Source: Solirubrobacterales bacterium
GTDB taxonomy: Bacteria; Actinomycetota; Thermoleophilia; Solirubrobacterales; 70-9
Assembly: GCA_021155855.1 (NCBI GenBank)
Contig: JAJNAZ010000001.1
Location: 248,001-312,000 of the forward strand
Reading direction: 5' to 3'
Length of the DNA: 64,000 nucleotides
In this document: positions 1 through 64,000 of the stretch, in pieces
How positions within the stretch are numbered: the stretch's first letter is position 1
Layout of the letters: the number at the start of each line of letters is the position of its first letter
Made by a program: the position numbers and the translations under genes
The notes under the pieces: model-generated
The model's input: only the letters and a program-made list of their open reading frames with translations
The model's database searches: none
Told to the model about the DNA's origin: nothing

Positions 1-20
1 CGCATCTGCGGCCGCCTGGT

Positions 21-1124
21 TCACGCGTAACGGTCGACGATGTCGACCTCCTGAAGCCTGCGGAGTCCCTCGCGGATCTCCTTCGCCCGACCCTCGCCGA
101 CCCCCTCGACCGCGATCAACTCGGCGTCCGAGGCCGCCATCAGCGCCTCGAGGTCACCGAAGTGGTTGACCACCTTCTGCGCCACCAGGCGGGGAAGACG
201 CGGCACGCTCGCCAGCGCTCGGTAGCCGCGCGAGCTGACCGGGAAATCGAGCGTGTTGGTCTTGCGGTCGTAACCGAGCAGCTCGGCCAGGCGCCCGAAA
301 TCGAGCAATTCGGTGTGCGGCAAGGTTGCCAGCTCGGCGAGCACCTGCTCGATCGCGGGCTCGGACCCCGTCGCGCTGTAATCGCGAACGAGCGCCGCGC
401 GGTCGGCCATCACCCCGACGACGGTCTCCTCGAGCTGCATCTCGATCAGCCGCCCCTCGGCCCCGAGCTCGATGATGTAGCGCTCGACCTCGGCCGCCAT
501 CCGCGTCACCAGCTCGGCACGCTGGAGGGCGGAGAGCACGTCGTAGAGGACGACGCCGCCGGCAAACTCGAGCGCCGTCAGTCGCCCGGCGACCTGGTCG
601 AGGCGCGAGCGGTACTTCTCCAGCGTCGCCAGGCCCTGGTTCGCCTTCGAGAGCACCGTGGGGATGTCCTGGAGGATGTACTTGAAGCCCTCGACGTAGA
701 GCGAGACCACGTCCCGGCGCTGCGAGATCGCGATCACCAGCGCCTTGGTCTGCTTCGAGACGCGCTCGGCGGTGCGGTGGCGGGTGCCCGTCTCCATCGA
801 GAGGATGGTCGGGTCCGGCATCAGCTGCACGTTCGCCCAGCCGATCGTCTCGGCGCCCGGCGGCAGCACGATCGCGCCGTCCATCTTCGCCAGCTGGTAC
901 AGCAACGCCGGGGCGTAGTCGACGTCGAGCTTGATCCCGCCCGAGAACAGGAACGAGACCTCGTCGGCTTCGGCGATCAGGATCAGCCCGCCGGTGCGCG
1001 CGTGGATGATGTTGTCGATCCCCTCGCGCAAGGGGGTGCCGGGCGCGACCATGTCGAGCGCCCGCAGAAGCCGGGGATCCTGGCGCGCCTCCAGCTCGTT
1101 CAACTCATCCCCGGCGTGCGGCAC
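21..1124 (-). CDS. disA: DNA integrity scanning diadenylate cyclase DisA
   Basis: This is a 367-residue protein of normal length for DisA, which condenses two ATP into cyclic di-AMP while scanning DNA for branched structures. The N-terminal DAC domain shows the DGA motif at residues 82-84 and the RHR motif at 115-117 (context TGTRHRTAER), both needed for nucleotide binding and catalysis. The C-terminus (about 310-350) is a helix-hairpin-helix DNA-binding segment containing VEGVGEGRAKEI. The start codon is GTG. The gene lies 132 bases downstream of radA on the same strand, the usual radA-disA order of Gram-positive bacteria. Assignment is secure; the effectors of c-di-AMP in this organism are not shown. 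Confidence 0.97.
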   Translation of the reverse strand: MPHAGDELNELEARQDPRLLRALDMVAPGTPLREGIDNIIHARTGGLILIAEADEVSFLFSGGIKLDVDYAPALLYQLAKMDGAIVLPPGAETIGWANVQLMPDPTILSMETGTRHRTAERVSKQTKALVIAISQRRDVVSLYVEGFKYILQDIPTVLSKANQGLATLEKYRSRLDQVAGRLTALEFAGGVVLYDVLSALQRAELVTRMAAEVERYIIELGAEGRLIEMQLEETVVGVMADRAALVRDYSATGSEPAIEQVLAELATLPHTELLDFGRLAELLGYDRKTNTLDFPVSSRGYRALASVPRLPRLVAQKVVNHFGDLEALMAASDAELIAVEGVGEGRAKEIREGLRRLQEVDIVDRYA

Positions 1125-1256
1125 TTAGCCATGATGGCAAACACCTGCTGGTCGGGCGTCCAGCCCAATCCCGGGTGGAGAGGTCGGATTGGCGCTTGTC
1201 AAGGGGTGGGCCCGCGGCGGCGCAACCGAGCGTCGAGTTGCAGGGTCGTGACCGCG

Positions 1257-2645
1257 TCAAGCTGCCTGTACGCGGGGGCGCCCGGGCATGAATGCGTCGC
1301 CGAGCGCGGCCCGGACGGTCTGCGCCGGCGCGAGGCCGTCGACGCGCTCGCTCGCCGGCGGCGCGAGCACCGGACCGAGTCCGAACTTGAGCGCCTCGGC
1401 GACCCGTCGCTCGGCGTGGCCGACCGCGCGCAGCTCGCCGGTGAGCCCGACCTCGCCAAAGCATGCAAGCGGGCGCCCATCGGTGCCGGCGAGCGGCTCG
1501 CCGCGGTGCGCGGAGGCGAGCGCCAGCGCCACCGCGAGGTCGGCTCCCGGCTCCTCGACCCGCACCCCGCCGGCGACGTTGACGAACACGTCGGCGCCCG
1601 CGAGCGAGGGGCCGCCGTGGCGCGAGAGCACGGCCAGCACCATCGCCATCCGGTTGCGATCGATCCCGTTCGCGACCCGCCGCGGCGGCACGATCTCGGT
1701 CGGCGCGACCAGCGCCTGGACCTCGACCAGCAACGGCCGCGTGCCCTCCATCGAGCAGAGAACGACCGAGCCGGCGGTCGCGCTCGCCTCGCCGGCGAAG
1801 CGCGCGGACGGGTCGACGACCTCGACCAGGCCGCCGGAGCGCATCTCGAACACACCCACCTCGCTGGTAGCGCCGAAGCGATTCTTGAGCGCCCGCACGG
1901 TGCGGAAGCTGCGCTCGCGCTCGCCCTCGAAGAAGAGCACGCAGTCGACAAGGTGCTCGAGCACCCGCGGTCCCGCCACCGCGCCCTCCTTGGTCACGTG
2001 CCCGACCAGGACCACGGCGCAGTCAAGCCGCTTCGCCACCTCCATCACCGCGCTCGCAGCCTCGCGTACCTGGCCGACCGATCCCGGCGCACCGCTCATC
2101 CCCTCGGCGTTCAAGGTCTGGACGGAATCGATCACACAGGCATCGGGCCGCTCGGATTCGAGCGTCGCCAACACCGCCTCCAGCGATGTCTCCGCCAGCG
2201 CCGGCACCGCGAGCGCGGCTTCGCCGAGCCGCTCGGCGCGCAGTCGCACCTGCGCCGCCGACTCCTCGCCGGAGACATAGAGCACACGGTGGCCGGCGGT
2301 GCCGAGGTTGCCGAGCGCCATCCCGGTGAGGGTCGACTTGCCGATCCCCGGCGCGCCGCCCAGCAACACCAGAGAGCCCGGGACCAGGCCCCCGCCGAGG
2401 ACGCGGTCGAGCTCGTCGATCCCGGTTCGCAGCCTGGCGACCTCCGGGGAGGCGACGTCGCGCAGCGGGATCGGTGTCCCAGGCGCGGCCCGCTTGGCCA
2501 GCCGCGTGCCCTTGCCGCTCGCGGGTTCGGCCCTCGGCGCCTCGACCAGCGTGTTCCATTCGCCGCAGCCGGCACAACGACCCGACCAGGTCAGCCACTC
2601 ATTGCCGCAGGACTGGCAGAAGTAACTCGAGCGGGAACGGGCCAC
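1257..2645 (-). CDS. radA: DNA repair protein RadA/Sms
   Basis: RadA is a DnaB-like ATPase that drives branch migration in recombination. The 462-residue product has a four-cysteine zinc finger (C10, C13, C24, C27), a Walker A site GGAPGIGKS at 96-104, and the RadA signature KNRFG at 254-258 followed by a Lon-protease-like C-terminal domain. The start is GTG. The 78-base gap to clpC upstream contains a dispersed 70-bp repeat that ends 3 bases before this start codon, so the repeat probably contributes to the radA translation initiation region or promoter. The disA gene follows on the same strand. Confidence 0.97.
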   Translation of the reverse strand: MARSRSSYFCQSCGNEWLTWSGRCAGCGEWNTLVEAPRAEPASGKGTRLAKRAAPGTPIPLRDVASPEVARLRTGIDELDRVLGGGLVPGSLVLLGGAPGIGKSTLTGMALGNLGTAGHRVLYVSGEESAAQVRLRAERLGEAALAVPALAETSLEAVLATLESERPDACVIDSVQTLNAEGMSGAPGSVGQVREAASAVMEVAKRLDCAVVLVGHVTKEGAVAGPRVLEHLVDCVLFFEGERERSFRTVRALKNRFGATSEVGVFEMRSGGLVEVVDPSARFAGEASATAGSVVLCSMEGTRPLLVEVQALVAPTEIVPPRRVANGIDRNRMAMVLAVLSRHGGPSLAGADVFVNVAGGVRVEEPGADLAVALALASAHRGEPLAGTDGRPLACFGEVGLTGELRAVGHAERRVAEALKFGLGPVLAPPASERVDGLAPAQTVRAALGDAFMPGRPRVQAA

Positions 2646-2648
2646 GCG

Positions 2649-2718
2649 GCGATCGTACGTACCGGACCCGACGAACTGCCGCGACCCCGCCCTACGTTTC
2701 GCTCAGCGAAACAAACGC
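2649..2718 (+). repeat. 70-bp dispersed repeat with GTTTCGCTNAGCGAAAC palindrome, copy 1
   Basis: This 70-base stretch fills almost the whole clpC-radA gap. It matches the reverse complement of 11721-11789 with about six differences and one gap over its length (counted by eye, roughly 90% identity). Both copies carry a perfect 8-bp inverted repeat with a one-base centre (here 2696-2712) and the block CGATCGTACGTACC at the other end. It encodes nothing obvious. It may be a regulatory element or a small mobile repeat. Confidence 0.85.
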
Positions 2719-2723
2719 CCGGG

Positions 2724-5318
2724 TCACTCGTCGGCGGGCGACTCGGCGTCCGGCACCGGCTCGTCGCGCTCCGGCGCCCGGTCCCCGGATTTCTTCGCCC
2801 CGACCCCGACGGGCTCCTTGGCCTCGTCCTTCTTCTTCGCCGAGGACTTGCGCGGCTTGACCATCTTCAGCGACAGGGGGCGGTCCTCATCGTCGCCGGA
2901 CTCGTCGCGATCGACGACCACGGTGGTGCCGGAGATGATCGTCTCCGGGCCTTGGCGCAGGACCTCGTCGGCGAGCGGATCCTCGATGTAGCGCTGGATC
3001 GCGCGCCGCAGCGGCCGCGCCCCCATCGCCGGGTCCCAGCCCTTCTCGGCGAGCAGGTCCTTGGCCTCGTCGGTGAGCTCGAGCTGCAGCTCGTGCTCGG
3101 CGACCTGCGCCCTCACGCGGCTGATCATCAGGTCGATGATCTCCTTGATCTCCTCGCGGGTCAGCTTGTGGAAGACGATCACCTCGTCGATCCGGTTCAA
3201 AAACTCGGGCCGGAAGACCTTCTTCAGCTCGCCCATGATCCGGTCCTTCATGTCCTGATAGGAGGCGCCGGTCTCGTCGTCGGAGCTGCCGAAGCCGAAG
3301 GACACGTTGCGGGCGATGTCCTTGGCGCCGATGTTCGAGGTCATGATCACGATCGCGTTGCGGAAGTCGACCGTGCGGCCCTGGGCGTCGGTGAGCCGGC
3401 CGTCCTCGAGGATCTGGAGCAGGATGTTGAAGACGTCCGGGTGGGCCTTCTCGATCTCGTCGAGCAGCAGCACCGAGTAGGGCTTGCGGCGCACGGCCTC
3501 GGTCAGCTGGCCACCCTCGTCGTAGCCGACGTAGCCGGGCGGCGAGCCGACCAGGCGCGAGACGGCGTGCTTCTCCATGTACTCGGACATGTCGATGCGG
3601 ACCATCGCGTCCTCGTCGCCGAACAGGAACTCGGCGAGCGTGCGGGCGAGCTCGGTCTTGCCGACGCCCGACGGGCCGAGAAAGACGAACGAGCCGGCGG
3701 GGCGCTTGGGATCCTTGATCCCGGCACGCGAGCGGCGGATCGCCTTCGAGACGGCCTCGATCGCGACGTGCTGGCCAATCACCCGCTTGTGCAGCTCCTC
3801 CTCCATGCGGATGAGCTTCTTGGTCTCAGCCTCGGTCAGCTTGAAGACCGGGATCCCGGTCCACATCGAGACGATGTCGGCGATCTCCTCCTCGCCGACC
3901 GCGGGGCGCTCGCCGTCCTCGCCCGAGTCCCACTGGTCCTCGAGCTCGCGCTTTCGGTTCGTCAGCTGGCGCTCCTTGTCGCGCAGGTTCGCGGCCTTCT
4001 CGAACTCCTGCGCCTCGATCGCGGCCTCCTTGGCCCGCCTCGTCTCCTCGATCTCCTCCTCGAGGTCGCGATAGACGGGAGGCTGCGACATCGACTTGAT
4101 CCGCATCCGCGAGGCGGCCTCGTCGATCAGGTCGATCGCCTTGTCCGGCAGGAACCGGTCCGAGATGTAGCGGTCGGCGAGCTCGGCGGCGGCGGCGAGC
4201 GCGTCGTCGGTGATCTGAACCTTGTGATGGTCCTCGTAGCGCTCACGCAGTCCCTCGAGAATCTTCACCGTGTCGCCGATCGAGGGTTCGTCCACCTTGA
4301 TCTGCTGGAAGCGCCGCTCGAGCGCCGAGTCGCGCTCGAGGTACTTGCGGTACTCGTCGAGCGTGGTCGCGCCGATCGTCTGCAGCTCGCCGCGCGCCAG
4401 TGCCGGCTTCAGGATCGAGGCGGCGTCGATCGCGCCTTCGGCGGCGCCGGCGCCGACGAGGTTGTGGAGCTCGTCAATGAACAGCACGATGTCGCCGCGC
4501 TGGGTGATCTCCTTCATCACCTTCTTCAGCCGCTCCTCGAACTCGCCCCGGTACTTGGAGCCGGCGACGAGCGCGGCGAGGTCGAGGGTGTAGATCTGCT
4601 TGTTCTTGAGCAGCTCGGGGACCTCGCCGCGGGTGATCCGCGAGGCGAGGCCCTCGACGATCGCCGTCTTGCCCACCCCGGGCTCGCCGAGCAGCACCGG
4701 GTTGTTCTTCTGGCGCCGGGAGAGGATCTGCATGATCCGCTCGACCTCGGTCTCGCGCCCGATCACCGGGTCGAGCTTGCCCTCGGAGGCGAGCTTGGTC
4801 AGGTTGCGGCCGAACTGGTCGAGCAGCTTCGAGGACTTCTTGCCCTCGCCGGTGCCCCCGCCGGAGCCCTGGCGTCGGCCTCCGGGTCCGGAGAGCATGC
4901 GGATGACCTCGTTGCGGATCTTCTCCGAGTCGGCGTCGAAGTCGAGCAGGATGCGAGCGGCGACGCCCTCGTTCTCACGCACGAGGCCGAGCAGGATGTG
5001 CTCGGTGCCGATGTAGTTGTGACCGAGGGAGAGCGCCTCTCGAAGCGCCAGCTCGAGCACCTTCTTCGCCCGGGGGGTGAACGGGATCTGGCCCGAGGTC
5101 ACCTCCTCGCCGGATCCGACGATGCGGACCACCTGGGCGCGCACGCGCTCGACCGTGATGTCGAGCGACTCGAGCACGCGCGCGGCGAGGCCCTCCTCCT
5201 CGCGCAGCAGCCCGAGCAGGATGTGCTCGGTGCCGATGTAGTTGTGCTTCAGCGTGCGGGCCTCCTCCTGGGCGAGGACGACCACCTGCCGGGCGCGCTC
5301 TGTGAATCTCTCGAACAA
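2724..5318 (-). CDS. clpC: ATP-dependent Clp protease ATPase subunit ClpC
   Basis: ClpC is a hexameric AAA+ unfoldase that feeds substrates to ClpP. The 864-residue product has two Clp_N repeats (about 1-145, each with an [13 protein letters not shown]-type motif) and a first AAA domain with GEPGVGKT near 212. A UVR/middle segment lies near 420-460, and the second AAA domain has GPSGVGKTE near 555. A lysine-rich, acidic tail follows. The start codon is TTG ([10 protein letters not shown] is the conserved N-terminus), preceded by a purine-rich GGAAAG. No ctsR or mcsAB genes are adjacent, as is usual in actinobacteria. Confidence 0.97.
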
Positions 5319-5542
5319 ACTCTTTCCGCCTTGCTCTTTGTCCTCGATGCCTGTGCCTAAGTTCTAGCCGTGCCTGGGGACGCGACAGCGCCGGAAGCTC
5401 TAACCACTTCTTCGGCTGCCGGCTGCAGTCGGATTAGAACCTCCGGGTTGTCGTTTACCGCGAGTCGCCAGTATATCGGGGCGCCCGTGCCCGCCGGCCG
5501 GCCTCACAGGCACAAACCGCCGCCCGGGCCGCAGGTTGCGGA
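5319..5542 (-). promoter_or_regulatory. clpC upstream region with a TATACT box
   Basis: This 224-base non-coding stretch separates clpC from the small secreted-protein gene. On the minus strand a TATACT hexamer (5475 to 5470) resembles a -10 box and would leave a leader of about 150 bases before the clpC TTG. I see no convincing -35 hexamer, no CIRCE and no HspR-type inverted repeat. The start site is a guess. Confidence 0.3.
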
Positions 5543-5884
5543 TTAGCCGCTCGCGACCCGGACCTCGGTCGCCTCGATCTGGCGCTGTTGGTAGGAGCCG
5601 CGAAACACGGGGCCGGCGGCGCTGAGCAGATCGCCGACCTCCGGCAGCGGTCGCGGGCGCAGCCGTCGGGCGACGTCGATCACCGAGATACCGGGGGCGG
5701 TCACGCTGCCCGGGTCGAGGAGGACGAAGTGGGCGTCACCGTCGCCGTCGGGATCCACCGCCTCGACGTAGGCGATCTCGCCGCTGGCGCTGCGGCAGCC
5801 GTCGACGCCGCCGGGACAGCCCACCGGTTCGGCCCCGCAGGGGCCGATCCCGAGCACGCAGAGCAGAGCGGCGATGCCGGTCAC
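5543..5884 (-). CDS. Small secreted protein, possibly OB-fold
   Basis: This 113-residue product starts at a GTG one base after the lysS stop codon, so the two are probably co-transcribed. Residues 1-17 form a short hydrophobic signal peptide (MTGIAALLCVLGIGPCG), and several cysteines follow. The rest has alternating strands with a DGDGDAHFVLLDPG turn, which recalls small OB-fold domains; this is only a shape-based inference. I do not recognise the family and no catalytic motif is visible. Tight coupling to lysS argues for a real gene. Confidence 0.6.
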   Translation of the reverse strand: MTGIAALLCVLGIGPCGAEPVGCPGGVDGCRSASGEIAYVEAVDPDGDGDAHFVLLDPGSVTAPGISVIDVARRLRPRPLPEVGDLLSAAGPVFRGSYQQRQIEATEVRVASG

Positions 5885-5885
5885 C

Positions 5886-7370
5886 TCAGCTCCGCATCGC
5901 CGGGAACAGGACCACCTCGCGCAGGCTCCTCGCGCCGGTGAGCAGCATCACCAGGCGGTCGATCCCGAGGCCGACGCCACCGGTCGGCGGCATCCCGTGC
6001 TCGAGCGCCCGCAGGTAGCTCTCGTCGAACGGCTGCGCTTCCTCGTCACCGCGGCGCAGCTCCTCGGCCTGCTGCTCGAAGCGGTGCCGCTGGTCGTCGG
6101 GGTCGTTGAGCTCGGTGAACGCGTTCGCGATCTCGAAGCCCCCCACGTAGGCTTCCCAGCGCTCCACCAGGCCCTCCTCGGAACGGTGGCGCTTTGCGAA
6201 CGGCGACATCTCCACCGGGTAGTCGAGAACGAAGGTCGGCTCGATCAGGTTCGGCTCGACCTCCTTCGACAACAACCCGTCGACCAGCTTTCCCCAGCCC
6301 TCTTTCGGCGTCGGCTCGGAGCCCATCGCCGCTGCCAACGCCTCGCGGGTCGGATGCTCGAGCACGTCGATCCCGGTGCGCTCGCGGATCGCCTCACGCA
6401 GCGTCAGCCGCCGCCACGGGGGCGAAAGCTCGATCTCGACCCCGTCGCGCTCGACCCTCGTCGTGCCCAGCACCGCCTCCGCGACCCCTGCGACCAGCCT
6501 CTCGAGCCGCTCGGCGGCATCGGCGTAGTCGGCATAGGCCTCATACCACTCGAGCATCGTGAACTCGGGGTTGTGCTTATAGGAGACGCCCTCGTTTCGA
6601 AAGTCCTTGCCGAGCTCATAGACGCGGTCGATGCCCCCGACGATCAGCCGCTTGAGGTAGAGCTCGGTGGCGATCCGAAGGTAGAGGTCGCGGTCGAGGG
6701 CGTTGTGGTGGGTTGTGAAGGGTCGTGCCAGCGCGCCGCCGTAGAGCGGCTGCAGGACGGGCGTCTCGACCTCGACGAAGCCCTCCGCGTCGAGGTGGGC
6801 GCGCACGGCGGCGATCGTCGCGCGGCGGCGATAGAAGAGCTCACGCGTCTCGGGGTTGGCGATCAGGTCGAGCTCCCGGTGGCGGAAGCGAAGCTCGGTG
6901 TCCTCGAGGCCGTGGAACTTGTCGGGCGGAGGGCGCAGGCTCTTCGCCAGCAGCGTCCAGCCGGCAACCCGCAGTGAGAGCTCGCCGCGGCGCGTCTTGA
7001 ACGCGGTCCCCTCGACGCCGACGATATCGCCGAGGTCGAGCCCGGTCAGCAACTCGTGCTGGCGCTCGCCGACCACGTCTGCGCGTGAGTGGAGCTGGAT
7101 CCGGCCGCTGCCGTCGACGAGATCGATGAATGCCGCCTTGCCATGCCCGCGCCGCGCCGCGATCCGGCCGGCGACTCGGTAGGCGGCCTCGGTCTCCTCG
7201 CCGTCCTCGAGGTCGTCGTGGGCGGCGTGGACAACGGCGATCTCCGTGCGGCCGTCGAAATCCGGCGGGTAGGGATCGATCCCCTCGGCGCGCAGCTGCT
7301 CGAGCTTCTCCCGCCGCTCGGCGATCACATGGGACTCGGAGCGCTGCTCGGGGCGCTCGGGCTCGGCCAT
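5886..7370 (-). CDS. lysS: Lysyl-tRNA synthetase, class II
   Basis: The enzyme charges tRNA-Lys with lysine. The 494-residue product has an N-terminal OB-fold anticodon-binding domain (about 65-140). A class II catalytic core follows, with motif 2 FRNEG at 257-261 and motif 3 GLGIDRLVML near 465-475. Its length is normal for bacterial LysRS. The ATG start lies 30 bases downstream of the greA stop on the same strand, giving the order greA-lysS-secreted protein in transcription. Confidence 0.97.
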   Translation of the reverse strand: MAEPERPEQRSESHVIAERREKLEQLRAEGIDPYPPDFDGRTEIAVVHAAHDDLEDGEETEAAYRVAGRIAARRGHGKAAFIDLVDGSGRIQLHSRADVVGERQHELLTGLDLGDIVGVEGTAFKTRRGELSLRVAGWTLLAKSLRPPPDKFHGLEDTELRFRHRELDLIANPETRELFYRRRATIAAVRAHLDAEGFVEVETPVLQPLYGGALARPFTTHHNALDRDLYLRIATELYLKRLIVGGIDRVYELGKDFRNEGVSYKHNPEFTMLEWYEAYADYADAAERLERLVAGVAEAVLGTTRVERDGVEIELSPPWRRLTLREAIRERTGIDVLEHPTREALAAAMGSEPTPKEGWGKLVDGLLSKEVEPNLIEPTFVLDYPVEMSPFAKRHRSEEGLVERWEAYVGGFEIANAFTELNDPDDQRHRFEQQAEELRRGDEEAQPFDESYLRALEHGMPPTGGVGLGIDRLVMLLTGARSLREVVLFPAMRS

Positions 7371-7400
7371 CGCGGGCGAGCCTAGATCACCTGCGGGCGA

Positions 7401-7880
7401 TTACGCAGCCTCGATCTTGGTGATCTTCAGCTTCTTCTTCGGTCCGCGCGGGACGTCGATGGTGACGACCTCGCCCCGCTTGTGGCCGAGCAGCGCCTTG
7501 CCGATCGGCGACTCGTTGGAGAGCTTCTGCTCGGCCGGATCGGCCTCGGTCGGGCCGACGATCTGGAACTTCCGCGACTCACCCGACTTCTGGTCCTTGA
7601 CGTACACGCGGACGCCGACGCCGACGGTCTCGGTGTCGATCGCCTTCTCGTCGATCACGCTCGCGCGTCGCAACCGCTCCTCGAGCTGGGCGATTCGCTG
7701 CTCGAGCAGGGCCTGCTCGTTCTTGGCGTCGTCGTACTCCGAGTTCTCGGCGATGTCACCGAACTCCCGCGCCTCCTTGATCCGCGCGGCGACCTCACGA
7801 CGCTTGGTGGTCGAGAGGTGCTCGATCTCCGTCTTCAGCTTCTCCAGCCCTTCCTGGGTGATCAGCGCTTCGCGGGCCAC
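7401..7880 (-). CDS. greA: Transcription elongation factor GreA
   Basis: GreA stimulates RNA polymerase to cleave backtracked transcripts. The 159-residue product has the long N-terminal coiled coil with acidic tip residues (GDIAENSEYDDAK near 42-54) and the C-terminal FKBP-like domain ending in a lysine-rich segment. The length matches the family. The start is GTG. The gene is the first of a greA-lysS pair; the 92 bases between it and dus carry no gene. Confidence 0.97.
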   Translation of the reverse strand: MAREALITQEGLEKLKTEIEHLSTTKRREVAARIKEAREFGDIAENSEYDDAKNEQALLEQRIAQLEERLRRASVIDEKAIDTETVGVGVRVYVKDQKSGESRKFQIVGPTEADPAEQKLSNESPIGKALLGHKRGEVVTIDVPRGPKKKLKITKIEAA

Positions 7881-7972
7881 TGCCTTCCTCTTCCTCGCCT
7901 TTGGGTCTACTGCGTGAAAAAACGCCCGAAACCCCGCTTACGACGCGTACACAGGGCCGAGCCGGCGGGCGA

Positions 7973-8962
7973 TTATAGCGATGCCGCTGCGCGTGCTTCG
8001 CGGAGCAGATCGCGCACCTGATCGAGGCTCTCGGTGCGCTGAAAACGGTCGGCCTCGGGGCCGCTGAAACCGAGCCGCTCGACATACCATGGATAGAACT
8101 TGCGCAGGTTGCGGGCCGCCCGCTCCGCCCCCCAATGCTCCTCGGCGCGGTCGAGGATCCAGCGCAGCTCGGCCTCGATCTCGTCCCGCCCGGGCTCGGC
8201 CGGGTCCCCCGCCAGGTCGGCGAAGATCCACGGGTTGCCGAGCGAGCCGCGGGCGATCATCAAGGCGTCGGCGCCGGAGCGCTCGTACGCCCGACGGGCG
8301 CTCTCGGCTGTGCTCAGCCCCCCGGAGACGATCACCGGCACGTCCACCGAAGTCGCCAGCTCGCGGACCGCGGCGTAGTCCGGCTCGCCCCTGTGCTGAA
8401 CCCGGGCCGGGCGCGGGTGCATCGTCACCGCCGCCACCCCCGCCTCGGCGACGAGCCGCCGGGCAAGGTCGATGCCCGTGCGATCCTCCGGCTCGAGCCC
8501 CGAGCGCAGCTTCACGGTCACCGGCAGTCCGGCGCCCTCGATCGCCGCCGTCGCCACCGCGACGGCCCGTCCGGGGTCGCGAAGCAGGGCAGCGCCGGCC
8601 CCCGTCTTGACCACCTTCGACACCGGGCAGCCCATGTTCAGGTCGACGATGTCCGGACCGGCCTCCGCGGCGATCCCGGCCGCGGTTCGCATCACCTCGG
8701 GATCGGAGCCGAAGAGCTGCAGCGAGACCACGCGCTCGTCGGGGTGGATACGGAGCATCTCGGAGAGCGTTCGCCGGTTGCCGTGCGCGAGGGCGAAGCT
8801 CGAGATCATCTCCGAGACCGCCATCCCGGCGCCGTGTCGGCCCGCCTGCAGGCGCACGAACCAGTTGCCGATCCCGGCCAGGGGGGCGAGCAGGATGCGG
8901 TTGGGAACGTCGATGCCTCCGATTGCGAACGGGGATGTGAGGGGCGGGTGGCCGCTGCTCAT
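7973..8962 (-). CDS. dus: tRNA-dihydrouridine synthase
   Basis: Dus enzymes reduce uridines in tRNA D-loops using FMN and NADPH. The 329-residue product is a TIM barrel with the catalytic cysteine C112 in NMGCPVSKVVKTGAG and the FMN phosphate-binding segment IARGSLGNPW near 235. I chose the ATG at 8962 because it overlaps the coaX stop in an ATGA and because the protein then aligns at its N-terminus (FAIGGIDVPNRILLAPLAGI). A longer reading frame upstream is only a shadow of coaX. Which Dus subclass this is cannot be settled from sequence reading alone. Confidence 0.95.
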   Translation of the reverse strand: MSSGHPPLTSPFAIGGIDVPNRILLAPLAGIGNWFVRLQAGRHGAGMAVSEMISSFALAHGNRRTLSEMLRIHPDERVVSLQLFGSDPEVMRTAAGIAAEAGPDIVDLNMGCPVSKVVKTGAGAALLRDPGRAVAVATAAIEGAGLPVTVKLRSGLEPEDRTGIDLARRLVAEAGVAAVTMHPRPARVQHRGEPDYAAVRELATSVDVPVIVSGGLSTAESARRAYERSGADALMIARGSLGNPWIFADLAGDPAEPGRDEIEAELRWILDRAEEHWGAERAARNLRKFYPWYVERLGFSGPEADRFQRTESLDQVRDLLREARAAASL

Positions 8963-9723
8963 CTGTTCCGCTCCCAGATCAACCGCAACCCGGTCAAGGT
9001 CAGCAGATCGTCGACCTCGTCGATCGACTCGCAGAAGGGCACGATCGCGCCCGCCAGCCCGCCGGTGGCGATGAAGTCGGGGTCGCCGCCGAGCTCCCGC
9101 TCGACCCGCCGCGCGATGCCGTCGACGAGCCCGGCGAAGCCGAAGATGACCCCGGACTGGATCGCGCCGCGGGTCGACTTGCCGATCGCCGTTGCGGGCT
9201 CGGCGAGGTCGATGCGCGGGATCCGGGCGCCGCGCTCGGTCAGCGCCGTGAGCGAGATCTCGACCCCGGGCGCGATCGCGCCGCCGAGGTACTCGCCGTT
9301 GGAGGAGACCACGTCGAAGTTGATCCCGGTGCCGAAGTCGACCACAACGCAGCAGCCGCCGATCCGCTCGTAGGCGGCGATCGCGTTGACCAGCCTGTCG
9401 GCCCCGACCTCGTACGGGGTGTCGATCCGGATCGGCATGCCGGTCTTGATCTTCGGCCCGACCGTGAGGCAGGAGGCGTCGTAGTAACGCCTCGCCATCG
9501 CCTCGTACTCGGCCCCGAGCGGCGGCACAACGGATGAGACCACGATCGCCTCGATCACGGCGATCTCGATCCCGCTCAGGCCGAGCAACCCGGCGATTCG
9601 CTCGGCGAGCTCGTCGCCGGTCGCCCCGGCGCGGGTCTGAAAGCGCCAATGCTCGGCGAGCTCGTCGCCACGGAAGGCACCGAGGTGGGTCTGCGTATTA
9701 CCGACGTCGATCGCGAGCAGCAC
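8959..9723 (-). CDS. coaX: Type III pantothenate kinase
   Basis: CoaX phosphorylates pantothenate, the first step of CoA synthesis, and belongs to the ASKHA fold. With a GTG start at 9723 the product is 254 residues, the family norm, and begins MLLAIDVGNTQTHLG with the phosphate-1 aspartate D6. The ribose/phosphate segment GADRLVNAIAAYE and the VDFGTGINFDVV motif are both present. An ATG at 9822 would add 33 Ala/Pro-rich residues that do not look native. The stop overlaps dus by four bases. Confidence 0.95.
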   Translation of the reverse strand: MLLAIDVGNTQTHLGAFRGDELAEHWRFQTRAGATGDELAERIAGLLGLSGIEIAVIEAIVVSSVVPPLGAEYEAMARRYYDASCLTVGPKIKTGMPIRIDTPYEVGADRLVNAIAAYERIGGCCVVVDFGTGINFDVVSSNGEYLGGAIAPGVEISLTALTERGARIPRIDLAEPATAIGKSTRGAIQSGVIFGFAGLVDGIARRVERELGGDPDFIATGGLAGAIVPFCESIDEVDDLLTLTGLRLIWERNR

Positions 9724-9865
9724 GCGCGGGATTATCGCCGCTGCAGAACCTGCGGCCCGTGATCGCCGCGCGGGCGGCGGGCCAGCTGGCGATGCGGGCG
9801 CCGCCGGGTACTCGGGCGACACGCCGCCTGCCGAGCCAGATCAGATCGGCTCGCGGCCCGGGCGA

Positions 9866-10375
9866 TCAGAGCGCGCCCACGCGCTGCACCTGCTCCCCCT
9901 CACCGAGCCGATCCAGGGCCTCGCGCAACACCGTCCCGTCGGGCAGTCGCAGCCCCGACTCGAGCTCCAACAGCGGCACGAGCACGAAGCGCCGGGCCGC
10001 CACCTGCGGGTGCGGCAGCGTCAGGCGCTCGGTCTGCAGCTCCAGGTCGCCGAGCAGCAAGAGGTCGACATCGAGCGGCCGGGGCCCGTGGCGCGGCCCA
10101 CCCATCATCCGCCCCTGCTCGACCTCGACTGCCTTGCAGAGATCGAGCAGCGCCTCGGGCTCGAGCGTCGTCGCCACCCGCGCAGCGGCGTTGAGAAAGT
10201 CGGGCTGGTCGAGGATCTCGCCCACCGGCTCGGTCTCGTACACCGACGAAAGCGACTGCACCTCCACCCCGTGCTCGCCAAGCAGCTCGACCGCCGCACG
10301 CAGATGGCCGAGCCGGTCGCCGACATTGGAGCCGAGGCCGAGGAAGCCAATCCGCGACACCTCCTCGGTGGTCAC
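9866..10375 (-). CDS. folK: 2-amino-4-hydroxy-6-hydroxymethyldihydropteridine pyrophosphokinase
   Basis: FolK transfers pyrophosphate from ATP to 6-hydroxymethyl-dihydropterin in folate synthesis. The 169-residue product has the family features LGSNVGDR near the N-terminus, YETEPVG, and the Mg/ATP-binding GPRPLDVDLLLLGD segment. The GTG start overlaps the folB stop in a GTGA. The folB-folK pair follows folP on the same strand, giving a compact folate operon. The 142 bases to coaX show no gene. Confidence 0.95.
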   Translation of the reverse strand: MTTEEVSRIGFLGLGSNVGDRLGHLRAAVELLGEHGVEVQSLSSVYETEPVGEILDQPDFLNAAARVATTLEPEALLDLCKAVEVEQGRMMGGPRHGPRPLDVDLLLLGDLELQTERLTLPHPQVAARRFVLVPLLELESGLRLPDGTVLREALDRLGEGEQVQRVGAL

Positions 10376-10806
10376 TCGGCCTCCCCGCGCCCGGCCTCCT
10401 CATCCTCGTCCTCCTCGGGGGGGCGGCTGCGGACGACCTCGACCGCGACCTCCTCGATCGCGAGTGGGATCGGCGGCTCGGGCTTCGCGGCGCGGACCCG
10501 CACCGAGTCGGAGCCGAAGCGTTCCATCAGGCGCTCGGCGATCACGTGTCCGAGCCGCTCGAGCGTCCGATAGCTGCGCTCGGTCGCGGCGAGGGCGACG
10601 ATGTCGGCGACCTCGGCGTAGTCGATCGTGTCCTCGAGCCGGTCGGTGAGCACCGCGTCACAGTCGGGGACGTCGAAGCCGACGTCGATCACGAGCCGCT
10701 GGCCGACCTCCTGCTCGGCGTCGGTGACGCCATGGCGGGTGTAGATCGAGAGACCGTGGAGCTCGACATCGACGGAGGACTCGGCGCCATCGGAGTGACC
10801 TTCCAC
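10372..10806 (-). CDS. folB: Dihydroneopterin aldolase
   Basis: FolB cleaves dihydroneopterin to 6-hydroxymethyl-dihydropterin and glycolaldehyde. The core (about 10-120) shows GLSIYTRHGVTDAEQEVGQ, the tyrosine/glutamate region DTIDYAEVAD, and the conserved lysine in AAKPEPPIP. At 144 residues it is longer than the usual 120 because of an acidic C-terminal tail (PPEEDEDEEAGRGEAE). The start is GTG, 34 bases after the folP stop, and the stop overlaps folK. Confidence 0.95.
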   Translation of the reverse strand: MEGHSDGAESSVDVELHGLSIYTRHGVTDAEQEVGQRLVIDVGFDVPDCDAVLTDRLEDTIDYAEVADIVALAATERSYRTLERLGHVIAERLMERFGSDSVRVRAAKPEPPIPLAIEEVAVEVVRSRPPEEDEDEEAGRGEAE

Positions 10807-10840
10807 GGCGCGATCCTAGTTGGATCGGGGGTGAGCTTGG

Positions 10841-11674
10841 TCACTCGGCGACCGCGTCCCCGCGGCGCCATTCGCGGCGCCCGAGGATCGTTTCGGCGAC
10901 GTCGAGCGCCTGGCGGACGGCGAGCACGTCGTGGACCCGGAGGACATCGGCCCCGGAGGCGAGGGCGAGCACGTTCGATGCCACGGTGCCGCCGAGCCGC
11001 TCGCCGACTTGGCGCCCGGTGAGCGCCCCGAGGAACCGCTTGCGTGAGGTGCCGACGACGATCGGCCGCCCCAGCGCGCGCAGCTCCCCGAGCCGTCGCA
11101 ACAGCTCGATGTTGTGCTCGACCGTCTTCCCGAAGCCGATCCCCGGATCGACCCAGATCCGTCCCTCCGCGATCCCGGCGGCGAGCGCCGCCTCGATCCG
11201 CCCGGCGAGGAACGCCCGTACCTCCTCGACCACGTCATCGTAGGTCGGGTTGTCCTGCATCGTGCGCGGGCTGCCGAGCATGTGCATCAAGACCAGTTCG
11301 CAGCCGCGCTCGGCGCAGAGGCCGGCGATCTCGGGGTCGGCGCGTAGCGCGGTGACGTCGTTGACGATCGAAGCCCCGGCGTCGAGCGCCGCTCGCGCCA
11401 CCTCTGCCTTGGAGGTGTCAATCGAGACCGGGACCCCGGGACCATCGGCCGCGGCCAGTGACTCGACCACCGGGGCGGTGCGCTCGAGCTCGACCCGCTC
11501 CGAAACCGCGTTCGCCCCGGGCCGGGTGGACTCGCCGCCGACGTCGAGCACTGCAGCCCCGTCGGCCGCGAGCTCGCGCCCGTGGGCGATCGCCCGCTCG
11601 GGCTCGAGGAACTGCCCGCCATCGGAGAACGAGTCGGGGGTGACGTTGACGATGCCCATGACCCGCGCCGTCAT
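10841..11674 (-). CDS. folP: Dihydropteroate synthase
   Basis: FolP condenses the pterin pyrophosphate with p-aminobenzoate and is the sulfonamide target. The 277-residue TIM barrel carries GIVNVTPDSFSDGG at 7-20, DVGGESTRPGA, DTSKAEVAR and the C-terminal RVHDV segment. It is the first gene of folP-folB-folK. The 126-base gap to ftsH upstream contains the second copy of the 70-bp repeat, which may shape expression of this operon. Confidence 0.96.
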   Translation of the reverse strand: MTARVMGIVNVTPDSFSDGGQFLEPERAIAHGRELAADGAAVLDVGGESTRPGANAVSERVELERTAPVVESLAAADGPGVPVSIDTSKAEVARAALDAGASIVNDVTALRADPEIAGLCAERGCELVLMHMLGSPRTMQDNPTYDDVVEEVRAFLAGRIEAALAAGIAEGRIWVDPGIGFGKTVEHNIELLRRLGELRALGRPIVVGTSRKRFLGALTGRQVGERLGGTVASNVLALASGADVLRVHDVLAVRQALDVAETILGRREWRRGDAVAE

Positions 11675-11720
11675 CGTTCCAACACCGGACGAGTATCGCG
11701 CAGCGCCTGGGCCGAGCGAA

Positions 11721-11789
11721 GCGTTTGTTTCGCTGAGCGAAACATCGAGCGGGGTCGGGCAGCTCGTCGGGTGCGGTACGTACGATCGC
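11721..11789 (-). repeat. 70-bp dispersed repeat with GTTTCGCTNAGCGAAAC palindrome, copy 2
   Basis: This is the partner of 2649-2718 in reverse orientation, lying between ftsH and folP. The palindrome is at 11727-11743 with G instead of C at its centre, and the CGTACGTACGATCG end is conserved. Relative to the downstream minus-strand gene, the two copies point opposite ways, so they are not simply a shared promoter in the same position. Confidence 0.85.
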
Positions 11790-11800
11790 GCCGGAAGGTC

Positions 11801-13777
<1,977 letters not shown>

Positions 13778-13788
13778 GGGTGAACAAA

Positions 13789-13804
13789 GGGGGTTCGTTC
13801 CCCC
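13789..13804 (-). terminator. Small GC hairpin followed by a T-rich stretch, upstream of ftsH
   Basis: On the minus strand five G pair with five C around an AACGAA loop, followed by TTTGTT, directly before the ftsH ribosome site. It could be a weak terminator or attenuator between hpt and ftsH, or a translational hairpin. The stem is short, so the call is tentative. Confidence 0.3.
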
Positions 13805-13855
13805 GCTCGGGCTTGGATCAGCGTACCAGGGGCCATAAACCCGGCCTGAAGCGAA

Positions 13856-14383
13856 TTACTCCTGCAACGCGGCCACGAAGCGGAGGTTGCGGTACCGCTG
13901 TCTGTGGTCGAGCCCGTAGCCGATCGCGAACCGGTTCGGGATCTCGAAGCCGACGTAGCGGATCGGCAGGTCGACCCGGCGACGCTCGGGCTTGGTCAGC
14001 AGCGCGCAGACCTCGAGCGAGCGCGGGTTTCGCGCCCCGAGGTTCTTGAGCAGGTAATGCAGCGTCAGCCCCGAGTCGACGATGTCCTCGACCAAGAGCA
14101 CGTCGCGGCCCTCGATCGAAGCATCGAGGTCCTTGAGGATGCGCACGACTCCCGAGGAATCGGTCGAGGACCCGTAGCTCGAAACGGCCATGAAGTCGAT
14201 CTCGCAGGGAACCTCGAGCTCGCGCAGGAGGTCGGCGAGAAACAGGACCGCTCCCTTGAGCACCCCGATCATCACCAGGTCCCTGCCGGCGTAGTCGCGG
14301 TTGATCTCGGCGCCGAGCTCGCCGACGCGCCGCTCGAGATCGTCCGCCGAGACCAGGATCTCGCCGATCGCGGGGTCCTTCAC
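13856..14383 (-). CDS. hpt: Hypoxanthine phosphoribosyltransferase
   Basis: The enzyme salvages hypoxanthine and guanine to IMP and GMP using PRPP. The 175-residue product has the PRPP-binding loop VEDIVDSGLT at 98-107 and the flexible-loop region VSSYGSSTDSSG near 68-78. The start is GTG. It lies between tilS and ftsH on the same strand, the conserved tilS-hpt-ftsH order of Gram-positive bacteria. Confidence 0.96.
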   Translation of the reverse strand: MKDPAIGEILVSADDLERRVGELGAEINRDYAGRDLVMIGVLKGAVLFLADLLRELEVPCEIDFMAVSSYGSSTDSSGVVRILKDLDASIEGRDVLLVEDIVDSGLTLHYLLKNLGARNPRSLEVCALLTKPERRRVDLPIRYVGFEIPNRFAIGYGLDHRQRYRNLRFVAALQE

Positions 14384-14432
14384 GCCCGGCAGCCTAGACC
14401 GCGCGAGAGCGGAGGACGTGGCGGGAGTTGAG

Positions 14433-15785
14433 TTATTCCACCGCGCGTGCGGTCAGCACCGCGACCCGCTCGGTGCCGGGATCGAGCCGGAAGCGCTCGG
14501 AGACGGCGACGCCGGCCACCCACGCGATCTCGCCGTCGACGGTGATCACGGGCAGGGCGTGGCGCAGCGAGCGTGGGACCGCACGGTCGGTGAACAGGTC
14601 CTGGAGCGTCTTCGTACCGCTCATGCCCAGTGGCCGGATGCGATCGCCGGGGCGCCACGTGCGTACCTCGATCCGGCCCACGAGCGCCTCGGCGTCGAGG
14701 GTGGCGAGGTCCGGCCCCGCGGGGTCCATCGGCCCTGGATGGAGCTCGGCTCGCACCTCCCAGCCTCCGATCCGCGCCCGACCGGGGAGCCCCAGCGCGA
14801 CCGGCTCGGGTGCCGCGTCCTGCTCCGAGGTGCGGAAGCGGATGAAGCCCGATTCGCAGCTCGCCGCCAGCCCGAGGCCGAGCTCGACCTCGCCCCCCTC
14901 CGGCGTGCCGGCGAGGCGCAGGATCTCGGCGGCGCGCGCACGGCCCAGCACTACGGGGCGCCCGGAGGCCCGTTCGGCGAGCGCTCGCAGCGCGAGCCTT
15001 TGCAGCCCGGGCTCGAAGGCCTCCAGCGCCTCGGCGGCGATCGCGACGGCGCCGGCGTCGGCGCCGGCGTCGGCGAGCGCCTCGAGTACCACGCGATCGA
15101 GCAGCTGCGCCTCCTCGGCGAGCTCGGCGCGGGTCTCGGCGATGTTGCGGACCGCGGCCGGGTTGAGCTCGGTGAGCACCGGCAACAGCCCGGCGCGAAT
15201 CCGATTGCGGGCGAAGGCGGGATCGTCGTTGCTCGCGTCGTCGGCGAACGGCAGCCCGGCCGCGAGGGCGAGCTCGCGCGTGCGCTCGCGCTCGAGCGCC
15301 AGCAGCGGCCGCACCACCCGCCCGCTGCGCGGCGCCAGCCCGAGCAGCGCCCGGCTCCCCGGCGAGGTAGCGAGCCGGTACAGCAGCGTCTCGGCGACGT
15401 CGGTGCGCGTCTGACCGGTGGCGATCAGATCGGCGCCGGCGCGATCGCGAAGGCGCTCGGCGGCGTCGTAGCGGATCGCGCGCGCGGCCGCCTGGAGATT
15501 GCCCTTCAGCGGTCCCTGGGGGCGCTCGATGTGGAGGTCGATCCGCAGCGCCGCACAGAGACGGCGGCAGGTCGACATGTCGTCGTCGGCCTCTGGACGG
15601 AGGCCGTAGTTCACGTGCAGGGCATGGACCGCGCCGGCGCCCAGAGCATTCGCGAGCCCCGCCGCGGCGCAGGCCGAGTCGGGGCCGCCGGAGACCATCA
15701 CCACGGCGGTCGTGCTGCCTCCGAGCAGGCCGCTTGACCGAACGACATCGGCGAGCTCGGTGAGCGCCTCCTCTTTGTTGCCCAC
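14433..15785 (-). CDS. tilS: tRNA(Ile)-lysidine synthase
   Basis: TilS converts C34 of the tRNA-Ile CAU anticodon to lysidine. The PP-loop motif SGGPDS is at residues 32-37 with the GTG start at 15785, giving 450 residues. HVNYGLR, ATGQTRTDVAETLLYRL and the C-terminal TilS domain (about 350-440, with WRPGDRIRPLGMSG) follow. The start is uncertain: the open frame runs on far upstream without a stop, but those residues are a shadow of the next gene. GTG 15785 gives the spacing to the PP-loop seen in homologues. Confidence 0.93.
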   Translation of the reverse strand: MGNKEEALTELADVVRSSGLLGGSTTAVVMVSGGPDSACAAAGLANALGAGAVHALHVNYGLRPEADDDMSTCRRLCAALRIDLHIERPQGPLKGNLQAAARAIRYDAAERLRDRAGADLIATGQTRTDVAETLLYRLATSPGSRALLGLAPRSGRVVRPLLALERERTRELALAAGLPFADDASNDDPAFARNRIRAGLLPVLTELNPAAVRNIAETRAELAEEAQLLDRVVLEALADAGADAGAVAIAAEALEAFEPGLQRLALRALAERASGRPVVLGRARAAEILRLAGTPEGGEVELGLGLAASCESGFIRFRTSEQDAAPEPVALGLPGRARIGGWEVRAELHPGPMDPAGPDLATLDAEALVGRIEVRTWRPGDRIRPLGMSGTKTLQDLFTDRAVPRSLRHALPVITVDGEIAWVAGVAVSERFRLDPGTERVAVLTARAVE

Positions 15786-15832
15786 GAAGCCGATCTTACG
15801 CTCGGCCCGGGCGGATTCCTGCTCCTGACAGG

Positions 15833-17035
15833 CTACGTGCGGTCCTCGGGCTCCCGCGCGTGGGCGACCAAGAGCTCGGCGGGCTCCGGGAAGCCCTTCA
15901 GCTCGACCCGGCCGATCGGGTCGAACTCGAGGTAGCCGGAGCCGCCGATCGCGTCGGCGACGGCGGTGGTCACCATCACCTCGCCGCCGAGGGCCCGGGC
16001 GACGACGCGGTGGGTGAGGTTGACGTCGGTGCCGAAGTAGTCGCCGTCGCGGTAGACCGCGCGGCCGAAGTGGATGCCCACGCGCGGCTGAGGGCGCTCC
16101 TTGAACAGGGTCAAGAAGCCGACCGCCCACTCGGTCAGCGTCACCGGGTCGGGTGAGACGATCATCACCTCGTCGCCGATCGTTTTCACGACAAGCGCCT
16201 CCGCGGGGAGCGTCGCCTCGACCGTCTCGATGAAGCGCTCGATCAGGTCGAGCGCCTCCTCGTCGCCCTCCTCCTCGGTGTAGCGGACAAAGCCGGTGAG
16301 GTCGACGAAGCAGAACGCCATCTGAACGCGGCCCATCTGCCGCATGCCGCCGAAGTCGACCTCCATGTGGCCGACGACATCCTGCTCGATGTAGAAGCGC
16401 AGGTAGCGTTCGTGGATGTACTGCATCAGGGGCGAGGTCAGGGGCAGCAGGTCGCGCGCCAGCCCCTCCATCTCCTCCGCCATCTCGAGCGCGTCGACCC
16501 CTTGGCGGATCAGCGGCTCGTGGACGTAGAGGTGGAAGAGCCTCACCTCCGCCTCGGCGATCTTGCGGATCGACTGCGCGTAGACGCGCACCAGTTGCAG
16601 CAGTGCGACCAGCGGGAACCCGGCTCCGAGGACCGCGCCCATGCTCTCGATCGCGTTCACGTCCTGTTCGTTGAGCGTCCCCTCGAGGGCCGTCGGCGTG
16701 CCGAGCAGAGTCATCACCCGCTCGATCAGCTCCTCCTCGAGCCCGGTTTGCGCGGCGGCCTCGGCGCGACCGATGGGGCGCTCGCGGGCGCCCGGGATCA
16801 GGTCCTCGACATATCCGAACGCGAGCCTGCCGTCGCGAACCGCGCGGCGCAGGTCCTCGAGCGAGTGGCCGCGCTCGCGCATTCGCGCCACCACCCGCGC
16901 CTGCGCCGCGGCGGCAGTCGTCCAGCGCCCGTCCCGGACCGGGATCACCCGCGCCCCCGCCCAGCGCTTCAGCGTCGACGCCGAGACGCCCGAGATCCGA
17001 GCCGCCTCGGTGAGCGAGATCACATCCTCCGCCAC
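15833..17035 (-). CDS. Class III adenylate/guanylate cyclase with N-terminal MerR-type HTH
   Basis: The product (400 residues from GTG 17035) begins with a MerR-type helix-turn-helix (about 5-35, SLTEAARISGVSASTLKRW). A helical regulatory region (about 85-225) and a class III cyclase domain (about 240-390) follow. The catalytic set is complete in this numbering: metal aspartates D245 and D288, purine-specifying K284 with T336/D337, and transition-state N339 and R343. It is predicted soluble and should make a cyclic nucleotide. A TTG at 17068 is an alternative start. A TACGAT box just upstream of the GTG would give a leaderless transcript. The effector sensed by the HTH module is unknown. Confidence 0.85.
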   Translation of the reverse strand: MAEDVISLTEAARISGVSASTLKRWAGARVIPVRDGRWTTAAAAQARVVARMRERGHSLEDLRRAVRDGRLAFGYVEDLIPGARERPIGRAEAAAQTGLEEELIERVMTLLGTPTALEGTLNEQDVNAIESMGAVLGAGFPLVALLQLVRVYAQSIRKIAEAEVRLFHLYVHEPLIRQGVDALEMAEEMEGLARDLLPLTSPLMQYIHERYLRFYIEQDVVGHMEVDFGGMRQMGRVQMAFCFVDLTGFVRYTEEEGDEEALDLIERFIETVEATLPAEALVVKTIGDEVMIVSPDPVTLTEWAVGFLTLFKERPQPRVGIHFGRAVYRDGDYFGTDVNLTHRVVARALGGEVMVTTAVADAIGGSGYLEFDPIGRVELKGFPEPAELLVAHAREPEDRT

Positions 17036-17091
17036 CGCCCGATCGTATTGGGACCAGCTCGCCCGCAATAGGGACGGAGTCCCGGGTTACC

Positions 17092-17121
17092 CGCCCACGA
17101 CCTGCCCGCCCACGACCTGCC
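17092..17121. repeat. Direct tandem repeat, 15-bp unit, two copies
   Basis: The unit CGCCCACGACCTGCC occurs twice without a gap at 17092-17106 and 17107-17121. It is non-coding. Confidence 0.9.
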
Positions 17122-17160
17122 TTCCCCGAACAGCACGCGACCCGCCGAGACCGGACGCGA

Positions 17161-17213
17161 AGCGGAGGATCTCGGCGGAGGTGTTGCAAGCGGAGGATCT
17201 CGGCGGAGGTGTT
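17161..17213. repeat. Tandem repeat, 25-bp unit at 28-bp period, two copies
   Basis: A 25-base unit beginning AGCGGAGGATCTCGGCGG occurs at 17161-17185 and again, identical, at 17189-17213, separated by GCA. Two copies only, non-coding. Confidence 0.9.
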
Positions 17214-17413
17214 CGACCGAGGCAACGGGGCCGCTGGGGCCCCGTCACCGGTGCGGGCGTCACGGCCCGCGTCGTTCGGCCTTCGACGCCGGGGGCGCCT
17301 CGCGGACCTCGCCGTTCGTGCCCCAGTCGCCGGAGGGCCGCCGAGCAGCGAGGGCCACTGCTGGCCTGTTGCCAACTCTCTGTCGCGGAGGCTACGCCGA
17401 CTGGCGGCGAAGG

Positions 17414-17878
17414 TCAAACGCGAAGCGCCGGGTGGCGAGCCTCGACGACCCGTCGGTAGGGCTCGCAGATCAGCCGAGCCGCCGGCAGGTACAGAAGCGC
17501 GGTTCGCGACTCGCCCCGAACCCGGACCTGTCCCCGGGCGATCGCGATCGCGAGGCTCTCGCGCCCCTGGAGATAGCGGTTGGCGACCGCGGCTTCCATC
17601 TCGAGCACGAGCTTCGGCGTCCACCCGAGCTCGTCGCCGAACGACCACACCAGGTGGGGCTCCTCCTCGCCGGCGGCGACGTTCAACGCCAGGTCGCAGT
17701 CCGCGAACACGAACCGCATCCGCAGCTTCGTCGCCCCGATCAGCGGCCCGATGCGCTCATCGGCGGCGGCCGACTCGAGCGCCTCGTCGAGCGCGGTGCG
17801 AAACTCGGACTCGCGCACGCCGTCGCTCGCTCCCGGCTCCCTCGTCGCCGTGGTCGCGGTCGCCGCCATCGGCCGCAT
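17414..17878 (-). CDS. SCP2 sterol-transfer-like protein
   Basis: The 154-residue product looks like a single SCP2-type lipid-binding domain. Residues 45-145 have the order expected for that fold: RMRFVFADCDLALNV, VWSFGDELGWTPKLVLEMEA, AVANRYLQGRESLAIAIARG and LLYLPAARLICEPYR. Such domains bind acyl chains or sterol-like lipids and do not catalyse chemistry themselves. It is the last gene of a minus-strand set with an acyltransferase 40 bases upstream, suggesting a role in lipid handling. Start ATG 17878; a second ATG at 17869 is possible. The family call rests on pattern reading. Confidence 0.65.
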   Translation of the reverse strand: MRPMAATATTATREPGASDGVRESEFRTALDEALESAAADERIGPLIGATKLRMRFVFADCDLALNVAAGEEEPHLVWSFGDELGWTPKLVLEMEAAVANRYLQGRESLAIAIARGQVRVRGESRTALLYLPAARLICEPYRRVVEARHPALRV

Positions 17879-17918
17879 CGTATCCGCCCATGTGACCTAC
17901 GTGACATGGGTCGCGCCT

Positions 17919-18874
<956 letters not shown>

Positions 18875-18878
<4 letters not shown>

Positions 18879-19897
18879 CCATCGATCCCGGTGAGGCGAG
18901 CGGCGAGCGTGCCCGGGTGCAGGTCAGGCCCCAGCCGCGTGCGCCGGCTCTTCGCGGCCAGGTCGCGAACCGCCGCGTCGGCGTCGTAGCGCGGCTCGAA
19001 GCCGATCTCCTCGCGCAGCCGGCGGTTGTCGACCCCGCGCCCGTAGCGCAGGAAACGGATGCCGTCGCCGAGCAGCCCGCCGGCGCCGAGCCACCGGCGG
19101 TTGAGCTGCTCGATCGCCGGGCCGAAGAGCGGGGGCGGGACCGGCACCGCGGGCCGGCCGCAGAGGCGCAGGATGCGGCTGAGCGAGATCGAGCCGTTCG
19201 GGGCGACGTTGACCGCCCCGCGGACGGGGGTTCGCACCGCCGCCGCCAGCGCGCCGGTCGCATCGTCGGCATGCAGCAGCTGTAGCCGGGGGTCGAACCC
19301 GAGCTGGACCGGGACGACGGGGAGCGTCAGATAGCGAACGAGGGGCGAGTCGAGGCCGGCGCCGATCTCGGGCTGGTAGCGCAGCATGCAGCAGACGAGG
19401 TCCGGCCGCCGGCGGGCGAAGTTCTCGAAGTACTGCTCGAGCTCGGAGATGTCGCGCTGGAAGCGGGTTCGGAGTGGCGCCCGGCGCGCCAGCTCCTCGG
19501 TGAAGAAGTACGGCGATGGCCCCTCGCAGCCGTAGATCGCCGCGGAGCCGCGAACGATCACCTGGCGCACCGTGTCGATCCGCTCGCAGGCGGCGAGCAG
19601 CTGGAGCGTCCCGACCACGTTGATCTCATGCAGGGCGCTCGAAGACCGTTCCCGCTCCGGGTACCAAAGGATCCCGCAGTGAACCACCGTGTCGACGCCG
19701 GTGGTCGGCAACAGGCGCGCCAGCATCGGGCTGCGGATGTCCGCCTCGATGAACTCTGTGCGCTCGAGCTCTGCCGTGGGCGGGCGGCTGTCGATGCCGG
19801 CGATGTAATCGACCGCCGGATCGCGCTCGAGCCGGCGCGCGAGCTCCGTCCCCCAGAAGCTCGAGATCCCCGTGATCGCCAGCCGGCAACCGCTCAT
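18875..19897 (-). CDS. NAD-dependent epimerase/dehydratase family protein (extended SDR)
   Basis: The 340-residue product has an extended-SDR Rossmann fold with a TGISSFWG nucleotide-binding loop at 9-16, the acidic D34 after strand 2 (AGIDSR), and VVRGSAAIYG-type strand 5. I do not see the catalytic YxxxK pair at the usual place (the segment reads FQRDISELEQYF), so catalysis may be lost or altered. ATG 19897 was chosen because it starts the Rossmann strand and lies one base after the upstream stop. Operon partners are the coiled-coil protein before and the acyltransferase after. The role is probably in lipid or envelope chemistry, by context only. Confidence 0.8.
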
Positions 19898-19898
19898 C

Positions 19899-20276
19899 CT
19901 AACCCTCAGCTTCAGGCTTAGACCGCGATCCCCCTTCGCCCTCGGCCTCGGCTCGAGACTCGGCGAGTCGCCGTTCGAGCTCGGCCAGGCGGCGCTCGAG
20001 CTGCTCCAGCCGGCGGCCGACCCCCCCGGTGGCCTCCTGCCCGCGCCGCGCCAGCTCGGCGCCCGCCTCCTGTCCGCGCCGGGCAAGCTCGCCGCGGGCG
20101 TCGCGCCCGCGGCGCGCGACCTCATCGACGAGATCGGCGGCGCGGTCGGCGGTCGTTGACGCCGAGCCGGCGGTCGCGCGCATCGTTCGCTCGACCGCGG
20201 CCCGCACGGCGTCGGCGACGCCGCCCTCGGGCGTGCCCTGGTCCTGCTCACGCGGTGTCCGCGGCGGTTCGCTCAT
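19899..20276 (-). CDS. Small Ala/Arg/Glu-rich coiled-coil protein
   Basis: The 125-residue product, starting at ATG 20276, is soluble and almost entirely helical. It has near-repeats of RRGQEAGAELA and RRGQEATGGVG (residues 60-90) followed by a heptad coiled coil LEQLERRLAELERRLAESR. The pattern resembles phasin-like or apolipoprotein-like amphipathic helices that coat lipid surfaces, which would suit the lipid-type operon it heads, but I cannot name the family. Its stop is one base before the SDR start. A similar protein is encoded at 20991-21350. Confidence 0.65.
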   Translation of the reverse strand: MSEPPRTPREQDQGTPEGGVADAVRAAVERTMRATAGSASTTADRAADLVDEVARRGRDARGELARRGQEAGAELARRGQEATGGVGRRLEQLERRLAELERRLAESRAEAEGEGGSRSKPEAEG

Positions 20277-20304
20277 CGCCTGTGGGGAGCATAATCCGCG
20301 GCCC

Positions 20305-21027
20305 TTGACCGGCCACCTGCGCCCCACCGCGGCGATCGCCGCCGACGTACTACTCCCGGGGGATCCCGGGCTGGCGCTGACGCTGGCGCAGGAGCTGCTC
20401 GACAAGCCGCGGATGGCGAACCACAGCCACGGGCTCTGGGGGTACTCGGGGCGCACCGCCGCCGGCCGCGAGCTGACGATCCAGGCGACCGGCATCGGCG
20501 GCCCGAGCGCCGCGGTGGTCGTGGCCGAGCTCGCCGCTCACGGGGCGCGCCGGGCGATCCGGATCGGAACCTGCTCGGCCCTCGATCCCGCGCTCGCCGC
20601 CGGCGATCCCGTCGTGGCAGGCGCGACGCTGCCCGCCGACGGCGCCAGCCGAGCGCTGTCGGACCACCCGCCCCCGCCCGACCCGGCCCTGACCACGGCG
20701 CGCGCGAGCGCCACAGGGGCCCCGCGGGTGACCACGGCCAGCTCGGACCTCTTCCACGATCCGGACCGCCCCCGGCGCCGCCGTGGCTGGCTCGACCAAG
20801 GGGCGGCGGTCACCGACCTCGAATCCGCGGCGGTGCTCGCGGTCTCCGACCGGCTCGGGCTCGTCGCCGCCGCCGCGCTCGTGGTCGCCGAAACGGCGAA
20901 CGGCGAGCACGACGAGGCGGCGACCGAGCTCGGCCTGCTGCACCTGGGCCGGGCCGGCACGGACGCCCTCGCCGCGGAGCCGAGCGCGGCTCAGCCGGCG
21001 GCGTCGGAGAAGTCCAGCTTGCTCTGA
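20305..21027 (+). CDS. Nucleoside phosphorylase family protein (PNP/UDP type)
   Basis: The product (240 residues from a TTG start at 20305) fits the phosphorylase-I fold that cleaves purine or pyrimidine nucleosides with phosphate. It has the phosphate-loop LLPGDPGLALTLAQ near 14, GIGGPSAAVVVAELAAHGA, IRIGTCSAL near 90, and TDLESAAVLAV, where the glutamate corresponds to the ribose-binding MEAA region. Upstream is a divergent gene only 28 bases away, so its promoter must overlap that gene. The 3' end overlaps a convergent gene by 37 bases. Substrate preference cannot be read. Confidence 0.85.
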   Translation: MTGHLRPTAAIAADVLLPGDPGLALTLAQELLDKPRMANHSHGLWGYSGRTAAGRELTIQATGIGGPSAAVVVAELAAHGARRAIRIGTCSALDPALAAGDPVVAGATLPADGASRALSDHPPPPDPALTTARASATGAPRVTTASSDLFHDPDRPRRRRGWLDQGAAVTDLESAAVLAVSDRLGLVAAAALVVAETANGEHDEAATELGLLHLGRAGTDALAAEPSAAQPAASEKSSLL

Positions 21028-21350
21028 TCGCTCGCGGCCCCGCTCGCGGCCTCGAGCCGCCTGGCGAGCGCGAGCATGTCGTCGGCGACCTCGTCGAGGC
21101 GATCCTCCAGCTCCTCGAGCCGTCCCGAGAGCGAGCGCAGCCGCTGTTCGAGTCGCTCGACGTCCGAGCCGGAGGCGACGTTGAGCGCACCCATCGCCGA
21201 GCGCTGCGCCGAGGCTGCGGCCTCACCCGCTCCCAACGCACGCGAGAGGGCGGTGTTGAAGAGGGGGTTCTCGAGCAGCGCCTGGGCGAGCTCGCCCACC
21301 GCCTCCTCGCCACGCGCCCGCAGCCCGCTCTTGTCGTCGAGCTCCTCCAT
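20991..21350 (-). CDS. Coiled-coil protein, phasin-like
   Basis: The 119-residue product starts at ATG 21350. Residues 10-60 contain EEAVGELAQALLENPLFNTALSRAL-type helices, followed by a heptad coiled coil of the form VERLEQRLRSLSGRLEELEDRL (about 65-95). No signal peptide or membrane segment is visible. The layout is like other small coiled-coil proteins annotated as polyhydroxyalkanoate-related or phasin-like in actinobacteria. The 3' end is antisense to the last 37 bases of the nucleoside phosphorylase gene. Function unknown. Confidence 0.65.
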   Translation of the reverse strand: MEELDDKSGLRARGEEAVGELAQALLENPLFNTALSRALGAGEAAASAQRSAMGALNVASGSDVERLEQRLRSLSGRLEELEDRLDEVADDMLALARRLEAASGAASDQSKLDFSDAAG

Positions 21351-21490
21351 CGCTCTCGCGCCGCAGCGTACTCGCTCCCCGCGCTCAAGGCGCGCCTGCA
21401 CGAATGCCGAAACACGACTCAGCATCGTCAGCTTCGACGGGCTGCAAGTATCCGCCCGACTCGGGTACGGTTTGGGCCGTCGGTTCCACG

Positions 21491-21519
21491 TTGCAAAGGC
21501 GAGATCGAACAAGTAGGTT
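21491..21519 (+). promoter_or_regulatory. Candidate promoter TTGCAA-N17-TAGGTT for the wall hydrolase gene
   Basis: A -35-like TTGCAA (21491-21496) and a -10-like TAGGTT (21514-21519) are separated by exactly 17 bases, the optimum for a primary sigma factor. A transcript would begin near 21526, giving a leader of about 78 bases before the ATG at 21604. Confidence 0.5.
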
Positions 21520-21520
21520 T

Positions 21521-21578
21521 GGCGGGGGCTCAGGAGGAGGAGCTCCGCCGCGGACTCAGGCAGGGAACGTCGTCCTGC
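21521..21578 (+). other. Structured 5' leader of the wall hydrolase gene
   Basis: Two hairpins can form: GGCGG/CCGCC plus GCTC/GAGC (21521-21549), and GCAGG/CCTGC (21560-21578). If transcription starts near 21526 the first would be incomplete. I looked for the c-di-AMP (ydaO) riboswitch consensus because such switches often precede wall hydrolases, and did not find it. Confidence 0.3.
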
Positions 21579-21603
21579 GGCGAGGGGATCCAGGGACACC
21601 GGA

Positions 21604-24213
21604 ATGAGACGGAAGCTTCTACTCACGATTAGCCTCGTCGTCCTCGGCGCCTGCGCCACGGCCGGCAACGCGATCGGCCAGGGCAGCGTCGGCGGCGGCG
21701 GCGGCGATCTCGACCCCGCCGCCGCCGAGAACCCCGAGGAGGCGCAGGTCCCGTCGCAGTGCTCGAACCTGGCCGACGACGACGGCGACGGCCTCGTAGA
21801 CCTTTCCGACCCCGACTGCTCCGACCCGCTCGATGCGAGCGAGTCCGGGTCGAGCGGCGCCCCCGAGCCGGCGCCGGCGCCCGAGCCGGCCGCGCCATCC
21901 GAGCCGGCCGCGCCATCCGAGCCGGCGCCCGCCGAGGAGGAGGAAGGCGGCGGCACCGAAGGCGGCGGGGGCATCGGTGGAGGCGGGTTGGCGCCGGGCG
22001 CCACCGGTGGTGGTGGTGCCGGTGGCGGCGGTGGCGGCGGATTCAGCGGCCCGAGAGGCCCCGGGGACGTCGGCACCAACCAAGAGCACACCGAGGACAC
22101 CGGCGGCGGCCGTGACCGTGACCGTGACCGCGACCGCGACGCCGTCGACGACAACCGCGAGTCCATGGACGAACCCGCCATCCGCGCCCCCGACGGCGCC
22201 CCGACCGACGCCAATCCCTCGCTGACGATCGCCGACTTCGGCCCCGCCCCGATCGGGGTGCCCAACTTCGTCATCGACCAGTTCACGATCCCGCCCTTCC
22301 TGTTGCCGATCTACCAGGCCTGCGGGACCCAGTACGGGATCCCCTGGCAGGTGCTCGCCTCGATCAACCGGATCGAGACCGCCTTCGGCACCAACCTCAA
22401 CGTCTCCTCGGCCGGGGCGCGCGGCTGGATGCAGTTCATGCCCGCCACCTGGCGGGCCTACGGGGTCGACGCCAACTCAGACGGGCGCCGCGACCCCTAC
22501 AACCCGGTCGACGCGATCTGCGCCGCGGCCCGCTATCTGCGCGCCTCGGGCGCCGAAAAGGACCTGGCGGGCGCGATCTTCGCTTACAACCACGCCGACT
22601 GGTACGTCGACGAGGTGCTGCTTTATGCGCGCCAGTACGGGCGCCTCCCCGACGATTTGGTCGGCTCGCTCACCGGGCTCACGGAGGGCGCTCGGTTCCC
22701 GGTCGCCGCCAACGCCCGCTACGCCGACGACATCTCCGAGCGCCGCGCGCTGGAGCGCTCAAAGCCCGACCAGCGCGCCTACGGCAACGCCGCCGAGGTG
22801 ATCTCATCCTCACCCACACGTCGAGGGATCGACATCTACTCGCGCCGGGGCGCCCCGGTGGTCGCCGTCAACGACGGCGTGATCACCGAGATCGGCAAGT
22901 CGAAGCGGCTCGGGCGCTACCTCGTCCTGCGCGACGCCTACGGCAACCGCTTCACCTACGCCAAGCTCGGCAAGGTCTCCGAGGTCTATCCGGTGCAGAA
23001 GCGCAAGCGCCTCTCCGCCGCCGATTTCGAGCTGGTCTCGCCCGACGACCCGAAGCCGGAGCAGGCCGCGAGCGCGGGCAGCAACGACCGCGGCTCCGAC
23101 GAGAGCGTCACGGCCAAGCCGAAGCCGGCCCAGGGCGGCGACGGCCCGGTCAACACCGAGGACGCGCGCGAGCGCCTCTATGCGTTCCCCGAGCGCGCCG
23201 ACAACTTGGAGCGCGCCGACCTCAGCGGCCAGCTCGACTCGCTGATGAAGGACAACCTCCCCGGGTATGAGTCGTTCAAGTCCTACTTCTCCGGCGTCCT
23301 GCGCTTCGACTCCAAGACGATGGAGATGCGGCCGCTGAAGGAGGGCTCGCACGTGATCGCCGGCACCGTGCTCGGCAAGATCGCCAAGGTCGACGAGGTC
23401 GCGCCGCGGGTGCACTTCGCGATCCGCCCGGCCGGCCGCGGCGCGCCGAAGATCGATCCGAAGCCCATCCTCGACGGCTGGAAGCTGCTCGAGGCGACCG
23501 CGATCTATCGCGCCGCCGGAGAGAACCCGTTCACGGACGGTGCCACAACCGGCCAGGTGCTGCTGATGTCGAAGCCCCAGCTGGTCAAGCGGGTGCTCGC
23601 CGACCCGCGCATCGAGATCTACAGCTGCGGGCGCGAGGACATCCAGAGCGGCCAGATCGATCGCCGGGTGCTGGCGCTGCTCGAGTACCTCGTCGAGCGC
23701 GGCTTCCGGCTCACGGTCAGCTCGCTCAAGTGCGGGCACTCCGTCTACACATCGTCGGGCAACGTCAGCCACCACTCATCCGGCAACGCGGTCGACATCC
23801 CGCAGATCAACGGCATCCCGGTGCTCGGCAACCAGGGCCCCGGCTCGATCACCGAAGCGCTGGTCGAGGACGTGATGGCGCTGCAGGGCAACATGCGCCC
23901 GGACCAGATCATCTCGCTGATGGACATGGGCGCCGACAACACCTTCGCCATGGGCGACCACGCCGACCACGTGCACGTCGGCTTCCAGCCCGCCGTCGGC
24001 CCGGGGTCGGGCAGCGTCTCGCGCCAGTTCACCGAGATCCTCAAGCCCTCCCAGTGGGAGCGGCTGATCGACCGGATCGGCAAGATCGACAACCCGAGCG
24101 TGCCAACCTCCCCCTCGCGCTACACGATCCCGAGCGAGAAGGGGCACGGCGAGAAGGCGACCGACAAGGCGAGCAAGCGCCGCCGGGCGTCGAGCGCCCA
24201 CCTCGGCGAGTAG
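21604..24213 (+). CDS. Secreted multidomain peptidoglycan hydrolase: SLT + degenerate M23 + M15-like
   Basis: The 869-residue product has a signal peptide with a lipobox-like LGAC (residues 14-17), a calcium-loop-like DDDGDGLVDLSDPDC repeat, and a Gly/Pro/Glu-rich linker to about 200. A lytic transglycosylase domain (235-345) has catalytic E258. An M23-like domain (about 395-620) has lost zinc and catalytic residues: R406 replaces the first His of HxxxD, K454 replaces the His of the YxHL motif, and R602 replaces the first His of HxH; D410 and H604 remain. A C-terminal M15-like domain has H724-x6-D731 and H786/H789/H791. It probably cuts wall glycan and peptides outside the cell. Confidence 0.88.
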   Translation: MRRKLLLTISLVVLGACATAGNAIGQGSVGGGGGDLDPAAAENPEEAQVPSQCSNLADDDGDGLVDLSDPDCSDPLDASESGSSGAPEPAPAPEPAAPSEPAAPSEPAPAEEEEGGGTEGGGGIGGGGLAPGATGGGGAGGGGGGGFSGPRGPGDVGTNQEHTEDTGGGRDRDRDRDRDAVDDNRESMDEPAIRAPDGAPTDANPSLTIADFGPAPIGVPNFVIDQFTIPPFLLPIYQACGTQYGIPWQVLASINRIETAFGTNLNVSSAGARGWMQFMPATWRAYGVDANSDGRRDPYNPVDAICAAARYLRASGAEKDLAGAIFAYNHADWYVDEVLLYARQYGRLPDDLVGSLTGLTEGARFPVAANARYADDISERRALERSKPDQRAYGNAAEVISSSPTRRGIDIYSRRGAPVVAVNDGVITEIGKSKRLGRYLVLRDAYGNRFTYAKLGKVSEVYPVQKRKRLSAADFELVSPDDPKPEQAASAGSNDRGSDESVTAKPKPAQGGDGPVNTEDARERLYAFPERADNLERADLSGQLDSLMKDNLPGYESFKSYFSGVLRFDSKTMEMRPLKEGSHVIAGTVLGKIAKVDEVAPRVHFAIRPAGRGAPKIDPKPILDGWKLLEATAIYRAAGENPFTDGATTGQVLLMSKPQLVKRVLADPRIEIYSCGREDIQSGQIDRRVLALLEYLVERGFRLTVSSLKCGHSVYTSSGNVSHHSSGNAVDIPQINGIPVLGNQGPGSITEALVEDVMALQGNMRPDQIISLMDMGADNTFAMGDHADHVHVGFQPAVGPGSGSVSRQFTEILKPSQWERLIDRIGKIDNPSVPTSPSRYTIPSEKGHGEKATDKASKRRRASSAHLGE

Positions 24214-24252
24214 CGGGTATCGGCGGCTGCCGGGTCGAATAGCGTCCGGCCC

Positions 24253-25104
24253 GTGAGCGGCCAGGATCGCCTGCCCTTCGTCCAATTCGAGCTCGCCGGG
24301 ACCGTGGGCCTCGAGCAGGGCCGTTATCTCGGCCGCGATCCGGAGCGAGTCCTCGTCGTCATCGTCGCCGGCGCCCCGGCACCCCCGCGCCGGCGCCTCG
24401 GCAGGGCGAAGCCCACCGACGCCGACCCCGCGGCCGAGCCGCCGACCGTGCCGCTGACGACGCTGACCGCGATCCGCCCCCGGTCGCTCGGCGACCGCGC
24501 CGCCGCCGAGAGCTGGCTGGCCCGGGTCCGCGACGACCCCGAGGCGATCGGCGCCGAGCTCGCCGAGGCGCTTGCATTCGTCAACGGGGCCGTCCACGCC
24601 CACCGCGCGGCGGTCCTCGATCCAGACCTCGCCGACGTCTCGGCAGCGCACGCGCTCGCGGTGCGGATAGGCTTCGGCGGCGGCGAGCAGCTCGCCGACG
24701 GACGCTTCGCCGAGGCGATCGAGATCCCGCACTCGACCCGCCGTCGCCGGGGCGAGATGCTGCGGCCCCAGGAACGGGTGGCGGCGGTGCTCGGTGGCCG
24801 CGAGGCGGTCACCGCCTGCGAGCTGCTGCTGCTGCGCGCCCGCGCCGACCTCGACGCCGGCCGTGGACGCGAGTCCGCCCTCCAGCTCCGGGTCGGGCTC
24901 GAGGCGTTGCTCGCCGAGCGCGACGCGCTCGCCGGCCCCGGTCAGGACGAGGACCTCACCGCGCTCGCCGAGCGCCGGGCGATCACCGGGGAGGCCGCGA
25001 ACGCGGCCCTCGGCGGCGAGCTCAGCGATCAGCGGATCGCCGAGGTCGCCGACACGCTCCGCCTCTGCGAGCGGGTGCTGCGCCGCCGGCGGGCGCTGGG
25101 GTGA
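24253..25104 (+). CDS. Conserved-looking hypothetical protein, 283 residues
   Basis: A GTG start 39 bases after the wall hydrolase stop opens a soluble, Ala/Arg/Glu-rich protein, probably in the same transcript. The first 75 residues have alternating strands (LPFVQFELAGTVGLEQGRYL, VLVVIVAG), followed by a helical body of about 200 residues ending in RRRRALG. No signal peptide, membrane segment or catalytic motif is visible, and I do not recognise the family. Third-position GC bias and absence of a better frame support it as coding. Confidence 0.6.
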   Translation: MSGQDRLPFVQFELAGTVGLEQGRYLGRDPERVLVVIVAGAPAPPRRRLGRAKPTDADPAAEPPTVPLTTLTAIRPRSLGDRAAAESWLARVRDDPEAIGAELAEALAFVNGAVHAHRAAVLDPDLADVSAAHALAVRIGFGGGEQLADGRFAEAIEIPHSTRRRRGEMLRPQERVAAVLGGREAVTACELLLLRARADLDAGRGRESALQLRVGLEALLAERDALAGPGQDEDLTALAERRAITGEAANAALGGELSDQRIAEVADTLRLCERVLRRRRALG

Positions 25105-25160
25105 AGGGGCCGCGGAGACTGCGTAACGCGAGAACTGGTAGGAGCACCGGCTCTCGGCCG

Positions 25161-25937
25161 CTACAGCGCTGCGAGCACCGCCTCGAGCTCCTCGACCACG
25201 TCGCCGTCGAGCTTCACCGCCGCCTCGCCGTCGTACGGCGTCGGTCCCTGGGTGACGATCCCGATCCTGCCCCCCGCCGCGAGCGTGACCTCGGGCAGCG
25301 ATGCGACCGGGTAGACCTCGAGCGAGGAGCCGACGCAGAGCAGCAGGTCGGCGCTCGCGCAGAGCTCGTGCGCCTCGGCGATCGCCGCCTCCGGCAGCAG
25401 CTCGCCGAAGAGGACCACGTCGGGCTTTACCTTGCCCATGCAGCAGGCGCAGGTGGCGACGCCGTCGGGGTCGAAGAGCTCGCCGACGCTCTCGAGCGGG
25501 TAGCTCGCGCGGCAGGTTGTGCAACTCGAGGTGGCGATCGAGCCGTGCACCTCGACCACGCGCTCGGAGCCGGCCTTGGCGTGCAGGCGGTCGATGTTCT
25601 GGGTCACCACCGCGTCGAGCGCCCCACGGCCCTCGAGCTCCGCGAGCGCGTGGTGAGCGCCGTTCGGCGCCTTGCCGTCGAGGTCCTGGAAGCGCGGGCG
25701 ATAGAACCGCCAGAAGCGCCTCGTGTCGCGGTAAAAGACGTCGATGTGGGCGACCTCCATCGGATCGACGTTCTCCCACAGGCCCTTGCCGGGAGTGCGG
25801 AAGTCGGGGATCCCCGACGGCACCGAGATCCCCGCGCCCGTCAGCGCCACCACGCGCCCGCTCTCCCTGATCATCGAGGCCAGCCGTGCGGTCTCCGCAT
25901 TCGGCCGCACCGCGCCGTGCTCCGCGGCCGCCGCCAC
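25161..25937 (-). CDS. cobB: NAD-dependent protein deacylase, sirtuin family
   Basis: Sir2 proteins remove acyl groups from lysines using NAD. The product has [22 protein letters not shown], the catalytic histidine in VVEVHGS, and a zinc site from two CxxC pairs (CTTC and CACC) followed by [10 protein letters not shown] favour the GTG at 25937 (258 residues) because it overlaps the upstream stop as TAGTG; an ATG at 25874 gives 237 residues and is also possible. Coupling to a fatty-acid oxidation enzyme fits control of acyl-CoA metabolism by deacylation, an inference from context. Confidence 0.93.
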
Positions 25938-27937
25938 TATCGCCCGACCCACTTCGCACTCCGCTTGCCGAGGAAGGCGGCGATGCCCTCCGTCGCGTCC
26001 TCGGTCTGAAACGCCGCGGCAAAGCGGGCCTTCTCGTTGTCGATCCCCTGGTCGAGGTCGGGGTCGTCGGAGGCGCGCTTCACGTGCTCGACGGCAAGCG
26101 GCGCCTGGCCCGCAAGCTTGCGCGCCCAGGCGAGTGCCGTGTCGAGCAGCTCGTGGTCGGGGACAACGCGATTGGCGAGCCCGAAGGCCTCCGCCTCGTC
26201 GCTGAGGATCGCGTCGCCGACCAGGTTCATCTCCAGCGCCTTCGGCGGTCCGACGAGCCGCTGCAGGCGCTGGGTCCCACCGAAGCCGGGGATGATCCCG
26301 AGCTTGATCTCCGGCTGGCCGAAGACGGCCGACTGCGCCGCGATCCGAAAGTCGCAGGCCATCGCCAACTCGCACCCGCCGCCGAAGGCAAGCGCATTTA
26401 CGGCCGCGATCGTCGAGACCCGGTTCTGGCTCATCTCGCGCAGCAGGGTGTGGCCGGAGTGGATCAGCTCCTCGCCGCTGCCCTCGTCCATCTGCGTGAA
26501 CGCCTTGATGTCGGCGCCGGCCGAGAACACCACGGGAATCGAGGAGGCGATCACCAGCGCCCCGATCTCGCCCGAGGCCTTGACCTGCTCCCACACGGTT
26601 CCGAGATCCTTGATCACCTGCGGCGAGATCGCGTTCATGGGCGGATTCGCGAGCCAAGCGATCGCAACCTTCCCGCGCGTCTCGAGCTTCACCGTCTCGG
26701 TCTGCTCGCCGTCGTCGGCCTGGGGATAGGCGTAGAAGCCCTGACCCGACTTCTGGCCCAACCGACCCTGGGCGACCAGACGGCGCAGCACGGTCGGCGG
26801 CGCGAAGCGCTCGCCGTGCTCGGCCCGGGCGGCCTCGAGCTTCTCCAGGAGGGTGTCCAGGCCGGTCATGTCGGCGCCCATGAACGGCGGCAAGATTCCC
26901 CGGCGGGGGTCCATGCCGGCGCCGGCCATCATCCCGAGGTCGATGTCGCGGACCGTGCAGACGCGCTCCTCGAGCACGAGACAGGACTCGACCACGGCCT
27001 TCAGCTTCATCAGCTCGGCGAGCGCCTCGCCGTCGGGGTCGGCGTCGCCCTCGATCTGCGGCTCGCCGTTGTCGTAGAAGCCCGAGCCGCCCGACTTGGC
27101 GCCGAGCTTTCCGTCGGCGACGAGCTTGCGCATTCCCTCGTGGACGTAGAAGGAGTCGCCGTAGGACTCGTTCAGGTGCTCGGCGACGTTAAGCACGGTG
27201 TCGAGCCCGAGCAGATCGACGAGAAAGAAGGGGCCCATCGGCGCGACGTTGGCCGCGCCGACCGCCTCGTCGATCTTCTTGATCGACAGGCCCTGGTCCT
27301 CCTGGGCGCGCCAGATCTCACCGACGGCGCTGTTGAGGATCCGGTTGACGACGAAGCCGGGCACCTCGCCGCAGGTGATCGGCTGCTTTCGGATCGCCTG
27401 GGCGAAGTTGTGGGCCGCCTGGACCGTTTCCGGATCGGTGTCGTCGCCCTCGACGATCTCGACCAGGGGCATCACCGACGCCGGATAGAAGAAGTGGAAG
27501 CCGACCACCTTCTCGGGCCGCAGGGTCGCCCCCCCCATCTCGGTGATCGAAAGCGAGGAGGTGTTCGAGGCGAGGATCGCGTGGCCCGGTGTGACCGCGT
27601 CGAGTTCAGCGAACACCGCCCGCTTGATCTCCATCTTCTCCGGCGCCGCCTCGACGACGAAGTCGACGTCGCCGAAGGAGTCGTAGGTGGTCGCGCCCTC
27701 GATCAGGCCGATCACCTCCTCGAGCCGCGCCGAGGCCTGCTCCTCGGTCAGCCTCTCCTTCTGCACCAGACGGTCGAGCTGGCCCTTGGTCACCTCGCGC
27801 GCCTTCTCGAGGCCGTGGTCGACGAACTTCTGGTCGATGTCCTTGAGGACGACTGGGATGTCGGACGAGGCGATCGCCTGCGCGATCTCACCGCCCATCG
27901 TGCCGGCGCCGACGACGGCGGCCTTGAAGACGAACAT
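25937..27937 (-). CDS. 3-hydroxyacyl-CoA dehydrogenase / enoyl-CoA hydratase fusion
   Basis: The 666-residue product joins an N-terminal NAD-binding hydroxyacyl-CoA dehydrogenase (GAGTMG at 10-15, catalytic His in FHFFYPA) and its two C-terminal HCDH repeats to a crotonase domain from about residue 425. The crotonase part keeps the oxyanion segment FSAGADIKAF and the two catalytic glutamate contexts GGGCELAMACD and QPEIKLGIIPG. It should hydrate enoyl-CoA and oxidise the product in beta-oxidation or a related pathway. The domain order is the reverse of FadB. Coupled to the sirtuin gene by a one-base stop/start overlap. Confidence 0.94.
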   Translation of the reverse strand: MFVFKAAVVGAGTMGGEIAQAIASSDIPVVLKDIDQKFVDHGLEKAREVTKGQLDRLVQKERLTEEQASARLEEVIGLIEGATTYDSFGDVDFVVEAAPEKMEIKRAVFAELDAVTPGHAILASNTSSLSITEMGGATLRPEKVVGFHFFYPASVMPLVEIVEGDDTDPETVQAAHNFAQAIRKQPITCGEVPGFVVNRILNSAVGEIWRAQEDQGLSIKKIDEAVGAANVAPMGPFFLVDLLGLDTVLNVAEHLNESYGDSFYVHEGMRKLVADGKLGAKSGGSGFYDNGEPQIEGDADPDGEALAELMKLKAVVESCLVLEERVCTVRDIDLGMMAGAGMDPRRGILPPFMGADMTGLDTLLEKLEAARAEHGERFAPPTVLRRLVAQGRLGQKSGQGFYAYPQADDGEQTETVKLETRGKVAIAWLANPPMNAISPQVIKDLGTVWEQVKASGEIGALVIASSIPVVFSAGADIKAFTQMDEGSGEELIHSGHTLLREMSQNRVSTIAAVNALAFGGGCELAMACDFRIAAQSAVFGQPEIKLGIIPGFGGTQRLQRLVGPPKALEMNLVGDAILSDEAEAFGLANRVVPDHELLDTALAWARKLAGQAPLAVEHVKRASDDPDLDQGIDNEKARFAAAFQTEDATEGIAAFLGKRSAKWVGR

Positions 27938-28011
27938 TCGGTTGGGACCCTCCGTTTCGCTGAAAGAGCGCGCGGGAGCCTAGCGATCCGCCACCGCGGG
28001 CGGCGCAGCGC

Positions 28012-29379
28012 TCAGGCGGGCTGGAGGGGCTTGATGTTGTGGTGCAGGTGAAACACGTTCTCCGGGTCGTACTCGGCCTTGACCGCGGCGAGGCGATCGA
28101 GGTTCTCGCGGCCGAACCCGGCCTCGAGCCGATCCTCGCTTGCCGACTCGAAGTTCAAATAGACGGCGCCGGTGGAGAACGGGCGCAGGTCTTCGCACAG
28201 GCCCCGCGCCCACGCCCTGGCCTGCTCGTCGTCGGCCGGATCCTCCCAGAGCCCGAGCGGGTGCGCGACATAGCTCGCATCGCGGTGCGGAATCGGCCAT
28301 CGCGCCCCCTGCGCACCCAGCGCGCCGCCCCAGGGGAAGAGGATGTGCTGCGAGGGCGAGGGGACAACCATGTCCTCGGCGCGCCGGCAGAAGATCTCGA
28401 GCGCCTCGTCCGGGAGGCTCGCGAGGTGCTCGGCGGACCAGTAGTTGCGGTAGCCGGGCGGGTCGTCGATCGCGCACTGAATCTCCGAGTAGGGCATCTC
28501 GGTCGGCTGCAGGCCCGCCGGCTCGAGCTCGAGGATCGGCGCGATCGCATCACGGGCCTCCTGCTCGCCGCCGGCGTAGACGAGGACCACCCCGGAGACC
28601 AGCTCGTTCTGGAGGTGCTCGGGCACGAACTCCTCCGGTGGCCCGGTGATGTAGGCGAACGCGCCGCCGAGCTCATCGGGGGCCCCCGCCTCGAACAGCT
28701 CGCGGTAGCGCCGGCCGACCTCGGGGCCGGCCTCGGCGGGCCAGAGCAACAGCGCGAAGGTCGCGGCGGGGAGCGGCTGCAACCGGAAGACGAGCTCGGT
28801 GGCGACGCCGAAGTTGCTGCCGCCGCCGTGCAGGCCCCAGAACAGCTCCGCATTATCGGACTCGCTCGCGGTCACGGTGCGCCCGTCGGCCGTCACCAGC
28901 GTCACAGATTCGAGGTTGTCGCAGGCGAGCCCGTACCTGCGCTCGAGCCAGCCCGAGCCCCCGCCGAGGGTGAGCCCGGCGACGCCGGTGGTCGAGACCC
29001 GGCCCCCGGTGCTCGTCAGCCCGTGTGGCTGGGTCGCCCGGTCGAAGTCGCTCCAGGTCGCCCCGCCCTGCACGGTCGCCGTGCGGGCGGCGGGGTCGAC
29101 GTTGACCGCGCTCATTCGCCGCATGTCGATCACCATCCCGCCCTCGCTGAGCCCGGCGCCGGTGACGCTGTGGCCGCCGCTGCGGATCGCGACCTCGAGC
29201 TCGTGCTCGCGCGCGTGCTCCAGCGCCGCGGCCACATCGGTCGCCGTCTCGCATTGCGCGATCAGCGCCGGACGGCGGTCGATCATCGAGTTGAAGATCG
29301 CTCGCGCCTCCTCGTAGGGGGCGTCCTCGGGCCCGATCAGCTCGCCCTCGAATCGCTCCCGCAGGTTTCCAGCCTCCAT
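28012..29379 (-). CDS. FAD-linked oxidase, berberine-bridge/6-hydroxynicotine-oxidase type
   Basis: The 455-residue product has a PCMH-type FAD domain in which H70 of SGGHSVTGAG is the expected 8-alpha-histidyl FAD site, and a C-terminal BBE segment YDPENVFHLHHNI. The second covalent cysteine of bicovalent members is absent (the site reads STTGVAGLTLGGG), so FAD is likely attached once. No signal peptide is seen, so it acts in the cytoplasm. It starts at ATG 29379 after a good GGGAG ribosome site. The substrate is unknown; sugars, nicotine-type amines and alkaloids are all oxidised by this family. Confidence 0.88.
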   Translation of the reverse strand: MEAGNLRERFEGELIGPEDAPYEEARAIFNSMIDRRPALIAQCETATDVAAALEHAREHELEVAIRSGGHSVTGAGLSEGGMVIDMRRMSAVNVDPAARTATVQGGATWSDFDRATQPHGLTSTGGRVSTTGVAGLTLGGGSGWLERRYGLACDNLESVTLVTADGRTVTASESDNAELFWGLHGGGSNFGVATELVFRLQPLPAATFALLLWPAEAGPEVGRRYRELFEAGAPDELGGAFAYITGPPEEFVPEHLQNELVSGVVLVYAGGEQEARDAIAPILELEPAGLQPTEMPYSEIQCAIDDPPGYRNYWSAEHLASLPDEALEIFCRRAEDMVVPSPSQHILFPWGGALGAQGARWPIPHRDASYVAHPLGLWEDPADDEQARAWARGLCEDLRPFSTGAVYLNFESASEDRLEAGFGRENLDRLAAVKAEYDPENVFHLHHNIKPLQPA

Positions 29380-29470
29380 GCTTCAGCTCCCTTCGCCGGT
29401 GGTTCGGTCGGACCGTAATACGTCGACGGCCGACAGTAAAGAGCCGCCTCGGGCGGAACCGTGAGTGTGG

Positions 29471-29947
29471 TCACGAAGGCTCGCCGCGGAGCGAGTCGCC
29501 GAGGTTGGCGACCTCCTCAGCCTCGTGCTTGAAGCGCAGCAGCGAGCGCTGCAGCGAGCCGCGCACCTGACCGCGGACGAACAGCCGCTCGGTGAGCCAG
29601 GCGAGCGGCCCGCCGCGTTGCAGCCCGTAGTCGAGCACCAGCGCAACCCGCGTCGCCTCGCCCTCGATCCCGAACCGGGTCACCAACTCCCCCCGGGACT
29701 CGGGATCTGAGAACTCGATCCGGTGACGCCGCCGGGGCTGATGCTCGATCACCCGTTCGCGCACCGTCCCGCGCCCGGCGGGATTCGAGCGCCAGACGAG
29801 CGTGCCGCCCTCGGAGGGGTAGCCCTCGATCGACTCGACCGCGGCAAAGCCGTCCACCCACGCCGGCCAGCCACCAGGCTCGAAGTAGTGGTCCCAGACC
29901 TCCGCCAGCGAAGCCTCGACCAGCAGCGACTCCTCCAGCCTCGGCAC
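29471..29947 (-). CDS. SRPBCC (START-like) domain protein
   Basis: The 158-residue product has the helix-grip pattern of polyketide-cyclase/START-type proteins: PRLEESLLVEASLAEVWDHY, then WPAWVDGFAAVESI, then paired strands ending in a long C-terminal helix RGSLQRSLLRFKHEAEEV. The GTG at 29947 lies one base after the PadR stop, so it is probably coupled with the regulator; an upstream start at 29971 would overlap PadR. Such domains bind small hydrophobic ligands. A role with the PadR protein as a ligand partner is a guess. Confidence 0.8.
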   Translation of the reverse strand: MPRLEESLLVEASLAEVWDHYFEPGGWPAWVDGFAAVESIEGYPSEGGTLVWRSNPAGRGTVRERVIEHQPRRRHRIEFSDPESRGELVTRFGIEGEATRVALVLDYGLQRGGPLAWLTERLFVRGQVRGSLQRSLLRFKHEAEEVANLGDSLRGEPS

Positions 29948-29948
29948 G

Positions 29949-30458
29949 TCAGTCGTCCCCGTAGACCTCACGCTTGATCAATGTCACGGAGCGGATCACC
30001 GAGTCGAGGAACGGCTCGAGCTCGGCGAGCAGGCGACGGAGCTCTCGACGGCCCGCCGCCGTGATCGAGTAGTAGCGGCGGGTGCGTCGGTCCGGGTGCT
30101 CCCAGTCCCCCTTGATCATCCCCTGGGCCTCGAGCTCGCGCAGCAGCGGGTAGATCGTGTTCGGGTTCGCCGAGATCACACCCTCGGTGATCCGCTCGAT
30201 CTCCTCGATCAGGCGGTTGCCGTACTGGCGCTCGCGCGCGATCAGGTGCAGGACCAGCAGCGGGAATACGTCGCGCCGGCGGATCTCGCCCCCGAACACG
30301 TCCATCGAGCGCCCGGCTCGCCTGCCTCGCGCCGGCTCGGCGGCGCCCCGCTCGCGCGCGGTCCGGGCCGCCTCGGCGACCGCGTCGGCCACCGGCTTGC
30401 GAGGCGGCGCCGAGCCGCGCCGCTGTTGAGGCGCCTTGTTCGAACGCCGCTCCGCCAT
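29949..30458 (-). CDS. PadR family transcriptional regulator
   Basis: The 169-residue product has a basic, disordered N-terminus (1-55) and a PadR winged helix (about 65-145): LLVLHLIARERQYGNRLIEE, then NPNTIYPLLRELEAQGMI as recognition helix and TRRYYSITAAGRREL as wing. PadR proteins repress nearby genes and respond to small molecules or drugs. The ATG at 30458 is chosen over a start at 30578, which would lie in the divergent promoter. The likely targets are the SRPBCC gene and the divergent small membrane protein. Confidence 0.9.
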   Translation of the reverse strand: MAERRSNKAPQQRRGSAPPRKPVADAVAEAARTARERGAAEPARGRRAGRSMDVFGGEIRRRDVFPLLVLHLIARERQYGNRLIEEIERITEGVISANPNTIYPLLRELEAQGMIKGDWEHPDRRTRRYYSITAAGRRELRRLLAELEPFLDSVIRSVTLIKREVYGDD

Positions 30459-30529
30459 CGGCCGCCGACGATACGGCAACTCCTCGCCGACCCTCGCGTC
30501 GGGATAGTGACTTTGCGTGACGAGCCTCA

Positions 30530-30558
30530 CTGACACGCCCGAGCGCCCAGGGTAGGGT
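30530..30558 (+). promoter_or_regulatory. Candidate promoter CTGACA-N17-TAGGGT
   Basis: A -35-like CTGACA (30530-30535) and -10-like TAGGGT (30553-30558) with a 17-base spacer lie 36 bases before the ATG at 30594. The element sits in the PadR divergent region, so it may be repressed by PadR. Confidence 0.5.
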
Positions 30559-30593
30559 CGGTTTGTTCCGTTCGCCACGAGGAGAGATCGAAA

Positions 30594-30845
30594 ATGGCAA
30601 ACATGAGCGTCAACCAGCGAACCCAGTTCGATCGCGTCGACCTGAGCGTGCCGACCACCGGCGTCCGGGTCCGCAATCGGCGTGCGCTGATCATCTTCAC
30701 CGTGATCGCCGCCGCGATCCTCGGCGCGTTCGCCTACGCGACCGTCGTCGCAATCGACGGCTGGGCGAAGGCCGTCGTGCTCGGCGTGATCCTGCTGACC
30801 GCGGTCGGCGCGATGATCGCCGTCAACCCGGTGCGCCGGGGCTAA
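30594..30845 (+). CDS. Small membrane protein with two transmembrane helices
   Basis: The 83-residue product has a basic N-terminus (about 1-29) and two hydrophobic helices (about 30-52 and 57-78) joined by a short hinge DGWAK. A GGAGAG ribosome site precedes the ATG at the right distance. It is divergent from the PadR gene, a common arrangement for a PadR-controlled membrane protein, but no function can be read. Confidence 0.7.
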   Translation: MANMSVNQRTQFDRVDLSVPTTGVRVRNRRALIIFTVIAAAILGAFAYATVVAIDGWAKAVVLGVILLTAVGAMIAVNPVRRG

Positions 30846-30930
30846 GCGCGGACGGAACGCCGAGGGGTCCCGTGGGGGGCGGGGCCCTTCGTGCGCCCGC
30901 TGAAGGCCGCCGCCGGGGGTGAGGCCGAGG

Positions 30931-32154
30931 CTAGACGGTCGCCGCTGCGGTCTCGGTCTGCTTCTCGGCGACCTCGGTCTGCGTCCTGACCGCCTCGGCC
31001 ATCGGCTCGTCGACGCTGCGGCCCATCAGCACCTCCTTCGCGATCACCAGGCGCTGGATCTGCGAGGTGCCCTCGTACAGCTGCATGATCTTCGCGTCGC
31101 GCATCAGCTTTTCGACCGGATACTCCTTGATGAAGCCGTAGCCGCCGTAGACCTGGACCGCGTCGACGGTGATCTCCATCGCCGAGTCGGCCGCGAAGCG
31201 CTTCGCGTGCGAGCAGGCGAGGGTGTTGCGGATCCCCTGGTCGAGCAGCGCCGCCGATTGCCAGGTCAGCAGCCTGCCGGCCTCGACCTTGGTCGCCATG
31301 TCGGCGATCATGAAGGCGACGGCCTGGTGCATCGCGATCGGGACGCCGAACTGCACCCTTTCCTTCGAGTACTCGGCGGCGAACTCGAACGCGGCGCGGC
31401 CGATCCCGACCGCCATCGCGGCGACGCCGGGACGCGTGCGGTCGAGGGTCATCATCGCCAGCTTGAAGCCGTGGTTCTCCTCGCCGAGCAAGTGATCGGC
31501 GGGAATCTCCGTCTCGTTGAAGACCACCGTCGCCGTGTTGGAGGCGCGCTGACCGAGCTTGTCCTCCTTCTTGTCGATGATCACCGTGTCGTCGCGGGGG
31601 ACGACGAAGGCGGAGATGCCCCGGTGGCCAGCGTCCTTGTCGGTCTTCGCGTAGACGGTGTACCAGTCGGCGTACTGGCCGTTGGTGATGAAGCACTTGG
31701 AGCCGTTGAGGACCCACTTGTCGCCCTTCTTCACGGCCGTCGTCTTCATCCCGGAGACATCGGAGCCCGCGTCTGGCTCGGTGAGGCAGAACGAGGCAAG
31801 CTTCGGCTCCTCGGTGAGCATCCCGAGGTACTTCGCCTTGATCTCGTCGGAGCCGCCCAGCGCCACGGGCGTCATCGCAAGGCCGTTTGCCGCCAGCGAG
31901 GTGCCGATGCCCGAACATCCCCAGCCGAACTCCTCCTCGATCAGACAACCGGAGAGGAAGTCGAGCCCGGGCCCGCCGTACTCCTCCGGGACGTGGGTGT
32001 TCATCAGCCCCACGTCCCAGGCCTTCTCGATGATCTCCTGGGGCCAGGTGCCGTCCTTGTCGTACTCCCAGGCGACCTTGCGGATCTCCTTCTCGGCGAA
32101 GTTGTGCGCCAGCTCGCGCAAGTCCTTCTGCTCGTCGGTCAGGTTGAAGTCCAC
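30931..32154 (-). CDS. Acyl-CoA dehydrogenase
   Basis: The 407-residue product has the three-domain acyl-CoA dehydrogenase fold with CLTEPDAGSD in the middle domain and the catalytic glutamate E361 in QLYEGTSQIQ, the butyryl-/short-chain type position. It oxidises acyl-CoA to enoyl-CoA with FAD and passes electrons to ETF. It is preceded by a region with a TetR-type palindrome, typical of fatty-acid-degradation control. The GTG start at 32154 is followed by the conserved MDFNLTDEQ. Confidence 0.95.
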   Translation of the reverse strand: MDFNLTDEQKDLRELAHNFAEKEIRKVAWEYDKDGTWPQEIIEKAWDVGLMNTHVPEEYGGPGLDFLSGCLIEEEFGWGCSGIGTSLAANGLAMTPVALGGSDEIKAKYLGMLTEEPKLASFCLTEPDAGSDVSGMKTTAVKKGDKWVLNGSKCFITNGQYADWYTVYAKTDKDAGHRGISAFVVPRDDTVIIDKKEDKLGQRASNTATVVFNETEIPADHLLGEENHGFKLAMMTLDRTRPGVAAMAVGIGRAAFEFAAEYSKERVQFGVPIAMHQAVAFMIADMATKVEAGRLLTWQSAALLDQGIRNTLACSHAKRFAADSAMEITVDAVQVYGGYGFIKEYPVEKLMRDAKIMQLYEGTSQIQRLVIAKEVLMGRSVDEPMAEAVRTQTEVAEKQTETAAATV

Positions 32155-32191
32155 GGCTGAGGGGCTCCTTTGCGTGCGTTGGAAGACTCGA

Positions 32192-32207
32192 TTGACTGGT
32201 CAGTCAA
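32192..32207. promoter_or_regulatory. TetR-type operator palindrome
   Basis: TTGACTGGTCAGTCAA has 7-bp perfect arms around a GT centre. It resembles operators of TetR-family regulators of fatty-acid and CoA metabolism, and lies 38 bases upstream of the acyl-CoA dehydrogenase start and 37 bases before the divergent gene at 32244. No regulator gene is adjacent. Confidence 0.7.
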
Positions 32208-32218
32208 CCGTTCCCAGA

Positions 32219-32235
32219 GGGTAGCTGATCTACCC
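32219..32235. promoter_or_regulatory. Inverted repeat GGGTAG-N5-CTACCC
   Basis: Perfect 6-bp arms with a 5-base spacer lie nine bases upstream of the GTG of the membrane protein at 32244. It could be an operator or a hairpin in the leader. Confidence 0.5.
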
Positions 32236-32243
32236 TTCCGGGT

Positions 32244-32729
32244 GTGCCATCTGCCGCCCCGAGCGTCCTACCGGCCGTCTCCAACGGCGAGGTGATCCTG
32301 ATCGTGGCGCTGGCCGTGATCCCGATCGCCGCGATCGTCTTCATCGCCGGCGCCGGCAACGCGTTTCGTCAGATCGGCAGGGGGCAGCTTTCGGTCCACT
32401 TCGAGGACGACCTGCCGCAGCAGATGCGCGACTCGGATGCCGAGGCGAGCCCCGAGATGCGCGAGGAGGAGATCCGCCAGTTGCTCGAGGCGAAGGCCTA
32501 CCGCCAGTCGAGCCGCGGCGAGTCGCCGCTCGACGTCGAGGCCGAGCTCGGGCGCCTGCTCAACGAGCCGGCGCAGGGCGCTTCCGCCGACGACCCCGCG
32601 CTCCGCGAGGAGGTCCGCCAGCTCGTCGTTGCCCGCAACGAGCGCCGGTTGCGCCATGGCAAGGAGCCGCTCGACGTCGAGGCCGAGATCGAGCGCCAGC
32701 TCCGCGAGCTCGAGAGCCTTGGCCAGTAG
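32244..32729 (+). CDS. Membrane-anchored protein with duplicated cytoplasmic motif
   Basis: The 161-residue product has one transmembrane helix (about 16-38) and a helical cytoplasmic part with an internal duplication: residues 73-106 and 121-153 align with shared REE.RQL, SPLDVEAEL/EPLDVEAEI and terminal leucines. The two units look like repeated binding modules separated by an Ala/Asp-rich linker. I do not recognise the family. GTG start at 32244; a 112-residue gene follows after 20 bases. Confidence 0.7.
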   Translation: MPSAAPSVLPAVSNGEVILIVALAVIPIAAIVFIAGAGNAFRQIGRGQLSVHFEDDLPQQMRDSDAEASPEMREEEIRQLLEAKAYRQSSRGESPLDVEAELGRLLNEPAQGASADDPALREEVRQLVVARNERRLRHGKEPLDVEAEIERQLRELESLGQ

Positions 32730-32749
32730 GCGATCTATAGGCTGAGGGC

Positions 32750-33088
32750 GTGACGCCCGAGGAGGCCGACAACGTGGTCGAGCTCGAGGACCTGCTGGTC
32801 CGTCCGGGCACCTACTTCAACCCCCAGACCGAGGTCGTGGTGGTGGTCGACGACTCCGCCTCGATCGATCAGGAGGTCTTCAACATGGAGGTCTACGAGG
32901 GCGTCGACTGGGTGCGGATCTCCGACGACGTCCCAATCGACGAGGACGCGCGGGACCGGGCGCTCGAAACCTTTCAGACGCACTATCACGCCGGCTCTGG
33001 CGGCTCGATGTCTCAAACCGCACTCGAGCAGGGCGACGACGAGTACGATTCCGACGAGGACGGCCAGGACCCCGGGCGGGAGGATTGA
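32750..33088 (+). CDS. Small acidic protein, function unknown
   Basis: The 112-residue product starts at GTG 32750 and ends in a TGATG overlap with the cupin gene. It is acidic (many D and E) and soluble, with a strand-rich core TEVVVVVDDSASIDQEVF and a long disordered acidic tail (DDEYDSDEDGQD). The core has a beta-rich, adaptor-like look. No family recognised; co-transcription with the cupin is likely from the overlap. Confidence 0.65.
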   Translation: MTPEEADNVVELEDLLVRPGTYFNPQTEVVVVVDDSASIDQEVFNMEVYEGVDWVRISDDVPIDEDARDRALETFQTHYHAGSGGSMSQTALEQGDDEYDSDEDGQDPGRED

Positions 33089-33480
33089 TGAGCGGCTACT
33101 CGATCGCCAGGCGTGAGGATGCCGTCGACTGGATGGCGCAGTATCCGGGCTTCGGGGAGATGCGCTGGTACACCGAGGCGCTCGGCTGCACGCAGGTCTC
33201 CTTCTCGTGGCGCTCGATGCCGGCCGGGACCGGGGGACGCCGCAGCTACGGGCACCGCCACCCCGGCCAGGAGGAAATCTACTTCGTCATCTCGGGCACG
33301 GTCACGTTCAAGATCGGCGACGACGTCTTCGAGGCCGGCCCGCAGACGGCCGTCCGGATGACGGGCGAGGACTTCTACTCGGTCCACAACGACGCCGACG
33401 CCGAGGCCGAGCTGCTGCTGTTCTCGACCCGGCTCGAGGACGCCACCACCGAGCAGCAGCCGGACTTCTGGCCCGATTGA
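33088..33480 (+). CDS. Cupin-domain protein
   Basis: The 130-residue product has a single cupin barrel: HRHPGQEEIYFVISGTVTF supplies histidine and glutamate metal ligands, followed by EAGPQTAVRM and a C-terminal strand ELLLFSTR. Cupins of this size are often metal-binding sensors or small isomerases/dioxygenases. The start ATG 33088 overlaps the previous stop. Substrate unknown. Confidence 0.8.
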   Translation: MSGYSIARREDAVDWMAQYPGFGEMRWYTEALGCTQVSFSWRSMPAGTGGRRSYGHRHPGQEEIYFVISGTVTFKIGDDVFEAGPQTAVRMTGEDFYSVHNDADAEAELLLFSTRLEDATTEQQPDFWPD

Positions 33481-33571
33481 GGGCGCCGCGCAGCTCCCGC
33501 CTCGACGCCGAGCCCCGGAACCCGGGCTGCATCTCGAGTTCCTCGCGCGCCAGGCGTCGGACCCCGCGGTC

Positions 33572-34027
33572 GTGCCCTGGCACTGGCCGGCGCGCGATGG
33601 TGGCGGCGGCGGGGCGCGCTCGCGCGAGCAGGCTCGCGCGATGCTCGAGCGCTATCGCGGCCAGCTAGCGCGGCGCGGCTTCACCTGGTGGCCGTGGCGC
33701 GAGCGCTCCTCGGACGAGCTCGTCGGTCTGGTCGGGCTCAACGCGGCGGAGGTCGAAGGCAAACCTGCGGTCGAGGTCGGCTGGTCGATCGTGCCCACAC
33801 GCTGGGGCGAGGGCCTGGCGACCGAGGCGGCGCGGGCATCTCTCGACTGGGGGTTCGAGCGCTGCGCGCTCGACGAGGTCGTCTCGTTCACGATGGTCGA
33901 CAACGAGCGCTCGCGCAGGGTGATGGAGAAGCTCGGGCTCGAGTACGTCCGCGACTTCGATCATCTCGGCCTCCCCCACGTCCTCTATCGCGCCCGCCGC
34001 CCGCTCGGTCAGGTGAGGGAGACGTAG
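33572..34027 (+). CDS. GNAT-family N-acetyltransferase, 5' end unresolved
   Basis: Residues from GTG 33572 give a 151-residue GNAT core with VGWSIVPTRWGEGLATEA (acetyl-CoA loop) and FTMVDNERSRRVMEKLGLEY. The N-terminal strand and the usual start are missing. In-frame residues upstream (LHLEFLARQASDP) look like GNAT sequence but have no start codon, while a TTG at 33477 in another frame begins LRAPRSSRLDAEP. The two would join into one protein if one base were missing near 33500-33525. It is therefore a functional gene with an odd start, a frameshifted gene, or a sequencing error. The 3' end overlaps a convergent gene by 19 bases. Confidence 0.6.
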   Translation: MPWHWPARDGGGGGARSREQARAMLERYRGQLARRGFTWWPWRERSSDELVGLVGLNAAEVEGKPAVEVGWSIVPTRWGEGLATEAARASLDWGFERCALDEVVSFTMVDNERSRRVMEKLGLEYVRDFDHLGLPHVLYRARRPLGQVRET

Positions 34028-34884
34028 ACGATGAAGGTGGCGAACAGTCCCGCCCAGAGCATGATCGGGAGCGGCTCGAAGCGGCCCCGAAGCCGCAGTG
34101 CCCAGTAGGCGAGCGCGCCGCCGGTGAGGCCGAGGATGCCGGAGAGGATCGCGAAGCGGTTGAGGTCCCACTCAGTGAGCGCGAGGCCGAAGGCGATCGG
34201 GATCGTCGACTGAAAGACCATCGCGCCGGTGATGTTGCCGAGCGCGAGGCTGTCCTTACCGTCCTTGACCCAGAAGAAGCTGTTCGCCTTCTCGGGCAGC
34301 TCGGTCGCCAGCGGGGCGAGCACCAGCGAGAGCACCAGCGGTTCGAGCCCGATCGACTCCGCCACGTGCAGCAGCTCCTCGACGAACAGGTGGGCGCCGC
34401 CGACGATCGCGCCGAGCCCGACCACGAACTGGATCGCGATCGTCGATCCGGGCGGCTCGTCGCCCGGCGTCCGATCCATGTACAGCGGCCCGATCGTCTC
34501 CGCCCTTTGGACCGCGCCGCCGCCGCGCAGCGTTTGGCGGACGTAGAGCGCGTAGGCGAGCACGAACACCACCGCCAGCGGGATGTGGCGACCCTTGAAG
34601 ATCAGCGCCGAGATCCCGACCAAAGCCATCGCGATCGTGGCGAGCAGGAACGGCGCGCCGATGATCGCACCGATGGCAACGTCCTCGGACCCCTCGGCGC
34701 CACCGATGATGGCGACGATTGGGATCAGCGTCTCCGGCATCGCCGTGCCGACCGCGGCGAGCACGCTGCCGGTGGCGCCCTCGCCGAGCCCGAGCTTGTG
34801 CCCGGCCCACTCGACCGCGTTGGTGAACAGCAGCGCGCCCGCGAGGATCACCGCGAAGCTCAAGACGAGCAGGATCGCTTCCAT
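34009..34884 (-). CDS. Sodium/calcium exchanger family protein (CaCA)
   Basis: The 291-residue product is a membrane antiporter with two alpha repeats: GTAMPETLIPI and IIGAPFLL in the first, and APLATELPEKANS followed by ALGNITGAMVFQSTIPI in the second. These carry the conserved Pro-Glu that binds the cation. About nine hydrophobic helices are visible. The ATG overlaps the stop of the upstream Cax gene as TGATG, so both exchangers are produced from one transcript. It is predicted to export calcium or a related divalent cation against sodium or protons. Confidence 0.9.
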   Translation of the reverse strand: MEAILLVLSFAVILAGALLFTNAVEWAGHKLGLGEGATGSVLAAVGTAMPETLIPIVAIIGGAEGSEDVAIGAIIGAPFLLATIAMALVGISALIFKGRHIPLAVVFVLAYALYVRQTLRGGGAVQRAETIGPLYMDRTPGDEPPGSTIAIQFVVGLGAIVGGAHLFVEELLHVAESIGLEPLVLSLVLAPLATELPEKANSFFWVKDGKDSLALGNITGAMVFQSTIPIAFGLALTEWDLNRFAILSGILGLTGGALAYWALRLRGRFEPLPIMLWAGLFATFIVYVSLT

Positions 34885-36020
34885 CAGGCGTAAAGGAAGG
34901 CCAGGGCCAGGACCGCGTAGACAGCGAGCAGCTGTACGCCCTCGAACCAGTTCGACTCCCCCTCCTGGGTGACGTAGGCCGCGATCAGCACCGCCACCAG
35001 GACCGCGCCGAGCTCGAAGCCGTTGAACACCAGGGCCATCGGATCGGGGCCGATCGCGAACGAGAGCAGGACCAGGATCGGGGCGACGAAGAGCGCGATC
35101 TGGGCCGCCGAGCCGACCGCGATGTTGACCGCGAGATCCATTTTGTCCTTGCGCGCGACGAGTACCGCTACCCAGTGCTCGGCGGCGTTGCCGACCACGG
35201 CGACGACGATGATCCCGACGAAGAACTCGCTCAAGCCGATCGACTCCGACGCCTCCGAGATCGAGCCCACGAGCACCTCTGAGACGAGGGCGACGGCCGC
35301 GCCGGCGATCGCCAGCATCACGATCGAGCGGCGGACGCTCCAGCCGAAGCCCTCGTGCTCCTGCTCGGCGTAGGGCGGGTTGAAGACGTCGCGGTGGGTG
35401 CGCAGCGAGAACACGAGTCCGGCCAGATAGGAGATCCCGAGGATCACCGCCACCCCGATCGAGAGCTCCTCGAGGTCGCTGCCGAAGTCGACCAGCTCGG
35501 AGTCCACCGAGGGCAGCCCGCCGCCGGTGACGAGAGCGTAGATCGCCGGCATGATCAGCGCCGCGACCGCGAGGAAGAGCATCGTCGCCTGCGCGTTGGC
35601 GGCGGTGCGGTTGAACACCTGGCGCGCGCGCCCGACCCCGCCGACCACCATCGAAAGCCCGAGCACCAGTAGCAGGTTGCCGAGGATCGAGCCCACGATC
35701 GAGGCCTTGACCACCTCCTGCAGCCCCTCGGCGAGCAGGAAGACGGCGATGATCAGCTCGGCGGCGTTACCGAAGGTGACGTTGAGGAAGCCGCCGATAC
35801 CCGGCCCCGAGCGCGCCGCGAGCTCCTCGGTGGCGAGCCCCATCAGCGCCGCGGTGGGGATGATCCCGAGCGCCGCGCAGGCGAAGACGAGCGTCGGCGC
35901 CGCGTGCGCCAGCTCGAGGGCCACCGCGGAGACGATGAACGGCGTCAGCAGATAGGGCCAACCCTGCGCGCTGAGCAAGAAGCCCACCGCGCCGCGCCGC
36001 CTCTGTTCCTGCGCTGGCAT
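34884..36020 (-). CDS. Calcium/proton exchanger, Cax family
   Basis: The 378-residue product is an 11-helix Cax-type antiporter. Alpha repeats contain FGNAAELIIAVFLL and GNAAEHWVAVLVARKDKMDLAVNIAVGSAAQ (quoted here only in short parts: GNAAEHWVAVLV and NIAVGSAAQ). The glutamate of each GNAAE motif is the cation site. It extrudes calcium in exchange for protons. It is the first gene of a two-gene set with a different CaCA-type exchanger, an unusual pairing. Confidence 0.93.
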   Translation of the reverse strand: MPAQEQRRRGAVGFLLSAQGWPYLLTPFIVSAVALELAHAAPTLVFACAALGIIPTAALMGLATEELAARSGPGIGGFLNVTFGNAAELIIAVFLLAEGLQEVVKASIVGSILGNLLLVLGLSMVVGGVGRARQVFNRTAANAQATMLFLAVAALIMPAIYALVTGGGLPSVDSELVDFGSDLEELSIGVAVILGISYLAGLVFSLRTHRDVFNPPYAEQEHEGFGWSVRRSIVMLAIAGAAVALVSEVLVGSISEASESIGLSEFFVGIIVVAVVGNAAEHWVAVLVARKDKMDLAVNIAVGSAAQIALFVAPILVLLSFAIGPDPMALVFNGFELGAVLVAVLIAAYVTQEGESNWFEGVQLLAVYAVLALAFLYA

Positions 36021-36110
36021 CGTCGTCCGGGCAGCCTATTCAGGCGTTCGCAAAACGGCCCCGGCGCACCGGGGGCCCCTCCGAGTTCGCTCGAGCGATC
36101 GAGGGCGCCC

Positions 36111-37256
36111 TTAGAGCTCGGACGCGCAGGCGTTGATCTCGTCCGGGGTCTGCGCCTCGGCAATGCAGTCGAGGTAGGCGTCGGCGTCGGCGTCACTGGG
36201 CGCCCCGCCTCCCCCGCCACCGGACCCCGAGCCGGCGCCCGGGATCGTGGTACCGCCGCCGAGGCCGCCGAGGCCGCCGAGCTCGTTCGGGTCGATGCCG
36301 AACTGCCCCAGCAGCTCATCGATCGGCTGGGCTTCCGAGGGAGCGGAGATCTCCTGCTCCTCGTTGACGCCGGCGAGGCGCAGCGAGAAGTCCGCGTCGA
36401 CGCTCTCGATTCCCGCCTCCGAGGCATCGGGGATCGCGCTCGGATCGAGCGCCAGGTTGAAGTCGATCCCGCGCAGGACGCGATCGTCGACGCCGGAGTA
36501 GAGATCGAAGCTCGCCTCGGAGATCGCATCGGCGATCTGCTGGACCTGCTCCTCCGACGGGACCCCGGGGGCCGAGGCCTGGGGCACCGCGGCGCCGAGC
36601 TGGACCAGATCCTGAAGCATGGTCTCAACGTCGAGGCTGCCCGAGACGTGGACGGTGTCGGCGCCCTCGACCTCCTCCTCACCCTCGTTGCTGAGGTCGC
36701 CGAGCCAGGCCTGGAAATCGATCTGGCAGGCGGCCGGGTCGCCGCCCTGTGCCTCCAGCGATTGCTCGCAACCCTGGGTGAACGCCTCGGTGAACGAGAG
36801 GCCCTCGGCCTCGCTCTGCTGGGCCGAGGCCTGCTCGGCGAGCTGTTTGAACTGGCCGAATGTCTCGGCACCCACCTCGTAAGCGTCGCTGCCGTACTCG
36901 ACGAAGGCATTGTCCTCGGTGACGGTGATCCCGCCCTCGAAGCTGACGCTCTGGCCCGCGCCCTCCGCCGTCAGCGACCCGCTCCAGTCGAGCTGCGGGA
37001 TCGCCGCCGGGTCGTCGGGGTCGCCCTGGAACGGGCCGCTGAGGCTGGCCTCGAAGCTGCCCCCCTGCTCGCCTTCCGCCGAACCGCCGAGGCTGAGCGA
37101 GAGGTCGCCGCTGACGACCCGCTCGTCGTTGTCGAAGGTCTCGTCGAGGACCGTCTGCGGATCCACGTCGCTGGACTCGTCGTCGCCGCAACCGGCGATC
37201 AGCGGTACGGCGAGCGCCAGGACACAGAGCGCGAAGTAGGTGCGGATGCGGGTCAA
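36111..37256 (-). CDS. Lipoprotein, LppX/LprAFG-like
   Basis: The product (381 residues from TTG 37256) has a lipoprotein signal peptide ending in the lipobox LIAGC near residue 20. A long beta-rich domain has spaced strands such as GDLSLSLGG, VHVSGSLDVETML and LRGIDFNLALDP, and the C-terminus is glycine-rich. This strand-rich, cavity-type fold is like LppX/LprG lipid carriers of actinobacteria, an inference from pattern. The TTG is preceded by GGGAG at a good distance; upstream in-frame residues are Arg-rich and would spoil the signal peptide. Confidence 0.7.
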   Translation of the reverse strand: MTRIRTYFALCVLALAVPLIAGCGDDESSDVDPQTVLDETFDNDERVVSGDLSLSLGGSAEGEQGGSFEASLSGPFQGDPDDPAAIPQLDWSGSLTAEGAGQSVSFEGGITVTEDNAFVEYGSDAYEVGAETFGQFKQLAEQASAQQSEAEGLSFTEAFTQGCEQSLEAQGGDPAACQIDFQAWLGDLSNEGEEEVEGADTVHVSGSLDVETMLQDLVQLGAAVPQASAPGVPSEEQVQQIADAISEASFDLYSGVDDRVLRGIDFNLALDPSAIPDASEAGIESVDADFSLRLAGVNEEQEISAPSEAQPIDELLGQFGIDPNELGGLGGLGGGTTIPGAGSGSGGGGGGAPSDADADAYLDCIAEAQTPDEINACASEL

Positions 37257-37415
37257 GTTCTTGTTCTCCCTCTGAGCATTGTTGAGACGCGGCAGCGTAG
37301 CGGACGAAGTACGGCCGGATCGCCGATTCCTCACGGGAAGGTCGGTTAGGCAGGGGAGCGGGGCACGCAACCGGCCGATCAGGACACCACCACTCCCCCG
37401 CGTATCCTGATCACC

Positions 37416-40400
37416 GTGAACTGTCCGGGCTGTGGCACTGAGAATCCCGAGCGGGCTCGATTCTGCATGTCGTGCGGCACCGCGCTGCCGGCCCCCTGCC
37501 GGGCGTGCGGGGCCGAAAACCCGGCCGAGGCCAAGTTCTGCATCGAGTGCGGCAGCCCGCTCGGCGGCGAGGAAGCGCGTCCGGCGCAGCCTCCCGGCAA
37601 GGAGCCGCTGCCGGAGGAGCGGCGGACGGCGACGGTGATCTTCGCCGACCTCTCCGGCTACACCGCGGTCTCCGAGCGCCTCGACCCCGAGCGGATGAAG
37701 TCGCTCATCGATCGGGCGCTACGGCGCCTCGGCGAGGAGGTCGAGCGCCACGGCGGCACGATCGACAAGTACATCGGGGACAACGTGATGGGCGTCTTCG
37801 GCGCCCCGGTGGCCCATGAGGACGATCCCGAGCGGGCGGTGCGCGCCGGACTGGCGATGCAGATGGCGATGGAGGAGATCAACGATCGGATCGCCGCGGA
37901 CATCGGCGCGAACTTCGCCCTGCGGGTCGGGATCAACTCCGGTGAGGTGCTCGCCGGCCAGGTGGGCGACGGCTACACCGTGATCGGCGACCCGGTCAAC
38001 GTCGCCGCCCGCCTGCAGGCGGCGGCCAACCCGAGCACCGTGATCGTCGGCGAGACCACCCACCGGCTCACACGTGCCGCGATCGAGTACGTCGAGCTCG
38101 AGCCGCTCACGCTCAAGGGGAAGTCCGAGCCGGTGCCGGCGTGGGAGGCGGTGCGGGCGGTGGTCCGCGGCCGCGCCCCGCGGCGGCCGCGGGCCGCGAC
38201 CCCGCTGGTCGGCCGCGAGGACGAATCCGACCTGCTGCTGTCGCTGTTCGAGCGCGTGGTCAGCGAGCAGCGGCCGCATCTGGTCACGGTGCTCGGCCAG
38301 GCGGGGGTGGGCAAGTCGCGGCTGTTGCGCGAGCTGGCGCTGAAGGTGGGCGAGCTCGAGTCGCCTGCGGCGGTCCGACTCGGAAGCTGCCCCGCATATG
38401 GGGCCGGGCTCGCTTACTGGGCGCTGGCCGAGGTGGTTCGTGGGACCTTCGAGATCGTCGACACCGACGACGTTTCGGCCGCCTGGCGAAAGCTGGAACG
38501 GGGGATCGCCTCGCTGGTGGCGGAGGCGGACACCGAGGAGCCGCCCGAGCGGATCGCCGCCGCCCTCGGGCGGCCGCTCGGAATCGAACCGCCGAGCCGC
38601 GACGGGGCCGACTCGAGCGAGCACGAGGATCCCCAGCAGATGCGCGACCGCCTGTTCTCGGCGGTGCGGACCCTGATCGAGGCGGCGGGCCGCCGCGAGC
38701 CGATGATCTTCGCGGTCGAGGACATCCACTGGGCGGACGAGGGAATGCTCGACCTGATCGAGTACCTGGCCCGCTGGACGCGCGGCCCGGTGCTCCTGCT
38801 CTGCCTTGCGCGCGACGAGTTGCTCGATCGCCGTCCCGGCTGGGGAGGCGGGCGGATCAACGCGACCACGATCACCCTCGAGCCGCTGGCCCGCGAGCAG
38901 GTGCGAGCGCTGGTGACCACCTTGATGCCCGACCCGCAGAGCGGCCTCGCCGCCCGGGGGCTGGTCGATCAGGTCGCCGAACGCTCCGGGGGAAACCCGC
39001 TGTTCGCCGAGGAGATGGTCAACCGGATCGTCGAGGGCGGCACGACCGACACCGAGGCGCTGCCGGAGACCGTCCACTCGGTGCTCGCCGCACGACTCGA
39101 CTCGCTTCCGCGCCACGAGCGCCTCGTGTTGCAGGCGGCGTCGGTGGTCGGCCAGACGTTCTGGGAGGGATCGGTCGATCCGGGGGATGCATCGATTGAG
39201 CTCACCGCCGCGCTCGCCTCGCTGCAGGAGAAGGACCTGGTCGTGCCGACGGCCGGCAGCCGGCTGGCGGGCGAGCGCGAGTACGCGTTCAAGCACGTGC
39301 TGATCCGCGATGTCGCCTACTCGACCCTGCCGAAGGCGGTGCGCGCCCGCCGCCACGCGGAGGTCGGCGGCTTCATCTCCGCGCGGGCCGCGGATCGCTC
39401 TGAGGGCGTGGTGGCGATGGTCGCCGAGCACTACGGGCGCGCCGCGAGCCTGGGGGCGAGCGCCGATTTGGAGCCGGGCGAGCTCGACCGGATCGAGGAG
39501 CGGGCGCTCGAAGCGCTGGAGGCGGCGGGCGACGCGTCCGCGGCGCTGTATTCGAACCGCGAGGCCCAGGGCCACTACGAGAGCGCCCTCGGGCTCGAAC
39601 GGCGGCTCGACGCGGCGTCCAGGGCGCGAATCGCCGAGAAGCTCGGCGACGTCGCCCTGCGACTCGGCCGTGTCGACCGGGCGGTGCGCACATGGGAGCA
39701 GGCGCTCGAGTATCACCGCGGCGAGGAGGATCTCGCCCGGGTGGGCGACCTGCACCGGAAGATCGGCGCCGGCCTCTGGCACAAGGGCGACCGCGAGGGC
39801 TCGATCGAGCACTACCAGCGCGGCATCGACCTGCTCAAGGACGGGCCACCCTGCATCGAGCTGGTGCGGCTTTACGAGGAGGCGGCCTCGCTCTACATGC
39901 ACACCGGTGACAACATGCTCGCGATCTACGCCTCGGAGAAGGCCCTCCGCCTCGCCGAGCGGCTCGGCGAGGCGGCGGCCGCGAGCCGCGCGCACGGGAT
40001 CTTCGGCCGCGTCTTCGGCCGCATCGGCGACTCCGAACGCGCCCGCGAGAACCTCGAGCGATCGGTCGAGCTGGCGCGGGAGAGCGACCCCGCCGAGGCG
40101 GTGCGGGCCCTGAACGCGCTCGGCTACCACCTCGAGATCTCCGAGGCCGACTACGGACACGCCCGCGGCGCCTACGGCGCGGCGCTCGATCTCGCTCTGG
40201 AGACGGGCGACCTTCCCTCGCAGGTCGAGATCCACGCGGCACTCGCTCAGCTCGCGATCTACAGCGGCGACTGGGAGACGGCCGAGCGCGAGGCCGAGGA
40301 ATCCGGGATGCTCGCCGAGCGCGAGGGACTGGCCGGCAAGCTCTGCTTCCCCTATTCGATGCGCGGCGTCCTGCGCTGGCACGAGGGCGACCTCGACGAA

Positions 40401-40853
40401 TCGGTCGAGCTGCTCCAGCGCGCCTTCGAGATCGCCGAACAGGTCGGGCGCTCCGAGGTCGCGTTCGAGTCACTGCACTGGCTCGCCGCGGCGCTGCGCG
40501 ACCGCGGCGATTACGCGGACGCCGATCAGACCCTCGCCCGGGCGCTCGACCTGTGCGAGCGCGCCGGGCTCGTCGCCCAGTCGGTCGAGGCGACCGCGAC
40601 CCGCGCCGTCAACCTGGCGCTCTGGGGCAAGGCCGAGCCCGCGCGCGACGTCGCCGAGGAGGCCGCGAGCCTGGCCGAGCGGCTCCGCTATCCCGTCGGT
40701 CACGCCGCCAGCCTCGAGGCTCGCGGTGCCGCCTCGGTCGACCCCGATGAGGGCGCGAAGCTGCTCGCCGAGGCCGAAGCCACCTGGGCGGGACTGGACC
40801 GCCCGATCGACGCCGAGCGCTGCGCGGCGCTGGCGGTCCGGGACCGTTCCTAG
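37416..40853 (+). CDS. Zinc-ribbon, class III cyclase, AAA ATPase and TPR signalling protein
   Basis: The 1145-residue product begins with two zinc ribbons (C3, C6, C17, C20 and C28, C31, C42, C45). A class III cyclase domain follows (about 70-245) with metal D78 and D122, K118 and D192 for purine recognition, and N195 and R199 for catalysis. A STAND/AAA-type ATPase comes next (Walker A GQAGVGKSR near 295; DIHWADE near 437). The C-terminal half is TPR-like repeats (about 650-1130). It is cytoplasmic. This architecture is common among actinobacterial and proteobacterial cyclase sensors. The GTG start fits the CPGCG at residue 3. What it binds is unknown. Confidence 0.9.
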   Translation: MNCPGCGTENPERARFCMSCGTALPAPCRACGAENPAEAKFCIECGSPLGGEEARPAQPPGKEPLPEERRTATVIFADLSGYTAVSERLDPERMKSLIDRALRRLGEEVERHGGTIDKYIGDNVMGVFGAPVAHEDDPERAVRAGLAMQMAMEEINDRIAADIGANFALRVGINSGEVLAGQVGDGYTVIGDPVNVAARLQAAANPSTVIVGETTHRLTRAAIEYVELEPLTLKGKSEPVPAWEAVRAVVRGRAPRRPRAATPLVGREDESDLLLSLFERVVSEQRPHLVTVLGQAGVGKSRLLRELALKVGELESPAAVRLGSCPAYGAGLAYWALAEVVRGTFEIVDTDDVSAAWRKLERGIASLVAEADTEEPPERIAAALGRPLGIEPPSRDGADSSEHEDPQQMRDRLFSAVRTLIEAAGRREPMIFAVEDIHWADEGMLDLIEYLARWTRGPVLLLCLARDELLDRRPGWGGGRINATTITLEPLAREQVRALVTTLMPDPQSGLAARGLVDQVAERSGGNPLFAEEMVNRIVEGGTTDTEALPETVHSVLAARLDSLPRHERLVLQAASVVGQTFWEGSVDPGDASIELTAALASLQEKDLVVPTAGSRLAGEREYAFKHVLIRDVAYSTLPKAVRARRHAEVGGFISARAADRSEGVVAMVAEHYGRAASLGASADLEPGELDRIEERALEALEAAGDASAALYSNREAQGHYESALGLERRLDAASRARIAEKLGDVALRLGRVDRAVRTWEQALEYHRGEEDLARVGDLHRKIGAGLWHKGDREGSIEHYQRGIDLLKDGPPCIELVRLYEEAASLYMHTGDNMLAIYASEKALRLAERLGEAAAASRAHGIFGRVFGRIGDSERARENLERSVELARESDPAEAVRALNALGYHLEISEADYGHARGAYGAALDLALETGDLPSQVEIHAALAQLAIYSGDWETAEREAEESGMLAEREGLAGKLCFPYSMRGVLRWHEGDLDESVELLQRAFEIAEQVGRSEVAFESLHWLAAALRDRGDYADADQTLARALDLCERAGLVAQSVEATATRAVNLALWGKAEPARDVAEEAASLAERLRYPVGHAASLEARGAASVDPDEGAKLLAEAEATWAGLDRPIDAERCAALAVRDRS

Positions 40854-41362
40854 GCGAGGCCCAGGGCCTCGTACTCGCGCAGGAATCCCTCGAACAGCCG
40901 CTTGTGGCCCTGCTCGTCGTGGAGGATCTCGATCACCATGTCCTGGGTGACCGGGTCGATCGCATCGGTTTCCTCGACGATCCGGCTGTAGTGCTCGATC
41001 GCCCCCTGCTCGGCCTCGATCACACCGCGGATCACATGCACGATGTCGACCTGGTCGTCGGGGGGCTGCAGGAACGTCTGCTCCGCCGCGAAGGCGAGCG
41101 AGCCCGGGACGACCCCATAGAGCTCCTTGATCCGCGAGGCGAACTGCTGCGCGTGCCCGAGCTCCTCTTGGATGTCCTGCTCCAGCGACTCCTTGATCTC
41201 CTGGGCGCGGACCCCGTCCGGGTTGACGGCGTTCGCGATGTAGCTCATCACCGTCTCGATCTCCATCCAGTAGGCCTTGGTCAGCAGCTCGATCACGTGC
41301 TCGCGCCGCTCGGAGTTCCCCTCCGCCAGGATGTCCATGCTGCTCGTCGCCGGATCGCTCAC
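40850..41362 (-). CDS. Ferritin-like (bacterioferritin/DPS-type) protein
   Basis: The 170-residue four-helix bundle has diiron-type ligands E36, E67xxH70 (EELGHAQQ), E118 and E150xxH153 (DEQGHKRLF). The length and ligand spacing fit a ferritin-like protein related to bacterioferritin or rubrerythrin. No heme methionine is assigned. It may store or oxidise iron, or act as a peroxide scavenger. GTG start. The stop is convergent with the preceding cyclase gene, overlapping by four bases. Confidence 0.88.
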   Translation of the reverse strand: MSDPATSSMDILAEGNSERREHVIELLTKAYWMEIETVMSYIANAVNPDGVRAQEIKESLEQDIQEELGHAQQFASRIKELYGVVPGSLAFAAEQTFLQPPDDQVDIVHVIRGVIEAEQGAIEHYSRIVEETDAIDPVTQDMVIEILHDEQGHKRLFEGFLREYEALGLA

Positions 41363-41396
41363 CGCTCGCCTCCTTCGTTGCTTCGGTCGTGCCCGA

Positions 41397-42593
41397 TCAG
41401 GCGCGTCTCCAAACCGGGCTCCTCAACGCTAGCGCGAGCTCGAACCGGCGCGCCGGATCCTCGAGCGCGGCGCCGAACAGGTCGCGCAGACGGTTGAGCC
41501 GGTAGCGCACCGTCTGCGGATGGACGTGGAGCTCGGCGGCGATGGGCGCGACCTCCCCCTGGTGGTCGAGCCAGGCCCGCAGCGTCGCCGTCAGCCTCGC
41601 TCGCGAGGCCGGCGTCTCCCCGTCCAGCGGCGCGAGCCGCGCCGCGGCGAGATCGCGCAACACGGCCGGGTCGCCATAGGTCGCGAGAATCGCGAGGTGG
41701 TCGTCGCTTGGGATCAGCCCGGCGCCCTCGACGACCCCGTCCGCGATCAGGCCGAGCAGGCTCTCGGCCCGGACCGCGCTGGCGGGCGCTTCGAGCAGCG
41801 GCACCGCCGGACCGAGCACGGCGATCGTCGAGCGGGTGGCGCGCTCGAGTTGGGCTCGAAGACCGGGCGCGGTCGGATCGGGCACCAGTGCGGTGCCACC
41901 GTCCGCGGCATCGTCCTCGACCACCAGCGCGGTCGCCGGGAGGCGCGGGCGCAGGCGGCCGCCGCCGCCGCGCCAGACGAGCGCGGCGATCGTCGCCGGC
42001 GGCTTCCAGTCGGCCTCGTTCGCGGCCGCTCGGACCGTCCCCTCGTCGGCGTCCTGCTCGAGCAACAGGCCCGCGACCCGTCGACGGCGGTGCTCGACCT
42101 CCCCCGCGGCGATTGACTGCTCCTCCGCGTAGCCCTCCGCCGAGAGCGCAGAGAGCTCGTCGATGTAGGCGAACACGGCCTCGGCAAGCAGCGCAAGCGT
42201 CCGCCGATCGACCCCTGCCCCGATCGCGATCTCGGCCACCCGCCGCCAGGAGACGCGAGCGCCGAGGCGATAGGCGGCCAGCAGCGCGTCGAGCGAGCGC
42301 CGCTCGCGGTGCTCGCCGCGTCCGAGCCCGCGGTAGATGCGCTCGGCGCCGGCGCGATCGAGGTCCGGCTCGGCGATCAGGTTCGCGAACTGGCCCAGTG
42401 CCTCCTCGACCCCGGTCCGGATCCCGGCGCCGAACCGCCCCCGCAGCGGCCGCCGGTAAGCGGGCACCCGCTCCATGATCGCCTCGATCACCTCGTCGGC
42501 GAGCGCCGGCAGGTGCGGCCCCAGGAGCTCGCCAATCCGAGGCGGGATCCCGGTCCAAGGCTGATCGGGAGGGAGAACTTGTTCCATCATCAC
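41397..42593 (-). CDS. PucR-type transcriptional regulator
   Basis: The 398-residue product ends in a PucR-type helix-turn-helix (about 340-395: VAPIAAELHVHPQTVRYRLNRLRDLF), with a helical sensory region before it. PucR-type proteins activate catabolic or stress genes in actinobacteria. The start is GTG 42593 with ATG alternatives at 42590 and 42587. It is divergent from the fatty-acid desaturase 69 bases away, so that gene is its likely target. Confidence 0.9.
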   Translation of the reverse strand: MMMEQVLPPDQPWTGIPPRIGELLGPHLPALADEVIEAIMERVPAYRRPLRGRFGAGIRTGVEEALGQFANLIAEPDLDRAGAERIYRGLGRGEHRERRSLDALLAAYRLGARVSWRRVAEIAIGAGVDRRTLALLAEAVFAYIDELSALSAEGYAEEQSIAAGEVEHRRRRVAGLLLEQDADEGTVRAAANEADWKPPATIAALVWRGGGGRLRPRLPATALVVEDDAADGGTALVPDPTAPGLRAQLERATRSTIAVLGPAVPLLEAPASAVRAESLLGLIADGVVEGAGLIPSDDHLAILATYGDPAVLRDLAAARLAPLDGETPASRARLTATLRAWLDHQGEVAPIAAELHVHPQTVRYRLNRLRDLFGAALEDPARRFELALALRSPVWRRA

Positions 42594-42662
42594 AAGATCT
42601 TAGGGACAGGATGTGACGCCAGAGGAAGAAATAGCCCTGATTTCGGCCTAGGCTCATAAATC

Positions 42663-43550
42663 ATGCCTGCAATTCAGCGCTACACCAACCTCGCCGCCGT
42701 CGTTCTCCCCTTCCTTGCCTTCATCGCCGCCCTGGCGCTGCTCTGGAACCGCGCCGTCGGTTTAACCGACCTCGCCGTCCTCGCCGGTATGTACCTGGTC
42801 AGTGCGCTCGGGATCACCGTCGGCTATCACCGGCTGCTCACCCATCGTGCGTTTCAGACCCACAAGCCGATGGAATACGCGCTCGCCGCGGCCGGGTCGA
42901 TGGCGGTGCAGGGACCGGTGATCGACTGGGTCGCGGACCACCGCAAGCACCATGCCCACACCGATGAGGAGGGAGATCCGCACTCTCCCCACGTCGGCCA
43001 CGGCAGCGGCCTGGCCGGCCTCTGGCATGCCCACGTCGGCTGGCTCTTCGAGGCCAACGGCCAGGCGGACCGGCGCAAGTACGCGCCGGACCTGATGGAC
43101 GACCGCGGCATGCGGTGGCTGAACCGCACCTTCCCCGGACTCGTCGGACTCTCGCTGCTGATCCCGTTCGGGCTCGGCCTGCTGCTCACCGGCGGCTCGA
43201 TCGTCGGCGGCCTCACGGCGCTGCTCTGGGGCGGGCTGGTGAGGATCTTCTTCGTCCACCACATCACCTGGTCGATCAACTCGATCTGCCACTTCCACGG
43301 CGCGCGACGCTTCGACACCGACGACCACTCCACCAACGTCTGGTGGCTCTCCCTCGCCTCGCTGGGCGAGGCATGGCACCACAACCACCACGCCTTCCCG
43401 CGCTCTGCCTTCCACGGGCTGCGTTGGTGGGAGCTCGACCCCTCGGGCCTCGTGATCCGCGCGATGAAGCGCGCCGGGCTGGCCTGGAACGTGGTCGCGA
43501 TCAAACCCGAGCGCCAGCAACAGCGCCTGGCGGGGACCCGGGCCGGGTAG
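42663..43550 (+). CDS. Fatty acid / acyl-CoA desaturase
   Basis: The 295-residue membrane protein has the three histidine boxes of acyl-lipid/acyl-CoA desaturases: HRLLTH at 56-61, HRKHH at 93-97 and HNHHAF near 240. Four hydrophobic helices (about 10-30, 38-55, 155-172, 175-195) fit the fold. It introduces a double bond, probably delta-9, using diiron and an electron donor. A TAGGCT box (42649-42654) ends eight bases before the ATG, so the transcript may be nearly leaderless. The divergent PucR gene is a candidate regulator. Confidence 0.93.
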   Translation: MPAIQRYTNLAAVVLPFLAFIAALALLWNRAVGLTDLAVLAGMYLVSALGITVGYHRLLTHRAFQTHKPMEYALAAAGSMAVQGPVIDWVADHRKHHAHTDEEGDPHSPHVGHGSGLAGLWHAHVGWLFEANGQADRRKYAPDLMDDRGMRWLNRTFPGLVGLSLLIPFGLGLLLTGGSIVGGLTALLWGGLVRIFFVHHITWSINSICHFHGARRFDTDDHSTNVWWLSLASLGEAWHHNHHAFPRSAFHGLRWWELDPSGLVIRAMKRAGLAWNVVAIKPERQQQRLAGTRAG

Positions 43551-43619
43551 CGAGGGCTGACCAGCGCGGCTTCGCGGCACGGGGCCGCCCGAGGTGATCG
43601 CCGCGCATACACTGCCCCG

Positions 43620-44084
43620 ATCGCCACCTGGATCCTCACCGGCTCGCTGGAGAACTTCCGCATCAACGTCGAGCGCGGCTTCGACGTGGTCGGGTTCAAG
43701 GAGCGTCGCCGCAACCAGGCGGCCGAGTTCGAGCCCGGTGACGAAATCGTCTTCTACATCACCGGCGTGCAGGCGTTCGGCGGCATCGCGCGGGTGCGGT
43801 CGGAGATGTTCGAGGACCGTGCGTCGATCTGGCCTCAGGGCCGCAAGAAGCATCCCGAGGACTACCCGTGGCGCGTCGAGGCCGAGCCGGTGGTGGTGCT
43901 CGACGAGGATGCCTTTGTGCCGGCGGAGTCGTTGCTCGATCAGCTCGAGCACGTTCGCAAGTGGCCGGCCGAGCACTGGCACCTCGCCTTCCAGGGTCAG
44001 CTGCGCAGCGTGTCGGAGGCCGATGCGGCCGTGCTCGGCGAGCGGATCGAAGCCGCCGCAGGCGCCGCCAGCCCGACCGGGTGA
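43620..44084 (+). CDS. EVE-domain protein with an apparent ATC start
   Basis: The 154-residue product fits an EVE (PUA-like) domain: ATWILTGSLENFRINVERGF, GFKERRRNQA, GDEIVFYITGVQAFGG and HWHLAFQGQLRSV. EVE proteins bind modified bases or small ligands in nucleic acids. The family N-terminus is reached only at ATC 43620, a rare start; the first GTG in frame, at 43686, would remove the first strand and GSLENFRI. An ATG may have mutated to ATC, so expression is uncertain. DUF2203 follows 18 bases later. Confidence 0.75.
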   Translation: MATWILTGSLENFRINVERGFDVVGFKERRRNQAAEFEPGDEIVFYITGVQAFGGIARVRSEMFEDRASIWPQGRKKHPEDYPWRVEAEPVVVLDEDAFVPAESLLDQLEHVRKWPAEHWHLAFQGQLRSVSEADAAVLGERIEAAAGAASPTG

Positions 44085-44102
44085 CCCACGAGCCCAACCC
44101 GG

Positions 44103-44486
44103 GTGATCCACGAGCGCCACTTCACGGTCGCCGAAGCGAACGCGCTCCTGAAGCGGGTGGAGCCGATGCTGCGCTCGCTGCGCGGCGCCCGCAACCGACT
44201 CACCGACGCCGAGGCGCACGAGGCGCTCGCCGGCGCGGCGCCCGGCAACGGCGGCGGCGACCCGGGCCGCAACGTCGGCGAGGCCTTCCTCGAGCTGCGC
44301 CGGCTGCTGCTCGAGTTGCAGGAGCTGGGGATCGTCGTTCGCGACATCGACCGCGGGCTGATCGACTTCCCGGCGATCCTCGAGGGCCGCGAGGTGTATC
44401 TGTGCTGGCAGCTCGACGAGCCGGCGCGGATCGTCTTCTGGCACGACCTCGAAGCGGGCTTCGCCGGCCGCCGGCCGCTCGACTGA
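44103..44486 (+). CDS. DUF2203 family protein
   Basis: The 127-residue product matches the DUF2203 pattern: RHFTVAEANALLKRVEPML, a helical middle, GIVVRDIDRGLIDFPA and VYLCWQLDEPARIVFWHD. The family has no known function. It is soluble. A GTG start lies 18 bases after the EVE gene, so the two are probably one transcript. Confidence 0.85.
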   Translation: MIHERHFTVAEANALLKRVEPMLRSLRGARNRLTDAEAHEALAGAAPGNGGGDPGRNVGEAFLELRRLLLELQELGIVVRDIDRGLIDFPAILEGREVYLCWQLDEPARIVFWHDLEAGFAGRRPLD

Positions 44487-44651
44487 AGGGCTCGCGAGGC
44501 CCGTTCACCCACTCGGGGGTGCAATGTTTAGGCGGCGCCGAGCCCGGGAACGCAGCGGGCGCCGGGTGGCGCGCGCCGGCGAACCCCCCAGCCGCGCGCG
44601 CAGCCGCCCGGCCTTCAGGCGCCGGCGGCCGCGGGCGCCCGGGCAAACCCG

Positions 44652-45056
44652 TCAACGAGGATCTTTGTTCGAGCCCAGCGCTGTGCGAACCAGCTCCCGA
44701 TCATGCTCGTGTGAGAGCAGCTCGAGCGCCTCGGCAGGCGCGAGCCAGCGCAGCTCGTCGACCTCGTCGCCGGGCGCGAACTCTCCTCCAAGCGGATGCA
44801 TCAGCCACCAGCGCACGTACTTGAGGCGACCCTTGCCGACGCGATACCGCGATCGGCCGAGCTCCGGCCCGAGCTCGCAACGCAGCCCGGTCTCCTCCTC
44901 GACCTCGCGGAGCGCCGCCTCGCTCCAGCCCTCGCCCTCGCTGAGCTTCCCCTTCGGCAGCGACCAGTCGTCGTGGCGTGGCCGGTGAACGACCGCGAGC
45001 TGCCGCCGACCGCCGGTCTCGCGGACCACCAGGCCGCCCGCCGCCCTGACGATCAT
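44652..45056 (-). CDS. NUDIX hydrolase
   Basis: The 134-residue product has a complete Nudix box, G36 to L58 with the core REVEEETG, and the flanking strands of the fold. Nudix enzymes cleave nucleoside diphosphates linked to other groups. The ATG overlaps the ilvA stop (ATGA). It is the last gene of the hppD-hmgA-ilvA-nudix set. Substrate unknown. The 165 bases after it to DUF2203 hold no gene. Confidence 0.9.
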   Translation of the reverse strand: MIVRAAGGLVVRETGGRRQLAVVHRPRHDDWSLPKGKLSEGEGWSEAALREVEEETGLRCELGPELGRSRYRVGKGRLKYVRWWLMHPLGGEFAPGDEVDELRWLAPAEALELLSHEHDRELVRTALGSNKDPR

Positions 45057-46285
45057 TCCGTGACGACCGAGAATCCCTGCTCGCGCACCGCGGCGACGAT
45101 TTGCCCGCCGTGCTCCGGTCCGTCGGTCTGCAACACCAGCCGGACCCCGGTCTCGCGCACGTGCAGGTCCACCCCCTCGCGGATGTGGACCACGTCGAGC
45201 ACGTTTGCGCCCTGCTCGGCGACCGTGCCGACCAGCCGGGCGAGCGCCCCGGGGCGGTCGGGAACGACGGTCGACAACACCAGCCGGCGCCCGGATGCGG
45301 TCTCGCCGAGGCGGATGCACTCGACCAGGCGGGCCGCATCCACGTTTCCTCCGGACAAAAGCGCGCAGATCTCACCCTCGCCCGGGAGCTCGATCCGACC
45401 GGCGAGCAGCGCCGCGACCGAGGCCGCCCCGGCACCCTCGACGACCAGCTTCGAACGCTCGAGCAGGAGGACCATCGCCTGGGCGACGTCGTCGTCGGAG
45501 ACGGTGACTACCTCGTCGACGAACTCCGAGACCAGCGGCAGGGTGAGCTCGCCCGGCCGCTTGACCGCGATCCCGTCACAGATCGTGCTCGCCGCGCGGG
45601 CGCCGATCGGCCGGTGGGCCGCGAGCGATCTCGGGTACGGGGCACAGGCGTCGGACTGGACGCCGACGACCCGGACCACGGGCAGCTTCGCCTTGACCGC
45701 GATCGCAACCCCGGCGGCCAGCGCACCCCCGCCGACCGCGACCACGACCAGGCGCGTCTCGGGTGCCTGGTCGGCGATCTCGAGCCCGACGGTGCCCTGG
45801 CCGGCGAGCACCACCGGGTCGTCGAAGGGATGGATCAGGATGAGCCCGTCGCACTCCGCCGCCTCGCCGGCCGCCGCCGCGGCGTCGTCGTAGGAGCCCG
45901 GCACCAGGCGGACCTCGCCGCCGTACCCGCGGACCGCCTCAACCTTCGCGATCGGAGCGTCCTCCGGCATGTAGAGGACGGCGCGGGTGCCACGGGAGCG
46001 AGCGGCGACGGCGAGTGCCTGCGCGTGATTGCCGGCGCTCGCCGCGACCACCCCCGCGTCGAGCTCGCGTCGATTCAGCGCGGCGAGCCGATTCTGAGCG
46101 CCGCGGAGCTTGAACGAGCCCGTCCGCTGCAAGTTCTCGGCCTTGATCCGAACCGTCGCGCCGACCCGGCGCGAGATCTCGCCGGCGCTGAGGATCGGCG
46201 TCTGGCGCACCCCCCCGCGGATCGTCTCCGCAGCGCGCTCGATCTCGGTCAGCCCTACGGCTGCCGGCGTCCGAGTTGTGGCCAC
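45053..46285 (-). CDS. ilvA: Threonine ammonia-lyase (threonine dehydratase) with ACT domain
   Basis: The enzyme converts threonine to 2-oxobutyrate for isoleucine synthesis. The 410-residue product has the PLP lysine K59 in TGSFKLRGAQ, the phosphate loop VGGGALAAG near 185, and a C-terminal ACT regulatory domain (about 330-410) for feedback control. The ATG/GTG start lies 21 bases after hmgA. Its stop overlaps the NUDIX gene by four bases. Placing a threonine enzyme inside a tyrosine catabolic operon is unusual. Confidence 0.92.
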   Translation of the reverse strand: MATTRTPAAVGLTEIERAAETIRGGVRQTPILSAGEISRRVGATVRIKAENLQRTGSFKLRGAQNRLAALNRRELDAGVVAASAGNHAQALAVAARSRGTRAVLYMPEDAPIAKVEAVRGYGGEVRLVPGSYDDAAAAAGEAAECDGLILIHPFDDPVVLAGQGTVGLEIADQAPETRLVVVAVGGGALAAGVAIAVKAKLPVVRVVGVQSDACAPYPRSLAAHRPIGARAASTICDGIAVKRPGELTLPLVSEFVDEVVTVSDDDVAQAMVLLLERSKLVVEGAGAASVAALLAGRIELPGEGEICALLSGGNVDAARLVECIRLGETASGRRLVLSTVVPDRPGALARLVGTVAEQGANVLDVVHIREGVDLHVRETGVRLVLQTDGPEHGGQIVAAVREQGFSVVTE

Positions 46286-46306
46286 CGCACCAGCCTAGCC
46301 CCGGCG

Positions 46307-47491
46307 CTAGCCCGTGGTGCTCTCGGCGACCGGCGCGGGCGTCCCCTCCCGCCATGAGTAGGCGTACGCCGGGTCGTCGAGCGCGAGCGCGAATTCGGTC
46401 AGTCGCAGGGGACGAAAGGTGTCCCACATCACCGCCAGCTCCTCCGTCCGGCGCATGCCGAGAGCTTTCTCGACCAGGCCGGGCTGCGGGCCATGCGGTA
46501 GGCCCGAGGGGTGAACGGTGACCGAGCCCACCTCGATCCCCTTGCGACTGCCGAACTCACCCGAGACGTAGTAGATGACCTCCTCCGACTGCAGGTTGGA
46601 GTGGTGGTACGGGAGCGGCACCGCCTCCGGGTCGTAGTCGAGCTCGCGCGGGCAGAACGAGCAGATGACGAAGTTCGGCCCCTGGAAGGTCTGATGCACC
46701 GGGGGCGGCAGGTGCAGGCGCCCCGTCCGCGGCTCGAAGTCGTGCACGTTGAAGGTGTACGGGTACACGTAGCCGTCCCAGCCGACGACGTCGAACGGGT
46801 GGTAGTCGAGCAGGTAGCGCTGCAGGCCGCCGCGGACGCGCACCGTGAGATCGAAGTCGCCGCTCTCGCGATGGGTCTCGAGCTCGGCCGGCGGATGGAA
46901 GTCCCGCTGCGAGAAGGGCGCCGACTCGAGCAGCTGGCCGTAGCGGTTGCGGTAGCGGTTCGGGGTCTCGATCTCCCCCGGGGTGTGAAAGACGAGCCAG
47001 GTCTGCGGGGTCTGGTCGAGCGCGAACCGGTAGGTGGTCCCGCGGGGGACGACGACGTAGTCGTGCTCGCGGAACGGCAACGAGCCGAACACGGTCTCGA
47101 GCGCTCCCGATCCCTCGACGACGAAGAACACCTCGTCTCCCTCGCCGTCGCGGAAGAAGCACTCGGTCTCGGTGGTCGGACGGCAGAGCGAGACCTCGAT
47201 GTCGGAGTTCCACATCAAGCAGCGGCGACCGCTGATCGGGTCACCGCCCGGATCGGTCGGACCGGTGGCCAGATGGCGATGGACGTGCGCGTCGGGGACC
47301 CACTCGAGGTGCTCGATCGGGGTGAACTCGCGCGCCTCCGCGATCCGGCACGGCGACTCGAGGTGGTAGAGGATCGACTCGTTGCCGGAAAAGCCCTCGT
47401 AGCCCATCACCTCCTCGACCAGCAGGCGGCCATTGGTCCGGAACTGGGTGTGGCGCTTTCTGGGAACGTCGCCGAGCTTGTGGTACCGCAT
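46307..47491 (-). CDS. hmgA: Homogentisate 1,2-dioxygenase
   Basis: The enzyme opens homogentisate to maleylacetoacetate in tyrosine and phenylalanine breakdown. The 394-residue product has the double-cupin homogentisate dioxygenase fold, with the ligand region LPYHHSNLQSEEVIYYVSG and HPSGLPHGPQPG near 305-345. ATG 47491 overlaps the hppD stop (TGATG). It follows hppD in the pathway order. At 394 residues it is slightly shorter than many homologues (about 430). Confidence 0.93.
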   Translation of the reverse strand: MRYHKLGDVPRKRHTQFRTNGRLLVEEVMGYEGFSGNESILYHLESPCRIAEAREFTPIEHLEWVPDAHVHRHLATGPTDPGGDPISGRRCLMWNSDIEVSLCRPTTETECFFRDGEGDEVFFVVEGSGALETVFGSLPFREHDYVVVPRGTTYRFALDQTPQTWLVFHTPGEIETPNRYRNRYGQLLESAPFSQRDFHPPAELETHRESGDFDLTVRVRGGLQRYLLDYHPFDVVGWDGYVYPYTFNVHDFEPRTGRLHLPPPVHQTFQGPNFVICSFCPRELDYDPEAVPLPYHHSNLQSEEVIYYVSGEFGSRKGIEVGSVTVHPSGLPHGPQPGLVEKALGMRRTEELAVMWDTFRPLRLTEFALALDDPAYAYSWREGTPAPVAESTTG

Positions 47492-48612
47492 CAGAGGTTG
47501 CCCCTCCTCTCCTGCTCTCTCTCGATCGCCTCGAACAGTGCCTTGAAATTCCCCTCGCCGAAGCCGCGGGCGCCGTGTCGCTCGATCACCTCGAGGAAGA
47601 CCGTGGGCCGGTCGCCGATCGTCTGGGTGAAGATCTGCAGCAGGTAGCCCTCGTCGTCACGATCGGCGAGGATGCCGAGCTCGCGCAGATCGGCGAGGTC
47701 CTCGTCGATCTCACCGATCCGGCCCGGCAGCTCCTCGTAGTAGCTCTCAGGGGTGGAGAGGAAACGCACCCCGCGATCCCGCAGCTCCTTCACCGTGGCG
47801 ACGATGTCGGTGGTCGCCAGAGCGATGTGCTGGGCCCCTGGGCCGCCGTAGTACTCGAGATACTCCTCGATCTGGGACTTGCGCTTGCCCTCGGCGGGCT
47901 CGTTGATCGGGAACTTGACCCGGCCCTTGCCGTCGGTCATCACCTTCGACATCAGCGCCGAGTACTCGGTGCCGATGTCCTCGTCGGTGAAATGGATCAT
48001 CTCGGTCATCCCGAAGACCCGCTCGTAGTAGCCGACCCACTCGTCGAGCCGGCCGAGCTCGACGTTGCCGACGACGTGGTCGATGCCGACGAAAATCCCC
48101 GCGTCCTCGGCCGGCTCCGCGGCGGCGAACCCGGGCAGGAACGCGCCCTCATAGCCGTTGCGCTCGACGAAGGTGTGCAAGGTGTCGCCGTAGGTGGCGA
48201 TCGTCGCCATCCGCACCGTGCCGTCGTCGTCGCTCTCCTCCCACGGCTCGCGCACGCCGAGGGCGCCGTGCTGGACGGCGTAGCGGTAGGCGTGCTCGGC
48301 GTCGGGGACCGACAGCGCGATCACCCGCACGCCGTCGCCGTGCGCGGCGACGTGGCGGGCGATGTCGCTGGTGCCGAGCAGTGGTGCGGTGAGCACGAAG
48401 CGCACCCGCCCCTGCTCGACCACGTGCGAGGCGCGATCGCGGACCCCCGTCTCCAGCCCCGCGTAGGCGGAGCGGCGAAAGCCGAGTGCGTGGGTGAACC
48501 AGTGCGCCGCGTGGGTCGCATTCCCCACGTACAGCTCGACATGGTCGATGCCGTGCAGCGGCATCTCGTCGGCTGCCGTCGCGTCCGGTTTCGCGGCCGT
48601 CTCGATCGCCAT
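47491..48612 (-). CDS. hppD: 4-hydroxyphenylpyruvate dioxygenase
   Basis: The enzyme makes homogentisate from 4-hydroxyphenylpyruvate. The 373-residue product has two vicinal-oxygen-chelate modules and the iron ligands in GIDHVVGNV (His), GAQHIALAT (His) and FLEVIERHG (Glu). ATG 48612 follows GGAGAGGAG, a strong ribosome site. It is the first gene of the operon and divergent from an Lrp/AsnC regulator 105 bases away, the most likely controller. Confidence 0.96.
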   Translation of the reverse strand: MAIETAAKPDATAADEMPLHGIDHVELYVGNATHAAHWFTHALGFRRSAYAGLETGVRDRASHVVEQGRVRFVLTAPLLGTSDIARHVAAHGDGVRVIALSVPDAEHAYRYAVQHGALGVREPWEESDDDGTVRMATIATYGDTLHTFVERNGYEGAFLPGFAAAEPAEDAGIFVGIDHVVGNVELGRLDEWVGYYERVFGMTEMIHFTDEDIGTEYSALMSKVMTDGKGRVKFPINEPAEGKRKSQIEEYLEYYGGPGAQHIALATTDIVATVKELRDRGVRFLSTPESYYEELPGRIGEIDEDLADLRELGILADRDDEGYLLQIFTQTIGDRPTVFLEVIERHGARGFGEGNFKALFEAIEREQERRGNL

Positions 48613-48650
48613 CTCGCTCCTCTCCTTGCCTGATCCAGCGTTGCCCTTTA

Positions 48651-48678
48651 TGGTTACCCGCAAGGAGCGGTTGCTCAA
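48651..48678 (-). promoter_or_regulatory. Candidate hppD promoter TTGAGC-N16-TAACCA
   Basis: On the minus strand TTGAGC (48678 to 48673) and TAACCA (48656 to 48651) are spaced by 16 bases, 39 bases before the hppD ATG. The window between hppD and lrp is where an Lrp-type protein would bind. Confidence 0.35.
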
Positions 48679-48717
48679 GCGCGAATCATTGCGTCCTGGG
48701 CCCCGTCGCTCGCCCAC

Positions 48718-49176
48718 ATGGACGGAATCGACCACCGAATCGTTGCGCTGCTGCGGGAGAACGCCCGGCGCTCGTTCCAGGACATCGGCGGACGCGTCGC
48801 GCTGTCCGCTCCGGCGGTCAAGCGGCGGGTGGACCGGCTCGAGCGCGACGGCGTCATCCGGGGCTACTCGGCCAACGTCGACCCGTCCGCGATCGGCTGG
48901 AACACGCACGCCTTCGTCGAGCTCTTCTGCGAGGGAAGGATGTCGGGCGAGGAGGTTCGGACCGCGGTCGGCGAGCACCCCGAGGTCGAGGCCGCGTACA
49001 CGATCGCCGGCGGGCCGAGCGCGATCCTGCACGTGCGCGCCTCCGACACGCAACACCTGGAGCAGGCGCTGGAGCGGATCCGCGAGACCGAGGGCGTGAT
49101 CCGGACCGAGACCCAGGTCGTGCTCTCGACCCTGTTCGAGCGCCCGGTGGCGAACGGCAAGGGACCACAGACGTGA
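48718..49176 (+). CDS. Lrp/AsnC family transcriptional regulator
   Basis: The 152-residue product has an N-terminal HTH (about 3-50: IDHRIVALLRENARRSFQDI, VALSAPAVKRRVDRL) and a C-terminal RAM/ligand domain (about 65-140) with GGPSAILHVRA. Lrp-type proteins sense amino acids. It is divergent from hppD, so tyrosine or a keto acid is a likely ligand (inference). ATG start at 48718. Confidence 0.92.
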   Translation: MDGIDHRIVALLRENARRSFQDIGGRVALSAPAVKRRVDRLERDGVIRGYSANVDPSAIGWNTHAFVELFCEGRMSGEEVRTAVGEHPEVEAAYTIAGGPSAILHVRASDTQHLEQALERIRETEGVIRTETQVVLSTLFERPVANGKGPQT

Positions 49177-49224
49177 GCTTGCCGACCACCCCGCCGCCCC
49201 CGGATGCGGAAGCACCATCAATTG

Positions 49225-49243
49225 CCCGCGGCGTAGCCGCGGG
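49225..49243. terminator. Hairpin between lrp and the ATP-grasp gene
   Basis: CCCGCGGC and GCCGCGGG pair perfectly around a GTA loop. There is no T-run, so it may be a weak terminator for lrp or simply a GC palindrome. It separates lrp from the downstream cassette. Confidence 0.35.
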
Positions 49244-49282
49244 CCAGAGGTTCGGGGCGAGAGCAGAGGAGGCGGCGGGCGG

Positions 49283-50692
49283 TTGTTAGATCACGCCGCC
49301 GACCTGAAGCTCCAGCACCTGGTCGAGCTCTCGAAGCTGGGCGACGGCTGTGCCGCGATCGAGGGCGAGATCGAGGAGTGGCTCGCCGACCACGACGTCG
49401 TCTTCGCCGAGCGCACGATCCCGTTCGTGCTCATGCCCCACTTCGTCTCACCCGGTCAGGCGCGCCGGGTGCGCCGTGCGGTCGAGTGCCTGTGCCGCGT
49501 CCTCGACCGTTTCTGCGACGCCTATCCGACGGATGAGCGCCTGCGCTCCGAGCTCGACCTGCCCTCGTTCGAGGATTCGCTCGTCCGCGTCGACCCCGGC
49601 TACGACCGGCCGCTGCGAATCTGCCGCCTGGACGCCTTTCTGATCGGCGACCGGGTGCGCTTCCTCGAGTTCAACGCCGACTCTCCCGCCGGCATCGGCT
49701 ACACCGACGTGCTCGCCGAGGGACTGCGGAGGGCGATCACCCTCCCCAGCGTCGAGGCCGAGTTCGAGACCTCCTATGCGCCGATGCTGCCGCTGCTGAT
49801 CGACACCCTCGGCGACGCCTACGCGCAGCTTCGCGCCACGCGCCGCCGCCAGCTTCCCGAGCGGCCCCGCATGGCGCTGGTCGATCTCCCTCGGAGCCCG
49901 TCTGTGCCCGAGTTCCGGATCGTCTGTGGCGCCGCCGGCGAGGCGGGCATCGACGCGGTCTGGACGACCACCGAGGAGCTCGACTACGACGGGTCGGCGC
50001 TGCGGGCGAGCGGCGAGCGCGTCGACCTCGTCTATCGCCGGGCGCTCGTCGACGACCTCGCCGAGGGCGACCTGACCGCCGCCTATCGCGACGGGCGCGT
50101 CTGCGTCGTCAACCCGCCGCGCGCCCGGGTCGCCAACAACAAGAAGCTCTTCGCCCTGCTCGGCGACCCCCGATTCGCCGATTTGGTCTCCTCCGGGGAG
50201 GCGGAGCTGATCGCCGAGACGGTGCCCTGGACACGGATCCTGCGCGAGGGTCGCGCCACCTATGGTGAGTGGACGATCGACCTGCTCGACTTCACCTCCG
50301 ACAACCGCGAGCGGCTGGTGCTCAAGCCGGCCTCGGAGTACGGCGGCCACGGGGTCGCGCTCGGGATCGAGACCGAGCAGGCCGAGTGGGACCGGATCAT
50401 CGGCGAGCACGCCGAGCGCGCCGACTTCATCGTCCAGGAATACGTCCCGATCCCCGAGGAGATGTTCCCGACGATCGAGGACGGCCATGTGCAGATGCGG
50501 CTCAAGCGCTTCAACATCAACCCGTTCGCGCTCGGCGGGCGCTACGCCGGGATGATCACCCGGATCTCCGATCAGGCGGTGATCAACGTCTCCGCCGGTG
50601 GCGGCCTCTTGCCGAGCGTCGTCGGCCGCCACCGCCGCAGGCTGATGGCCGAGGAACCGGGGGATCGAGAGGAGGCCCATGCTCAGCCATGA
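49283..50692 (+). CDS. Glutathionylspermidine-synthetase-like ATP-grasp ligase
   Basis: The 469-residue product resembles the C-terminal synthetase half of glutathionylspermidine synthetase: LDAFLIGDRVRFLEFNADSP (acidic Mg site near 117-135), VVNPPRARVANNKKLFALL near 275, LVLKPASEYGGHGVALG near 346 and FIVQEYVPIPEEMFP near 385. These are ATP-grasp motifs for joining an amine and a carboxylate. There is no amidase domain. The TTG start follows AGGAGG at 10 bases. It overlaps the next gene by 14 bases, so the two are co-translated. Substrate unknown. Confidence 0.85.
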   Translation: MLDHAADLKLQHLVELSKLGDGCAAIEGEIEEWLADHDVVFAERTIPFVLMPHFVSPGQARRVRRAVECLCRVLDRFCDAYPTDERLRSELDLPSFEDSLVRVDPGYDRPLRICRLDAFLIGDRVRFLEFNADSPAGIGYTDVLAEGLRRAITLPSVEAEFETSYAPMLPLLIDTLGDAYAQLRATRRRQLPERPRMALVDLPRSPSVPEFRIVCGAAGEAGIDAVWTTTEELDYDGSALRASGERVDLVYRRALVDDLAEGDLTAAYRDGRVCVVNPPRARVANNKKLFALLGDPRFADLVSSGEAELIAETVPWTRILREGRATYGEWTIDLLDFTSDNRERLVLKPASEYGGHGVALGIETEQAEWDRIIGEHAERADFIVQEYVPIPEEMFPTIEDGHVQMRLKRFNINPFALGGRYAGMITRISDQAVINVSAGGGLLPSVVGRHRRRLMAEEPGDREEAHAQP

Positions 50693-51854
50693 ACCGCTCC
50701 GACGCGGTTACGACGTCGACGACAACGCGATCAGGTTCTCGAACTACTTTCACGTCCTTCGCGAGCTCGTGCACTTCTCCAACGGCTGGCTGCCGCTGGC
50801 GCCCGAGTTCGAGACCAAGTACCGCCTCGGCGATCATTTGCACGACGACGCGCGCGCCATCTCGAAGGTCAAGCGGCGCCTGTATGAGCTCCGTCACCCG
50901 AGCGAGTACCCCGGCGCGCCGGGCCCCGAGCTGAACGCGTTTCTCGACCGGATCGCCGGCGCCGGGTCGCCGGAGGAACACCTGGCGATCGCCTACGGCG
51001 AGGCAAAGCCGGCACTGGTCGAGGCGATCGAGGTTCACTTGGGCACGCTCGACCCGGTCACCGACGAGCCCTCACTGCGACTGCTGACACAGCTCCACCA
51101 ACGCCAGGCCCACCACATCGCCGAGCTCGCTCCGGCGCCCCGCTCGCGCAACCAGCAGCGAGCGGCGACCAAGCTCGGGTCGCTCCCGATCGACCTCAAG
51201 GCTCCCGCGCGCGAATTGCGCCTCCTCCCCCCGCTCGAGGAGCCCGCCCGTGACGACTTCGTCGAGGTGACCGCCGACGGCGATCCGTTCCTGTCGGACG
51301 AGCTCTACGTCAACGACCCGGATGAGAACCACGTTCCGGTCGAGCCCGAGGAGCAGCGCCACTTCTTCCACGGGCTGATGGACGCGGAGCTGTGCGCCGC
51401 CGAGCTGATGGCGCGCAACTCGCACGAGCACCCGGAGATGCCCTGGGACTTCCACGTCGACATGGCGCGCCAGACCTGGGACGAGGTCCGCCACGCGCGC
51501 GTGCACGAGATCCTGATGCCGACCGAGCTCGGCTGCGCCTGGGGCGACTACCCGATCGGCTTCGGCTATTTCCGGTCGATCTACGAGCGCGATCTGCTCG
51601 ACCGCCTGGCGCTGTTCAACTCGACCTCCGAGCAGAAGGCGATGTGGCGCCACTCACACCGGCGCAAGATCCTGGTCGACCGCGGCCAGGCGACGATCGC
51701 GAAGGTGTTCGACTACCTGCTCGCCGACGAGGTCCCGCACGTCCACAACGGCGTTCGCTGGGGCACCTATCTGATCGACGGCGACGAGAGGGCCTACCGG
51801 GCGTACGTGCGCGAGCTGCGGGAAGGCCTCGACCGGACCGGGGCCCCGAGTTGA
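50679..51854 (+). CDS. Two-part ferritin-like protein, DUF455-type C-terminus
   Basis: The 391-residue product has a helical N-terminal half (about 1-155, with WLPLAPEFETKYRLGDHLHDD and RQAHHIAEL) and a C-terminal ferritin-like DUF455-type half. The latter carries diiron-type ligands E237, E242, E269xxH272 (DEVRHARVH) and a second DEVPHVHNGVRWG near 345. The ATG at 50679 follows GAGAGGAGG and overlaps the ATP-grasp stop. Ferritin-like enzymes of this kind oxidise or hydroxylate substrates. The pair suggests a ligation-plus-oxidation pathway; the product is not known. Confidence 0.82.
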   Translation: MLSHEPLRRGYDVDDNAIRFSNYFHVLRELVHFSNGWLPLAPEFETKYRLGDHLHDDARAISKVKRRLYELRHPSEYPGAPGPELNAFLDRIAGAGSPEEHLAIAYGEAKPALVEAIEVHLGTLDPVTDEPSLRLLTQLHQRQAHHIAELAPAPRSRNQQRAATKLGSLPIDLKAPARELRLLPPLEEPARDDFVEVTADGDPFLSDELYVNDPDENHVPVEPEEQRHFFHGLMDAELCAAELMARNSHEHPEMPWDFHVDMARQTWDEVRHARVHEILMPTELGCAWGDYPIGFGYFRSIYERDLLDRLALFNSTSEQKAMWRHSHRRKILVDRGQATIAKVFDYLLADEVPHVHNGVRWGTYLIDGDERAYRAYVRELREGLDRTGAPS

Positions 51855-51855
51855 T

Positions 51856-52986
51856 TCACGTCGCCGGCTCGGGCGGCGGCTGCTGGGCCGCCGGGGGGAC
51901 GAGCGGGCCGCCGCCGCTGTCGATCGGCTGCGTCAGCGCCTCGCGACGGTAGTCGCGGTACTCCCGCCACACGATTTGCAGCGTGGCCGCCGCGGGGATC
52001 GCGAGGATCGCGCCGAGCACGCCGAACAGGGTCGAGCCGAAGAGCACCGCAACGATCACGATGAAGCCCTCGACCGCGACCGCGCGCCGCTGGATCTGAG
52101 GCTGGATCACGTAGTTCTCGAACTGCTGGTAGAGGATCGCGAACACGATCCAGACGATCAGCCCGACCGGGAAGTTGACGAACAGCATCACCACCGCGAT
52201 CAGCACGGCGGCAATCGTCGCGCCGACCACCGGGATCAGGTCGAAGAAGGCGACGACCAGCGCCAGTGGCGCGGCGAACGGGGCGCCGAGGATCTTCAGC
52301 ATGATGAACGCCGCCAAGCCGGCGATCGTCGCCTGGACCAGCGCGCCGCCGACGTAGTTGCCGATCGCGTTGGCGACGTCCGTGAGCGCGCGCTCGATTC
52401 GGTCCTGGCGATCGGCCGGCTGCGATTGCACGAAGGCGTGCGCCCAGCGCCTGCCGCCGCTGACCATAAAGATGCTCAGGATCAGGATCGTGACCGTGGC
52501 GAAGATCGAGCTGACGACCCCGACGCCGATGTCCTGGAGCACGCCGGCCGCGTCGCCGATCCGGCTCGGCAGGTCGTCGGCGGCGCTCTGGATCTCGCTG
52601 GTGAAGTCGTACTTGTCGTTCAGGTCGTTGAGCGTCTCGTTCTCCTGCACGAACTCCTCCACGTCCTGGGCGTATTCGGGGACGTTTCCGGCCAGCTCCT
52701 CGATCTGGCTCACCATGCTCGGGATCAGCAGCACGCCGAGGCCGATTGGAATCAGGATCAGCAGCAGGTAGGCGAGCGCGACCGCGAGCCCGCGCTTCAT
52801 CCGGCGCTGGAACAGGTTCACGGGCCCCGACATCGCGACCGCGATGAAGCCGGCGATCACGAGCCAGGTGAGCGGGGTCCGCAACTGATAGATGATGTAG
52901 AGCGCGAGCGCGACCGCGACCACGATCAGCACCGTGCGCAGGACGACGCGCCCGACCGGGTCCCGCGGTGTCATCACCGCCATCAC
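51856..52986 (-). CDS. AI-2E family transporter
   Basis: The 376-residue membrane protein has the AI-2E pattern of two N-terminal helices (about 12-50), TM3 (about 65-90), a soluble central region (about 95-150), then several C-terminal helices (about 155-350) including AFFDLIPVVGATIAAVLIAV. Members export small molecules or ions. The stop is one base from the DUF455-type gene. Start GTG 52986 or ATG 52983. Role unproved. Confidence 0.9.
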   Translation of the reverse strand: MMAVMTPRDPVGRVVLRTVLIVVAVALALYIIYQLRTPLTWLVIAGFIAVAMSGPVNLFQRRMKRGLAVALAYLLLILIPIGLGVLLIPSMVSQIEELAGNVPEYAQDVEEFVQENETLNDLNDKYDFTSEIQSAADDLPSRIGDAAGVLQDIGVGVVSSIFATVTILILSIFMVSGGRRWAHAFVQSQPADRQDRIERALTDVANAIGNYVGGALVQATIAGLAAFIMLKILGAPFAAPLALVVAFFDLIPVVGATIAAVLIAVVMLFVNFPVGLIVWIVFAILYQQFENYVIQPQIQRRAVAVEGFIVIVAVLFGSTLFGVLGAILAIPAAATLQIVWREYRDYRREALTQPIDSGGGPLVPPAAQQPPPEPAT

Positions 52987-53019
52987 GACCAGACCTATTC
53001 GGCGGGGCGCCTGGTGTTC

Positions 53020-53868
53020 CTACTCCACCGGCGTCTCCAGCCGCCCGAGCCCGTCTGCCTCGAGCACCACCAGGTCGCCGGGCTCGAGCCAGCGGCCCTC
53101 GCCGCGGTCGGGCGCCGGCAGCGGGCCGAGCTCGAGCAGGCAGCCGCCGGCGAGCGTGCCCGAGCCAAGCACGTCGCCGGCGCGAAGCCGCGTATCGCGG
53201 GCCGCGTGGGCGACGATCTCCTGCCAGCCGAAGTGCTTCTCGGATGCGTCCGCGGAGGCGACCTGCTCGCCGTTGACGAACACGCGGGCGCCGATCCGCA
53301 GCCGGCCGTCCTCATAGGGCAGCTCGTCCGGGGTGACTAGCCACGGCCCGAGGCTGGTGCCGAAGTCCTTCGCCTTCGCCGGCCCGAGGCCGACGGTTCG
53401 CTCGCCGGCCTGCAGGTCCCGCGCCGACCAGTCGTTCATCAGCGTGAACCCGGCGATCTCCGGCTCGCCCGCGGCGACGCCGATGATCGCCGCGATCTCG
53501 AGCTCGAAATCGAGCAGCGCGGTCGCCTGCGGACGCCGCAGCGGCTCGCCGGGGCCGAGGATCGAGGCGGGGTTGGAGAAGTAGAAGGCGGGCGCCTCGT
53601 ACCAGTGCGCGGCGATCTCGCCCCCGCGCAGCCGCGCCGCGGCCGCGACGTGGCCCTCGTAGGCGTAGAAGTCACGCACGCTCGGCGGCTCGGGCACCGG
53701 CGCCAGTGGCCGCAATTCGCCGGGCTCGAACTGCTCGCCGGCGCGATCACGCCCCTCGCCCGCGAGCCAGGCGATCATCGAGGCGACCTCGAGCCGCTGG
53801 ATGCGATCGTTGACCAGCTCGCCGACGAGCCGCTCGCCCCCCGGGGTCTCGAAACTGCCGAGCCGCAT
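53020..53868 (-). CDS. Fumarylacetoacetate hydrolase family protein
   Basis: The 282-residue product has the FAH fold with metal ligands in DFELEIAAIIGV and NDWSARDLQ, and the motif PVPEPPSVRDFYAYEGHV. In this context it is likely the last step of tyrosine catabolism (fumarylacetoacetate to fumarate and acetoacetate), though the FAH superfamily also has hydratases and isomerases. ATG 53868 is chosen; longer frames are shadows. It is divergent from the M32 peptidase by 61 bases. Confidence 0.85.
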   Translation of the reverse strand: MRLGSFETPGGERLVGELVNDRIQRLEVASMIAWLAGEGRDRAGEQFEPGELRPLAPVPEPPSVRDFYAYEGHVAAAARLRGGEIAAHWYEAPAFYFSNPASILGPGEPLRRPQATALLDFELEIAAIIGVAAGEPEIAGFTLMNDWSARDLQAGERTVGLGPAKAKDFGTSLGPWLVTPDELPYEDGRLRIGARVFVNGEQVASADASEKHFGWQEIVAHAARDTRLRAGDVLGSGTLAGGCLLELGPLPAPDRGEGRWLEPGDLVVLEADGLGRLETPVE

Positions 53869-53929
53869 CGCGGCCAAGGTTCGCACAGGGCGCGGCCCGT
53901 CCGTGACCGGCCAGGTAGGTTGGCCAGCG

Positions 53930-55435
53930 GTGAAAGCGACGCTCGAGCCCCTGCTGACCGCACTCCACGAGATCTCCGATCTCGGCCGGGCGCGCGCCCT
54001 ACTCGCCTGGGACGAGCGCACGAAGATGCCCCTGGGCGGCGCCGAGGTCCGCGCCGAGCAGATCGCGACCCTGACCCGGCTGCGACATCTGCGCCTCTGC
54101 TCCGACGAGCTCGGCGAGCTGCTCGATCGGGCCGCCGCCGGCCTCGACTCCGCCCCCCGGGACTCGTTCGAGGCCAGCCTCGTCCGGGTCACGCGGCGCG
54201 AATGGGAGAAGGCGCGCCGCGTACCCGCCGAGCTGCGCGCCGAGACCGCGCGCGTCAGCTCGATCGCCGAACGCGCCTGGGAGGGAGCGCGCGAGCGTTC
54301 CGACTTCGCCGCCTTCCTCCCCCACCTGGAGCGGATGCTCGAGCTCAAGCGCCGCTACGTCGAATGCTTCGATGCCGAGCGCCCCTACGATCCGCTGCTC
54401 GACGACTTCGAGCCCGGGATGCGCACGGCGGAGGTCGAGCCGGTGCTGGCGCGGGTGCGCGACGGGACCGTCGCTCTGTTGGCGGAGATCACCGAACGGC
54501 CACAGACCGTCGACGCCTCGTGCCTGTACGGCGAGTTCCCGGTCGAGCGCCAGGCCGAGCTCGCGCGCGAGCTCGCTCGGCGGCTGCCGCTCGAGTCAGG
54601 CGCCTGGCGCATCGACGAGACCGTGCACCCGTTCGCGACCGGGATCGCGATCTCGGACCTGCGGATCACGACGCGTTTCGACCCCGGCTACGTCGGCACC
54701 TCGCTCTGGGCCGTGATCCACGAGATCGGGCACGCCCTCTATCAGAACGGGATCGCATCCGAGCTCGAGCGGACGCCCCTGTGCCGCTCGGTCTCGCTCG
54801 GCTTCGACGAGTCGCAGAGCAGGATGTGGGAGAACTGGATCGGCCGCGGGCGCCCCTTCCTCGCCCATATCCACCCGCTGCTCACCGAGAGGTTCCCGGA
54901 GCGCTTCGCCGGCATCGACCGCGAGGCGCTCTACCGGGCCGCCAACCGCGTGCAGCCGTCGCTCGTTCGGATCGAGGCCGACGAGGTCACCTACAACCTC
55001 CACATCGTGCTGCGGTTCGAGCTCGAGCTCGAGCTGTTCGAGGGCGGGCTGGTCGCGGCCGAGCTACCCGAGGCGTGGGCGCAGCGGATGTCCGAGTACC
55101 TCGGGATCGAGGTCCCCGACGACGCCTCGGGGGTCCTCCAGGACGCGCACTGGTCGTCGGGGTCGTTCGGCTACTTCCCCACCTACACGCTGGGCAACGT
55201 GATCGCGGCCCAGCTGTGGGAGATCGTGCGCGCGGAGCTGCCCGACCTCGATGATCGCCTCGCCACCGGCGAGCTGACGCCGCTGCGCGACTTCCTCGGC
55301 GAGCGGCTCTACCGGCACGGGGGCAAGCTCGAGCCCGCGGAGATGATCGAGCGTCTCGCCGGCGGGCCGCTCGACCCCGAGCCGCTGCTTTGTCATCTGC
55401 GCCAAAAGTTCGGCGAGATCTACGAGCTCGCCTGA
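53930..55435 (+). CDS. M32 family metallocarboxypeptidase
   Basis: The product (501 residues from GTG 53930) is a thermostable-carboxypeptidase-1-like enzyme with the zinc motif H264-E-I-G-H268 and the M32 signatures GFDESQSRMWENWIGR and ASGVLQDAHWSSGSFGYFPTYTLG (shown here as ESQSRMWEN and HWSSGSFGYFPTYTLG). It removes C-terminal residues from peptides. The length matches the family. Convergent cspA follows across a strong terminator. Confidence 0.95.
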   Translation: MKATLEPLLTALHEISDLGRARALLAWDERTKMPLGGAEVRAEQIATLTRLRHLRLCSDELGELLDRAAAGLDSAPRDSFEASLVRVTRREWEKARRVPAELRAETARVSSIAERAWEGARERSDFAAFLPHLERMLELKRRYVECFDAERPYDPLLDDFEPGMRTAEVEPVLARVRDGTVALLAEITERPQTVDASCLYGEFPVERQAELARELARRLPLESGAWRIDETVHPFATGIAISDLRITTRFDPGYVGTSLWAVIHEIGHALYQNGIASELERTPLCRSVSLGFDESQSRMWENWIGRGRPFLAHIHPLLTERFPERFAGIDREALYRAANRVQPSLVRIEADEVTYNLHIVLRFELELELFEGGLVAAELPEAWAQRMSEYLGIEVPDDASGVLQDAHWSSGSFGYFPTYTLGNVIAAQLWEIVRAELPDLDDRLATGELTPLRDFLGERLYRHGGKLEPAEMIERLAGGPLDPEPLLCHLRQKFGEIYELA

Positions 55436-55455
55436 GCCGAGCCCTCGGGGACGTG

Positions 55456-55486
55456 CGAGGGGCGGCGCCATCGGCGCCGCCCCTCG
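55456..55486. terminator. Bidirectional terminator hairpin, 14-bp perfect stem
   Basis: CGAGGGGCGGCGCC pairs perfectly with GGCGCCGCCCCTCG around an ATC loop, between two convergent stop codons (M32 peptidase and csp). No T-run follows; in high-GC genomes such hairpins can act in both directions. Confidence 0.7.
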
Positions 55487-55509
55487 AAGGCACCTATGCG
55501 GCCCGGGAG

Positions 55510-55707
55510 CTACAGCGTGCGCACGTTGACCGCGCGCGGGCCCTTGTCGCTCTCCTCGGACTCGTACTCGACCTTGGCGCCGTCGGCGAGGGCGCCGCCG
55601 CCCTCGACCTGACTCTGATGAACGAAGAGGTCGCGGCCCGCCTCATCGGGGGTGATGAAGCCGAAGCCCTTCTCGTGGTTGAACCACTTGACTGTTCCTG
55701 TTGCCAA
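55510..55707 (-). CDS. Cold-shock domain protein
   Basis: This 65-residue protein has the CSD with RNP1 KGFGFITP and RNP2 DLFVHQS. It binds single-stranded RNA and DNA. The start is TTG 55707 after a GGAGG ribosome site. About 150 bases upstream to the next gene are non-coding, which suits a long cspA-type leader, though no cold-box is identified. Confidence 0.95.
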   Translation of the reverse strand: MATGTVKWFNHEKGFGFITPDEAGRDLFVHQSQVEGGGALADGAKVEYESEESDKGPRAVNVRTL

Positions 55708-55855
55708 TGTCCCTCCAGGGAACTCGGGTGCACGCGGTACGAAGGAACCCGGGACGGGACACCTGCGAACTGCTACGCACGGTTAACGATGGCGGCAGGG
55801 TAGCTGAGCCGGCGGCCCGACGCACCCCCGGCCCGGCGGCCGGGCGCGGGTCCGG

Positions 55856-56458
55856 CTAGGACGCGAACGTACCGACCTCGACCTCGCCGGCGCGGCGGAA
55901 GGTGGCGATGATGACGCCGGAGGGCGAGACCTTCGAGGCGGTGAGCTCGAACGCGCGCGGGATCGTGCCGTCGCCGAACAGCCGCTTGCCCGGGCCGACG
56001 ACCACCGGGTAGATCAGCACCCGGACCTCGTCGACGAGGTCGGCGGCGAGCAGGGTCTGGATCAGGTTGGCGCTGCCGTGGACCTGGAGCTCCGGGCCGT
56101 CGGCCTCCCTCAGGCTCGCGACGCCCTCGGCGACCTCGCCCTCGATCAGCTGCGAGTTCGCCCATTCGAGCTCCGTCAGGGTGGTCGAGGCGACGTGCTT
56201 GGTCGCGTCATTGAGCTCCGCGTCTTCGTCCCCGGCCTGCGGCCAATAGGCGGCGAAGATCTCGTAGGTCTTGCGGCCGAGGACGAGATCGAACGGGCGA
56301 CCCATCGCCTCGCCCATGCTCTGCTCGATCACGTCATCCCAGTAGGGCACCGACCAGCCCCCGGCCGTGAACCCGCCGGACGGGTCCTCCTCGGGGCCGC
56401 CTGGCGCCTGCATCACACCGTCGAGCGTCACGAACGCCTGCACTGCCAACTCTCTCAT
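55856..56458 (-). CDS. Dihydrofolate reductase-like (RibD C-terminal) protein
   Basis: The 200-residue product has the DHFR-like Rossmann fold: VQAFVTLDGVMQAPGG, DLVLGRKTYEIFAAYWP and LQVHGSANLIQTLL. Such small reductases use NADPH on pteridine- or pyrimidine-type or other substrates. ATG at 56458. It is 132 bases downstream of the MFS gene on the same strand and may share its transcript. Confidence 0.85.
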   Translation of the reverse strand: MRELAVQAFVTLDGVMQAPGGPEEDPSGGFTAGGWSVPYWDDVIEQSMGEAMGRPFDLVLGRKTYEIFAAYWPQAGDEDAELNDATKHVASTTLTELEWANSQLIEGEVAEGVASLREADGPELQVHGSANLIQTLLAADLVDEVRVLIYPVVVGPGKRLFGDGTIPRAFELTASKVSPSGVIIATFRRAGEVEVGTFAS

Positions 56459-56590
56459 CGCTGCCGCCTCCTTCGGCGTGGTGTCGTGGGTATGACCGCA
56501 CCCGGGTGCGAGAGTAATCGCCGCTGCCCTGATCTCGGCTGCGGGCGCGGGTGGATGGCATCGAGACCTTCGCCGCGACCTCCAGGCGGC

Positions 56591-58066
56591 TCAGTTCGTG
56601 GCCGAAGCCGCGGCGACCTGCGCCGACGAAGGCTCGAGCTCGACATGGGCCCGGCTGTCGCGGCTGCGGATCAGGGTCAGCGCCGCGATCACGCCCACCA
56701 CCGCGATTCCGGCGCCGACCGTGAACGCGTCGGCATAGCCGTCGGTGAGCATCGCCGCCGTCGGCGGGCCGCCCGCCTCGACCGCCGCGTCCTCGATCTG
56801 CGGGAAGGCGACCGTCGCAAGCACGGCGAGCCCGAGCGCACCGCCGACCTGCTGCGAGGTGTTGATCAGCCCGCTCGCCAGGCCCGCCTCCCGCTCCTTC
56901 ACCCCTGAGACCGCGGCGATCGTCTGCGGCACGAAGGCGAACCCGAGGCCTACCGCGGCGAGCAGCGACGGCCCGAGGATGTCGGCGGCGAAGCCGCCAT
57001 CGGGGGAGATCTGGCCGAACCAGAATAGGCCGGCGGCGATCAGCCCCATGCCCGCGACGAGGATCGGCTTGAAGCCGACCTTGGTGACGAGACCCGAGGC
57101 CGCGCCGGCGGCGAGGATGATCGTCCCCGCGAGCGGCAGGTACGAGAGCCCGGCCTTGATCGCGCTGTAGCCGAGCACGTTCTGCATGTAGAGCGAGATG
57201 AAGAAGAACATCGAGAACAGGGAGGCGCCGGTGAGGATCCCGACCACGTTGGCGCCGGTGAGCGTGCGCAAGCGGAAGATCCTGAACGGCACCAGCGGTG
57301 CGGCCGAGCGCCGCTCGATCGCGACGAACGCTCCGAGCAGCGCCAGCGAGCCGGCGAGCAGGCCGAGCGTCTGGGCCGAGCCCCAGCCGGCCCCGGGTGC
57401 CTCGACGAGCGCATAGACGAGCATCGAGAGCCCCGCGGTGACGCTCACCGCCCCGGCGAAGTCGAAGGCGCGGGTTTCGGAGTCCGACCTCGTCTCGGCG
57501 ATCAGCGTCGGCGCGAGCGCGGCCGCGCCGATCCCGATCGGAACGTTCACCCACAGCACCCACTCCCAGCCCAGGTACTCGGTCAGCACGCCGCCGAGCA
57601 ATACGCCCGCCGCGCCGCCCGCCCCGGCCACCGCGCCCCAGACGCCGAGCGCCTTGTTGCGCTCGGCGCCGTCGCGGAAGGTGGTGGTGACGATCGACAG
57701 CGCCGCAGGCGAGAGGATCGCCGCGCCGAGGCCCTGGACGGCGCGCGCCGCGATCAGGACCGAGTCGGACTGGGCGAAGCCGCCGGCCAGCGAGGCGAGC
57801 GCGAAAAGGACCAGCCCCCCCATGAACACCCGGCGACGCCCGAGCAAGTCGGCGAGCCGGCCGCCGAGCAGCAGAAAGCCCCCGAAGGTGAGCACGTAGG
57901 CGTTCACGACCCAGGCCAGGTTGTCCTGGGAGAAGGCGAGCGACTCGCCGATCGTCGGCAGCGCCACGTTGACGATCGAGGCGTCGAGGACGACGACGAA
58001 CTGCGCCATCGCGAGCAGCGCCAGCGCGATCCATCTTCTGCTTTCGAACTGTTGCGCGGTCGTCAT
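56591..58066 (-). CDS. MFS transporter, DHA2 (14-helix) drug efflux family
   Basis: The 491-residue product has 14 hydrophobic segments, motif A-like GGRLADLLGRRRVF near 68-81, and motif C-like GPVLGG-type GVLLGGVLTEYLGWEWVLWVN. Such pumps expel drugs or toxic metabolites with protons. ATG 58066 follows AGGAGG. The divergent TetR gene and the two palindromes between them indicate repression relieved by a ligand. Confidence 0.93.
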   Translation of the reverse strand: MTTAQQFESRRWIALALLAMAQFVVVLDASIVNVALPTIGESLAFSQDNLAWVVNAYVLTFGGFLLLGGRLADLLGRRRVFMGGLVLFALASLAGGFAQSDSVLIAARAVQGLGAAILSPAALSIVTTTFRDGAERNKALGVWGAVAGAGGAAGVLLGGVLTEYLGWEWVLWVNVPIGIGAAALAPTLIAETRSDSETRAFDFAGAVSVTAGLSMLVYALVEAPGAGWGSAQTLGLLAGSLALLGAFVAIERRSAAPLVPFRIFRLRTLTGANVVGILTGASLFSMFFFISLYMQNVLGYSAIKAGLSYLPLAGTIILAAGAASGLVTKVGFKPILVAGMGLIAAGLFWFGQISPDGGFAADILGPSLLAAVGLGFAFVPQTIAAVSGVKEREAGLASGLINTSQQVGGALGLAVLATVAFPQIEDAAVEAGGPPTAAMLTDGYADAFTVGAGIAVVGVIAALTLIRSRDSRAHVELEPSSAQVAAASATN

Positions 58067-58110
58067 CGGCTTCGATCCTCCTTCTCTTCCGTCCTCTGCT
58101 GTGCCATAAT

Positions 58111-58126
58111 CGGAAGTCGAGTTCCG
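58111..58126. promoter_or_regulatory. TetR operator site 1, CGGAA-N6-TTCCG
   Basis: CGGAA and TTCCG form a perfect 5-bp inverted repeat around GTCGAG, in the gap between the MFS and TetR genes. A second copy lies 34 bases away, centre to centre. Confidence 0.75.
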
Positions 58127-58144
58127 GTTTCGCTTAGGACTATA

Positions 58145-58160
58145 CGGAATCTCAGTTCCG
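58145..58160. promoter_or_regulatory. TetR operator site 2, CGGAA-N6-TTCCG
   Basis: The same arms around TCTCAG. Two identical-arm sites in one divergent promoter are typical of a self-regulating TetR repressor. Confidence 0.75.
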
Positions 58161-58230
58161 TTTGTCGTGCGATCGGTCACAGAAACGACGAACGGCCGGA
58201 CCGAGATCGACATCCGACCGCGAGAGCGAG

Positions 58231-58818
58231 ATGACGACAACCACGATCAAAGGGGCAGCCGGCGAGGCGCGCGTCCTGCGCGCCGACGCACGACGCAACC
58301 ACACCAAGGTGCTGCTCTCGGCGCGGAAGCTGTTCGCCGAGCAGGGCCTGGACGCGCAGATCGACGAGATCGCGCGCGATGCGGGCGTCGGCGTTGGCAC
58401 CGTCTACCGGCACTTCCCGACCAAGGAGGACCTGCTCCAGGCGCTCGCCGACGAGCGCTTCATCGGCCTCGCCGAGGCGGCGCAGGCCGCGCTCGAGGTC
58501 GAGGACCCCGGGCAGGGGTTCGTCGAGTTCATGACCTACTCCGCGCGGGTGATGACCGAGGACCGCGCGCTCTCGGAGGCGATGGATCAGCTCCCCGGGC
58601 TCTGCCGGATGGCGGCCGAGCGGGTCGAGATGCTGCGGCTGACCGGCGAGGTACTCGCCCGGGCCCAGGCGAGCGGCGACATCCGCGAGGACATCGTCCC
58701 CGAGGACATCCCGGCGCTGATCTGCGGCCTCGGCCGAGCGGTCCGCTCCGAGGTCGAGCGTCCGACGATGAGCTGGCAGCGCTACCTCGAGATCATGCTC
58801 GCCGGCATGCGCGCCTGA
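58231..58818 (+). CDS. TetR family transcriptional regulator
   Basis: The 195-residue product has a TetR HTH (about 18-65: LFAEQGLDAQIDEIARDAGV, VGTVYRHFPTKEDLL) and an all-helical ligand domain. ATG at 58231. It is divergent from the MFS pump and likely represses both through the two CGGAA-N6-TTCCG sites. The inducer is unknown. Confidence 0.92.
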   Translation: MTTTTIKGAAGEARVLRADARRNHTKVLLSARKLFAEQGLDAQIDEIARDAGVGVGTVYRHFPTKEDLLQALADERFIGLAEAAQAALEVEDPGQGFVEFMTYSARVMTEDRALSEAMDQLPGLCRMAAERVEMLRLTGEVLARAQASGDIREDIVPEDIPALICGLGRAVRSEVERPTMSWQRYLEIMLAGMRA

Positions 58819-58864
58819 CCGGCGCCCGCACGCCGCCGGCCGCCCTCGGCTAGCTTCCGGGCCG

Positions 58865-60199
58865 ATGGCCCCCGAGCACCTCACCCCCGCCGAGGCGGCA
58901 ACCCGGCTGCGGCCAAAGGACACGCTCGCGATCCCCCTCGGTCCCGGCCAGCCCCCGGCCTTCCTGGCCGCGCTCGGCGAGCGCGACGATTGGCAGGGGC
59001 TGCGCATCGGCGGCGCCCTGCTGCTCGCCTGGTCGGAGGCCTACAAGCACCCCAATGTCCACGTCCTCTCCGGGTTCTGGGGGCCGGTCGAGCGCGCGCT
59101 CCGGGACCAGGGGGCGAACATCAGCTTCGCCCCGGCGGATTTCCGTCGCTTCGCGCCGCTGCTCGAGCAGCAGCGGCCCCGGGTGATGGCGTCGGTCGCC
59201 GCCCCACCCGACGAGGACGGCTGGTGCAGCCTCTCGCTGCACGCGGGTGGCACCTACGCGGAGCTCGCTCGCGCCGGCGCCGACCCCGATCGCCTGCTCG
59301 TGGTCGAGGTCTCGGAGAACTTCCCGCGCACGCACGGCCTGCCACCCGAGCACCGCCACGCGGTCCATGTCGACCAGGTCGACGTCCTGGTCGAGTCCGA
59401 CGCCGAGCCCTTCGCGCTGCCCGACCCCGAGCCCGGCGAGACCGACGAGGCGATTGCGGCGCACGCGCACCGCTTCATCCCCGACGGCTCGACGCTGCAG
59501 ACCGGGATCGGGACGATCCCCTCGGCGATCGTCGGCCGGCTCGCCGACGGCGGCGGCGGCGACTACGGCGTCCACAGCGAGATGTTCACCGACGGGCTGA
59601 TGGCCCTGCACGAGGCGGGCAAGGTCACCAACCGCAAGGGTCAGTTCGACGGCGTCTCGGTCGCGACCTTCGCCGGCGGCTCGTCGCGGCTCTACAGCTG
59701 GCTCGACGGCAACGACGAGGTCGCCTTCCTGCCGGTCGAGGTCGTCAACTCACCCGACCTGATCGCCCGCAACCGGACGATGGTGACGATCAACGGCGCG
59801 CTCGGCGTCGACATCCATGGTCAGGTGATCGCGGACACGATCGCGGGCGTTCAGTACTCGGGCATCGGCGGCCATGAGGACTTCATCTCCGGCCCCGCGC
59901 TGGCGCTCGAGGACCGCTCCCTGCTCTGCCTGCCCTCGACCGTCGAGATCGACGGCGAGCCGCGCTCCCGGATCGTCCCCTACTTCGACGCCGGCGCTGT
60001 GATCACGACCCCGCGACACCAGGTCGATGTGATCGTCACCGAGCACGGCGCCGCCGAGCTGCAGGGCCTGACCGTCCACCAGCGCGGGCTGGCCCTGGCC
60101 GAGATCGCGCACCCCGATTTCCGCGAGCGGCTCCGCGCGGCCGCCGAGCGCGCCTCCGGAGGGCGCTCGGCGGTGCCTGCGAAGCCGTCCCCGGGCTAG
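58865..60199 (+). CDS. Acetyl-CoA hydrolase/CoA-transferase family protein
   Basis: The 444-residue product has the two CoA-transferase halves, with catalytic E239 in YGVHSEMFTDG and the CoA-binding GIGGHEDFISG near 336. Families of this type move CoA between acyl groups or 4-hydroxybutyrate and acetyl-CoA. ATG 58865. The last four bases overlap the convergent DUF892 gene. Confidence 0.9.
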   Translation: MAPEHLTPAEAATRLRPKDTLAIPLGPGQPPAFLAALGERDDWQGLRIGGALLLAWSEAYKHPNVHVLSGFWGPVERALRDQGANISFAPADFRRFAPLLEQQRPRVMASVAAPPDEDGWCSLSLHAGGTYAELARAGADPDRLLVVEVSENFPRTHGLPPEHRHAVHVDQVDVLVESDAEPFALPDPEPGETDEAIAAHAHRFIPDGSTLQTGIGTIPSAIVGRLADGGGGDYGVHSEMFTDGLMALHEAGKVTNRKGQFDGVSVATFAGGSSRLYSWLDGNDEVAFLPVEVVNSPDLIARNRTMVTINGALGVDIHGQVIADTIAGVQYSGIGGHEDFISGPALALEDRSLLCLPSTVEIDGEPRSRIVPYFDAGAVITTPRHQVDVIVTEHGAAELQGLTVHQRGLALAEIAHPDFRERLRAAAERASGGRSAVPAKPSPG

Positions 60200-60807
60200 C
60201 TGCGCGCGGGGGAACGCGGCCGCGAGCGATTCGCCTTCGCCGGGCGGGAGCGACGGCGGCGGCCTCCGTTCGCCTTGCTGCGCTCCTTTGCCGGCACCTC
60301 CTCGGTGACCACGGCCTTGGTCAGCACCGGAATCTGCCTGGCGAGGAACTTCGCCATCCGCTCCTCGTCGCGGCGGATCTCGCGGGCGAGCTTCGCCGTC
60401 TCGGTGTCGCCGACGCTCTCGGCGAGGGTCTCGATCGCGGTGTAGGTCGCGATCTCCTCGTGCTCGTTGAAGTACTCGGTCTTCGCGTTCTTGAGCATCT
60501 TCTCCGCCTCGCCGACCCCGCGAACCATGTGCAGCGGGCCCTTGGCCAGCGACTTGGCCTTGGCGGCGGCCTGCCCTGCGACCCGCTCGATCAGCTGCGG
60601 CGCGCCGCCGCCGATCTGCTTGATCCGCCGCTCGAGCGAGCGTGAGTGCGACTTCGTCTCCTTGAGGTGGTCCTGAAGCCGCTTCTTGTACGGCATGCGG
60701 GTGGTCATCCCGATGTGCGCCTCGAGGGCGGTCTCCAGCTCCTTCTCCTTGCCGTAGGCCTCGCTCAGGTACTGGACAAGCTTCGCGTCGCGCTTGGTCT
60801 CGGTCAT
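60196..60807 (-). CDS. DUF892 (YciE-type) ferritin-like protein
   Basis: The 203-residue product has the DUF892 helical fold (about 8-155): LVQYLSEAYGKEKELETALE, THMP-type linker and TEYFNEHEEIATYTAIETLA, with likely metal ligands E and H. The C-terminal 40 residues are Arg/Lys/Ser-rich and disordered and could bind nucleic acid. Function unknown, possibly stress-linked. ATG 60807. Confidence 0.88.
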   Translation of the reverse strand: MTETKRDAKLVQYLSEAYGKEKELETALEAHIGMTTRMPYKKRLQDHLKETKSHSRSLERRIKQIGGGAPQLIERVAGQAAAKAKSLAKGPLHMVRGVGEAEKMLKNAKTEYFNEHEEIATYTAIETLAESVGDTETAKLAREIRRDEERMAKFLARQIPVLTKAVVTEEVPAKERSKANGGRRRRSRPAKANRSRPRSPARS

Positions 60808-60885
60808 CTTCGGTCTCCTTTCTCGGGTGAACCCGAACCGCTACCCAGGCCGGCGGCGCGCAATCGCGGCCGACCCAAGCTCGCG

Positions 60886-61791
60886 CTACTTCGTCGAGGC
60901 CGCCTCGGTCCGATCGGCGCTCGCGTCCTCGAGCGCCGGCTCGCTGTGGGCGGCCCGCTCCTCGTAGGAGGCCCGGACCGCCGTGTCGGGCTCGGCGAGC
61001 ACCTTGTCGGCCTTCAGCAAGCGCGCGATGCCCTCCCGGGCGTTGCGCGGCAGCAACTGCATCAGCTTGTTGACGGCGACGCTCTCTCGCGGCACCCAAA
61101 CGTCGAACTTCGGTCGCCCGAGCGCGCCGACGATCGCCTCCGCCACGTCCTCGGGCTCGACCCTCTTGATCCCCCGTGTCTCAGGCAGCCCGGAGCCGAG
61201 CTCGGTGTTGACCACCGCCGGCATCACCACCGAGATTTCGATCGCCGTGTCGCGCAATTCGGCGCGCACTGCCTCGGAGACGCCGACGACGAAGTGCTTG
61301 GTACCGCAGTAGGTGGCGCCTCCGGGGAAGCCCCCCTTCCCCGCCGCCGAGGCGAGGTTGACGATGTGACCGCTGCCGCGCCGCTGCATCCGCGGGATCG
61401 CCAGCTTCATCCCGAACATCACCCCGTGGACGTTGATGTCGACGAGCCGTCGTGCGGTCAGGTCGTCCTCGTCGACGAACGGGCCCAGGGGCATGATCCC
61501 CGCGTTGTTGACCAGCACATCGAGCGAGCCGAGTCGTTCCTCGACCTGATCGAGGAAGCCCTCGAAGGACTCGCGCCGGGTGACGTCGAGCTCGAGCGCC
61601 AGCGTCTCGTCGCCGAGCTCGGCCGCGGTTTGCTCGGCGAGCTCGCGGTCGAGGTCGCCGATCGCCACGCGGGCGCCCTTGCGCACGAGCGCCAGCGCCG
61701 TCGCCTTCCCGATCCCCCGCGCGCCGCCGGTGATCGCGATTACCTTGCCTGTGAGCGCACGCGGCTCCGCTGCCATCTCGTCTCCGTTCAT
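60886..61791 (-). CDS. Short-chain dehydrogenase/reductase
   Basis: The 301-residue product has TGGARGIG near 20, NNAG and the YCGTK catalytic pair, with a C-terminal extension of about 60 residues past the classical SDR. It is divergent from the P450 gene, and SDR/P450 pairs often act together on lipids or steroids; that is an inference. ATG 61791 or 61776. Confidence 0.9.
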   Translation of the reverse strand: MNGDEMAAEPRALTGKVIAITGGARGIGKATALALVRKGARVAIGDLDRELAEQTAAELGDETLALELDVTRRESFEGFLDQVEERLGSLDVLVNNAGIMPLGPFVDEDDLTARRLVDINVHGVMFGMKLAIPRMQRRGSGHIVNLASAAGKGGFPGGATYCGTKHFVVGVSEAVRAELRDTAIEISVVMPAVVNTELGSGLPETRGIKRVEPEDVAEAIVGALGRPKFDVWVPRESVAVNKLMQLLPRNAREGIARLLKADKVLAEPDTAVRASYEERAAHSEPALEDASADRTEAASTK

Positions 61792-61878
61792 GTAGTCGAT
61801 CCCTGAGTAGGGGCCGAAACCCTATCGGGCCTCGGGTGGCAGTGAGCAGGGGCGTTGGGGAGATAACTTTGGGCCCAG

Positions 61879-63363
61879 GTGACCATCCCGGAGACCATCC
61901 CGGCCGACTCCCCGGCCTACGGGCCGCCCGACAGCGACGCCCGGCCGGAGGCCGGATCGACGAATCCGTGGGTGCGAGTGCTCGACGACATCGTCAGCGA
62001 GCGTCGGGCGAAGGTTCCCTTCCCCCCCGGGCCCGGCAACTTCGACTTCGCCCGGACCAAGCGGATGGCGCACGACCCGTTGCCGATCCTGCTCTCCAAC
62101 TACGAGCGCTACGGGCCGGTCTTCAGCATTCGGATGCTGCACGCCAAGGTCGTGTTCATGCTCGGCCCGGAGGCGAACACATATGTGACCGTCACCCATC
62201 CGCACAACTTCCATTGGCGCGAGGGCAGCTTCGGCGACCTGATCCCGCTGCTCGGCGACGGCCTGTTGACGATCGACGGGGGCTACCACGACCGCGCCCG
62301 GCGGATCATGATGCCGGCGTTCCACCGCGAGCAGATCGAGGCGGCGGTCGAGGCGATGGCGCTCGAGGCGGCCGCGGCGATCGAACGGCTGACGCGGGGT
62401 GATGCGGTGGACGTCTATGAGTGGATGCGCAACCTGGCGATGCGCATCGCGATGCGCGCGCTGCTCGGACTCGATCCCGATGACGCGGGGCACGGCGCGA
62501 GCGCGGCCGAGCACTTCGAGCGCGCGCTCGGCTTCTACGGCACCGAGTACCACCTGCGGCTGCTGCGCGGCCCACGATCGCCATGGCGACGGCTGATCCG
62601 CTCGCGCGCTGTCCTCGACCGGATCGTCTACGCCGAGATCGCCCGCCGTCTCGCGAACCCGGACCCCGGGCGCCGCGACATCCTCAGCCTGCTGCTCGCC
62701 GCGCGCGACGAGGACGGCTCGGGCTTCTCGAACGAGGAGGTTCGCGATCAGCTGATGACGCTGATGTTCGCCGGCCACGACACCTCGACCTCGACCCTCT
62801 CGTTCCTGCTCTACGAGGTGGCGCGCAATCCCCATGTCCTCGCCGCGCTCCAGGCCGAGCAGGAGAGGGTGCTCGGCGGCGAGCCGCCGACCCCCGAGCA
62901 GCTCGAGCACGACCTCCCCTATCTCGAGATGGTGGTCGACGAGGTGCTGCGCCTCTATCCGCCCGCCTGGATCGGTCCGCGGCGGGCCGTGCGCGACTTC
63001 GAGTTCGGCGGTCGCACCGTACCGGCGGGGGCACACGTCAACTACTGCTCGTGGGCGAGCCACCGGATCCCCGAGATCTTCGGAGAGCCGGAGGCGTTCA
63101 TCCCCGAGCGCTTCACCCGCGAGCGCAAAGCGAGCCTGCCGCGCGGCGCCTACGTCCCCTTCGGCGGCGGCTCGAGGATCTGCATCGGCAAGCGCTTCGG
63201 CCAGACCGAGGTCAAGCTGGTGGCGACGATGCTGCTCCAGCGCCTGCGGCTTGAGCTGCTCCCCGGCCGCACGATGACGATTCGCCAGATGCCGACCCTG
63301 AGTCCCGAGGGCGGGCTCGAGATGCGGGTCCGCGAGCGGGAGCTGCCCGAGCCGCTGGGCTGA
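61879..63363 (+). CDS. Cytochrome P450
   Basis: The 494-residue product has the I-helix motif A298-G-H-D-T302, the ExxR E355/R358, and the heme cysteine C435 in FGGGSRICIG. The first 40 residues are a Pro/Ser-rich N-terminus with no clear membrane anchor, so it is probably soluble or loosely bound. It resembles CYP families that hydroxylate fatty acids or steroid-like lipids, though the substrate cannot be read. GTG start. Redox partners are not in the window. Confidence 0.94.
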   Translation: MTIPETIPADSPAYGPPDSDARPEAGSTNPWVRVLDDIVSERRAKVPFPPGPGNFDFARTKRMAHDPLPILLSNYERYGPVFSIRMLHAKVVFMLGPEANTYVTVTHPHNFHWREGSFGDLIPLLGDGLLTIDGGYHDRARRIMMPAFHREQIEAAVEAMALEAAAAIERLTRGDAVDVYEWMRNLAMRIAMRALLGLDPDDAGHGASAAEHFERALGFYGTEYHLRLLRGPRSPWRRLIRSRAVLDRIVYAEIARRLANPDPGRRDILSLLLAARDEDGSGFSNEEVRDQLMTLMFAGHDTSTSTLSFLLYEVARNPHVLAALQAEQERVLGGEPPTPEQLEHDLPYLEMVVDEVLRLYPPAWIGPRRAVRDFEFGGRTVPAGAHVNYCSWASHRIPEIFGEPEAFIPERFTRERKASLPRGAYVPFGGGSRICIGKRFGQTEVKLVATMLLQRLRLELLPGRTMTIRQMPTLSPEGGLEMRVRERELPEPLG

Positions 63364-63527
63364 GCGCCGTCCGCCTTACGCCTCCGAGCGGGTTACCGCC
63401 GGTTCCGGCAGCGGAGCGGGCAAGCCACGTGACCTCCCTCGCGACCGCCATCGTCTCACCCGATCGCCGGATCTCATAAATCGAGCGGCGGCAAACCGAA
63501 CCCCCGCACGCCAGCTAGCCCTATTTG

Positions 63528-63541
63528 CGGACCGCGGTCCG
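63528..63541. promoter_or_regulatory. Perfect 14-bp palindrome upstream of a small gene
   Basis: CGGACCGCGGTCCG lies 20 bases before the ATG at 63562. It may be an operator; the rest of the 198-base gap after the P450 gene shows no gene. Confidence 0.5.
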
Positions 63542-63561
63542 AGTGCGACCCTGCGCTGGTC

Positions 63562-63795
63562 ATGCACCGAGACGAGATCGACGGGATCACGGTGACCGCG
63601 GCCGAGGCGCGCGATCACGTGGCGGAGCTCGAGGCCGAGCGCGCGGTCGCCGAGGTCACCGGCGTCGCGGAGATCCACTCGTATATCAGCGATCTCGATC
63701 AGGAGCTCCAGGTCTGGCGCCAGCTTTACGTGATCTCGGCGGTGACCGAGATCGCGACCCTGCGCGGTGAGCTCTTCGGCGTCCAGGTCGGCTAA
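63562..63795 (+). CDS. Small soluble protein, unknown function
   Basis: The 77-residue product is acidic and mostly helical, with ITVTAAEARDHVAELEAERAV and a C-terminal WRQLYVISAVTEIATLRGELF. No membrane helix or motif is visible. It is isolated between the P450 and the ABC permease gene, and its coding status rests on composition and its palindromic upstream site. Confidence 0.5.
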   Translation: MHRDEIDGITVTAAEARDHVAELEAERAVAEVTGVAEIHSYISDLDQELQVWRQLYVISAVTEIATLRGELFGVQVG

Positions 63796-63819
63796 GCGGC
63801 CTCGCGCCCAGGCCCTGAG

Positions 63820-64000
63820 TCAGTCGATCAGGCGGGCGGTCAGCTGGCGGACGGCGAGCCGCCACATCGCGAACGAGAACCCGGCGAGGACCGCGACCCG
63901 GACCAGATCGGTCGCCTCGAACCCGAAGGCGGCGTGGCGCACCAGCTCCACCAGTTGGTAAAGCGGGTTGAACTGCGCCGCAATCTGAAAGCCCTCCGGG
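63820..64000 (-). CDS. ABC-2 type transporter permease, C-terminal end (cut by window edge)
   Basis: The minus strand at the window end encodes the last 60 residues of an ABC-2/NodJ-type permease, including FNPLYQLVELVRHAAFGFE and VAVLAGFSFAMWRLAVRQL, ending RLID. This is the conserved final membrane part of a drug or polysaccharide export permease. The gene starts beyond 64000, so its substrate and partner ATPase cannot be seen. Confidence 0.8.
   Translation of the reverse strand, partial: PEGFQIAAQFNPLYQLVELVRHAAFGFEATDLVRVAVLAGFSFAMWRLAVRQLTARLID

What the first reader, a model, noticed from the sequence alone, without database searches (positions are those of the whole stretch)
49283..51854. 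ATP-grasp ligase plus two-part ferritin-like (DUF455-type) protein: candidate new biosynthetic cassette
A glutathionylspermidine-synthetase-like ATP-grasp enzyme without its amidase partner domain overlaps by 14 bases a 391-residue protein with a helical N-terminal half and a DUF455-type ferritin-like half with diiron-type ligands. Both keep recognisable active-site residues. Actinobacteria are not known to make glutathionylspermidine, so the substrate is probably different. Ligation and oxidation in one translational unit suggest a peptide-like or polyamine-like small molecule that is joined and then oxidised. No precursor peptide or exporter is clearly attached, although an AI-2E transporter lies just downstream on the other strand.
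Basis: partly seen in the sequence, partly recalled or inferred. Interest (0 to 1): 0.65.

Follow-up and report, generated by a model that had tools for sequence, protein, structure and literature searches.

The report
Ligase–iron oxidase pair beside tyrosine genes
Two neighbouring bacterial genes, a peptide-bond-type ligase and a double ferritin-like iron protein, always occur together in one soil-bacterial class and travel with tyrosine-breakdown genes, so they probably perform a joined ligation and oxidation step that nobody has characterised.

Summary
A circularly permuted ATP-grasp ligase (49283-50692) overlaps by 14 bases a 391-aa protein whose C-half is DUF455. The pair is not chance: of 399 genomes of its class, the same nine carry close homologues of both genes, close together, once in swapped order. 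All six expected iron ligands of the C-half are kept. The "helical N-half" is a second, homologous ferritin-like domain that has lost its ligands; in other Actinomycetota the two halves are separate adjacent genes. The ligase keeps the Mg/ATP residues of glutathionylspermidine synthetase, but its predicted fold is nearest to eukaryotic-type glutathione synthetase, YgiC/YjfC and the fungal E-64 ligase.

New here: the cassette belongs to a block with homogentisate dioxygenase, hydroxyphenylpyruvate dioxygenase and an Lrp regulator. A same-genus genome has the empty site, flanks intact, whole block missing. Two other genomes carry the cassette in the same tyrosine locus; in the rest it lies elsewhere or contigs break. 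Most likely it joins an acid to an amine and oxidises substrate or product with O2, probably on something derived from tyrosine. The substrate is unknown. AI-2E belongs to the old backbone and is not its exporter.

The parts
49283..50692 (+). Circularly permuted ATP-grasp ligase (P0001, 469 aa); invariant R115, D117, E129, N131, K287, K348
   Evidence: Pfam PF14403 2e-8; hhalign to E. coli GspS E 5.6e-5 aligning R316/D318/E330/N332/K498; Foldseek to glutathione synthetases E 1e-13
50679..51854 (+). Tandem ferritin-like protein (P0002, 391 aa), overlaps the ligase gene by 14 nt
   Evidence: two four-helix regions in the model (low confidence)
50727..51155 (+). N-half of P0002 (about residues 17-159): homologous but degenerate ferritin-like domain; positions equivalent to the C-half ligands read L27, D57, A60, K110, Q143, H146
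   Evidence: hhalign N-half vs C-half Prob 86%, E 4.7e-6; ligand table
51339..51818 (+). C-half of P0002 (residues 221-380): DUF455 domain with diiron-type ligands E237, E269, H272, E318, E351, H354
   Evidence: Pfam PF04305 5e-18; ligand conservation across 31 sequences
48718..49176 (+). Lrp/AsnC-family regulator directly upstream, same strand; in G055 its stop codon overlaps the ligase start
   Evidence: Pfam AsnC_trans_reg 1e-16; sequence of G055 locus
47491..48633 (-). 4-hydroxyphenylpyruvate dioxygenase-like gene, part of the same gained/lost block
   Evidence: Pfam Glyoxalase 9e-23 and HPPD N-terminal 6e-8; absent from the empty site
46307..47491 (-). Homogentisate 1,2-dioxygenase (short form), part of the same gained/lost block
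   Evidence: Pfam HgmA_N 3e-9 and HgmA_C 2e-4; absent from the empty site
53020..54000 (-). Fumarylacetoacetate hydrolase-family gene, near the block and also missing from G001 (5' end approximate)
   Evidence: Pfam FAA_hydrolase 3e-44; no match in L159
46249..51919 (.). Extent of the block absent from the same-genus genome G001 (152 bp there against about 5.67 kb here)
   Evidence: blastn of the G001 site against the window

Best explanation
A two-gene ligase-oxidase cassette. The ATP-grasp enzyme activates a carboxylate as an acyl phosphate and joins it to an amine; the tandem ferritin-like protein, with one working diiron centre in its C-half and a degenerate partner domain in its N-half, oxidises the substrate or the product with O2. 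It is carried in and probably serves a branch of tyrosine/homogentisate metabolism in at least part of its range. Shown: the pair is real, restricted to Thermoleophilia in the data searched, keeps its catalytic residues, and was gained or lost together with homogentisate dioxygenase, hydroxyphenylpyruvate dioxygenase and an Lrp regulator in the window's genus. Inferred: that both proteins are catalytically active, that they act on one molecule, and that this molecule derives from tyrosine.
For: Co-occurrence: close homologues of both genes in exactly the same 9 of 399 class genomes, near each other in every locus, gene overlap or near-contact in five loci, and survival of a swapped gene order (L017). 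One genome, G280, is split across contigs at the ligase. Ligase active-site residues match GspS; its fold matches amide-forming enzymes including YjfC, YgiC and Cp1B. Complete diiron-type ligand set. Tyrosine link: empty site in G001; same HGO-HPD-Lrp-ligase-DUF455-FAH order in G055 and a variant in G398; HGO in 8 of 9 cassette genomes against 96 of 398 overall, naive Fisher p 7e-5. Precedent: ATP-grasp ligases occur with diiron oxidases in small-peptide clusters (PMC13185094).
Against: No substrate, product or transporter was identified. No biochemical activity for DUF455 turned up in the papers searched. In the four genomes of family f12 the pair sits beside guaA, not the tyrosine genes, and in G389 and L015 beside a pyridoxamine-oxidase-like gene and an amidase. 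Most genomes with HGO lack the cassette, so it is not needed for tyrosine breakdown. The P0002 model is poor (pLDDT 56). The ligand role of the residues is inferred from sequence.
Confidence: 0.45

Rival explanations
1. Iron or peroxide protection for the Fe(II) dioxygenases HPD and HGO: P0002 stores or delivers iron or removes H2O2, and the ligase makes a small chelator or thiol that helps it.
For: P0002 is ferritin-like; HPD and HGO are non-haem Fe(II) enzymes (general knowledge) and lie in the same block.
Against: Most HGO-carrying genomes lack the cassette; in family f12 the pair sits beside guaA and away from HGO; the best structural match to bacterioferritin is weak (E 0.34).
Confidence: 0.15
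2. Protein, peptide or RNA modification: the ligase tags a macromolecule, as proposed for ATP-grasp enzymes of the Anbu operons, and the ferritin-like enzyme hydroxylates it, as MiaE does a tRNA base.
For: The ligase's closest solved sequence relative is 3N6X, a putative glutathionylspermidine synthase of the circularly permuted group; an ATP-grasp protein of the Anbu operon releases phosphate from ATP (PMC6376114). MiaE analogy is from general knowledge.
Against: No Anbu, alpha-E, transglutaminase or precursor-peptide gene was seen near the loci examined (ORF inspection, only part checked against Pfam); patchy distribution (9 of 399) is unlike a housekeeping modification.
Confidence: 0.15
3. 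The two proteins work together but in nucleotide or general metabolism, and the tyrosine locus is only a convenient landing place in three genomes.
For: Family f12 cassettes follow guaB-like and guaA genes, with the ligase start overlapping the guaA stop (L018, L021); neighbourhoods differ between clades.
Against: Co-gain or co-loss with HGO-HPD-Lrp in the window's genus; all three f3 cassette genomes are among the six HGO-positive members of 26 sampled.
Confidence: 0.2

Closest known systems
YgiC / YjfC (E. coli peptide-spermidine ligases) and GspS
   Same: Circularly permuted ATP-grasp fold; same R-x-D ... E-x-N motif and lysine as GspS
   Different: No DUF1190 partner gene, no amidase domain, weak sequence similarity (YgiC E 0.03), paired with a diiron-type protein
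Cp1B-type ATP-grasp ligases of E-64 biosynthesis
   Same: Predicted fold match (9cjn); pathway pairs an oxygenase with an ATP-grasp amide ligase (PMC12568646)
   Different: Fungal; its oxygenase is Fe/alpha-ketoglutarate dependent; about 14% identity
HDO plus ATP-grasp clusters such as mangotoxin
   Same: A diiron oxidase beside amino-acid ligases (PMC13185094)
   Different: Haem-oxygenase-fold oxidase there; here a DUF455 ferritin-like one, and a circularly permuted ligase
DUF455 (PF04305)
   Same: C-half matches well above cut-off with all ligands
   Different: Family function unknown; here fused to a second, degenerate ferritin-like domain and paired with a ligase
Anbu-operon ATP-grasp group
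   Same: Similar ATP-grasp type (3N6X; grouping from general knowledge)
   Different: No Anbu, alpha-E or transglutaminase genes seen nearby

Membership tests
CP_ATPgrasp_2 (PF14403) | Score above the curated cut-off | tested here: met
   33.9 against 32 bits; marginal, and the match covers residues 260-407
GSP_synth (PF03738) | Score above the curated cut-off | tested here: not met
   26.2 against 29.3 bits
GSP_synth (PF03738) | Mg/ATP residues R316, D318, E330, N332, K498 of E. coli GspS | tested here: met
   Aligned with R115, D117, E129, N131, K287; numbers counted on the alignment; invariant in 10 relatives. Their catalytic role is from general knowledge
GSP_synth (PF03738) | Makes glutathionylspermidine | not testable with these tools
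   needs enzyme assay
DUF455 (PF04305) | Score above the curated cut-off | tested here: met
   66.1 against 34.3 bits
Ferritin-like diiron enzymes | E, ExxH, E, ExxH ligand pattern within a four-helix bundle | tested here: met
   C-half E237, E269/H272, E318, E351/H354 in all close relatives where sequence is present; the N-half does not meet it
Ferritin-like diiron enzymes | Binds two iron atoms and reacts with O2 | not testable with these tools
   needs protein chemistry
Anbu operon | Anbu, alpha-E and transglutaminase-like genes alongside | tested here: not met
   not seen among the neighbours, from ORF inspection and partial Pfam checks
Anti-phage defence system | Match to a PADLOC model | tested here: not met
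   no match for either protein

The most novel reading that the evidence does not exclude
The cassette makes a previously unknown metabolite from tyrosine, 4-hydroxyphenylpyruvate or homogentisate by ATP-grasp amide formation and diiron oxidation, which would give the DUF455 family its first function, with the N-half as a catalytically dead partner domain evolved from a two-subunit enzyme.
Probability: 0.22. Interest if true: 0.72.

Novelty: new variant of a known kind. Interest (0 to 1): 0.5.

Why it matters
DUF455 is a ferritin-like family for which no activity turned up in the papers searched. A tight, exclusive partnership with an amide ligase and a physical link to tyrosine breakdown give a concrete, testable starting point for its chemistry. 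The tandem architecture, one domain with its ligands and one degenerate, and split into two genes elsewhere, is also a good case for studying how diiron enzymes evolve partner subunits.

Tried and rejected
(1) Cassette as replacement for maleylacetoacetate isomerase: rejected, since no genome of 18 tested, with or without the cassette, passes the MaiA cut-off. (2) AI-2E as exporter of the product: rejected, it is next to threonine dehydratase in the cassette-free G001. (3) Ligase next to DUF455 in wider Actinomycetota: not found; distant DUF455 relatives have no ligase homologue in the surrounding stretch held, and the ligase's next-closest relatives (29-36% identity) have no DUF455 neighbour. 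(4) Plasmid-borne copies: only a weak DUF455 hit in one Geobacillus plasmid. (5) Defence system: no PADLOC match. (6) Literature: no paper on point found joining ATP-grasp and homogentisate, or circularly permuted ATP-grasp and ferritin-like. (7) The 2009 amidoligase survey (Iyer et al.) is not in the library, so a mention of this pair there cannot be excluded.

Full report
What is there. The ligase start is TTG at 49283 with AGGAGG about nine bases upstream, and relatives align from the same position. The stop of the ligase (50692) lies 14 bases inside the second gene (start 50679). Pfam puts the ligase in CP_ATPgrasp_2, marginally above cut-off, and below cut-off in GSP_synth; the second protein is DUF455 over residues 221-380 only. 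NCBIfam gives only sub-cut-off glutathione synthetase matches.

Is the pairing real? Close homologues of the DUF455 protein were found in 9 of 399 class genomes and close homologues of the ligase (E below 1e-100) in exactly the same nine. A separate scan of 84,980 species returned eight loci, all named Thermoleophilia, Thermoleophilaceae or Solirubrobacter(ales). That scan uses exact peptide patterns, so it cannot exclude diverged copies elsewhere. In every locus the ligase is close by, with overlap or near-contact in five of the eight measured, gaps of 73 and 489 bp in two, and a 2.1 kb gap holding opposite-strand ORFs in L021. In L017 the order is swapped, which argues that the association outlives rearrangement. 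G280 is a draft in which the ligase is split over two contigs. Identities among the eight pairs correlate (r 0.86), but relatedness alone would give this too. The next-closest ligases, 29-36% identical, have no DUF455 neighbour.

The ligase. The only notable solved sequence relative is 3N6X, a putative glutathionylspermidine synthase. A profile comparison with E. coli GspS (E 5.6e-5) aligns R115, D117, E129, N131 and K287 with R316, D318, E330, N332 and K498 (numbering counted on the alignment); all are invariant in ten relatives. The model has moderate confidence (pLDDT 68). Its best solved matches are eukaryotic-type glutathione and homoglutathione synthetases, then YjfC, the E-64 ligase Cp1B, YgiC and GspS. 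A stand-alone ligase of this fold is therefore ordinary: YgiC and YjfC are peptide-spermidine ligases (PMC12568646). What acid and amine it joins cannot be told from sequence.

The ferritin-like protein. C-half residues E237, E269, H272, E351 and H354 are kept in all relatives with sequence at those positions, and E318 in all close ones and most distant ones. This is the E, ExxH, E, ExxH pattern of diiron proteins. The N-half, unmatched by Pfam, is homologous to the C-half (hhalign Prob 86%, E 4.7e-6). In the cassette clade its equivalent positions read L27, D57, A60 (or G/S), K110, Q143 (E in one) and H146, so no canonical diiron site is left. Distant N-halves keep more of the set, for example E27, D57, H60, E143 and H146 in L050 and L056. 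In other Actinomycetota the two halves are separate neighbouring genes (L101, L103, L104, L105, L107), so the window's protein is best read as a fusion of a two-subunit protein whose first half has decayed. The AlphaFold model is poor (pLDDT 56); its weak bacterioferritin matches (E 0.34) agree with the sequence but prove nothing by themselves.

The surroundings. Upstream lie Lrp (+), HPD (-) and HGO (-); downstream AI-2E (-) and FAH (-). In the same-genus genome G001 the window's backbone is colinear (MFS, M32, AI-2E, threonine dehydratase, NUDIX, two small ORFs, desaturase, PucR) but HGO, HPD, Lrp, ligase, DUF455 and FAH are missing. At the junction, 152 bp in G001 replace about 5.67 kb in the window. 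The block was thus gained here or lost there as a unit; the direction is not proven. G055 has HGO-HPD-Lrp-ligase-DUF455-FAH in the same order without AI-2E, with the Lrp stop overlapping the ligase start (ATGATCG); G398 has HGO-HPD-Lrp-FAH-DUF455-ligase; G296 has the same tyrosine locus without the cassette. HGO occurs in 96 of 398 class genomes but in 8 of 9 with the cassette, the ninth being 64% complete. The naive Fisher p is 7e-5, or 4e-4 by genus; these ignore relatedness. Within family f3 all three cassette genomes are among the six HGO-positive of 26 sampled (hand-calculated p about 0.008). Within f1, G000 is the only genome with a hit for either the DUF455 protein or HGO. Within f12 there is no association to test.

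What limits the tyrosine reading. In f12 the pair follows guaB-like and guaA genes, and in L015 and L020/G389 it precedes a pyridoxamine-oxidase-like gene, with an amidase gene further on; in the f12 genomes, G389 and G280 HGO lies on another contig where it was found. Most HGO genomes manage without the cassette. It is therefore an accessory, not a step of the pathway. Replacement of maleylacetoacetate isomerase was tested and rejected.

Mechanism and comparison. The most economical reading is amide formation through an acyl-phosphate intermediate plus O2-dependent diiron oxidation on the same molecule. Known analogues pair an ATP-grasp ligase with an iron oxygenase: mangotoxin and at least 25 clusters with an HDO and an ATP-grasp ligase (PMC13185094), and E-64 (PMC12568646). 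Those use different oxidase folds. No paper was found that describes this pair, within an open-licence library only. Novelty is therefore rated as a new variant of a known kind, with moderate interest because the chemistry is unproven.

Noticed in passing
L101:8099-9529, L103:8561-10038, L104:8465-9951, L105:8727-10336, L107:7319-9099: In several other Actinomycetota the N-half and C-half of the DUF455 protein are two adjacent genes; in L101, L103 and L108 a sigma-70-like gene starting LxKERVERDEEDLVRLYLTDIGQY (or close) lies just downstream.
   Followed up: partly
L049, L051, L053, L054 (two-domain DUF455 genes): Distant fused relatives lie near large glycoside hydrolase genes (GH106-type in L051) and sugar-transporter-like genes, and in L118 and L119 beside nucleoside-hydrolase-like genes (by ORF inspection), suggesting a role in sugar catabolism for that branch.
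   Followed up: partly
L018, L019, L021, L022: In one family the cassette directly follows guaB-like and guaA genes, with the ligase start overlapping the guaA stop in L018 and L021.
   Followed up: no
18 genomes of the window's class: No genome tested passes the MaiA (maleylacetoacetate isomerase) cut-off although most have homogentisate dioxygenase; how they isomerise maleylacetoacetate is unclear.
   Followed up: no
window 40850-41362, - strand: A separate small ferritin-like protein (170 aa, by eye) lies about 8 kb upstream of the cassette; it has an 80% identical homologue in L162 (G004) near AI-2E and NUDIX genes, without the cassette.
   Followed up: no
L111, L112, L113: A different group of circularly permuted ATP-grasp ligases (about 32% identical) is followed by a conserved FMN-dependent dehydrogenase gene, possibly another ligase-oxidase pair.
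   Followed up: partly
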